From NCBI GenBank assembly GCA_017415145.1, contig JAFQJE010000006.1:1-35317 (forward strand): a stretch of 35,317 bases of DNA, written 5' to 3'. The stretch comes from Clostridia bacterium (GTDB taxonomy: Bacteria > Bacillota > Clostridia > UBA1381 > UBA9506). Within the stretch, counting starts at the first letter, position 1. Every line of letters begins with the position of its first letter. The translations under genes were made by a program, and so were the position numbers. Shown piece by piece: positions 1 to 35,317 of the stretch. The notes beneath the pieces are model-generated. The model did not search any database. It saw nothing but the letters and a program-made list of their open reading frames with translations, and was not told the DNA's origin.

Positions 1-71
1 GTCATTCTGGTTGCCGCCTGAGACTGATGGGCGTCACGCAGAATTGTATCTGTTATATATAATTTACTCAT
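1..71 (-). CDS. oadA: Oxaloacetate decarboxylase alpha subunit (carboxyltransferase), N-terminal fragment
   Basis: Only the first 23 codons are inside the window; the gene runs off the left edge. The translated start contains TDTILRDAHQS, the conserved opening of the carboxyltransferase domain of OadA and pyruvate carboxylase subunit B (DTxLRDAxQS, the beginning of the TIM barrel). The alpha subunit moves the carboxyl group from oxaloacetate, or a related acid, to biotin. It lies 27 bp after oadB on the same strand and completes a gamma-carrier-beta-alpha operon. Because the biotin carrier is a separate gene here, the alpha subunit may lack its own biotin domain; the missing sequence would settle that. 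The substrate cannot be fixed from this fragment. Confidence 0.88.
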   Translation of the reverse strand, partial: MSKLYITDTILRDAHQSQAATRM

Positions 72-98
72 AATCTAGTCCTTTCTATGAAACCTCTA

Positions 99-1319
99 TT
101 ATCCGAACATTGAAAGCAACACACCTGCAGCTATCGCTGAGCCGATAACGCCTGCAACATTGGGACCCATAGCGTGCATAAGCAGGAAGTTCTTGGGGTT
201 TTCCTTCTGTCCCACAGTCTGTGATACGCGGGCCGCCATAGGAACTGCAGATACGCCCGCAGAACCGATTAATGGGTTTATCTTGTTCTTTAAGAACATG
301 TTCATGAATTTTGCCAACAATACACCACCTGCTGTGCCCATACCAAAAGCAACAACGCCCATTGCGATAATTAAAAGTGTCAAGGGGCTTAAGAAGGTTT
401 CTGCTGTAGCAGTAGCACCAACGGAAACGCCTAAGAATATTGTAACGATATTCATAAGTTCGTTCTGAACTGTCTTTGAAAGTCTTTCACACACGCCTGA
501 CTCTGTAAGCAGATTACCAAACATAAGACAACCTACAAGCGGTGCCGCTGAAGGCACGAGCCATGCTACGAAAATTGTAACAACAATGGGGAATAAAATC
601 TTTTCTGTCTTTGAAACGGTTCGCAGAGCTTTCATTTCGATTTTTCTTTCTTCCTTTGTTGTTAAAGCCTTCATGATCGGAGGCTGAATAACAGGTACAA
701 GTGCCATATAAGAGTACGCCGCAACGGCAATTGGTCCTAAGAAATTAGGAGCAAGCTTTGATGTAACAAAAATTGCAGTAGGGCCGTCTGCACCACCAAT
801 AATACCTACTGATGCCGCAAGCTTTTCTAAAGGTGTGCCTGCTAAAAAATCCTGTAATCCCTCCATTCCCAAAATAAGGGGGAATAGCTCTCTTACACCT
901 AAAAATGTAATAAATATACCCAACTGCGCTGCCGCACCCAGTAATAAACTTTTGGGGTTTGCAATCAATGGACCAAAGTCTGTCATTGCGCCAACACCAA
1001 CAAATATTAAACAGGGGTAAATACCAAGCTTTACACCTAAATACAAAATGTCAACAAGCCCTGGGGTTCCTGAAGCAAACATTTCCCAGTGAACATGTCC
1101 GCCTGCAAAAAACTCCTCGTGGTAAATGCCTGCACCAACAAGGTTTGTGAGCAACATACCAAATGCGATAGGTAATAAAAGCAGTGGCTCAAATTTTTTA
1201 ACAATAGCCAAAAACAGGAGCACACATGCGATAGCAATCATAAGTACTGTCTTCCAGTTGTCGCCAAGAGATAGCATGTAGAAGCCTGTCTGCTGTAAAA
1301 AGTTTAAAATAGCTTCCAT
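99..1319 (-). CDS. oadB: Sodium-ion-translocating decarboxylase beta subunit
   Basis: This 406-residue polytopic membrane protein matches the beta subunit of the oxaloacetate/methylmalonyl-CoA/glutaconyl-CoA decarboxylase family. It decarboxylates carboxybiotin and couples this to Na+ export. Visible family features are the [17 protein letters not shown] segment (around residues 175-190), which contains the conserved Asp of the Na+ path, the later [14 protein letters not shown] stretch, and the C-terminal SAVPMAARV and [17 protein letters not shown] motifs. Many hydrophobic segments are present and the length is slightly below the usual 375-435 range midpoint. A GGAGG ribosome site precedes the ATG. 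It sits between the biotin carrier gene and oadA in one operon. Confidence 0.93.
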
Positions 1320-1339
1320 TTATCTGTGCCTCCAAAAAA

Positions 1340-1684
1340 TTAGTTTATTGAACAAAGAACGTCTCCTGACTGAACTGCAGAACCCTTCTGTACATTTACT
1401 GCTGCAACTGTACCGTCTACCGGTGCCATAATTTCATTTTCCATTTTCATTGCTTCTAATACCATTAAAACGTCACCAGCTTTAACAGTTTGACCTGCTG
1501 CTACTTTTACATCTAAGATTGTGCCGGGCATAGGGCTTGTAACTGTCTCGCCACCTACGGGTGCTGCAGATGTCGCTGCAGGTATTTCTGCGGGTGCAGG
1601 TGTTGCCTGTGCCGCTGTACCATCGATAAGCTCGATTTCTACCATGTACTGTGTTCCATTTACGTTTACTTTATATGTTTTCAT
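1340..1684 (-). CDS. Biotin carboxyl carrier protein of the decarboxylase
   Basis: This 114-residue protein has a short N-terminal domain, an Ala/Pro-rich flexible linker (about residues 24-45) and a C-terminal biotinyl domain with the motif EAMKMEN, in which Lys80 would carry biotin. It shuttles the carboxyl group between the alpha subunit and the membrane beta subunit. The layout matches the separate carrier of methylmalonyl-CoA and glutaconyl-CoA decarboxylases (MmdC/GcdC type) rather than the alpha-fused biotin domain of Klebsiella OadA. The gene lies 26 bp after oadG and 20 bp before oadB, with an AAAGGAAAG ribosome site. Confidence 0.92.
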
Positions 1685-1710
1685 TTTGTCTTTCCTTTCA
1701 ATACTTATTA

Positions 1711-1992
1711 TTATAATCTTTTTATTGACTTAATTCTGATGCCTGTAACATCTGTTCCTAAATCTTCTGCGATAGCTACTGCTACTGCTGCTGCAAATTC
1801 ACCTTTGTTTGCTATTGCTCCAGGTACTACCTGAGGCGTTGCTGCTTGAGGTACTGCAGGTGCAGGTCTTTCACTTTTTGCAAAAAACTTTACCACGGAG
1901 CTCATAATGTAGCAGATAAAAACCAGACATATAAGTCCTACAAAAACCGTCCCCAAACCAAGACCGACAGCCAAAGTGTTTGAAATTTCCAT
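1711..1992 (-). CDS. oadG: Decarboxylase gamma subunit (OadG family)
   Basis: This small 93-residue protein has one N-terminal membrane helix (about residues 7-33), an Ala/Pro-rich linker and a short charged tail. That is the usual form of the OadG/MmdD gamma subunit, which anchors and stabilises the decarboxylase complex and in some members binds Zn2+. Sequence conservation in this family is low, so the call rests on architecture and on its position as the first gene of the decarboxylase operon. A GGGAG site sits before the ATG. Confidence 0.82.
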
Positions 1993-2099
1993 ATATTTCG
2001 ACTCCCTTCGACAATTTTTCCATTCATTTTTAAAAACGACGGTTTTTTTGCGGTATGACCTTTCAATACCCCAAAAAAGCCAAATTTTCTCTTAATATC

Positions 2100-2128
2100 A
2101 TTTTAGCAAATACCTGGAAAAATATCAA
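2100..2128 (-). promoter_or_regulatory. Predicted promoter of the decarboxylase operon
   Basis: On the minus strand, TTGATA (2128-2123) is separated by 17 bp from TAAAAT (2105-2100), a good housekeeping-sigma match. Transcription would start near 2093, giving a leader of about 100 nt before oadG. The 256-bp gap between oadG and the divergent regulator gene is very AT-rich and holds no gene that I can support. No comparably good promoter is evident on the plus strand. Confidence 0.6.
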
Positions 2129-2248
2129 TACTTTTTCACATTTTTTGAAAAGTTGGCAAAATTTTAAAAAAAATTGTGCATTTCTATTGTTTTTTTATAA
2201 AAAAAACATTATTATTATAGGTATAAACAAGATTTAAGGAGTACTCTT

Positions 2249-3103
2249 ATGGACGTGATTACTCGGATAGAAAAAAAATATTCCACAATGAGCAAAAGCC
2301 ACAAACTGCTGTCGGATTTTGTTCGTGAAAACTACGGTCGTGCAGCGTTAATGAATGTCGAACAGCTCTCTTCTGCTACAGGTGTTTCCGAGGCCACGGT
2401 GGTACGTTTTTCTGCAGAACTCGGCTACGAAAAATTCAACCAGTTCCAGAAGGCATTAAACGACTATGCCATGTCAAACCTCACATCTGTGCAACGTATG
2501 GACAGAGCAAGTCAGCAATATCAGGATGCAGACATTTTGACATCCGTTTTAGAAACTGACATCGGCAGAATCCGTAAAACCTTGGATAGCATAGACCGCA
2601 AGTATTTTAACGGTGCAGTAGATGCTCTTAATTCTGCTAAAAACATTTATATCATCGGTCTTCGCGGTTCTTCCTCTCTGGCACGTTTTTTGGAATATTA
2701 CTTAAATCATATTTTTACAAACGTTAAGCTTGTAAATGGCGCTTCTGTGGGTGATATATTCGAGCAAATGTTCAGAATAGACAAAGACGATGTATTGATT
2801 GCATTCTCTCTGCCAAGATATTCTTTGAGGACTATCCGTGCCGTGCGTTTCGCCAAGAAAAATAATGCAACAATTATAGGCATAACCGACGGAGAAAATT
2901 CTCCTATTTTAGATATGTGTGACTTTCCTCTCATTGCAAAAACCGCTATGGAGGCATTTGTAGATTCTTTAGTTGCACCTATGTCTTTGATAAACGCTTT
3001 GGTAGTTGCTGCAAGTATGAAACGCCCAAAAGAGGTCAACTCATATCTTAATAAACTTGAAAGCATCTGGCACGATAACGAGGTATATAATAATGGCGAA
3101 TAG
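2249..3103 (+). CDS. MurR/RpiR-family transcriptional regulator (HTH plus SIS domain)
   Basis: This 284-residue protein has an N-terminal helix-turn-helix of the RpiR type (about residues 1-75; note the [24 protein letters not shown] segment) and a C-terminal sugar-isomerase (SIS) domain (about 125-260; [13 protein letters not shown] and [12 protein letters not shown]). Family members sense phosphosugars or amino-sugar derivatives and regulate the matching catabolic genes. The neighbours do not reveal its ligand: it is divergent from the decarboxylase operon and overlaps queA by 11 bp. AAGGAG lies 7 nt before the ATG. The divergent operon is one possible target, but no operator can be identified. 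Confidence 0.9.
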
Positions 3104-4130
3104 AGAAATGACAGTAGAAGATTTCAACTATTTTCTCCCTGAAGAATTAATAGCACAAACTCCTCTAGCCGAGCGTCCCTCATCACGACTTTTGGTACTG
3201 GACAAAGAAACAGGTGAGGTTTCACATCGGAGCTTTCGCAATGTACTGGACTACTTAGAGTCTGGCGACTGTCTTGTTTTAAATGATACAAAGGTACTTC
3301 CTGCAAGGTTGCTCGGCACAAACGCCACAGGGGCGGCTATTGAGTTTTTATTACTTTCACAACGGGAGGGTGACATATGGGAAATCATTGTCCGCCCCGG
3401 CAGAAAATGTACGCCCGGCAAGGTAATTTCCTTTGGTGACGGGTTGCTGCGTGGCGAAATTTTAGAAGTTTTAGATAGCGGCAACAGAGTGGTGAAATTT
3501 TCTTACAAGGGAATTTTTAATGAGGTATTAGACCAACTGGGAGAGATGCCCCTGCCGCCTTACATTCATGAGAAACTCTCTGACCGCGACCGTTATCAGA
3601 CAGTTTACGCCCGTCACGAGGGGTCTGCTGCCGCACCTACGGCAGGTCTTCACTTTAACGAAGAATTTTTAGAAGAAATAAAAGCAAAGGGTGTACGTCT
3701 TGCATTTGTTACACTACATGTGGGACTGGGAACCTTCCGCCCCGTAAAGGTAGAAAAAATTCGTGATCACGAAATGCATCACGAAAGCTACGTCGTAACC
3801 CCTGAAACCGCAGAAATTATAAACGAAACCAAAAGAAACGGCAAAAAAGTCGTTTGCGTGGGCACAACCTCAACCCGTGTTTTAGAGTCCATTGCAGACG
3901 ATAATGGATATATCAAGCCCTGTGCAGGTGAAACAGGAATATTTATTTATCCGGGTTATAAATTCCGTTGTCTTGATGCACTAATTACAAACTTCCATTT
4001 GCCAAAATCTACACTTATAATGCTTGTGTCGGCCTTAGCCGGCAGAGAAAATGTGCTTAACGCGTATAACGAAGCAGTTCAAGAAAAATATCGTTTCTTC
4101 AGTTTTGGCGACGCGATGTTCATAAAATAA
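3093..4130 (+). CDS. queA: tRNA preQ1 ribosyltransferase-isomerase QueA
   Basis: The product (345 residues) transfers and isomerises the ribose of S-adenosylmethionine onto preQ1 in tRNA to form epoxyqueuosine, the penultimate queuosine step. Family signatures are visible: [15 protein letters not shown] at the N-terminus, [26 protein letters not shown]-like and TSTRVLES segments, and a C-terminal [16 protein letters not shown]. The start at 3093 is chosen because GAGG lies 9 nt upstream; ATG 3108 is an alternative with a weaker site. The gene overlaps the end of the RpiR-type gene by 11 bp, so the two are probably translationally coupled. No tgt or queuosine-transport gene is nearby. Confidence 0.95.
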
Positions 4131-4145
4131 CTCTTGTTATTTTAT
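4122..4145 (+). terminator. Hairpin overlapping the queA stop codon
   Basis: ATAAAATAAC (4122-4131) and GTTATTTTAT (4136-4145) form a perfect 10-bp AT-rich stem with a TCTT loop that includes the queA stop codon. It could help termination or protect the 3' end of the mRNA. The stem is weak and no long U tract follows directly, so the terminator call is tentative. Confidence 0.35.
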
Positions 4146-4177
4146 AAACAGTTAAAAGATAAAAGTATAAAGATAAG

Positions 4178-4223
4178 AGAAAAGGAAAATAACTCGTCAT
4201 ATGACGAGTTATTTTCCTTTTCT
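4178..4223. repeat. 46-bp perfect palindrome between convergent genes queA and dut
   Basis: Two 23-bp arms meet at 4200/4201 with no spacer. The right arm begins ATGACGAGTTATTTTCC and the left arm is its exact complement. In RNA from either strand it would form a long stem; as DNA it could extrude a cruciform. The plus-strand right arm is followed by a pyrimidine-rich run, so it could act as a strong terminator. Its length and perfect symmetry exceed those of the other terminators in the window. Confidence 0.85.
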
Positions 4224-4251
4224 TTTCACTATTCTCTTTGCTTTCTTCTCT

Positions 4252-4279
4252 AAAAAACACTCCGCAAGGAGTGTTTTTT
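4252..4279. terminator. Bidirectional terminator between queA and dut
   Basis: AAAAAACACTCC (4252-4263), loop GCAA and GGAGTGTTTTTT (4268-4279) form a perfect 12-bp stem with T runs at both outer ends. It can end plus-strand transcription from queA and minus-strand transcription from dut, whose stop codon starts one base away. Confidence 0.9.
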
Positions 4280-4738
4280 CTATTTTCTGCCGGTTGAACC
4301 AAATCCACCGGCTCCTCTGTCAGTATCCTCTAGTGTATCTACCTCAACAAAGTCTGCTGCAATATACGGTGCAATCACTAATTGCGCTACTCTCTCATCA
4401 GGCTCAATCACCTGTGGGTCATTCGAGTAGTTATGGAGAGCCACCATTATCTCACCACGATAGTCGCTGTCAATAACTCCTACACAGTTTGCAGGAGCAA
4501 GTCCGCGTTTACACGCAAGACCGCTTCTTGCATAAATAAGTCCCACTAACCTTTGGGGAATTTCTGTGGCAATTCCTGTATGAACAAAGTAAGTTTCACC
4601 TGGAGCAATGGTTATATTTTCATCTAAAAGTGCACGTAGGTCTGCACCGGCTGCAAAGGGAGTTCCATATACCGGCGCAGATGCACTTTTATCTAATTTT
4701 GTAAATTTAACTGTTGTTTTTTGCATATTAATTTCCAT
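4280..4738 (-). CDS. dut: dUTP diphosphatase
   Basis: The product hydrolyses dUTP to dUMP and pyrophosphate, keeping uracil out of DNA and feeding dTMP synthesis. All five motifs of the trimeric dUTPase family are visible: GADLRA, ARSGLA, GVIDSDYRGEI, RVAQLVIAP and the C-terminal GAGGFGSTGR lid. The length of 152 residues is typical. Two starts are possible (ATG 4738 or, four codons later, ATG 4726); GGAAGG lies about 11 nt before the first. The gene follows nrdG by only 4 bp, so dUTP removal is co-expressed with anaerobic dNTP synthesis. Confidence 0.96.
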   Translation of the reverse strand: MEINMQKTTVKFTKLDKSASAPVYGTPFAAGADLRALLDENITIAPGETYFVHTGIATEIPQRLVGLIYARSGLACKRGLAPANCVGVIDSDYRGEIMVALHNYSNDPQVIEPDERVAQLVIAPYIAADFVEVDTLEDTDRGAGGFGSTGRK

Positions 4739-4742
4739 AGCC

Positions 4743-5267
4743 TTATAAGTCCTTCCACCAGATAATTTCGTCTCCTGCTAAAGTTTCCTTTAAATCAATG
4801 ACTCTTTGGTTACTGCTTCCACGGAAACGCAAGCGTAAATCTTTTAAGTCTGCTTTAAATTCACCATCTACTAAAATGTCGATGTAAGAGAGCATTTCAT
4901 CTGTTACTTCACATCTTGCACGGCTTTCAGACAACAACTCATCATCTAAAAGATACCCTGTATAGCACCATACGGTCTTTTTGGGGTAGGATTCTTTAAT
5001 TCTTTTTAATAACCCCACCAAAACTCGTTGGTTAGACGGTTCAAAGGGCTCTCCGCCTAAGAGCGAAAAGCCTTTGATATAGTCAGGTTTTAATAATTCA
5101 ATTATTTTATCTTCCTGCTCGACGGTAAATTCTTCGCCGAATTTAAAGTCCCAGGTTTCAGAGTTGAAACAGTCTTTGCAATGGTGTGTGCATCCGCTTA
5201 CAAAAAGTGATACTCGCACCCCCGGACCGTTTGCAACGTCACAGTTTTTTATAGCTGAATAATTCAT
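4743..5267 (-). CDS. nrdG: Anaerobic ribonucleotide reductase activating protein
   Basis: This 174-residue radical-SAM enzyme installs the glycyl radical on NrdD. Its [4Fe-4S] cluster motif CxxxCxxC is seen as CTHHCKDC (Cys26, Cys30, Cys33), preceded by GPGVRVSLFVSGC, typical of NrdG. A GGEPF motif in the middle (SLLGGEPFEP) fits the SAM-binding glycine motif. The gene lies 14 bp after nrdD, with GAGGA before the ATG, in an nrdD-nrdG-dut operon. Its activity needs anaerobic conditions. Confidence 0.96.
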   Translation of the reverse strand: MNYSAIKNCDVANGPGVRVSLFVSGCTHHCKDCFNSETWDFKFGEEFTVEQEDKIIELLKPDYIKGFSLLGGEPFEPSNQRVLVGLLKRIKESYPKKTVWCYTGYLLDDELLSESRARCEVTDEMLSYIDILVDGEFKADLKDLRLRFRGSSNQRVIDLKETLAGDEIIWWKDL

Positions 5268-5281
5268 TTTTTCCTCTTATA

Positions 5282-7408
5282 TTATAAGTGCAATACTCTT
5301 GCCTTAATCTCTTTTGTTTTACCTACGTTCCAGAAGTTTTCACCAAGGTAGCCGCAGGTTCTTCTTGTCACATTCATTTTGGCGTGGTCTTTATTTCCAC
5401 ATGCAGGACATTCCCACTCGTTATTGTCATTTATGACAATTTCACCGTCATAACCGCAAACATGGCAGTAGTCTGATTTTGTATTGAATTCAGCATACTG
5501 AATGTTTTCGTAGATGAACTTAACAACATCTTCAATACCCTCTAAGTTGTGACGCATATTGGGAATTTCAACATATGAGATAGCACCGCCTGAAGAAATC
5601 TTCTGGAACTGACTCTCAAATTCGAACTTATGGAATGCATCAATATCCTCACGAACGTCAACATGGTATGAATTTGTATAATAACCCTTATCTGTGATAT
5701 CCTCAATACTTCCGAATTTCGCCTTATCAATACGTGCAAATCTGTAGCAGAGAGATTCTGCAGGTGTGCCGTAAAGAGCAAAACCGATGTTTGTTTCTTC
5801 TTTCCATCTGTCGGTTGTTGCACGCAAGTGATTCATAACCTTGAGAGCAAACTCTGCACCCTCAGGTGTTGTGTGAGATACACCCTTCATTGCCTTGGTT
5901 ACTTCGTATAAACCGATGTAGCCCAATGAAATAGAAGAATAACCGTCAAATAATAGTTTATCTATTGTTTCACCTTTATCTAACCTTGCAATAGCACCAT
6001 ACTGCCAATGAACAGGGCTTACGTCTGATTTTGTTCCAAGAAGTGCACGATGACGGCACATCAAAGCTTCAAAGCAAAGTTCAAGACGCAAATCTAACTC
6101 TTTCCAAAAAACATCCTCATTGCCACGGGCAACAATACCAATCTGAGGAAGGTTGATTGATACAACACCCTGATTGAATCTGCCTTCAAACTTGTAGTTT
6201 CCGTTTTCGTCCTTCCATGGAGATAAAAAGCTACGACAACCCATGGGAGAGAATACATTACCCTCGTAGTTTTCACGCATTTTCTTTGCAGAAATATAGT
6301 CGGGGTACATTCTTTTTGCTGAGCATTTAACGGCCAATTCTGTAATGTAATCGTACTCGCCACCAGCAAGGCAGTTGTGCTCATCTAAAACATATACAAG
6401 CTTGGGGAAAGCAGGTGTTATATATACTCCTGCTTCATTTTTGATGCCTTCCAGGCGCTGACGGAGAATTTCTTCTACTATCATTGCGTTTTCCACAACA
6501 TATTCGTCGTCCTTATCTATATGTAAAAATAAGGTTACAAAGGGGGATTGACCGTTTGTGGTCATCAATGTATTTATCTGATACTGAATGGTCTGAACAC
6601 CGGCACGCAACTCGTCCTTCATTCTTTCACGAGCCAACTTTTCTACCATTTCTGCAGGGATTGAGCCTTCTGATTTTGTTTCTATGCTCTTTTTGAACTT
6701 TTCGTAGCTCTTTCTTAAATATTTACCAAGGTGCTTAATATCCACAGACTGACCGCCATACTGGCTTGATGCCACTGATGCTATAATCTGTGTTACAATA
6801 GTACATGCAACCTGGAAGCTCTTGGGAGGCTCAATAAGTTTTCCGTTCATAACTGTACCTTTATCAAGCATATCTCCGATATTGATTAAGCAACAGTTGA
6901 AGATGGGCTGAATAAAGTAATCCGCATCATGGAAATGCAATACGCCGTCCTCGTGAGCCTGTGAGATTTTTTCAGGAAGCAGAATTCTCTTTGTTAAGTC
7001 CTTTGATACTTCGCCCGCAATTAAATCGCGCTGTGTTGCCGCTGCAACTGCGTTCTTGTTGGAGTTTTCCTCCATAACGTCCTTGTTTGCGTTTTTAATA
7101 AGGCTCAAGATTGACTCGTCTGTTGTATTTGCCTTACGTACCAAAGCTCTGTTGTAACGATAAACAATATATGTCTTTGCCAGAACAAATTTATCAAGCT
7201 CCATTAACTTCTGCTCAATAATATCCTGAATGTCCTCAACTAATATTCTGGGTGCCTTTCTTGATTCGATAAAATCGAGGATTTTTTCAACCTCACATTT
7301 TTCCACACGTTCGGTTGGGGGCACTTCATTGTTAGCTTTTTCGATGGCAACCTCTATCTTGTGTCTATCGTATTCTACTGTGGTTCCGTCTCTTTTTATA
7401 ACTAACAT
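5282..7408 (-). CDS. nrdD: Anaerobic ribonucleoside-triphosphate reductase (class III)
   Basis: This 708-residue glycyl-radical enzyme reduces NTPs to dNTPs. An N-terminal ATP-cone domain (about residues 1-95, beginning MLVIKRDGTTVEYD) gives allosteric control. The large catalytic barrel follows. Near the C-terminus four Cys (648, 651, 667, 670; CHVC and CPAC) form the structural zinc site, and the glycyl-radical loop RRTCGYLG places the radical at about Gly686. The gene is first in the operon with nrdG and dut. Its upstream region contains an inverted repeat shared with a divergent Crp/Fnr-type gene, centred where a class II activator would bind. The ribosome site before the ATG is weak. Confidence 0.97.
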   Translation of the reverse strand: MLVIKRDGTTVEYDRHKIEVAIEKANNEVPPTERVEKCEVEKILDFIESRKAPRILVEDIQDIIEQKLMELDKFVLAKTYIVYRYNRALVRKANTTDESILSLIKNANKDVMEENSNKNAVAAATQRDLIAGEVSKDLTKRILLPEKISQAHEDGVLHFHDADYFIQPIFNCCLINIGDMLDKGTVMNGKLIEPPKSFQVACTIVTQIIASVASSQYGGQSVDIKHLGKYLRKSYEKFKKSIETKSEGSIPAEMVEKLARERMKDELRAGVQTIQYQINTLMTTNGQSPFVTLFLHIDKDDEYVVENAMIVEEILRQRLEGIKNEAGVYITPAFPKLVYVLDEHNCLAGGEYDYITELAVKCSAKRMYPDYISAKKMRENYEGNVFSPMGCRSFLSPWKDENGNYKFEGRFNQGVVSINLPQIGIVARGNEDVFWKELDLRLELCFEALMCRHRALLGTKSDVSPVHWQYGAIARLDKGETIDKLLFDGYSSISLGYIGLYEVTKAMKGVSHTTPEGAEFALKVMNHLRATTDRWKEETNIGFALYGTPAESLCYRFARIDKAKFGSIEDITDKGYYTNSYHVDVREDIDAFHKFEFESQFQKISSGGAISYVEIPNMRHNLEGIEDVVKFIYENIQYAEFNTKSDYCHVCGYDGEIVINDNNEWECPACGNKDHAKMNVTRRTCGYLGENFWNVGKTKEIKARVLHL

Positions 7409-7448
7409 TTTTACTCACACTCTCTTTCTTTTTCTTTCAGCGATTTAT

Positions 7449-7454
7449 ATTATA
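7449..7454 (-). promoter_or_regulatory. Predicted -10 element of the nrdD promoter
   Basis: TATAAT on the minus strand (7454-7449) predicts a start near 7442. No good -35 hexamer lies 16-18 bp upstream; that stretch is a T run. Instead, a Crp/Fnr-like inverted repeat (7476-7491) is centred at about -41.5. A promoter with a good -10, a poor -35 and a regulator site at -41.5 is the classical design of an activator-dependent promoter. The start position is inferred only from the hexamer. Confidence 0.5.
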
Positions 7455-7475
7455 CCGCACTTGTTTCAAAAAAAA

Positions 7476-7491
7476 TGTTGCATTTGCAACA
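7476..7491. promoter_or_regulatory. Inverted-repeat operator TGTTGCA-N2-TGCAACA shared by divergent promoters
   Basis: Perfect 7-bp arms, TGTTGCA and TGCAACA, flank TT. On the plus strand the site covers the -35 hexamer of the regulator gene; on the minus strand it is centred at -41.5 of nrdD. The size resembles dyad sites of the Crp/Fnr family (for example TTGAT-N4-ATCAA for Fnr), but the sequence is different. The natural candidate ligand is the adjacent Crp/Fnr-type protein; this is inference from position. Confidence 0.5.
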
Positions 7492-7506
7492 AAAAAGTAG
7501 TATAAT
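7478..7506 (+). promoter_or_regulatory. Promoter of the Crp/Fnr-type regulator gene
   Basis: TTGCAT (7478-7483), a 17-bp spacer and TATAAT (7501-7506) give a good housekeeping promoter, with a start near 7513 and a leader of about 49 nt. The dyad 7476-7491 covers the -35 box, so a protein bound there should repress this promoter. Confidence 0.75.
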
Positions 7507-7561
7507 ACTAAATATAGGGAAACTTGAAATATTTAAACACAAGATAAAGGGGTATACGAAA

Positions 7562-8203
7562 ATGTACAAATCGGCTTTATTTAGCGGTTTTGAAGTATCA
7601 AATGTTAATAAATTGGTCAGATGTTTGGGGGTAAAATTTAAAAATTGTAACACAAATGAAATAATAATGTCATATAAGGAGTCACCCGAATATCTATATG
7701 TTGTGTTGTCAGGAACAGCAGAACTTGCAACATACGACTACGACGGAAATAAAACTGTCCTGGAGAGGTTTATGCAGGATTCCATATTCGGTGATATGTT
7801 TTTTAAGCCTTTAGGAGCAGACGAATTCAGCGTTTTTGCCACATCGTCCTGCGAGGTCATGTATTTCCGCTATTATGATGCCATAAACATATGTGAAAAT
7901 GTGTGCAAAGAACACAAAAGGTTTCTTGATAATCTCTTTATGATTATGTCAAAAAAACTATTGGCACAATCACGACATATAGAAATACTAACAAAGCGAA
8001 CCATAAGAGAAAAGCTCATTAACTACCTTGAGCATATAGAGGCAGAATCAGGCTCGTTTTCCTTCCTTCTTCCCATGTCGCTTTCATCTTTAGCAGATTA
8101 CCTGAGTATTGACAGAAGTGCAATGCAACGTGAAATAAAGCATTTAAATGACGAAGGAATTATTATATCAAAGGGGAAGAAAATTACATTGATAAAAAAA
8201 TGA
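7562..8203 (+). CDS. Crp/Fnr-family transcriptional regulator
   Basis: The 213-residue protein has an N-terminal cyclic-nucleotide-binding-like beta-barrel (YLYVVLSGTAEL...SIFGDMF, about residues 40-80), a long dimer helix and a C-terminal winged helix-turn-helix (LSSLADYLSIDRSAMQREIKHL). The barrel lacks the RxS cAMP-contact motif. Several Cys are present (for example ICENVC), but not the standard Fnr cluster pattern, so the signal is unknown. The start at 7562 is chosen because AAAGGGG lies 9 nt upstream and because an earlier in-frame start would lie inside the promoter. It is divergent from nrdD, so control of dNTP synthesis by redox or metabolic state is a reasonable hypothesis. Confidence 0.9.
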   Translation: MYKSALFSGFEVSNVNKLVRCLGVKFKNCNTNEIIMSYKESPEYLYVVLSGTAELATYDYDGNKTVLERFMQDSIFGDMFFKPLGADEFSVFATSSCEVMYFRYYDAINICENVCKEHKRFLDNLFMIMSKKLLAQSRHIEILTKRTIREKLINYLEHIEAESGSFSFLLPMSLSSLADYLSIDRSAMQREIKHLNDEGIIISKGKKITLIKK

Positions 8204-8228
8204 AAGGCACTCCTTATGGAGTGCCTTT
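8203..8228. terminator. Bidirectional terminator between the regulator and the ABC ATPase gene
   Basis: AAAGGCACTCC (8203-8213), loop TTAT and GGAGTGCCTTT (8218-8228) form an 11-bp perfect stem between convergent genes, directly at the regulator stop codon. T runs are short on both sides. Confidence 0.85.
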
Positions 8229-8240
8229 ATTAATCTTAAA

Positions 8241-9353
8241 TTAATCAAGAATTGATAATTCTGTTTCCTTATCAAAGATGTGAATTCTGTTCATATCAAA
8301 TGCAACCTTGATTTTGTCGCCAACCTTAGCTGTTGAACGGGGATCAACCTTCGCAATGAATGAAGAACCTGCAATGTTTAAGTAAAGAAGTGTTTCAGAA
8401 CCCATAAGTTCTGTTACTTCAACATCAGCCTCAACAACACTGTCAGGTGAAGATGCCATATAAGCTTCTTCATCGTGGATGTTCTCTGCTCTTACACCCA
8501 TTGTAACTGTTTTGCCTACGTAACCGCCATCAACTAATGCTGATGTTCTGCCTTCGGGAATCTTAACAGAAGCATTGCCGAATGTAAAGTAAATGCCGTT
8601 TTCCTTCTGCTCAATTGTACCGTCAACAAAGTCCATTGTGGGGCTGCCGATAAATCCGCCAACGAACATGTTAACAGGATGATCGTAGAGGTACTGAGGA
8701 GCAGCAATCTGCTGAATGATACCATCCTTCATAACAACGATACGTGTACCCATTGTCATAGCTTCTGTCTGGTCATGTGTAACGTAGATAAATGTTGTCT
8801 GAAGTTTGTTATGTAATTTGCTGATTTCTGTTCTCATCTGACCACGGAGCTTAGCATCGAGGTTTGACAAAGGTTCGTCCATTAAGAATACCTTAGGATT
8901 ACGAACGATAGCACGACCTAATGCTACACGCTGTCTCTGACCACCAGATAAAGCCTTAGGCTTTCTGTCAAGGAGGTGCTCAATATCTAAGATACGAGCA
9001 GCTTCTATAACCTTTTCTTTTATTTCCGGCTTGGGAACCTTACGTAATTTAAGACCGAATGCCATGTTGTCAAATACTGTCATGTGAGGGTAGAGAGCAT
9101 AGTTCTGGAAAACCATCGCAATATCTCTGTCCTTCGGAGGTGTGTCATTAACAATTTTGTCGCCAATCCACACTTCACCTTCAGAAATTTCTTCTAAACC
9201 TGCAATCATTCTGAGTGTTGTAGACTTACCACAACCAGAAGGACCTACAAGTACGATAAATTCCTTGTCAGCGATATCTAAATTAAAATCGCTAACGGCT
9301 GTTACGCCGCCGGCATATCTTTTGTAAACACCATTGAGTTTTAACTCTGCCAT
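8241..9353 (-). CDS. Sugar ABC transporter ATP-binding protein (UgpC/MsmK/MalK type)
   Basis: This 370-residue ATPase powers carbohydrate uptake through CUT1-type permeases. Walker A is GPSGCGKST (residues 37-45). The Q-loop (VFQNYALYPHM), signature LSGGQRQRVALGRAI, Walker B VFLMDEPLSNLD and the switch His (THDQTEAM) are all present. The C-terminal third (about 235-370) is the OB/TOBE regulatory region typical of MalK. No permease or binding-protein gene is adjacent, and both sides are closed by terminators or promoters. It therefore resembles MsmK of streptococci, a shared ATPase serving several sugar transporters. GGAGG lies before the ATG. Confidence 0.94.
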   Translation of the reverse strand: MAELKLNGVYKRYAGGVTAVSDFNLDIADKEFIVLVGPSGCGKSTTLRMIAGLEEISEGEVWIGDKIVNDTPPKDRDIAMVFQNYALYPHMTVFDNMAFGLKLRKVPKPEIKEKVIEAARILDIEHLLDRKPKALSGGQRQRVALGRAIVRNPKVFLMDEPLSNLDAKLRGQMRTEISKLHNKLQTTFIYVTHDQTEAMTMGTRIVVMKDGIIQQIAAPQYLYDHPVNMFVGGFIGSPTMDFVDGTIEQKENGIYFTFGNASVKIPEGRTSALVDGGYVGKTVTMGVRAENIHDEEAYMASSPDSVVEADVEVTELMGSETLLYLNIAGSSFIAKVDPRSTAKVGDKIKVAFDMNRIHIFDKETELSILD

Positions 9354-9398
9354 TCTTGAATTACCTCCAAAAAAATCATAATATTGTCATCATAACGT

Positions 9399-9407
9399 AT
9401 TATAGCA
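9399..9407 (-). promoter_or_regulatory. Extended -10 promoter of the ABC ATPase gene
   Basis: The minus strand reads TGCTATAAT (9407-9399), an extended -10 element. No clear -35 hexamer lies at 16-18 bp, which fits extended -10 promoters. The leader to the ATG at 9353 would be about 40 nt. Confidence 0.5.
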
Positions 9408-9475
9408 TACTTGCATTTGGATTGTTAGGTCATTTTTAAACAAAAATATTTCTTTTTTTTTGTGAAACAATTACA

Positions 9476-9518
9476 AAAAGCGTCAATATGCCCAAGTTAA
9501 GAGTATATTGACGCTTTT
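9476..9518 (-). terminator. Terminator of the surface-protein cluster
   Basis: AAAAGCGTCAATAT (9476-9489) and ATATTGACGCTTTT (9505-9518) form a perfect 14-bp stem with a 15-nt loop. It lies 11 bp after the stop of the SLH gene that ends at 9530. On the minus strand the stem is followed by TTTT and a T-containing run. Confidence 0.85.
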
Positions 9519-9529
9519 CTTTTGTGTAT

Positions 9530-11095
9530 TTAGTCACCAATACTTTCTATATAAATATTGAGCATACCGTAAACCATCTTTACTGCTTCCTGACGTGTAG
9601 CATTTTTCCTAGGATTAAAGTTTCCTAAATCATCTCCTGAAATAATTAGACCTCTAATAGCGTAAACATGAATCTTTGCATAATCTGCAATTTCTGCATC
9701 ATCCTTAAAGCCTTCCAAATCGCCTGCAGGAAGCTCTATACCCTGAGATTTTAAAACAGTGTTTATGATTTTTGCCATATCCTGACGGGAAATGTACATT
9801 CCTGTACCAAATCTGCCGTCGCCTACACCACCGATAATGCCTGATTTTTGTGCAGATGCCACATATTTGTAATACCATGCATCTCTTGCCACATCAATAA
9901 AGTCAGTTTCGGCATTTTCATCAACCAAATCAAACAGTTCAACCACAAGCTTTACAAACTCTTCTCTGGTAATGGGATTATCAGGCATAAATTCTGTTTG
10001 TGATTTTCCGTTGATTATTCCTCTGGCATAGAGTGCTGCAATATAGCTCTTTCCCCAGCCATTAGCATCAATAAAGGGATATGGAGCAGTCCTTATAACG
10101 TACACCTTACCCGGCTCTAAGGCCGCTTTGATTCCACCGTCACAAGGGATAGAGTACTTCACTTCACTTAATATGCTTGAACCCACCAATCTGTAAATCA
10201 TGGGATTATCCGATTTTACCTTTACATCTACAATTGAGGGGATGCTTTCCTTGGTCTTTATAACAACCGAACCTTCAAATACGCTTTTTGCCACTCCTGA
10301 CATACTGTCTATTACAGTATAATATTCAGTGTCACGCACCGCTGCCGCAGGAGGAACTGTACCATCTCCTATCACCTTGCACACTCCTAAATCTGCAAGT
10401 GCTAAGGCAGTATGTCTTTTATCCGTATCTGCCACCCAATTCAAAAAGTTTGCCATACCCTCTGCGAGCTTGTATGCCGTAATTGTCTTGCCCTCAGCGG
10501 TTTCATAACCTGCCCACACTTCATCAAACTTTGTTGAAAAATCAGGATTTACATTTGCAACAGTAAACACGCCGTCTTTAAAATTGAAGAGTGCTCCGCC
10601 GTTTATCTCAGGGATTATCTTTAACATATTGGCAATCACATCAGAAGTATATCCGTCATCTGCCAGCACAATTTTTGCCGCAGGAGACTGGTCGTACAAT
10701 ACTTTTGTCATTTGGTTAATTCCGTAGACGATCGCATTACTGATGCTTGCGGGCACTTTATTTTGAAAAATGTCTGCATATTTCAGTCTGATTCCTGTGC
10801 TTTCGTCTATACAGCCAAAGCTTTTGAATACTCGTATTGCTGCATCTTTTTCTTTATCTGTCATTGTAATACCCAGTATTGACTCAAACATACCTGAGTT
10901 TACGTTGTCAATACCTGCCGCAACTCCCGCATCAGTAGTCAAAAACGGTCTGAGCATAGCAATATATTGTGCACGCTGGTCTTGCGGATATCTTGCCAAT
11001 ATTTCAAAAAATGAATTTGTTGCGCCACGAGCCGCTACACTCATGGGTGTAACTGCTATCACAAGTACTAATATAAATGAGATTATTCTTTTCAT
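9530..11095 (-). CDS. Exported SLH-domain protein, last gene of the surface cluster
   Basis: The 521-residue product begins with a signal peptide (MKR, then a hydrophobic stretch ending near ARG, about residue 24). The central part (about 30-330) has no family that I recognise. Three SLH repeats occupy the C-terminal third: FIDANGWGKSYIAALYARGIING, FIDVARDAWYYKYVASAQKSGIIGG and a more degenerate third, each with the TREEF/SRQDM/TRQEA helix. SLH domains bind pyruvylated secondary cell-wall polymers, so the protein should sit on the cell surface. AGGAG lies 6 nt before the ATG. It follows another SLH gene of similar size and build, separated by a 55-bp gap with a hairpin. Confidence 0.9.
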   Translation of the reverse strand: MKRIISFILVLVIAVTPMSVAARGATNSFFEILARYPQDQRAQYIAMLRPFLTTDAGVAAGIDNVNSGMFESILGITMTDKEKDAAIRVFKSFGCIDESTGIRLKYADIFQNKVPASISNAIVYGINQMTKVLYDQSPAAKIVLADDGYTSDVIANMLKIIPEINGGALFNFKDGVFTVANVNPDFSTKFDEVWAGYETAEGKTITAYKLAEGMANFLNWVADTDKRHTALALADLGVCKVIGDGTVPPAAAVRDTEYYTVIDSMSGVAKSVFEGSVVIKTKESIPSIVDVKVKSDNPMIYRLVGSSILSEVKYSIPCDGGIKAALEPGKVYVIRTAPYPFIDANGWGKSYIAALYARGIINGKSQTEFMPDNPITREEFVKLVVELFDLVDENAETDFIDVARDAWYYKYVASAQKSGIIGGVGDGRFGTGMYISRQDMAKIINTVLKSQGIELPAGDLEGFKDDAEIADYAKIHVYAIRGLIISGDDLGNFNPRKNATRQEAVKMVYGMLNIYIESIGD

Positions 11096-11112
11096 ATGTT
11101 TCTCCTAGGTCT

Positions 11113-11143
11113 AAGAAATCCGCAGCGGTGCTGCGGATTTCTT
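11113..11143 (-). terminator. Hairpin between the two SLH genes
   Basis: AAGAAATCCGCAGC (11113-11126) and GCTGCGGATTTCTT (11130-11143) form a perfect 14-bp stem with a 3-nt loop in the 55-bp gap. On the minus strand it ends in TTTCTT. It could act as a partial terminator that lowers expression of the downstream SLH gene, or as an mRNA-stabilising or processing stem. No separate promoter is evident between it and the next ATG. Confidence 0.7.
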
Positions 11144-11150
11144 AAATGTC

Positions 11151-12692
11151 TTAGTTTAATTTTCCGATTTCTTTGTAGTAATCGATTACACCATAGATAA
11201 TCTTTGCAGCTTCAGCTCTTGTTACGTTGTTTAAGGGCTTGAATGTACCATCGGGATAACCGTTTACAATACCTAATTCGCTTGCATGAGCAATGAAGGA
11301 CTCAGCATAGCCATGGATTTCATGACTATCGTCATACACCGTCTTCATGTCTTCTTCTGTCATTGCTGCGTATCTCATAACAACTGCAATCAATTCCTGA
11401 CGAAGGATTGTCTTGTTGGGCTTGAATTCGTTATCGTCATAGCCTGTGTAGATGCCCATTTCAACCATTAAGTTGATAGCACCTCTGCCCCATGCTGCAA
11501 CATTTTGATCGTCTGCAAAGCCTGTATCCTTATCAGCATATTCTGCTGCTTTCTCTTCTAAATCTAAAGCACGCGTCATGATAACTGCGATTTCCTGTCT
11601 TGTAACACCGATGTCAGGTTTAAAATTGCCATCATCGTAACCTGTTAAAATGCCCCTTGCTTCCAAATCACGAATTACATCTTCTGCCCAGTGACCAACG
11701 ATATCAGGGAACTTAACTGCAGGTACATCGGGTTCTACGGGCTTGTCGTCTTCCTTGGGAGGAAGTCCTCCACCACCGCCACCGAGGATGCTGCCGCCCT
11801 GCTGACCTGTTGTGGGACGAGTAGCAATTGTCATCGAAGGGCCATAAAGGTCGATATCTGTATGCCTTAATACAACCTTTAAATTTTCAATATCTTCTGT
11901 AAATGAATTGAAAAATTTAACAATACCACAGATAATATCGTAACCCTCTGCCTTAGCATTAGGAGATGTGCTAACTGAAACGCCGTTTACATTTGTTGCA
12001 TCTATGTATGATGCTAAGTTTGTAGCAAAAGTTTCGTCGTATGTCGCAAGAGCAAAATCGCCGTTGCCTGAGTCTGTCATTTTGAACTGACCCTTGAACG
12101 CTGTTAAGAGCAGTAAGAAGTTGTCAACATCTAAGGTTTCTACCTCGCTTGTCACCGGATCTGTATAGTGATGCTCGCCTGCAAACTTATCACGAATAGA
12201 TTGTGGAACATATCTGTCATAGATAGCGTTTGCTGCAGTCAACTGCTCTGTGGTCATATTTTGGAGCTTGTTCATTACGATTTCAGTTGTGATAGAGTCA
12301 CCTGCACCGCCGAACAAGTTAAGTGACGCTGAACGTTTTGCAACAGGAACTGCCTTGTACACATTAAGCAAGAAAATAAATCCGTCTCTTGTAGCCTGTG
12401 ATTCGTTCTGTAAGTTGTCGATAAAATCTTTAAAGCCTGCATCTGTAGCAGGGAGAGTGATTTGACCCTTTACAGCCTTGATGATTGTGTCGATACCATT
12501 TGTGCCGTCAACCATGTACGGCTTGAAGATGTTCCACACAGCTATTCTTTCCATAGCGTCGTTGGGCATCATTGTTTCAAGCTTGGTAAATAAGTTTGAC
12601 ACGTCTGAATTGCCTACATCAACTGCCATAACGGGGCATACCATTGTAAGCATCATTACTGCAGCGATAAGTGCACATAATAACTTTTTCAT
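11151..12692 (-). CDS. Exported SLH-domain protein, middle gene of the surface cluster
   Basis: The product (513 residues from the chosen start) has a signal peptide (MKKLLCALIAAVMMLTMVCP, cleavage probably after VMA), an unrecognised helical N-terminal domain (about 30-300), a Gly-rich then Pro/acidic linker (SILGGGGGGLPPKEDDKP) and three C-terminal SLH repeats (FPDIVGHWAEDVIRDLEARGILTG, then two more with TRQEI/LRQEL/TRAEA). The ATG at 12692 is preferred because AAGGAG lies 8 nt upstream; the in-frame GTG nine bases earlier overlaps that site. Its target is presumably the cell wall. It follows the small membrane-anchored protein gene by 39 bp. Confidence 0.92.
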   Translation of the reverse strand: MKKLLCALIAAVMMLTMVCPVMAVDVGNSDVSNLFTKLETMMPNDAMERIAVWNIFKPYMVDGTNGIDTIIKAVKGQITLPATDAGFKDFIDNLQNESQATRDGFIFLLNVYKAVPVAKRSASLNLFGGAGDSITTEIVMNKLQNMTTEQLTAANAIYDRYVPQSIRDKFAGEHHYTDPVTSEVETLDVDNFLLLLTAFKGQFKMTDSGNGDFALATYDETFATNLASYIDATNVNGVSVSTSPNAKAEGYDIICGIVKFFNSFTEDIENLKVVLRHTDIDLYGPSMTIATRPTTGQQGGSILGGGGGGLPPKEDDKPVEPDVPAVKFPDIVGHWAEDVIRDLEARGILTGYDDGNFKPDIGVTRQEIAVIMTRALDLEEKAAEYADKDTGFADDQNVAAWGRGAINLMVEMGIYTGYDDNEFKPNKTILRQELIAVVMRYAAMTEEDMKTVYDDSHEIHGYAESFIAHASELGIVNGYPDGTFKPLNNVTRAEAAKIIYGVIDYYKEIGKLN

Positions 12693-12731
12693 ATTTTCCA
12701 CTCCTTAAACTTTTATGTTAATTTATTAAAA

Positions 12732-13196
12732 TCACTCTTCTAACAGGTGCAGATATTTAGCATAGTAGCTTTTTATCTGGTCTTTTTCTTTTTGACCCAA
12801 ACGGGTACGGATTAATTCATATGCCGCTTTGAACTTTTTGTTGTCCACGCCACCCACGGCATATGACAAAAGGGTTTGATAATCTTCTTTTGACAGGCTC
12901 TTAGCTAAAATACCCAGCACCGCCAATTTGTCCGAAACTGTAACCTTGGTTTCGAGCTTTTTCATGGTCGCAGCATCCAAGACTACTGAAATGTGCTTTG
13001 TTTTATCAACGGCATTTTTATTATCCAACACAGGTAAATCTACTGCTTCACCTGTTTCCTCCATGGTTTTTCCCACGGATTCCGTCACTTTGGAAAATGC
13101 AGTATTTACTGCAATGTATGTACCTACAGTGCCTAAAATAAGCACACTTGCAAGTGCAATTGCTATTATGAGGAGTTTTTTCTTTTTCTTTGTCAT
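12732..13196 (-). CDS. Small membrane-anchored protein of unknown function
   Basis: This 154-residue product starts with a Lys-rich stretch and one membrane helix (about residues 7-30), followed by an extracytoplasmic helical domain. I recognise no family. The tail (KDQIKSYYAKYLHLLEE) is rich in charge. The ATG at 13196 is selected because AGGAGGAGG lies just upstream; a GTG further upstream would overlap this site. It is the first gene of a three-gene operon with two SLH proteins and shares a strong promoter with them, so a role in export, anchoring or assembly of these surface proteins is possible, but this is only inferred from position. Confidence 0.75.
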   Translation of the reverse strand: MTKKKKKLLIIAIALASVLILGTVGTYIAVNTAFSKVTESVGKTMEETGEAVDLPVLDNKNAVDKTKHISVVLDAATMKKLETKVTVSDKLAVLGILAKSLSKEDYQTLLSYAVGGVDNKKFKAAYELIRTRLGQKEKDQIKSYYAKYLHLLEE

Positions 13197-13245
13197 TATC
13201 CTCCTCCTCACTTATACCTTTAGACAACAAACACTATTTTATAAT

Positions 13246-13274
13246 ATTATAACTCTAAACAATAAAAAAGTCAA
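13246..13274 (-). promoter_or_regulatory. Promoter of the three-gene surface cluster
   Basis: On the minus strand TTGACT (13274-13269), a 17-bp spacer and TATAAT (13251-13246) form a near-consensus promoter with a leader of about 43 nt. The two hexamers are identical to those of the large SLH gene at 15037-18120. Confidence 0.8.
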
Positions 13275-13298
13275 TATGCAAGTAATTTTAAAAAAGAC

Positions 13299-13327
13299 TT
13301 TACAATTTAATCGGTTTATGGTAAAAT
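13299..13327 (+). promoter_or_regulatory. Promoter of tRNA-Thr
   Basis: TTTACA (13299-13304), a 17-bp spacer and TAAAAT (13322-13327) precede the tRNA by 23 bp. Confidence 0.75.
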
Positions 13328-13350
13328 AGTTTTCGTGGAAAAGTTAATAT

Positions 13351-13426
13351 GCTGATGTGGCACAGTTGGTAGCGCAACGCCTTGGTAAGGCGTAGGTCGG
13401 CGGTTCAAGTCCGCTCATCAGCTCCA
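13351..13426 (+). tRNA. tRNA-Thr (anticodon GGT)
   Basis: The 76-nt sequence folds into a full cloverleaf: acceptor GCTGATG paired with CATCAGC, anticodon stem ACGCC/GGCGT around loop TTGGTAA (anticodon GGT, threonine), T-loop GTTCAAGT and an encoded CCA end. It has its own promoter and terminator. Confidence 0.97.
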
Positions 13427-13464
13427 AAAATGCAGAGTACTCTTTATGGATACTCTGCATTTTT
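13426..13464 (+). terminator. Terminator of tRNA-Thr
   Basis: AAAAATGCAGAGTA (13426-13439) and TACTCTGCATTTTT (13451-13464) form a 14-bp stem that starts at the tRNA CCA end and is followed by a T run. Confidence 0.9.
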
Positions 13465-13488
13465 TATATGCAGAAGTAAACGTTCAAA

Positions 13489-13545
13489 AAAGCCTCCCTC
13501 TGACGAGGGAGGTGGATTTTGCGAAGCAAAAGACGGAGGGAGAGA
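13489..13545 (-). repeat. Double-hairpin repeat, left copy
   Basis: In its own (minus) orientation it reads a 17-bp block ending CCCTCCGTCTTT, a 14-bp variable part and a 26-bp block with the hairpin CCTCCCTC-GTCA-GAGGGAGG. The variable part with its edges forms the hairpin TTTTGC-TTC-GCAAAA, whose bases differ from the other copies but still pair. The two constant blocks (43 bp) are identical to the other copies. Confidence 0.9.
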
Positions 13546-13550
13546 TGTAA

Positions 13551-13922
13551 CTATCCTTCCGTCTTTGTCAAATTATATTTCTTTACACAAGAATCTATGT
13601 ATTCGCATACTCCATGAAAGTTTTTATTTATATCGCTATTAGAAATTCTTACTACTCTTATTCCCAATTTGTTTAAAATTGTTGTTCTTTCTTCATCACT
13701 TTTTTCACCATTCGTTTCATAATGTTGGGATCCATCGATTTCAATTACCAACTTTGCCTTTGCACAATAAAAATCTACTATGTATTCTCCTATTGCTTTT
13801 TGTCTTTGAAACCTAACAGGATGTGAACGCAAAAAATCATACCATAATTTTCTTTCTTGTGCTGTCATATTTTTCCGTAATATCTTTGCTAGCGGGATAT
13901 TTTCTTTTTTGTATACTATCAT
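13551..13922 (-). CDS. DUF559-family (Vsr-like fold) endonuclease-type protein
   Basis: This 123-residue protein matches DUF559, a family with the very-short-patch-repair/PD-(D/E)XK nuclease fold. Typical features: the N-terminal AxxLRxNMTxxExxLW segment (residues 12-27), FQRQxxIGxYIVDFYC (38-53), the core E-x-D in VIEIDGSQH (Glu61, Asp63, His67) with Asp50 as the preceding acidic residue, and a closing LGIRVVRISNSDI strand. The start at 13922 is set by GGAGGG (13935-13930), 7 nt upstream and inside the flanking repeat, so the repeat supplies the ribosome site. The last codons run into a degenerate copy of the repeat's CCGTCTTTGTC block. Function is unproven; it may act on the repeats or be their passenger. 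Confidence 0.85.
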   Translation of the reverse strand: MIVYKKENIPLAKILRKNMTAQERKLWYDFLRSHPVRFQRQKAIGEYIVDFYCAKAKLVIEIDGSQHYETNGEKSDEERTTILNKLGIRVVRISNSDINKNFHGVCEYIDSCVKKYNLTKTEG

Positions 13923-13924
13923 TT

Positions 13925-13981
13925 TCTCTCCCTCCGTCTTTGTCCAAGACAAAGACACCTCCCTCGTCAGAGGGAGGCTTT
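13925..13981 (+). repeat. Double-hairpin repeat, right copy
   Basis: It contains the 17-bp block TCTCTCCCTCCGTCTTT, a variable middle forming GTCTTTGTC-CAA-GACAAAGAC, and the 26-bp block with CCTCCCTC-GTCA-GAGGGAGG ending in GGCTTT. It is the inverted partner of 13489-13545. Its complement carries GGAGGG, the ribosome site of the DUF559 gene. It ends 4 bp before the stop codon of the nucleotidyltransferase gene. Confidence 0.92.
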
Positions 13982-13985
13982 CGCT

Positions 13986-14885
13986 TTATGATAATTTTTC
14001 AGGATATAATCCGTCTGCAATCAATTTCTTGATAGAATCTATTACAACAGGTGCGTCTTCTTTGTATGTAACACCGAACCACTTGTCGTTGGTTGGGAGA
14101 ACCTTGACAGTTGCTTTTCCGTCCTTAATCATTCCGTCAACGATTGAGGGGAGGAGATATTCTGCCTTTAAGTCGCCCTCTTTGACATTAGATAAAAATT
14201 CTATAAACCCATTTTCTAAGCCGTCGATAAATTCAGGAGATAATCCCCACATATTCATTGAAACGTAAGAAGCTGCATCAATGGGACCATCAGGAGTTTT
14301 AGCACCAGTGCCGTCTTTTTCGATGTCGCCTGTTTCTACAACGTCAACCAACATACCATTTGCGTCTACTTTACATACTCCACGTGTTACGCCGCCGTTG
14401 TCAGATAAGGTGTTCTTTAAGATGAAGCCTGCCATACAGAAAGCATAGGGGTTTGACTTTGCTTCGTCTGATACTAAAAAGTCGTGAATTTTCACGAACG
14501 CTTCTTTACCATAGTAGTCGTCAGCATTGATTACCAAGAATGGCTCATTTACAATACCCTTTGTTGAAAGGATAGCATGACCTGTGCCCCAGGGTTTTTT
14601 ACGTTCAGCAGGTGTTACGAAACCTCCGGGAAGATTGTCGTTTTCCTGAAAGGCATACTCTACCTTACAGATTTTTTCTATACGGTTGCCGATAATTTCT
14701 TTGAAGTCTTTTTCTAAATCACGGCGAATAATAAATACTACCTTGTTAAAGCCTGCCTCGAGGGCGTCATATATAGAATAGTCCATAATGATTTCACCGT
14801 TGGGACCGACGGGTGCTAACTGCTTGATGCCACCGCCAAAACGTGAGCCTATACCTGCTGCCATAATTACTAATGTTGTATCCAT
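13986..14885 (-). CDS. Sugar-phosphate nucleotidyltransferase
   Basis: The 299-residue protein belongs to the nucleotidyltransferase family that joins a sugar 1-phosphate to an NTP to make an NDP-sugar. The N-terminal MAAGIGSRFGGGIKQLAPVGPNGEIIMDY is a variant of the GxGxRxxPxTxxxPK nucleotide-binding motif. PWGTGHAIL and NADDYYG (about residues 119-125, metal-binding Asp) follow. The C-terminal part lacks the left-handed beta-helix of acyltransferase fusions. The base and sugar cannot be told from the sequence. NDP-sugar supply would suit cell-wall polymer or S-layer glycan synthesis, and the gene is next to S-layer-type genes. It has its own promoter; GAGAGGA precedes the ATG. Confidence 0.88.
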   Translation of the reverse strand: MDTTLVIMAAGIGSRFGGGIKQLAPVGPNGEIIMDYSIYDALEAGFNKVVFIIRRDLEKDFKEIIGNRIEKICKVEYAFQENDNLPGGFVTPAERKKPWGTGHAILSTKGIVNEPFLVINADDYYGKEAFVKIHDFLVSDEAKSNPYAFCMAGFILKNTLSDNGGVTRGVCKVDANGMLVDVVETGDIEKDGTGAKTPDGPIDAASYVSMNMWGLSPEFIDGLENGFIEFLSNVKEGDLKAEYLLPSIVDGMIKDGKATVKVLPTNDKWFGVTYKEDAPVVIDSIKKLIADGLYPEKLS

Positions 14886-14925
14886 GATAATTCCTCTCTT
14901 TTTACATTTCTAAAACTACAGATAT

Positions 14926-14954
14926 AGTATAGCACAATAAGGGAAATATTTCAA
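14926..14954 (-). promoter_or_regulatory. Promoter of the nucleotidyltransferase gene
   Basis: On the minus strand TTGAAA (14954-14949), a 17-bp spacer ending TGC and TATACT (14931-14926) form a good promoter; the TGC gives an extended -10. The leader is about 35 nt. Confidence 0.75.
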
Positions 14955-14977
14955 GGGGTATATTAAAAGCATAAAAA

Positions 14978-15003
14978 AAGAGGACACTTTACAGTGTCCT
15001 CTT
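14978..15003 (-). terminator. Terminator of the large SLH gene
   Basis: AAGAGGACACT (14978-14988), loop TTAC and AGTGTCCTCTT (14993-15003) form an 11-bp stem. On the minus strand it is followed by a long T run (14979-14973 complement), a strong intrinsic terminator 33 bp after the stop codon. Confidence 0.93.
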
Positions 15004-15036
15004 AATTTGTTTAAGTTATTAACTTACAAACTCAAA

Positions 15037-18000
15037 TTATTTTGTGAGGTCTAAGTCGTAACCTGTACCAACTGCAACTTCAACAGCGGGTGTTGTAGCA
15101 GCGTTGTCACCTGTCCACCATGCATTGCTGTTTTCGATAACTACCATAACCATATCTTCGATTCTTTCGTTATCGTTAACCTTAGCAACTACCATGTAAG
15201 CTAATGTAGGTCTGATTGTTTCCTTAATAGAATCAACCTTGATAGCTGAAACTTCAGCACCTGCTGATAATGTAGCATCATACTTAGCGTATGTGAAGTC
15301 ACCATCAACATATCTGAACTTCACGCCGTCTGTAGCTTTACCCTGAGCATCGAATGTTGTAGCGAGTGTGATTGCATCGCCAAACTGAGCAACGATACCT
15401 GTTACGTAAGCGTACTTGTCTGCGTTGTCAGATACTGTCTGAGCAGCTAATGTGTTATCAAGATCCTTATTAGATGCATCGTAAACCATCTGGATTTCCT
15501 TGATTTCGTTTTCTGTGTTTGTTACGTAAAGAACTACGTCACCAACACCAAGTGTTGTGTGTGCATAATCTGCATCAGCTTTGAGTTCTACTATTTCGCC
15601 ACCCTGTACAAATGTGTACTTCTTAACAGGTGTGTCGTCATTATCTAAAGCGTCAGATACTGCAGCAACAACTGCGAAAGGAGCTTCCTGTAAACCGTAA
15701 GCGGGTTTCTTTGTTGAGAAAGCTGCTACTAATGTTTCATCATCTGTATCTAATGCATAGAGGTATGCATCGTATGTTTCTTTTTCGTCAAGTGTTGAGA
15801 TGTCGATGATGTCAACCTTGTCTTCGTCAATGATCACTTCGCAGTAAGCAGGTGTTGTATTAACTGCTGCTACTTCTACTGCTTTGAAAGGAGCAACGAA
15901 CATCTTAGCGTCTGCGATGTCATAAGCGCCTAATGTAGCGAAGTCTGCATCGTAGTCATGTGTTGCGTTGTAATCCTGAGCGATCTTTGCGCTGTCATCT
16001 GTTGTTCTGATTTCAGCGAGTTCGCCGTTAGCGTTTAATTTGTAAGAGATGAATCTCTTTTCAGCCGAATCTTCAGCCTTCTTCATAGCATAGTACTTAG
16101 CTTCTACAGTATTTGTTACCTTGTTATCAGCTGTTGTATTAACAGCAGGTGTCAAACCAACAGCAGGTGTGATTTCCTCTACTGCTTCGTTATCAATAGT
16201 ATCATTTACTGAGAATTTGTTCTCTAAAGCAGCAGCCTCAAGACCTGCGAAGTATGAAGCCTGTGTGCCGTCTGATGTCTTCTTAACTGTTAATGTATCA
16301 GCTGTGTATGTCTTTAATGAAGCAGCAACAGGATATGTAGCAACCTTGCCGTCTTCTGTTAAGAGCTTAACCTGATATGTTGTTGTACCGAATTTTGTTT
16401 CGCCTTCAGCAGCCAAGATAACTGCGAAGTTCTTAGAAACAACTGATGTTGTATCCTTCAATACGATTTTGCCATCGATTGAGATGAAGAACACACCTGT
16501 GTCACCAGCTTCGATTGTACCGCCTGTAGCGTTTGTATATTTTTCGCCATCGATTACGTACTTAGCAACTGATGACATGTATTCAGAAACTGAACCTTCG
16601 ATTGTTTCGTTTGTTACATAGATATCTAAGTAAGAAACGTTGTGGATATCGTCTCCAACTGTTACGATAGGAGCAACGATGTTAAGAACGTTACCTTCAG
16701 CAACATCTTCTAATGTGATAGCGTTGCCGTTAGCATCGAAGAGGTTGTAGATGAAGTCATCACCACGAACTTCTGTGCTGAGGTCAAGTGAGCTTGAAGG
16801 CTTGAACTTAATGATTTCGTCTTCAACCTTAACGCTGTCAACTACTTTGTATACATATTCTGTAACGAAGATCTTGTCGTAGGGCTTGTTCTTTGTACCC
16901 ATGAATTCGATCTTAGAAGCAGCCTTTAACATAAGTTCGAGTGAACCATAGTTGCCGTAGCCTGATGCTAACTTCTTACCATTGTAGAAGATTTCAGGTG
17001 AAGCTGCGATTTCGATTTCTGTAGCGTATCTGTCTGTTCTGTTTTCTTTGTAAGCAACAATTGTTGAATCTGTTGTGTTATCGATTGTGTCGAAGTTTTC
17101 TGTGATTGTTTCTGTAGCTGTTGTCTTACCGTCAACAACGATAGCTAATAATTTCCAATCGTTGAGTTCTTCGTCTTCAGCAACGTAAGCTTCAACTGTT
17201 GAACCTAAGAGGTCAGCTGCTTCTGTAGCACCTGCGTATACAGCAACTTCTGCATAGCTGTCAGCATCGATGCCATCAACAGCACCAAGTTCTGTTGCAA
17301 CGCTAGCATAGTTGTAATCGTATGTATCTATAACTTCGATTTCAACCATTTCGTTGCCAGCTTTGTCGATAAGTGTTGTGTCAGCCTTAGGAACGCTGAT
17401 GATTTCAGCCTTAACCTTGATGATATCGTTTGAGAATGTTAAGAGTGTTCTTAAATCATAACCGTTCTTACCGTTGTAGATAACGTATTTGTCATCTTCA
17501 ACTGATACACCGTAGTATGATACGTCAACTAAAGGAGCTGTTAAAGCATTGTAGATTAACTGAGCAATGATTTCTCTTGTAGCAGCCTTAGCGTTGTCGT
17601 AACCAGCATCCTTAAGTACGCCGTACTGAGAAGCTAACTTTAAGTAACCTGTGGGGTAACCGCCGTTTTCAGCTCTCTGTGCGATACGGTCATAACCTAA
17701 TGCACGCATGATCATAACTACTGCATCCTGATATGTAACTGATGCATCGGGTGCGAATGTGCCGTCGCCCATACCATTGATGATACCACGGTTTACGCCC
17801 CAAGCGATGTAGCCTGCTGCCCAGTGGTTAGCTGCAACATCTGTGAAAGCATTTGAAGCTGAAGCTGTAGCGATATCTTCTTCGCCCATAGCACGGCAAA
17901 CAAATGCAACCATTTCTGATCTCTTAACGTCGTTTGTGGGGTTGAAGTTACCTGCTTCGTCACCCTTAGCGATGCCAAGACCAGAGAGTACCTTAATAGC

Positions 18001-18120
18001 CTTGTAATAGCTATTTGTGGATTCAACATCCGCGTAATCAGCAGCTGCTACTGTAGCAAAAGAGCTAACGAGCATAATCACTGCGATGATTACAGAGATT
18101 AATTTTTTGAGATTTTTCAT
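15037..18120 (-). CDS. Large SLH-domain protein, probable main S-layer protein
   Basis: The 1027-residue product has a signal peptide (residues 1-27, ending TVAAA) and three SLH repeats at the N-terminus (about 28-200: DYADVESTNSYYKAIKVLSGLGIA; FTDVAANHWAAGYIAWGVNRGIING; a weaker third). The remaining 800 residues are acidic, rich in Val, Thr, Asp and Ala, with no membrane segment, as in secreted beta-rich S-layer bodies. I recognise no enzyme domain. N-terminal SLH domains on a large acidic body, a near-consensus promoter, a structured 128-nt leader and a strong terminator all suggest a highly expressed surface-layer protein. The preferred codons look more uniform than in neighbouring genes (frequent GTA, GCA, GTT, GAT), but I have not measured this. 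Confidence 0.88.
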   Translation of the reverse strand: MKNLKKLISVIIAVIMLVSSFATVAAADYADVESTNSYYKAIKVLSGLGIAKGDEAGNFNPTNDVKRSEMVAFVCRAMGEEDIATASASNAFTDVAANHWAAGYIAWGVNRGIINGMGDGTFAPDASVTYQDAVVMIMRALGYDRIAQRAENGGYPTGYLKLASQYGVLKDAGYDNAKAATREIIAQLIYNALTAPLVDVSYYGVSVEDDKYVIYNGKNGYDLRTLLTFSNDIIKVKAEIISVPKADTTLIDKAGNEMVEIEVIDTYDYNYASVATELGAVDGIDADSYAEVAVYAGATEAADLLGSTVEAYVAEDEELNDWKLLAIVVDGKTTATETITENFDTIDNTTDSTIVAYKENRTDRYATEIEIAASPEIFYNGKKLASGYGNYGSLELMLKAASKIEFMGTKNKPYDKIFVTEYVYKVVDSVKVEDEIIKFKPSSSLDLSTEVRGDDFIYNLFDANGNAITLEDVAEGNVLNIVAPIVTVGDDIHNVSYLDIYVTNETIEGSVSEYMSSVAKYVIDGEKYTNATGGTIEAGDTGVFFISIDGKIVLKDTTSVVSKNFAVILAAEGETKFGTTTYQVKLLTEDGKVATYPVAASLKTYTADTLTVKKTSDGTQASYFAGLEAAALENKFSVNDTIDNEAVEEITPAVGLTPAVNTTADNKVTNTVEAKYYAMKKAEDSAEKRFISYKLNANGELAEIRTTDDSAKIAQDYNATHDYDADFATLGAYDIADAKMFVAPFKAVEVAAVNTTPAYCEVIIDEDKVDIIDISTLDEKETYDAYLYALDTDDETLVAAFSTKKPAYGLQEAPFAVVAAVSDALDNDDTPVKKYTFVQGGEIVELKADADYAHTTLGVGDVVLYVTNTENEIKEIQMVYDASNKDLDNTLAAQTVSDNADKYAYVTGIVAQFGDAITLATTFDAQGKATDGVKFRYVDGDFTYAKYDATLSAGAEVSAIKVDSIKETIRPTLAYMVVAKVNDNERIEDMVMVVIENSNAWWTGDNAATTPAVEVAVGTGYDLDLTK

Positions 18121-18248
18121 AATTTCTCAAATCCTCCCTTATAATAAATTTAAAATTTAAAAATCGAAAGAGATATGTATTTCGCCCGACGCTGTTCCTC
18201 TTTCAAAAACAACATGGACGAGGATGGGTATATACCCATCTTGATTAT
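18121..18248 (-). promoter_or_regulatory. Structured leader of the large SLH gene
   Basis: The predicted 128-nt leader contains the perfect 18-bp palindrome GATGGGTATATACCCATC (18223-18240), a 7-bp stem with an ATAT loop located at +9 to +26. A second, longer-range pairing joins CTCTTTC with GAAAGAG (18198-18204 and 18166-18172). A GGGAGG ribosome site lies about 12 nt before the ATG. A stem near the 5' end is a known way to stabilise abundant mRNAs; that role here is inferred. Confidence 0.6.
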
Positions 18249-18254
18249 ACATTG

Positions 18255-18283
18255 ATTATACCACTAAATTTTTGGATAGTCAA
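18255..18283 (-). promoter_or_regulatory. Promoter of the large SLH gene
   Basis: On the minus strand TTGACT (18283-18278), a 17-bp spacer and TATAAT (18260-18255) predict a start near 18248. The hexamers are identical to those of the three-gene SLH cluster promoter at 13246-13274. Confidence 0.85.
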
Positions 18284-18577
18284 TGAATAATTTGCAGTTG
18301 TAATAAAAATGTAAAAAATGGCACTATTATTACATCAATATTGCAACTTTATATATGCAAACGTGATAAACACGGTATTGCCGAAAAAACTTTCCGGAGT
18401 TTCTTCCTTATATAATATATAGCACAAGCATCCATATGACATTGAGAAAATCAACAGTCAAATTTGGGGGCACAACCCCTTCATACTATATTTACTTTAA
18501 TTATTTTACTCTTTTGGCAGCAAAATGTCAAGGAAATTTTTGATTTTTTTAAAAAAAGTGATGTTTGCATATAATTT
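18284..18577. other. AT-rich intergenic stretch without a recognised gene
   Basis: Between the promoter of the large SLH gene and the solo repeat I see no coding region with a ribosome site. Small structures are present: CGTG-ATAAA-CACG near 18361, GGGG-GCACAA-CCCC near 18466, and TTGCA-N10-TGCAA at about 18342-18361. None is strong enough to name. Upstream control of the SLH promoter could be housed here. Confidence 0.5.
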
Positions 18578-18635
18578 TCTCTCCCTCCGTCTTTGTTTAA
18601 AAACAAAGACACCTCCCTCGTCAGAGGGAGGCTTT
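18578..18635 (+). repeat. Double-hairpin repeat, solo copy
   Basis: The third copy of the repeat, 58 bp, has both constant blocks (17 and 26 bp) identical to the copies flanking the DUF559 gene. The middle differs: GTCTTTGTTT and AAACAAAGAC pair around an AA loop. No nuclease gene is beside it. It lies 27 bp after the stop codon of the PfkB kinase gene, so like the right copy it sits close to a gene's 3' end. Confidence 0.92.
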
Positions 18636-18662
18636 AAGATGTCAAATAGTATTCGTTATATA

Positions 18663-19673
18663 TTATAAAGGTAATCTTTCGTATTCGTTCATCATTTCTA
18701 TAAGCTCTGCCTTTTCTACCATGCCGTCAATAGAGTTTTCCGAGAAAAGATTGCGAGCTGCAGCAGTTGATGCAAATTCCAAAATCTCCTTGTCGCTCAT
18801 ACCCGTATAAAGTCCGTAAAGTGAGCCTGCACAGAACGTATCTCCCGCACCGGTTGAACCCTTTATCAGGCTTTTGTCAATTTTTAACGAAGGCACTGCA
18901 CAAAATGATCCTGTTTTAACGTCTAAGATAAATCCCGCTTCTTTTGCGTGGATAATAATTTTCTCTTTAACACCAAGATCTGCCATTTTCTTCATAACTT
19001 CGTGGACTGTGTCCGCATTTATCGTGCCGTCAGCATTTCTCGGGTCCATATGCCAGATGCTTGAGGATTCAATTTCGTTCATGATTGCATAGTCACAGTA
19101 GCGGAGTGCAGGTGCAATCTTCTTCATGTAATCAGCAGAGCTGTCAGAAACTACGTCAATTGATGTTTTTATTCCTTTTTTCTGAACCTCATTCAAAAAT
19201 CTTGCCATAACTGTGCCGTAGTCTTTATCATCCTTATCAAAAATATCCAAAAGAAGGATGTAGCCAATATGAAAAATATCACAATCCAAAGCATCTATGT
19301 CAATATGCTCGGGAGCAAATTCTGCATTTGCACCTCTTGCCTGGAAGAATGTTCTCTCGCCGGGAGCATTCATTACATCTGTAAATGATGTAGGAGCAGT
19401 GTCAGACACTGTTACTCTTGATGTATCAATGCCAAATTCTTCAAGCTTTGCCACAACGTATTCGCCGTTTTCATCCTTGCCAACTCTGCCTACCGCGCTC
19501 AGAGGTACTGAGGGGTCGATTTTTGCAAGGTTGATTGCGGTATTAGGCAAGCTGCCGCCTACTGCACGGCTTACCGATGTGATGTTGGCAAGCATGCCGC
19601 ATTTGGGATATGTATCTACGTTTTTAATATAATCTACAATTAAATTTCCTGCGAAGGTTATGCCTCTTTTCAT
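18663..19673 (-). CDS. PfkB-family carbohydrate kinase
   Basis: The 336-residue ribokinase-family enzyme phosphorylates a sugar or related alcohol with ATP. The N-terminal signature (GNLIVDY...VGGSLPNTAINLAK) and the C-terminal anion-hole motif GSTGAGDTFCAG, with catalytic base Asp278, are intact. The substrate is not evident: the family covers ribose, fructose, fructose 1-phosphate, inosine and others, and no transporter or catabolic gene is adjacent. GAGGA lies 7 nt before the ATG. It has its own promoter and appears to be a single-gene unit. Confidence 0.92.
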   Translation of the reverse strand: MKRGITFAGNLIVDYIKNVDTYPKCGMLANITSVSRAVGGSLPNTAINLAKIDPSVPLSAVGRVGKDENGEYVVAKLEEFGIDTSRVTVSDTAPTSFTDVMNAPGERTFFQARGANAEFAPEHIDIDALDCDIFHIGYILLLDIFDKDDKDYGTVMARFLNEVQKKGIKTSIDVVSDSSADYMKKIAPALRYCDYAIMNEIESSSIWHMDPRNADGTINADTVHEVMKKMADLGVKEKIIIHAKEAGFILDVKTGSFCAVPSLKIDKSLIKGSTGAGDTFCAGSLYGLYTGMSDKEILEFASTAAARNLFSENSIDGMVEKAELIEMMNEYERLPL

Positions 19674-19706
19674 GTTGGTTCCTCATTTCATATTAAGTGT
19701 AGTTTT

Positions 19707-19735
19707 ATTAAAACATATTTGGTTTAAATTGTCAA
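19707..19735 (-). promoter_or_regulatory. Promoter of the PfkB kinase gene
   Basis: On the minus strand TTGACA (19735-19730), a perfect -35, is followed after 17 bp by TTTAAT (19712-19707). Confidence 0.7.
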
Positions 19736-19747
19736 GGCAACAAAAAT

Positions 19748-19772
19748 AAAAAAGGCACAGAATGCCTTTTTT
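19748..19772 (-). terminator. Terminator of the XRE regulator gene
   Basis: AAAAAAGGCA (19748-19757) and TGCCTTTTTT (19763-19772) form a 10-bp stem with a 5-nt loop that overlaps the stop codon of the regulator gene. On the minus strand a T run follows. Confidence 0.88.
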
Positions 19773-20130
19773 ATAACTTTATCAAATATTCTAAATAATC
19801 ACGTATCGACGCCCTCTGTGTCAGGGACAATTCCCCGATATCAAGCCAGTCTTCGCACATCAGGGTTTTTGCCTTTTGGGCGAGGTTGTCGTACTCTGTG
19901 TACAATTCTATCGAATCTGCCTCTCCGGTAAGATATTCTGTATTAACCTTAAAATATCGGGCTATTGCCTCAAGAGTTTGTTGGTCAGGGTACCGTTCGC
20001 CTCTTTCGTAATTGGCAAGGCAGCTGCGGGACATATTTATTCTTTTTGCCAGTTCCTTTTGGGTAAGTCCTTCTATATGGCGAAGCATCAAGAGTCTCGA
20101 TGCAAATCCCCCGGTAGCCTTTCCTTTCAT
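19771..20130 (-). CDS. XRE-family helix-turn-helix regulator
   Basis: The 119-residue protein carries a Cro/cI-type HTH in its N-terminal half (LRHIEGLTQKELAKRINMSRSCLANYERGERYPDQQTLEAIARYF, about residues 15-60) and a short helical C-terminal part of unknown role, possibly for dimer formation. The start at 20130 is chosen because GGAGG lies 10 nt upstream; an earlier in-frame start would lie in the operator. The gene is divergent from diaminopimelate dehydrogenase. A 37-bp inverted repeat lies at its transcription start, so autorepression is likely. No prophage or toxin gene is nearby. Confidence 0.9.
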   Translation of the reverse strand: MKGKATGGFASRLLMLRHIEGLTQKELAKRINMSRSCLANYERGERYPDQQTLEAIARYFKVNTEYLTGEADSIELYTEYDNLAQKAKTLMCEDWLDIGELSLTQRASIRDYLEYLIKL

Positions 20131-20159
20131 AATGATATTGCCTCCATAAGCCCTTGTAT

Positions 20160-20196
20160 TTGCAAACAAGTTCAAATTCCTTGAACTTATTTGCAA
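20160..20196. promoter_or_regulatory. 37-bp inverted repeat at the start of the XRE transcript
   Basis: Arms of 16 bp, TTGCAAACAAGTTCAA (20160-20175) and TTGAACTTATTTGCAA (20181-20196), match with one mismatch around a 5-bp spacer. It spans about -5 to +32 of the predicted XRE start. As DNA it fits an autoregulatory operator for the XRE protein; as RNA it would form a 16-bp stem at the 5' end of the mRNA. The mismatch becomes a G-U pair in the XRE transcript, so both readings remain open. Confidence 0.75.
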
Positions 20197-20197
20197 T

Positions 20198-20225
20198 ATG
20201 ATACCATATTCTGTCGAAAATGCAA
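20198..20225 (-). promoter_or_regulatory. Promoter of the XRE regulator gene
   Basis: On the minus strand TTGCAT (20225-20220), a 16-bp spacer and TATCAT (20203-20198), with an extended TGG, predict a start near 20191, at the edge of the inverted repeat. Confidence 0.65.
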
Positions 20226-20305
20226 GAGTTTTTCTGGTTTCGTAACACAGAATTTGAAATTGAAACCTTTTGCTCTATTATTTTTTGTTTTATTACAAAA
20301 AAACA

Positions 20306-20334
20306 TTGCTAAATCTTAAAAAAAGTGGTATCCT
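20306..20334 (+). promoter_or_regulatory. Predicted promoter of the diaminopimelate dehydrogenase gene
   Basis: TTGCTA (20306-20311), a 17-bp spacer and TATCCT (20329-20334) form a moderate match, giving a leader of about 19 nt with AAAGGAG inside it. Confidence 0.5.
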
Positions 20335-20359
20335 TTTAATGTAAAAGGAGTTGAAACTT

Positions 20360-21337
20360 ATGAAAATTGCTATTGCAGGATATGGAAATTTGGGACGCGG
20401 CGTAGAATTGTCAATCCGCCAGAATGCTGATTGTGAGCTTTTCGGCGTATTCACAAGACGTCCACCCGAAACGGTTAAAACAGCAACAGGTGCTCCTGTT
20501 TTCCATATTGATGATATTTTAAAATATAAGGGTGAGGTAGACGTGGTTGTTATCTGCGGTGGTTCAGCAACAGATTTGCCAAAACAGACACCTGAACTTG
20601 CAGCTCATTTTTGTGTGGTTGACAGCTTTGATACTCACGCAAAAATCCCCGAGCATTTCGCCGCAGTTGACGCAGCTGCCAAGTCTGCAGGTACCGTAGC
20701 TGTCATTTCTGCAGGCTGGGACCCTGGTATGTTTTCTTTGAACAGGCTTTACGCATCATGCATTTTGCCCGATGGTCGCGACTATACCTTCTGGGGCAAA
20801 GGCGTAAGCCAGGGACACTCTGATGCGATACGCCGTGTAGATGGAGTCCTCGACGCTAAACAGTACACAATACCCACCGATGCGGCACTTTCTGCAGTTC
20901 GTTCAGGTACAAACCCCGAGCTTACAACAAGGGACAAGCATAAAAGGGAGTGCTTTGTTGTGGCAAAAGACGGAGCAGACAAGGAAAAAATCGAAAAAGA
21001 AATCAAAGAAATGCCAAATTACTTTGCCGATTACGATACAACGGTGCATTTCATTTCCAAAGAAGAGCTTGATAAAAACCACAGCGGTATTCCCCACGGT
21101 GGCTTTGTTATAAGAAGTGGTAAGACAGGCATTGACAATGAACATACCCACATTATTGAATATAGCTTAAAGCTTGACTCAAATCCCGAATTTACCGCAT
21201 CAGTTTTAGTGGCTTGTGCCCGTGCAGCATATAAAATGAACAAAGAGGGCATTGTTGGTGCCAAGACCGTATTTGATATTGCTCCAAGCTATATGAGTGC
21301 AAAATCAGGAGAAGAATTACGAAAAGAGATGTTATAA
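20360..21337 (+). CDS. ddh: meso-Diaminopimelate D-dehydrogenase
   Basis: The 325-residue NADP-dependent enzyme converts tetrahydrodipicolinate, ammonia and NADPH into meso-diaminopimelate in one step, bypassing the succinylase or acetylase branches, and feeds peptidoglycan and lysine synthesis. The N-terminal Rossmann motif IAGYGNLGRG, then FTRR (which selects NADP), CGGSATDLPKQTP, SAGWDPGMFSLNR and WGKGVSQGHSDAIRR match known Ddh proteins. The ATG at 20360 is preferred over an upstream TTG since AAAGGAG lies 9 nt before it. Length is normal (about 325). It has its own promoter and terminator. Confidence 0.95.
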   Translation: MKIAIAGYGNLGRGVELSIRQNADCELFGVFTRRPPETVKTATGAPVFHIDDILKYKGEVDVVVICGGSATDLPKQTPELAAHFCVVDSFDTHAKIPEHFAAVDAAAKSAGTVAVISAGWDPGMFSLNRLYASCILPDGRDYTFWGKGVSQGHSDAIRRVDGVLDAKQYTIPTDAALSAVRSGTNPELTTRDKHKRECFVVAKDGADKEKIEKEIKEMPNYFADYDTTVHFISKEELDKNHSGIPHGGFVIRSGKTGIDNEHTHIIEYSLKLDSNPEFTASVLVACARAAYKMNKEGIVGAKTVFDIAPSYMSAKSGEELRKEML

Positions 21338-21349
21338 TTTTTCCAAATA

Positions 21350-21382
21350 AAAAAGTTGCAGAAAAATCTTCTGCAACTTTTT
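21350..21382. terminator. Bidirectional terminator between ddh and the GyrB-like gene
   Basis: AAAAAGTTGCAGAA (21350-21363) and TTCTGCAACTTTTT (21369-21382) form a perfect 14-bp stem with a 5-nt loop between convergent genes. Confidence 0.92.
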
Positions 21383-21386
21383 GTTT

Positions 21387-23360
21387 TTATGAAATATCTG
21401 CCAAATCCAAGAAGTTATGACCAAATTCTGCTATATAGTCTTTTCTTTCCTGGAGTTTGTCGCCTAAGAGCACGTCAAACATTTCAGCAGTCTTTTCCGC
21501 GTCGTCGTAGGTTACGCGGATTAGTCGTCTTGTTTCGGGGTTCATTGTGGTCTGCCACATCATTTCAGGCTCATTTTCGCCAAGACCTTTTGAACGCTGA
21601 ATTTTATATTTTTTATTTCCAAGACCTTCTATGATTTCCTGTTTTTCCTGTTCGTTAAAGGCAAAGAACGTATCCTTCCCCGAAGTTATCTCAAACAGAG
21701 GAGACTCAGCAATATATACTTTACCCTCGCGAATAAGCGTGGGCATCAAAACATAAATCATAGTTAAAATCAGCGTTCTTATCTGATATCCGTCAACGTC
21801 TGCGTCGGTACAGATAATAACCTTGTTCCACTTTAAATTGTCAATGTCAAAGGTGGTCATATCTTTTGTTGCGTGCTTTGATTTTATTTCAATTCCGCAA
21901 CCTAAAACTCTCACTAAGTCTGTAATAATTTCACTTTTAAATATTTTTGCATAATCTGCCTTGAGACAATTTAAAATCTTACCACGTACTGGGATAATCG
22001 CCTGAAACTCTGCATCTCTGCCTTTTTTACACGAACCCAACGCCGAATCACCCTCAACGATGTAGATTTCACGTTTTTCAATGTCTTTTGTTCGGCAGTT
22101 GATGAATTTGTTGATACGGTTTGTCATATCGACATTACCTGTTAAGTTTTTCTTAACGGCAATTCTTGTTTTTTCTGCACTCTCACGGCTTCTTTTGTTA
22201 ATTAACACCTGTTGCGCAATTTTTTCCGCCGCTTCCTTGTTTTCTATAAAGAACACATCAAGCTGCTCTTTCAATACATCGGTCATAGCTTCTTGAATGA
22301 ACTTGTTTGTTATTGATTTTTTCGTCTGGTTTTCGTAGCTTGTAATGGTTGAGAACGAGTTAGAAACCAAAATCAAACTATCCGCAACGTCTACGAAGCT
22401 TATCTTTGATTCATTTTTATTATATTTATTATTTGCCTTTAAGTATTTGTCAATTGATGCAACAAAAGCACTCTTGACCGCTCTGTCGGGAGAACCGCCG
22501 TGCTCCAAAAAACTTGAGTTATGATAATATTCTATCATATTTATCTCGTTGTTAAAACAAAAGGCGAAGCTCATCTTTACATTATAATCAGGCTTGTCCT
22601 CACGGTCACGTCCACGACGTTCTGTTTCAAAAGAAAAAATTGGAGTAAACGATTTTCCGTCTGAAATTTCTTCTATATAGTTGATGATACCCTTGTCGTA
22701 GCAGTATTCCTCCATATCCCAACCGTCAGGTGTCTGGTTATATAGCACAAACTTAAGACCGGCGTTAACTACTGCTTGCTTTTTTAGCACATCCTGAAAA
22801 TACTCTAAAGGAATGTTTATATCTGTAAAAACCTCAGGGTCAGGACGCCATTTGATAGTTGTACCTGTTTTTTTACTGCGGACTTCTTCTACCTGAAGCT
22901 CTCCCACAGGGTTACCCTTTTCAAAGTGCATGGTATAGCGTTTGCCATCTCTTACAACCGTCGCATCCATGTATGATGACGCGTACTGTGTGGCACAAGT
23001 ACCAAGACCATTTAAGCCTAAAGAATATTCATAGTTGCCTGCAGCGTCGTTGTTGTACTTACCGCCTGCGTACATTTCGCAAAAAACCAGTTCCCAGTTA
23101 AAACGTCCTTCTTTTTCGTTATATCCCATGGGAATACCACGGCCGTTGTCCTTTACTTCAATTGACTTATCGGAAAATCTGGTGATTTCTATTTCTTTGC
23201 CGTGACCCTCACGAGCTTCATCTATGGAGTTTGACAAAATTTCAAAAAAGGAATGTGCGCATCCGTCTATACCGTCAGAACCAAAAATTACGCCCGGGCG
23301 TTTACGCACACGGTCGGCACCTTTTAATGACGATATACTCTGGTCATCGTATTTTTTCAT
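21387..23360 (-). CDS. GyrB/ParE-like type II topoisomerase ATPase subunit, divergent
   Basis: The 657-residue protein has the complete B-subunit plan: a GHKL ATPase (EILSNSIDEA, DNGRGIP, GLNGLGT), transducer domain with NQTK, TOPRIM domain with EGDSALGS (Glu436) and DADVDG (Asp519, Asp521, Asp523), and a C-terminal RSKGLGE region. It differs from standard GyrB at usually fixed places: GLNGLG rather than GLHGVG, EGDSALG rather than EGDSAGG, and VDGYQIRT rather than VDGAHIRT. No A-subunit gene is adjacent on either side. It could be a lineage-specific paralogue or the ParE of this group. AAAGGA precedes the ATG. Confidence 0.88.
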   Translation of the reverse strand: MKKYDDQSISSLKGADRVRKRPGVIFGSDGIDGCAHSFFEILSNSIDEAREGHGKEIEITRFSDKSIEVKDNGRGIPMGYNEKEGRFNWELVFCEMYAGGKYNNDAAGNYEYSLGLNGLGTCATQYASSYMDATVVRDGKRYTMHFEKGNPVGELQVEEVRSKKTGTTIKWRPDPEVFTDINIPLEYFQDVLKKQAVVNAGLKFVLYNQTPDGWDMEEYCYDKGIINYIEEISDGKSFTPIFSFETERRGRDREDKPDYNVKMSFAFCFNNEINMIEYYHNSSFLEHGGSPDRAVKSAFVASIDKYLKANNKYNKNESKISFVDVADSLILVSNSFSTITSYENQTKKSITNKFIQEAMTDVLKEQLDVFFIENKEAAEKIAQQVLINKRSRESAEKTRIAVKKNLTGNVDMTNRINKFINCRTKDIEKREIYIVEGDSALGSCKKGRDAEFQAIIPVRGKILNCLKADYAKIFKSEIITDLVRVLGCGIEIKSKHATKDMTTFDIDNLKWNKVIICTDADVDGYQIRTLILTMIYVLMPTLIREGKVYIAESPLFEITSGKDTFFAFNEQEKQEIIEGLGNKKYKIQRSKGLGENEPEMMWQTTMNPETRRLIRVTYDDAEKTAEMFDVLLGDKLQERKDYIAEFGHNFLDLADIS

Positions 23361-23389
23361 CTTGTCTATCCTTTCCTACTAAATTAACG

Positions 23390-23417
23390 AAAAGGCGCTG
23401 ATGTTCTCGCGCCTTTT
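23390..23417. terminator. Hairpin upstream of the GyrB-like gene
   Basis: AAAAGGCGC (23390-23398) and GCGCCTTTT (23409-23417) form a 9-bp GC-rich stem with a 10-nt loop, 30 bp before the GyrB-like ATG. On the minus strand only TTTT follows. It may add to termination after guaB or form part of the leader of the GyrB-like gene. Confidence 0.55.
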
Positions 23418-23444
23418 TTCGTGTTTTTCTCTTTAAGGGATAGG

Positions 23445-23478
23445 AAAAAACGATTCAGAAATCATAGGAGCGAATCGT
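23445..23478 (-). terminator. Terminator of guaB
   Basis: On the minus strand ACGATTC (23478-23472) pairs with GAATCGT (23456-23450) and is followed by TTTTT. It lies about 50 bp after the guaB stop codon. It is embedded in a degenerate palindrome (23462-23493). Confidence 0.65.
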
Positions 23479-23493
23479 GAATGACCCCTACAA
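23462..23493 (-). repeat. Degenerate REP-like palindrome
   Basis: On the minus strand the outer parts TTGTAGGGG and CTCCTATGA are near-complementary around an imperfect core, as in decayed copies of short intergenic palindromes with GTAGGGG/CCCCTAC ends. Only one copy is visible in the window, so the repeat status is a guess based on form. Confidence 0.3.
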
Positions 23494-23528
23494 TAAAATT
23501 ATCAGTTGTCGTTTTTTACCTCCCGACT

Positions 23529-25001
<1,473 letters not shown>

Positions 25002-25053
25002 TTAGCCATAAAAGCCTTTATGTAATAGTTTTGCTATTTTATTTATTTTTATC

Positions 25054-25082
25054 AGTATAACAAATTTTCGACATAAAATCAA
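25054..25082 (-). promoter_or_regulatory. Promoter of guaB
   Basis: On the minus strand TTGATT (25082-25077), a 17-bp spacer and TATACT (25059-25054) form a good promoter with a leader of about 67 nt. The small hairpin TCAAGCA/TGCTTGA around 25079-25097 overlaps the -35 box and could be an operator. Confidence 0.7.
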
Positions 25083-25182
25083 GCAGATTTTGCTTGAAAT
25101 TTAAAATTAAAATAAATGTAATTTTATATTCATATTAGTGTGGTATTATATAGTAGATAAGCTATACTTGTGAGGTGAGTAC

Positions 25183-27198
25183 ATGGAACTTTTATCTCCC
25201 GCGGGAAATTATGAATGTTTAGTGGCTGCAGTGCGTGCAGGCGCAGATGCCGTTTACATTGGCGGTGCTGACTTTTCTGCACGAAGAAACGCAAAAAATT
25301 TTACTAACGACGAAATAAAGACAGCAGCAAACCTTTGTCATCTTCATAACGTTTCTTTGTATGTTGCAGTAAACATTTTAATAAAAGAGCATGAATTTGA
25401 CGATGCTGTAAGCTATATAAAATCTTTGTGTGAATCGGGCGTTGACGGAATTATAATACAAGATGCAGGGCTTCTTGCATATGTGCGCAAGCTGTGTCCC
25501 GAAATATTTATAAACGCATCAACTCAAATGACAATTGCATCGACTGATGCCGTAAATTTTGTCACAAAGCTCGGTGCTGACCGTGTGGTTTTAGCCCGTG
25601 AGCTTGGTATTGATGAAATAAAATCAATTGCAGAAAATACTGATATTGAGCTTGAAACCTTTGTTCATGGTGCTTTGTGCATGGGGTGGTCAGGTCAGTG
25701 TTTGCTTTCCTCGGTCATTGGCGGAAGGTCAGGAAACCGCGGACTTTGTGCTCAGCCCTGCAGACTTAACTACACACTTTTGCGTGACGGGAAACCCGTA
25801 GGCAAGGCCATGCCCCTGTTATCATTAAAAGACATCTGTCTTGCGGATAAATTATCAGAATTAGAGCCTTATGTTGACTCTTTGAAAATCGAGGGACGTA
25901 TGAAATCCCCTGAATATACCGCATCAGTTACCTCACTTTACAAAAAAGCGTTGACTGACAGCATATCACAGTCAGAAATCAAAAAAACCCTTGGGTTTTT
26001 CTCCCGCGGCGGCAGCAGTGAGGGGTATTTTTCAGGCAGACAATTTGACAAAATGATGGACTATAACGGAACGGAAAAAGTTGCTGCAAGTCGTGAAGAC
26101 ATCATAAAAATAAAAGAAGAAGATTTATCACGCCGACGTAAAATATCCTTTGCGCTGACGGCAGAAACAGGAAAACCTCTTTCTTTGTCAGCACGTTGTG
26201 ACGGTTTTAATGCCGAAGCTTCAGGCGAAATTTTAGAACCTGCAATCAAAGACTTTGACCCAACGCGTGCAAAAGCACAGCTCGAAAAACTCGGAGACAC
26301 CGCATTCGTTGCTGAAAACACAGAAATAAAGTCCGAGGGCAACCCCTTTGTTCCCGTTTCTTCGATAAATGCATTACGTCGCGAAGTTTGTGCTAAACTT
26401 GAAGATTTAATATGCGAGTCTTTCAAAAAGCACGTATGCGACGTTAATCTTTTTGAAAAAACATACAGAAAACGTATGATACCTGAAATAATCGTTGAAG
26501 TATCTACAAAAGAGCAGTATCAGGCAGCATGTGAGTTTGACTACGAAATATTGACATCTTACGAATTGTCAAAAAGCTTAAAATCTGATTTTGTAATGTG
26601 CCCCGCAGTAAAGAAAGAAGGCGAAAACGTTTCTTTTACTGCCCCGAAAATCATGGCACAAAACATCGGTCAGCTTGATTTTAGCCACGAAGTTTACGGC
26701 GGAGAACAGCTGAACGTGACAAACTCTCAAACCTCTGAACTTTTTGCATCAATGGGAGTACGTCGTGTAACACTTTCCCCTGAATTAAACATAAAAGAAA
26801 TCAAAGAAATCACAAAAAATACTGCTGTTCCAACAGAGGTTATCGCATACGGAAGACTTCCTGTAATGGTTATGGAAAATTGCGTGATAAAATCACAAGG
26901 TATGTGTAGTCGAACAGGCGGCTTTTTTGAGCTTTCCGACAGAATGGGAGAGCGTTTCCCCATAATATGTGAAAATTGCCGAAACATACTTTTAAACTCA
27001 GTTCCTGTGTATATGGCAGACAAGTGGAGTGATTTATTGTCTTTAAATGTTGATGTTATCCGCTTAAAGTTTACAACGGAAACTCCCGATGAAGTAAAAA
27101 GAGTCATTAATGCATACAAAGAAGGTCTTTCGGGTAAAACACCAAAGGGCGTTTTTGACAGAATAACCCGAGGACATTTTTACAGGGGCGCTGAATAA
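25183..27198 (+). CDS. U32-family peptidase-like protein (RlhA type)
   Basis: The 671-residue protein opens with ELLSPAGNYECLVAAVRAGADAVYIGG, the U32 N-terminal signature, followed by the conserved block ETFVHGALCMGWSGQCLLSS...NRGLCAQPCR (about residues 160-195), whose four Cys are thought to bind an Fe-S cluster. A further C-terminal domain (about 370-660) has a second Cys set (CVIKSQGMC and CENC). The length and two-part plan resemble E. coli RlhA, which hydroxylates C2501 of 23S rRNA; other U32 members hydroxylate tRNA or are annotated as collagenases. RNA hydroxylation is the best guess. It heads the operon that continues into maf and mreBCD, with GAGGTGA before the ATG. Confidence 0.88.
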   Translation: MELLSPAGNYECLVAAVRAGADAVYIGGADFSARRNAKNFTNDEIKTAANLCHLHNVSLYVAVNILIKEHEFDDAVSYIKSLCESGVDGIIIQDAGLLAYVRKLCPEIFINASTQMTIASTDAVNFVTKLGADRVVLARELGIDEIKSIAENTDIELETFVHGALCMGWSGQCLLSSVIGGRSGNRGLCAQPCRLNYTLLRDGKPVGKAMPLLSLKDICLADKLSELEPYVDSLKIEGRMKSPEYTASVTSLYKKALTDSISQSEIKKTLGFFSRGGSSEGYFSGRQFDKMMDYNGTEKVAASREDIIKIKEEDLSRRRKISFALTAETGKPLSLSARCDGFNAEASGEILEPAIKDFDPTRAKAQLEKLGDTAFVAENTEIKSEGNPFVPVSSINALRREVCAKLEDLICESFKKHVCDVNLFEKTYRKRMIPEIIVEVSTKEQYQAACEFDYEILTSYELSKSLKSDFVMCPAVKKEGENVSFTAPKIMAQNIGQLDFSHEVYGGEQLNVTNSQTSELFASMGVRRVTLSPELNIKEIKEITKNTAVPTEVIAYGRLPVMVMENCVIKSQGMCSRTGGFFELSDRMGERFPIICENCRNILLNSVPVYMADKWSDLLSLNVDVIRLKFTTETPDEVKRVINAYKEGLSGKTPKGVFDRITRGHFYRGAE

Positions 27199-27234
27199 TT
27201 TGGAAATTATATCACAAAATAAAGGAGAACATAC

Positions 27235-27807
27235 ATGGAATTAATACTTGCATCACAATCTCCCCGAAGAAAAGAGATTTTATCCCTTTTAGACATACCT
27301 TTTACCATCGCAGTAAGCGACGCAGATGAGACAGTGGACGATTCCCTTCCGCCTTATTTTATAGCGGAAAGTTTGTCGCTGAAAAAGGCCGTTGCTGTTG
27401 CTAAAAATATTGACACAGAAGCAATCGTGATTGGTGCTGATACAATCGTGGTATCAGAGGGCAAAATCTTAGGAAAACCTAAAGATGATGCGGACGCTTT
27501 TTCTATGCTTTCTTCTCTTTCAGGGCGTACCCACAGCGTAATATCAGGGGTTACGGTCCTTGACACGAAGTGTGCAAAATCCGAAAGCTTTTATGTGGAA
27601 ACAAAGGTAACCTTTTATCCCCTTACAGACAAGGAAATCGCAGATTATATTGCTACGGGCGAGTGTAGAGATAAAGCAGGTGCATACGGCATACAGGGTC
27701 GTGGCGGAAAGTTTGTGGAAAAAATCTCAGGGGACTATTTCAACGTGGTAGGACTTCCATTATCAAAGCTATATCAGGTTTTAAAAAAAGAATTTAACAT
27801 ATTTTAA
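27235..27807 (+). CDS. maf: Maf-family nucleoside triphosphate pyrophosphatase
   Basis: The 190-residue protein hydrolyses non-canonical or excess nucleoside triphosphates (dTTP, UTP and modified forms) to monophosphates. LILASQSPRRKEIL is the N-terminal Maf signature with the SxSPRR motif. The GADTIV, GKP and LSGRTHSV segments and the DKAGAYGIQGRG stretch complete the active site. AAAGGAG lies before the ATG. maf next to mreBCD is the order known from Bacillus subtilis and relatives. Confidence 0.96.
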   Translation: MELILASQSPRRKEILSLLDIPFTIAVSDADETVDDSLPPYFIAESLSLKKAVAVAKNIDTEAIVIGADTIVVSEGKILGKPKDDADAFSMLSSLSGRTHSVISGVTVLDTKCAKSESFYVETKVTFYPLTDKEIADYIATGECRDKAGAYGIQGRGGKFVEKISGDYFNVVGLPLSKLYQVLKKEFNIF

Positions 27808-27842
27808 TTTTTTGCCGTACATAACTTTTTGGGAGGAAATGT

Positions 27843-28760
27843 ATGGCGTATCATTTAACTATTGATTTAGGAACTGCAAATACTAAAATTTCAGATTCAG
27901 ATAAGGGTTTAATTTTTTCTGCCCCAACGGTTGTTGCTGCCCACAAAGAAACAGGACGTGTAATTGCCGTAGGGGAAGATGCAAAAAGACTTTTGGGCAG
28001 AGCACCCTCAGATATTTCAGTAATTTCCCCCGTAAAAAACGGAGTGATTTCAGATTTTGAGGCGGCATCTGCAATGCTCAGGATTTTTTTAAACACGGTT
28101 ATCCCCCGCAGTACCTTTCGTCCTAAAGCTGAAATTATAATTCCTGCAGATGCTACCGCAATAGAACGCCGAGCTTTACAGGAAGCAGCTGAGCGTTCAG
28201 GTGTGAGGGTTAATAAAATCACGTCATCCCCCATGGCCTCAGCACTTTCTGCACGTTTAGAAACCGATGCTCCTGTGGGCAATATGGTTTTAGATATAGG
28301 CGCAGGCATTACTACTGCTGCAGTTGTGTCATTTGGCGGAGTTGTTTGTGCACGCTCTACCTGCTCAGCAGGAAATGAAATGGATAAATGCATAAAAGAA
28401 TATATAAAGAAAAACTACGGAGTTACCATAGGGTTAAAAACCGCAGAAGAAATTAAATGCTCCGTAGGTTCTGCCCACCCCGACACACCATCGGGTGAAA
28501 TTACAGTTTTAGGCAGGGATAACTCAACAGGACTTCCAAAAGAAATAACCATTTCCTCTGATGAGGTAAGATGTGCCATATCGCCTGTTTTGTCAGCTAT
28601 TTGCGAAACGGTAAAGGCAGTTTTGGAGCAGACTCCTCCTGAGCTTGCCTGTGACTTATCTGAACGTGGCATCACCCTCTGTGGCGGCGGAGCGGAGCTT
28701 TCAGGACTTTCCCGTTTTCTTCAGGAAAACATCGGTCTTCCGTCAGGTGTGTCTTCATGA
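27843..28760 (+). CDS. mreB: MreB-like actin homologue, short C-terminus
   Basis: The protein has the actin-fold motifs of MreB: phosphate-1 IDLGTANTKI, the SPVKNGVISDF segment, phosphate-2 DIGAGITTAAVV and the adenosine loop GGGAELSGL. It organises cell-wall elongation along the membrane. At 305 residues it is about 30 shorter than usual: the reading frame stops after GLPSGVSS, where other MreBs continue with a last strand and helix (the EDPLxxVAxGxG region). The stop overlaps the mreC ATG. The first lines also differ (DSDKGLIFSAPTVVAAHKETG rather than the usual EPSVVA context). It is read as real MreB with a lost tail rather than a broken gene, since the upstream frame is intact. Confidence 0.9.
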   Translation: MAYHLTIDLGTANTKISDSDKGLIFSAPTVVAAHKETGRVIAVGEDAKRLLGRAPSDISVISPVKNGVISDFEAASAMLRIFLNTVIPRSTFRPKAEIIIPADATAIERRALQEAAERSGVRVNKITSSPMASALSARLETDAPVGNMVLDIGAGITTAAVVSFGGVVCARSTCSAGNEMDKCIKEYIKKNYGVTIGLKTAEEIKCSVGSAHPDTPSGEITVLGRDNSTGLPKEITISSDEVRCAISPVLSAICETVKAVLEQTPPELACDLSERGITLCGGGAELSGLSRFLQENIGLPSGVSS

Positions 28761-29473
28761 AAAAAATAATTACAGCCTGTGGCTTTGTTGTTACCTTCGG
28801 AGTTGTACTTTTTGCACTAAAGCCCGACTTTACCCCCATGAAAAAAGCAATATCAGGACTTTTTGACACGCAAGTCCGAGCAGAAAATCAGGCTCTCAGA
28901 GAAAAAGTAACAACACTCCAGCAGCAAATATCTAAAATACAGGTACTTGAACGCGAAAACAACGACCTTAAGATCTTGCTTAATACAAATTATTCAAAAG
29001 AATATAAAAAAACTTATGCAACAGTCATGTCACAAAGCATTGCAAGGGATATTTTTATCTCCCTTGATAAAGGCACAAAAGATGGTATAAAACAGGGAGA
29101 TGTGGTGGTCTTTGGTTCTGCACTCTTAGGACGTATCACAAAGGTTTATGACACTTTTTCCCACTTTGTTCCCATTACTGCACCCGAGGTGTCAGCAGGA
29201 GCACTCCTTTCCAGAACAGGCGCTTTAGGCTACACCGAAAGCACACGTCAGGGTTTTTTTGAAAACACCCTCTCCTTAACACTTTTTGGAGCAGGAGATT
29301 TTGCCGCAGCAGGCGATAAAATTATAACATCAGGTTTAGGGAGTGTATTTCCCAAGGGACTCATAATCGGCTCTGTCATCGAGTCCACCACGAAAGAAAA
29401 AGCCGCCACGGTGCGTACAGAAGATATGTTTCGTCTTCACACAGTGTGTATTTTGTCGGAGGCAGGCAGATGA
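28757..29473 (+). CDS. mreC: Rod shape-determining protein MreC
   Basis: The 238-residue product has an N-terminal membrane helix (residues 2-20), a coiled-coil segment (about 35-75; ENQALREKVTTLQQQISKIQVLERENNDL) and a beta-rich extracytoplasmic domain (ARDIFISLDKGTKDGIKQGDVVVFGSALLGRI). MreC links MreB to the wall-synthesis enzymes. The ATG overlaps the mreB stop as ATGA, a sign of translational coupling. Confidence 0.93.
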   Translation: MKKIITACGFVVTFGVVLFALKPDFTPMKKAISGLFDTQVRAENQALREKVTTLQQQISKIQVLERENNDLKILLNTNYSKEYKKTYATVMSQSIARDIFISLDKGTKDGIKQGDVVVFGSALLGRITKVYDTFSHFVPITAPEVSAGALLSRTGALGYTESTRQGFFENTLSLTLFGAGDFAAAGDKIITSGLGSVFPKGLIIGSVIESTTKEKAATVRTEDMFRLHTVCILSEAGR

Positions 29474-29877
29474 AGTATATTTTAGGATTTTTAATAATGC
29501 TTTTCCTGTGTCTTTTAGACTGCACCGTAACTTTTTCATGGCTTTCTTTAGTCATGTGCGTATGCGTTTGCCTTACAGGCTCGCCTCTGTGGCTTGCAAT
29601 CTCAGGTCTGGGGGGAATATTTTGTGATTTGTATCTTGATACATTTCCTTTTTATACATTTTTGTATCTGTACATATCCTTGGGATGTGTATATGTAAAA
29701 AGTCTTACCTTTAAAACTGATATGCGTATATTCCTTACCGCATCTTTTGTGTTTTTAGGTATATTCGGTGCAGTAAATGCGGGCCTTCGGGGATTTTTGT
29801 ACGGTGCAACAAATTCTTTTGCCGCACCTTTGTTTTATGTGTTTTTAAAAAAGGAAATGAAAAGTGAAAAGATTTAG
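29470..29877 (+). CDS. mreD: Rod shape-determining protein MreD
   Basis: This 135-residue hydrophobic protein has four or five predicted membrane segments, a size and profile typical of MreD. Sequence conservation in this family is poor, so the call relies on position between mreC and the PBP gene. The start at 29470 is preferred: GGAGG lies 7 nt upstream and the ATG overlaps the mreC stop as ATGA. Its 3' end overlaps the PBP gene by 14 bp. Confidence 0.87.
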   Translation: MKYILGFLIMLFLCLLDCTVTFSWLSLVMCVCVCLTGSPLWLAISGLGGIFCDLYLDTFPFYTFLYLYISLGCVYVKSLTFKTDMRIFLTASFVFLGIFGAVNAGLRGFLYGATNSFAAPLFYVFLKKEMKSEKI

Positions 29878-31576
29878 AATTATTTATATATTTTTAGGTA
29901 TCTGTTTTGTGTGCATCTTTGCCCGACTGTTTTATTTGCAGATAATATCCTGTGACAATGCAAGGCAGAGCGTTTCACAAAGACTCGCCCTGTCCGAAAC
30001 AGAATACGCCCCACGTGGGGAAATAACTGACCGAAATGGTACGGTTTTGGCAGGAAACAGACAGGGGTATATACTGAGAATAAAAAAAGATACCAAAGAA
30101 AAGGTTGACATAACTCTCAATAATCTGTGCACTCTTTTAAAACTTCCTGTTGACGAAATGAAACAGGATATGAAGGATGCCGACTTTTCCCACTATAATC
30201 CTTTTGTAGTCAGCGAGGACACCTCTAAAGAAGTCGTAACCGCAATAAAGGAAAGTCCCGAAAAATTTCCCTGTGTTCAATTAAAAGTCAGCCCCGTCAG
30301 GGAGTATTTTTATCCCGAGAGTGCAGTGCATATCTTAGGCAGATGCGGTATGATAAGTCAGGAAGAATTTTTAGAAAATCCTTCCTACCGCAGAGACGAC
30401 TATATAGGAAAACAAGGTGCTGAAAAAGCATTTGAAAATTATTTGCGTGGTACAGACGGCAAAGCTGCCATAGAAAAAAAAGGTAAAACCTACGATGCCG
30501 ACATCCCCGCACTTCCGGGAAAAACTGTGGCTCTTACCATTGATTTATCACTGCAGCAGGCCGCAGAAAAAGCATTATCTGATACCATAAAAAACACCTA
30601 CGGTGCACAGTCAGGGGCAATTGTAATAACCGATGTGGCATCTTCCGAGGTACTTGCAATGGCGTCATACCCTGCTTACAATATAAAAAATTTCAATAAA
30701 GATTACAAAACTCTTTTAAAAGACAGTCGCAAACCTATGTTTAACCGTGCCATAGCGGGACTCTATGAGCCTGGCTCAACCTTTAAACCCGTTACCGCTA
30801 TTGCAGCTTTAGAAAAAGGTGTTATCGCTCCCCACACCATTATTAAAACTTTGGGCGAATATGACTATTACGACCGAAGCTTTCGGTGTAACATTTTCAG
30901 GCAAACAGGAAAAACCCACGGAAGTATCAATGTTTCGCAAGCCCTGGGAGTTTCCTGTAACTACTTTTTTTACGAGCTTGCAGACAAAACAGGAATTGAG
31001 AAAATCGCAAAAGTGGCACAAAGTTTCGGACTTGGTGCTCTCTCTGGGATTGAATTGTCTGGCGAGGAGGCAACAGGCACCATTGCACACCCCGAAAACC
31101 GCAGTACCCACTGGTATGCAGGGGATACTCTTCAGGCCTCAATCGGGCAGAGCGACAATCGTTTTACTCCAGTGGCTTTAGCTAACTACGCAGCAGCACT
31201 TGCCAATGGCGGAAACCTTTATAAAGCTCATATTTTAAAAAGCATTGACGGAGTACCTGAAAAAAATGTACTCCTAAATAAAATCGAAATGTCTCCCGAT
31301 ACCCGTTCGGCTTTGCATCAGGGTATGATGTACGTTACCACAAAGGGTACAGCTAAAGATATATTCCGCGGTTTTCCTGTAAAAGTTGCAGGAAAAACAG
31401 GCTCTGCTCAGACTGCCAAAAAAACAAACGGTTTATTTATAGGATACGCTCCTGCAGATAATCCAAAAATCGCTTTTTGTGCAGTAATTGAGGGAGCTCC
31501 TTCGGGAAACGTGGCAGCAAGCGCTATAAAAGACGTATTAAAAACTTACTTTAACATAGGACAGAAAGGAAATTGA
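29864..31576 (+). CDS. Penicillin-binding protein (class B transpeptidase, PBP2-like)
   Basis: The 570-residue protein has a short cytoplasmic start, one membrane helix (about 5-25), a dimerisation or pedestal domain (about 45-200; APRGEITDRNG) and a C-terminal transpeptidase domain. The active-site motifs are complete: STFK (Ser305, Lys308), SCN (Ser364) and KTG (Lys511). It cross-links peptidoglycan. The neighbourhood (mreBCD) implies a role in elongation, although the sequence also resembles FtsI/SpoVD. The start codon is GTG, preceded by AAGGAAATG. No PASTA domain is present. Confidence 0.93.
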   Translation: MKRFRIIYIFLGICFVCIFARLFYLQIISCDNARQSVSQRLALSETEYAPRGEITDRNGTVLAGNRQGYILRIKKDTKEKVDITLNNLCTLLKLPVDEMKQDMKDADFSHYNPFVVSEDTSKEVVTAIKESPEKFPCVQLKVSPVREYFYPESAVHILGRCGMISQEEFLENPSYRRDDYIGKQGAEKAFENYLRGTDGKAAIEKKGKTYDADIPALPGKTVALTIDLSLQQAAEKALSDTIKNTYGAQSGAIVITDVASSEVLAMASYPAYNIKNFNKDYKTLLKDSRKPMFNRAIAGLYEPGSTFKPVTAIAALEKGVIAPHTIIKTLGEYDYYDRSFRCNIFRQTGKTHGSINVSQALGVSCNYFFYELADKTGIEKIAKVAQSFGLGALSGIELSGEEATGTIAHPENRSTHWYAGDTLQASIGQSDNRFTPVALANYAAALANGGNLYKAHILKSIDGVPEKNVLLNKIEMSPDTRSALHQGMMYVTTKGTAKDIFRGFPVKVAGKTGSAQTAKKTNGLFIGYAPADNPKIAFCAVIEGAPSGNVAASAIKDVLKTYFNIGQKGN

Positions 31577-31578
31577 CA

Positions 31579-32190
31579 ATGATTACACTAAAAGGCAGCC
31601 CCAAAGGCATAATGATTACAATAGAGGAGGCAGATTTTATAACAGCCTGTGCTGAGCTTCCCGCAAAGTTACAGAGCAGTGCTGAATTTTTCAACGAAGA
31701 AACCTTAGAGGTGTTTTTAACCTCAACTTCGCTTACTGAGGCAGAAGTTTACGAACTTCGTCCCATTGTTTGTAAGACACTTTCCAACACACAGGTGATT
31801 TTTATCGAAGCTCCCCCTAAAATGCTCCCCAAACAGCATTCGCCATTAGATGATTTAGGGAGTGACGAGGGCATAACAAAATTTGTCAGAACTACTGTGA
31901 CACAAGGGGAGACTGTAGAATACGAAAACAACTTGATTATCATCGGCGACGTAGAGCGTGGAGCCTGTGTGAAATGTTCAGGAAATCTGTTTGTTATGGG
32001 ATCACTCCTCGGTTCTGTTACCATAACAACCCCCCAAAGTGTGGTAGTTGCTATGAAATTAATGCCTGAAATTTTAAAAATCGGTGAAATTTCCACAACA
32101 GTTAAGCAGAGCACCTTAAAAAAATTCCTCTCAACCCCTGAGATTGCCTACCTCACAGACTCAGAAATAAAAATAGAGCAGTACACATAA
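31579..32190 (+). CDS. minC: Septum site-determining protein MinC
   Basis: The 203-residue protein matches MinC, the inhibitor of FtsZ assembly that places the division site. The N-terminal half (residues 1-90) has the FtsZ-inhibitory domain form. The C-terminal half is the beta-helix with GDVERGACVKCSGNLFVMGSLLGSV, a variant of GDVNPGAEVIAxGNIIVxGxLRG. The start at 31579 is set by AAAGGA 8 nt upstream. It is the last gene of the operon; in B. subtilis minD follows minC, but here no minD is present. Confidence 0.87.
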   Translation: MITLKGSPKGIMITIEEADFITACAELPAKLQSSAEFFNEETLEVFLTSTSLTEAEVYELRPIVCKTLSNTQVIFIEAPPKMLPKQHSPLDDLGSDEGITKFVRTTVTQGETVEYENNLIIIGDVERGACVKCSGNLFVMGSLLGSVTITTPQSVVVAMKLMPEILKIGEISTTVKQSTLKKFLSTPEIAYLTDSEIKIEQYT

Positions 32191-32207
32191 TTTTTTTAAA
32201 AAAAATG

Positions 32208-32236
32208 TAGACTACAATTGTAAATTATGGTATAAT
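32208..32236 (+). promoter_or_regulatory. Predicted promoter of mgsA
   Basis: TAGACT (32208-32213), a 17-bp spacer ending TGG (extended -10) and TATAAT (32231-32236) give a moderate promoter within the 99-bp gap after minC. The leader would be about 47 nt. Confidence 0.6.
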
Positions 32237-32289
32237 TTAGTCGATGCGTAAAAATTTTGCAAACTTCTACAGACAGGGGATGGTAAAAA

Positions 32290-32694
32290 ATGAATATAGC
32301 ATTAATTGCACACGACAAGAAAAAAGAGTTGATGATACAGTTTTGTATAGCATATAAAGGTATTTTATCAAAGCATATGCTCTGTGCAACAGGAACGACA
32401 GGAAGTTTAGTTGCCGATGCAACAGGTCTTGAGGTTCACAGATTTTTATCAGGTCCCCAGGGCGGTGACCAGCAAATTGGTGCACGTATCGCATACAATG
32501 AGATTGACCTTGTGTTATTCTTCCGCGATCCCTTGACCGCACAGCCTCACGAGCCTGACGTATCAGCACTTTTAAGGCTCTGCGATGTACATAACGTACC
32601 TTTGGCTACAAATGTAGCTACTGCCGAGGTTTTAGTCCGCGGACTGGAACGCGGCGATTTGGATTGGCGTGATATTGTAAATCCTAAAAATTAA
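32290..32694 (+). CDS. mgsA: Methylglyoxal synthase
   Basis: The 134-residue enzyme converts dihydroxyacetone phosphate to methylglyoxal and phosphate, an overflow bypass of lower glycolysis. Family motifs are intact: [17 protein letters not shown] (phosphate-binding loop), [14 protein letters not shown] and FFRDPL with the catalytic Asp region. Its position after minC has no known functional link; it has its own promoter and a terminator 6 bp after the stop. Confidence 0.96.
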
Positions 32695-32700
32695 ATAAAT

Positions 32701-32728
32701 AAAAAGCACCCCGTGGGGGTGCTTTTTT
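32701..32728. terminator. Bidirectional terminator between mgsA and the SLH gene
   Basis: AAAAAGCACCCC (32701-32712), loop GTG and GGGGTGCTTTTTT (32716-32728) form a GC-rich 12-bp stem with T runs on both sides. It overlaps the stop codon of the convergent SLH gene by two bases. Confidence 0.95.
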
Positions 32729-35072
32729 ATTTATGTTTTTTCTTTACTTTACCTACTATTATTATTCCTGATAAGAATACTGCTGTCACGCCTACACACA
32801 TCAACGCTCTAGCTAACGATCCCAAATCTTTGACAGGCTCAGGAGTCTCCTGTGATGACAGCACCGACGACAGAGATGTTGTAACTGCAGATGCGTCATA
32901 CAAAAGCATATACGTTCTGTACAAAAATTCTGCACCTTCTTCTCTTGTAACGAGCGTCTTCGGTGAAAATTCTCCTGAGTTTTCCACAAGTCCGCACTGT
33001 ACTGCGATTGATATGTAGCCCATTGCATCCGACGAAATCTCTTCTTTATCCGCAAACTGCAGATATTCTAAGAAATTATCAGGGTACTGATAACCCTTCC
33101 GGTCCGCAAGAACTTTACCGCACAAAGCCAGCAAATGCTCTTTTGTAACAAAAGATTTTCCTCCGAAGTTGCCACTTTCATCCGCTTTTGTCAAGCCGAG
33201 TTTTTCCGCAGTTGCTATATATTCATAATATTTGTTTCCCTCTTTTATATCAGGAAAGCTCACTTCCGCCTCTTCATCTATGTTATAAAACATTTTTACC
33301 AAAGCCATGGTAAAATCGTATTTTGTAAGATTTGTGCGGGGATAGAAGTTTTTCCTTTTATCAAGAGTAAATACTCCTTTTGACACTAAAAACCTTATGG
33401 CTTCACTTCTTGAAAGACTCACGTCTTCTGCATCGTTTATGGTTACGTCATTTTCAACAACCTGATAATTGCCTGAACGAAGTGCAGAAAATTCTATGGT
33501 GCCGCTACGTTCATCAAACTGACCGCCACGGTTGTCTGTGGCTCCTTCGTTACTTGCAATAACAGTAGAATATTCATACTTTGCAGGAACAACAAACCAC
33601 ACAGGTGATGCTATACTGTCTGCAGGATGGTTGTTTCTGTCTGTAAACACGATTGAGTAGTCTTCTTCATTTTTTGTATATTCGATGCTAAAGGTATCTG
33701 TATTTTCTTCCAAAATGGCAAGCTCTGCAGTATTTACATATATGCTGTGCTCTGCGTCAAGATTGATTCTTAACCCCGAAACACTTGAGAGTGCCTCACT
33801 TACTCCCTCCTGAAACTCAATACGTACAGGTTTTTCTAAATCTACTCCCTTACACACAAGTTCTGGAATAGTGCGTGCAGTTCGTATCTGGGAAATTTTT
33901 TTGGAATTGCACAAAGACACAAGCTGTCCCATGCAGATTGCTCCGTTTTCGGCAATAATCGAAACTGCATCCTTTGTAACAGTAATAGTATTGTTGTGTG
34001 CCTTAAGAGCGGCTCGCGAACACTTGTTTACCGCATATTCCATAAACTGTGCCACGACTTTTTTGCCGTTTTCATTTACTCCCCCTGAAACAGATACCAA
34101 AGACGAGAGGTAATTTACATAATCGTCGATACCACGAAATGACGCACAGCGTCCATAATCAGGTGTCACATTTGAAGGTACATTTTCTGCAGATATAAGC
34201 CCCGTCAGGTTTTCTGTATCAAGATCTTTTTCGCCGGTGTAATACTTTGTCTGCAAAAGCTCACCGTCAAGCAACGCCCAACGCTTACTGTATGGAAGTT
34301 CCATTTTTTCACTATTAGAGTCATTGACAAAAAATTCAACCAGTACTGCCGCATCACTTAAAACAGAAATTCTCGAAAAATCACGAAAATTTCCCAAGGC
34401 TACTGATTTTTTAATTTTTTCACGCTGTATGGGTGAAAAAATCATAGTGTCGTCAGAAATACTATTCAAAAAATTATATCTCTTAAATGCTCGGGTTACT
34501 GCACCGTTTCTTCCGAAGGAATGAATCTCATCAGGGGTAATGTTTACCACATTGAGATAGTCCACCGCAAATTTTTGAAGATACTCTGCCACAGGCTCAG
34601 AGATTTGCGCTACATCGGAAAATACTTCTGCATCCCCTTTAAAGTTTCCTGCTCCTGTAGACAAGTTTTCCTGCGCAACAACCTCCAAAATAGGCACATT
34701 ACCGGGGAAACTCATTTTGTAGGTGTACAGAAGTTGTCTGTATACAACCTGTCCCATATAATAAAATATGTCTGTATCAATATCCTGAACGTATTTTAAG
34801 TTTTTAAAAAACACAAAGGGCACGTCCTTGTTTTCTGACGCGGTAATTGCGGCACCGTCCTTATAATAAAAGGAAAATACCTTGCCGTGATTGTCGGAAA
34901 ACAACTCGGGCACGCCGTCGCCTGTTACATCAATCAAAACAAAACTTGAGGCGTTAGATGATGTAATTACTCTTCTGTATTCGGCTTCCCACGCCGCCTC
35001 CTGTGCAAAGGTAACAGGAATCAAGGTCACTAATATAATAATTGTCAAAAACAATGAAATAATTTTTTTCAT
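32727..35072 (-). CDS. SLH-domain protein with a C-terminal membrane segment
   Basis: The product (781 residues) has a signal peptide (residues 1-24, ending TFAQ), then a segment with FVLIDVTGDGVPELFSD, a Ca2+-loop-like DxxGDGxxE motif. A long region without a recognised family follows. Three SLH-like repeats lie near the C-terminus (about 560-740; SRSEAIRFLVSKGVF; SFPDIKEGNKYYEYIATAEKLGLT; a third). The end is a hydrophobic helix and a Lys-rich tail (GIIIVGKVKKKHK), a membrane stop. A protein with both SLH repeats and a C-terminal transmembrane anchor could span from membrane to wall. The ATG at 35072 is preferred because AGGAG lies 9 nt upstream; ATG 35081 overlaps the site. Confidence 0.85.
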   Translation of the reverse strand: MKKIISLFLTIIILVTLIPVTFAQEAAWEAEYRRVITSSNASSFVLIDVTGDGVPELFSDNHGKVFSFYYKDGAAITASENKDVPFVFFKNLKYVQDIDTDIFYYMGQVVYRQLLYTYKMSFPGNVPILEVVAQENLSTGAGNFKGDAEVFSDVAQISEPVAEYLQKFAVDYLNVVNITPDEIHSFGRNGAVTRAFKRYNFLNSISDDTMIFSPIQREKIKKSVALGNFRDFSRISVLSDAAVLVEFFVNDSNSEKMELPYSKRWALLDGELLQTKYYTGEKDLDTENLTGLISAENVPSNVTPDYGRCASFRGIDDYVNYLSSLVSVSGGVNENGKKVVAQFMEYAVNKCSRAALKAHNNTITVTKDAVSIIAENGAICMGQLVSLCNSKKISQIRTARTIPELVCKGVDLEKPVRIEFQEGVSEALSSVSGLRINLDAEHSIYVNTAELAILEENTDTFSIEYTKNEEDYSIVFTDRNNHPADSIASPVWFVVPAKYEYSTVIASNEGATDNRGGQFDERSGTIEFSALRSGNYQVVENDVTINDAEDVSLSRSEAIRFLVSKGVFTLDKRKNFYPRTNLTKYDFTMALVKMFYNIDEEAEVSFPDIKEGNKYYEYIATAEKLGLTKADESGNFGGKSFVTKEHLLALCGKVLADRKGYQYPDNFLEYLQFADKEEISSDAMGYISIAVQCGLVENSGEFSPKTLVTREEGAEFLYRTYMLLYDASAVTTSLSSVLSSQETPEPVKDLGSLARALMCVGVTAVFLSGIIIVGKVKKKHK

Positions 35073-35192
35073 AATTTGCATCTCCTGAGGGAAATATATA
35101 TTTATTATATAGTTTTATATATAAAAAATCAATGTTTTTTCGCCAAAATATATGTCGTTTATAATACCCGAAAAAATATTGTAAAAAAATGC

Positions 35193-35221
35193 TTGACAAA
35201 ATAAACTTTATAGTGTAAAAT
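35193..35221 (+). promoter_or_regulatory. Promoter of tRNA-Met
   Basis: TTGACA (35193-35198), a 17-bp spacer and TAAAAT (35216-35221) precede the tRNA by 18 bp. Confidence 0.85.
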
Positions 35222-35239
35222 ACATTTTGTCAGTTTTGT

Positions 35240-35316
35240 GGCGGCATAGCTCAGTTGGCTAGAGTACTCGGTTCATACCCGATTGGTCGCTGGTTCAAAT
35301 CCAGCTGCCGCTACCA
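35240..35316 (+). tRNA. tRNA-Met (elongator, anticodon CAT)
   Basis: The 77-nt cloverleaf has acceptor GGCGGCA/TGCCGCT, D-stem GCTC/GAGT, anticodon loop TTCATAC (CAT), T-arm GCTGG-TTCAAAT-CCAGC and an encoded CCA end. The first pair is G-U, common in elongator tRNA-Met, and the top anticodon-stem pair is a C-U mismatch. It lacks the initiator C1-A72 feature. It ends one base before the window edge, and more tRNA genes may follow. Confidence 0.95.
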
Positions 35317-35317
35317 A

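Follow-up and report, generated by a model that had tools for sequence, protein, structure and literature searches.

A DUF559 gene between two inverted repeats

The window, by which we mean the whole stretch of 35,317 nucleotides analyzed here, belongs to the draft genome of a Clostridia bacterium (1.12 Mb, 85% complete). It contains a small gene of the DUF559 family on the minus strand (ATG at 13922, stop at 13551, 372 nt), located between two 57-nt arms at 13489-13545 and 13925-13981. In the inverted-repeat comparison of the window, these arms are separated by a gap of 379 nt and are 84% complementary. The downstream repeat begins 5 bp past the DUF559 stop codon, and the inter-arm space outside the reading frame amounts to 5 + 2 = 7 bp. 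The coordinates and the reading frame therefore confirm the claim of an earlier note on this DNA that the gene fills all but 7 bp between inverted 57-bp repeats. The features of this unit, and of a further repeat in the window, are as follows.

13489..13545, plus strand: repeat at the downstream end of the unit, a potential intrastrand triplex (PIT), tail towards the gene
13493-13500: Y-arm of the downstream-end repeat, CCTCCCTC
13505-13512: R-arm of the downstream-end repeat, GAGGGAGG
13513-13534: hairpin-2 loop of the downstream-end repeat
13535-13542: third strand of the downstream-end repeat, GGAGGGAG
13551..13922, minus strand: DUF559 gene, 123 aa, predicted Vsr-like (EDxHD) PD-(D/E)XK nuclease (D50, E61, D63, H67)
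13925..13981, minus strand: repeat (PIT) at the upstream end of the unit, tail towards the gene
18578..18635, minus strand: solo PIT, geneless, upstream of the gene for a 1027-aa SLH protein

Read towards the gene, the repeat follows the order CCTCCCTC-loop-GAGGGAGG-hairpin 2-GGAGGGAG, in which the final block exactly mirrors the purine arm and hairpin 2 constitutes the loop before the third strand. The earlier note had described a double hairpin; the two hairpins are indeed present, and the fuller form consists of hairpin 1, hairpin 2 and a purine tail that mirrors the purine arm of hairpin 1. A PIT requires a pyrimidine arm, a complementary purine arm and, in mirror image, a purine third strand, all on one strand, and this arrangement is exact in all three copies of the window. 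PITs occurred three times in the real window and not at all in 10 shuffled windows. The window contains 6 matches to the repeat core, where chance would give 0.02. Judged by their sequence, these repeats are potential intrastrand triplexes of the purine motif, the structural class of the E. coli BoxC element. Hairpin 2 is retained as a structure and not as a sequence: across the order and class, 30 sequences contained 23 distinct stems, with a mean stem of 6.0 bp as compared to 2.7 bp after shuffling. The third strand of the upstream repeat is located 5 nt ahead of the DUF559 start codon (GGAGGGAG-AGAAA-ATG), and this tail looks like the Shine-Dalgarno site of the gene as well.

With at most 2 mismatches tolerated in the core of hairpin 1, only three copies of the repeat were found in the draft genome, together with a single DUF559 gene. 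Because the three copies in the window account for the total of the draft genome, the repeat is not abundant in its source. No target-site duplication was seen at the window copy, as had been stated before. Within the family, 9 other genomes contain relatives of the neighboring nucleotidyl-transferase gene; among those examined, the window neighborhood was absent and no empty site for the window copy was found.

Several other features of the window were recorded. Directly after a tRNA-Thr(GGT) gene, and 24 bp before the unit, a perfect 14-nt inverted repeat followed by a T-run (13426-13464) probably serves as a standard intrinsic terminator. Around the unit, at 9530-18120, are genes for three large proteins that look secreted (521, 516 and 1027 aa), and the 1027-aa protein matches the S-layer homology domain. 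Further away, a 78-bp palindrome with 39-nt arms (82% complementary, no spacer) occupies positions 4162-4239.

The product of the DUF559 gene matches the Pfam family DUF559 (PF04480) at 6e-31, with 106.9 bits against a curated cut-off of 20.6. Residues D50, E61, D63, H67 and D76 were invariant in 35 homologs, and the catalytic residues D / E-x-D-x-x-x-H are conserved in the window protein. For its AlphaFold (AF2) model (pLDDT 88), the best match among solved structures was NGO0050 (3HRL; Z 14.8, rmsd 0.9, 91 residues aligned), followed by I-Bth0305I (Z 12.8, rmsd 2.3, 95 aligned) and Vsr (Z 10.4, rmsd 2.2, 100 aligned), with Holliday-junction resolvases and TnsA next at Z ~7. Pfam, residue invariance and structural matches all agree with the earlier assignment of a Vsr-like PD-(D/E)XK fold with Asp50, Glu61, Asp63 and His67, and on the strength of the model we describe the protein as a predicted PD-(D/E)XK endonuclease with a Vsr / I-Bth0305I-like fold. 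The E. coli protein YcjD has previously been recognized as a PD-(D/E)XK/Vsr relative (PMC1189080), the Caulobacter DUF559 protein VsrA has been implicated in a Vsr-like process (PMC12907096), and a link between DUF559 and EDxHD enzymes has been drawn previously (PMC9403480).

Association of PITs with DUF559 genes

We collected DUF559 loci by protein similarity alone, ignoring their flanks, and used the other, neighboring open reading frames of the same loci as controls. An inverted-repeat score of at least 26 was reached by 63% of 102 DUF559 loci and by 2.7% of 221 control reading frames, and a score of at least 44 by 27% and none, respectively. A PIT was found no more than 220 bp away at 96 of 116 DUF559 loci, as compared to 18 of 191 controls (Fisher p ~3e-40), and PITs were present on both sides at 53 of the 116 and at 0 of the 191 (Fisher p ~3e-27). 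The same layout, at close and regular positions, therefore flanks DUF559 genes elsewhere. The tails of these PITs point inward (p ~0.002 on each side). We settled on the definition of a PIT with the first loci already in view, but neither the inverted-repeat test nor the genome-wide pattern test described below relies on it. The association extends over Clostridia, Nitrospirota, Poribacteria, Bacteroidota, cyanobacteria, alphaproteobacteria and gammaproteobacteria, with sequences that differ locally. DUF559 genes without repeats made up 20 of the 116; among them, Acidaminococcus provencensis carries two DUF559 genes that are nearly identical and lie 14 kb from each other, neither with flanking PITs (L057, L060).

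The repeat and the gene also occur together across genomes. The window-type pattern was present in 6 of the 95 genomes of the order, all 6 of which contain DUF559, as compared to 35/95 overall (p 0.002). In the class, where a DUF559 match was counted as strong at E < 1e-20, 13 of 245 genomes had the pattern, and DUF559 was found in 10 of these 13 versus 33/245 overall (p 1e-7). At the family level, class-wide, 8 of the 9 families with the window-type repeat have DUF559 (p 7e-6). A reversed-pattern control gave 0 matches in the genomes of the order and class. Three genomes (G153, G226 and G303) contain the window-type repeat and no DUF559 gene, so the dependence of the repeat on the gene is not absolute.

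In E. coli, the DUF559 gene ycjD is located between sapF and fabI, followed by BoxC elements. Genomes with ycjD (n=37) contained 14-28 BoxC places (median 21), whereas those without it (n=23) contained 1-16 (median 5), such that the BoxC count separates the two groups with an AUC of 0.98 over 60 evenly drawn records. Because the distribution of ycjD follows the E. coli phylogroups (PMC12817139), this contrast is consistent with a role for the nuclease in the repeats but represents few independent events. Since ycjD-positive strains hold more loose repeats and the gene sandwiched between repeats recurs widely, DUF559 is a good candidate for the agent that spreads them.

The unit at unrelated sites

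Eleven Clostridial loci share one unit, AAAAGCCTCCC...DUF559...GGGAGCCTTT. At the left end, for 8 of these 11 loci, pairwise identity was 0.91 over the first 30 bp inside the unit and 0.35 over the 30 bp outside; at the right end, for six loci, the corresponding values were 0.89 and 0.38. The ends of the unit coincide with the outer edges of the hairpins at unrelated sites, so that the whole unit is present at such sites with identical ends. Units from family f1 (L006) and from two genera of family f4 (L011 and L170) have 640-714 bp in common at 89-91% identity, within contigs that are otherwise largely unrelated. In family f47, one locus (L209) carries a unit similar to these three, and another (L210) carries a solo repeat identical to that of the window over 54 nt. 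Moreover, three genomes (G006, G013 and G015) each contain different copies of the unit at different sites. No target-site duplication was seen at the gene-bearing units compared among the Clostridial loci. Taken as sequence comparisons, these results support well the conclusion that the unit moves as a whole.

Differences between occupied and empty sites, which the earlier note had put forward as a check, were found at strain and genus level in two places. At the Rhizobiaceae dsbA-smc site, Shinella PSBB067 has an empty allele, S. zoogloeoides has the hairpin repeat without the gene, Sinorhizobium K101, C101 and M103 have the repeat with an intact DUF559 gene, and S. meliloti Ak57 has a truncated DUF559 gene fused to the repeat. 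At pstB-pstA, some E. coli strains have, and others lack, a 92-bp BoxC segment that is bounded by 8-bp repeats, AACCGTGT, and has another AACCGTGT inside it; the empty allele has a single AACCGTGT. This difference fits a BoxC insertion with target duplication, and it could equally be a deletion between direct repeats.

No clean BoxC insertion was found at lptG-yjgR or ypfG-tkt in the E. coli strain comparison, the other strains having an apparent classic REP at these two sites, and yraQ-dolP was rejected as an insertion site, as it was not a simple gap. The flanks of the S. meliloti locus L153 were likewise set aside, their matches being mainly to dispersed repeats. The Sphingomonas arrangement pntA-DUF559-pntAB was not retained as an insertion site either: because the comparison records are only ~70% identical, the junction is unreadable. 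On a plasmid of Sphingomonas parapaucimobilis, a PIT-flanked DUF559 gene lies inside the NAD(P) transhydrogenase operon (L144, 995-1390). Two E. coli intergenic sites (L205/L208 and L206/L207) have BoxC in one strain and an apparent classic REP in the other, with conserved outer flanks.

Relation to known repeat systems and possible modes of spread

Knowledge of BoxC elements in E. coli dates back to the 1990s, and BoxC/PIT/intrastrand triplex repeats are widespread, having been catalogued in thousands of genomes with no mobility activity reported around them (PMC4666352). Like these, the window repeats have a pyrimidine arm, a loop and a purine arm, together with a purine third strand in mirror image, and are short, dispersed and intergenic in many bacteria. 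They differ in that the third strand is preceded by a spacer that forms a conserved second hairpin of its own, and in having a regular nuclease-gene partner, whereas BoxC/PIT repeats were described with no mobility gene. The earlier note had called this a candidate undescribed system; the class of the repeats is known (PMC4666352), whereas no report of their association with a nuclease gene was found in the non-subscription literature searched.

The layout also resembles that of REP and REPIN sequences with their RAYT genes (PMC3116915, PMC3733652), in which a small gene lies between inverted hairpin repeats, solo repeats and inverted pairs occur elsewhere, and distribution is patchy. The window does contain a gene between inverted hairpin repeats, which are also found solo; its enzyme, however, is not an HUH tyrosine (Y1) transposase but a Vsr-like PD-(D/E)XK DUF559 nuclease, and for this reason the unit is not a member of REP/RAYT. 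In addition, the window repeats are triplex-capable and the GTAG tag is absent. CGTC-tagged REPs have been reported to have no dedicated transposase (PMC3733652); CGTC precedes hairpin 2 of the window repeat on the opposite strand, by which a relationship to these REPs is only suggested. The protein shares its fold and catalytic residues with EDxHD homing endonucleases (I-Bth0305I, PDB 3R3P) and with Vsr (1VSR, 1CW0), but its gene is outside any intron or intein, is bounded by PITs, and is of a type that recurs at many unrelated sites. NGO0050 of Neisseria (PDB 3HRL) and E. coli YcjD belong to the same DUF559 family; they are known from structure and sequence annotations, and the literature searched shows no repeat association for them.

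Together, these observations establish that the repeat-nuclease unit is real and widespread and behaves as a mobile element. Layout, unit ends, co-occurrence, presence/absence and fold all favor the earlier proposal of a REP/RAYT-like repeat-gene-repeat system with a Vsr-like nuclease, and we give a probability of about two in three to the reading that the unit is a small selfish system driven by this (EDxHD) nuclease acting on PIT ends. We infer both the action of the nuclease on the PITs and its chemistry, whether transposition or homing. A DUF559 gene bounded by two head-to-head PIT hairpins would be the selfish unit, and solo PITs and PIT pairs its non-autonomous relatives. A PIT would be extruded as hairpin or triplex DNA on a single strand, such as the lagging strand, where the nuclease would recognize it and nick or cut; strand transfer or break repair may then place a copy of the unit or of a PIT pair at another location.

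An alternative, to which we assign a distinctly smaller share, is that the PITs spread by other means (template switching at hairpins during replication, or another host enzyme) and that DUF559 is a free-standing EDxHD homing gene, which invades PIT pairs by break repair using the PITs as homology. EDxHD relatives, I-Bth0305I among them, are homing enzymes (fold match at Z 12.8), gene units show no target-site duplication, a repeat-only allele exists where a related genus carries the gene (L197 versus L145), and the three genomes with repeats and no gene would be expected. However, repeat copy number tracks gene presence, and the units bring their own repeats, with fixed ends, into unrelated flanks, the latter not being needed for homing alone. 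Quite improbable is a host-serving role, in which the nuclease processes or repairs PIT hairpins or triplexes, or TG mismatches, and the PITs next to its gene serve regulation (terminator, Shine-Dalgarno site or autoregulation). The implication of Caulobacter VsrA in a Vsr-like process (PMC12907096), the resemblance of the window PIT tail to a Shine-Dalgarno site, and the stability of ycjD in E. coli phylogroups A, B1 and C (PMC12817139) would fit such a role, yet the distribution of DUF559 is patchy (35/95 genomes of the order), some copies are decayed, single genomes carry several different unit copies, and near-identical units occur in different families at unrelated sites. Accidental placement of DUF559 genes between PIT hairpins common in intergenic DNA, as they are in some genomes (E. 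coli genomes have a median of 18 BoxC places), is ruled out by the controls (core matches versus expectation, inverted-repeat score, PIT counts), with PITs on both sides at 53/116 DUF559 loci and none of the neighboring reading frames, and by the sharp homologous ends of the unit.

More generally, DUF559 nucleases may be the missing mobilizing enzymes of BoxC/PIT repeats across phyla, forming a class of transposable elements in which a Vsr-like nuclease recognizes hairpin or triplex ends and solo PITs and PIT pairs are miniature derivatives; for this broader proposal we consider the odds to be even. As their regular partner, the gene would be the first candidate enzyme for the spread of BoxC/PIT repeats, and the pairing a second, unrelated solution to the problem solved by REP/RAYT. 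It would suggest a function for the abundant, uncharacterized family DUF559, and would raise the possibility of a DNA enzyme that recognizes triplex structure. E. coli K-12, with ycjD and ~20 BoxC copies, makes this reading testable.

Among PIT pairs no more than 150 bp apart, 14 were inward, 7 outward and 9 in the same orientation, a slight inward lean in small numbers. One genome (G019) contains a 220-bp dispersed repeat with a head-to-head PIT pair mid-way (L182, 1467-1690; L193, 1467-1690; L194, 642-866), which by its sequence is a nested or composite miniature element.
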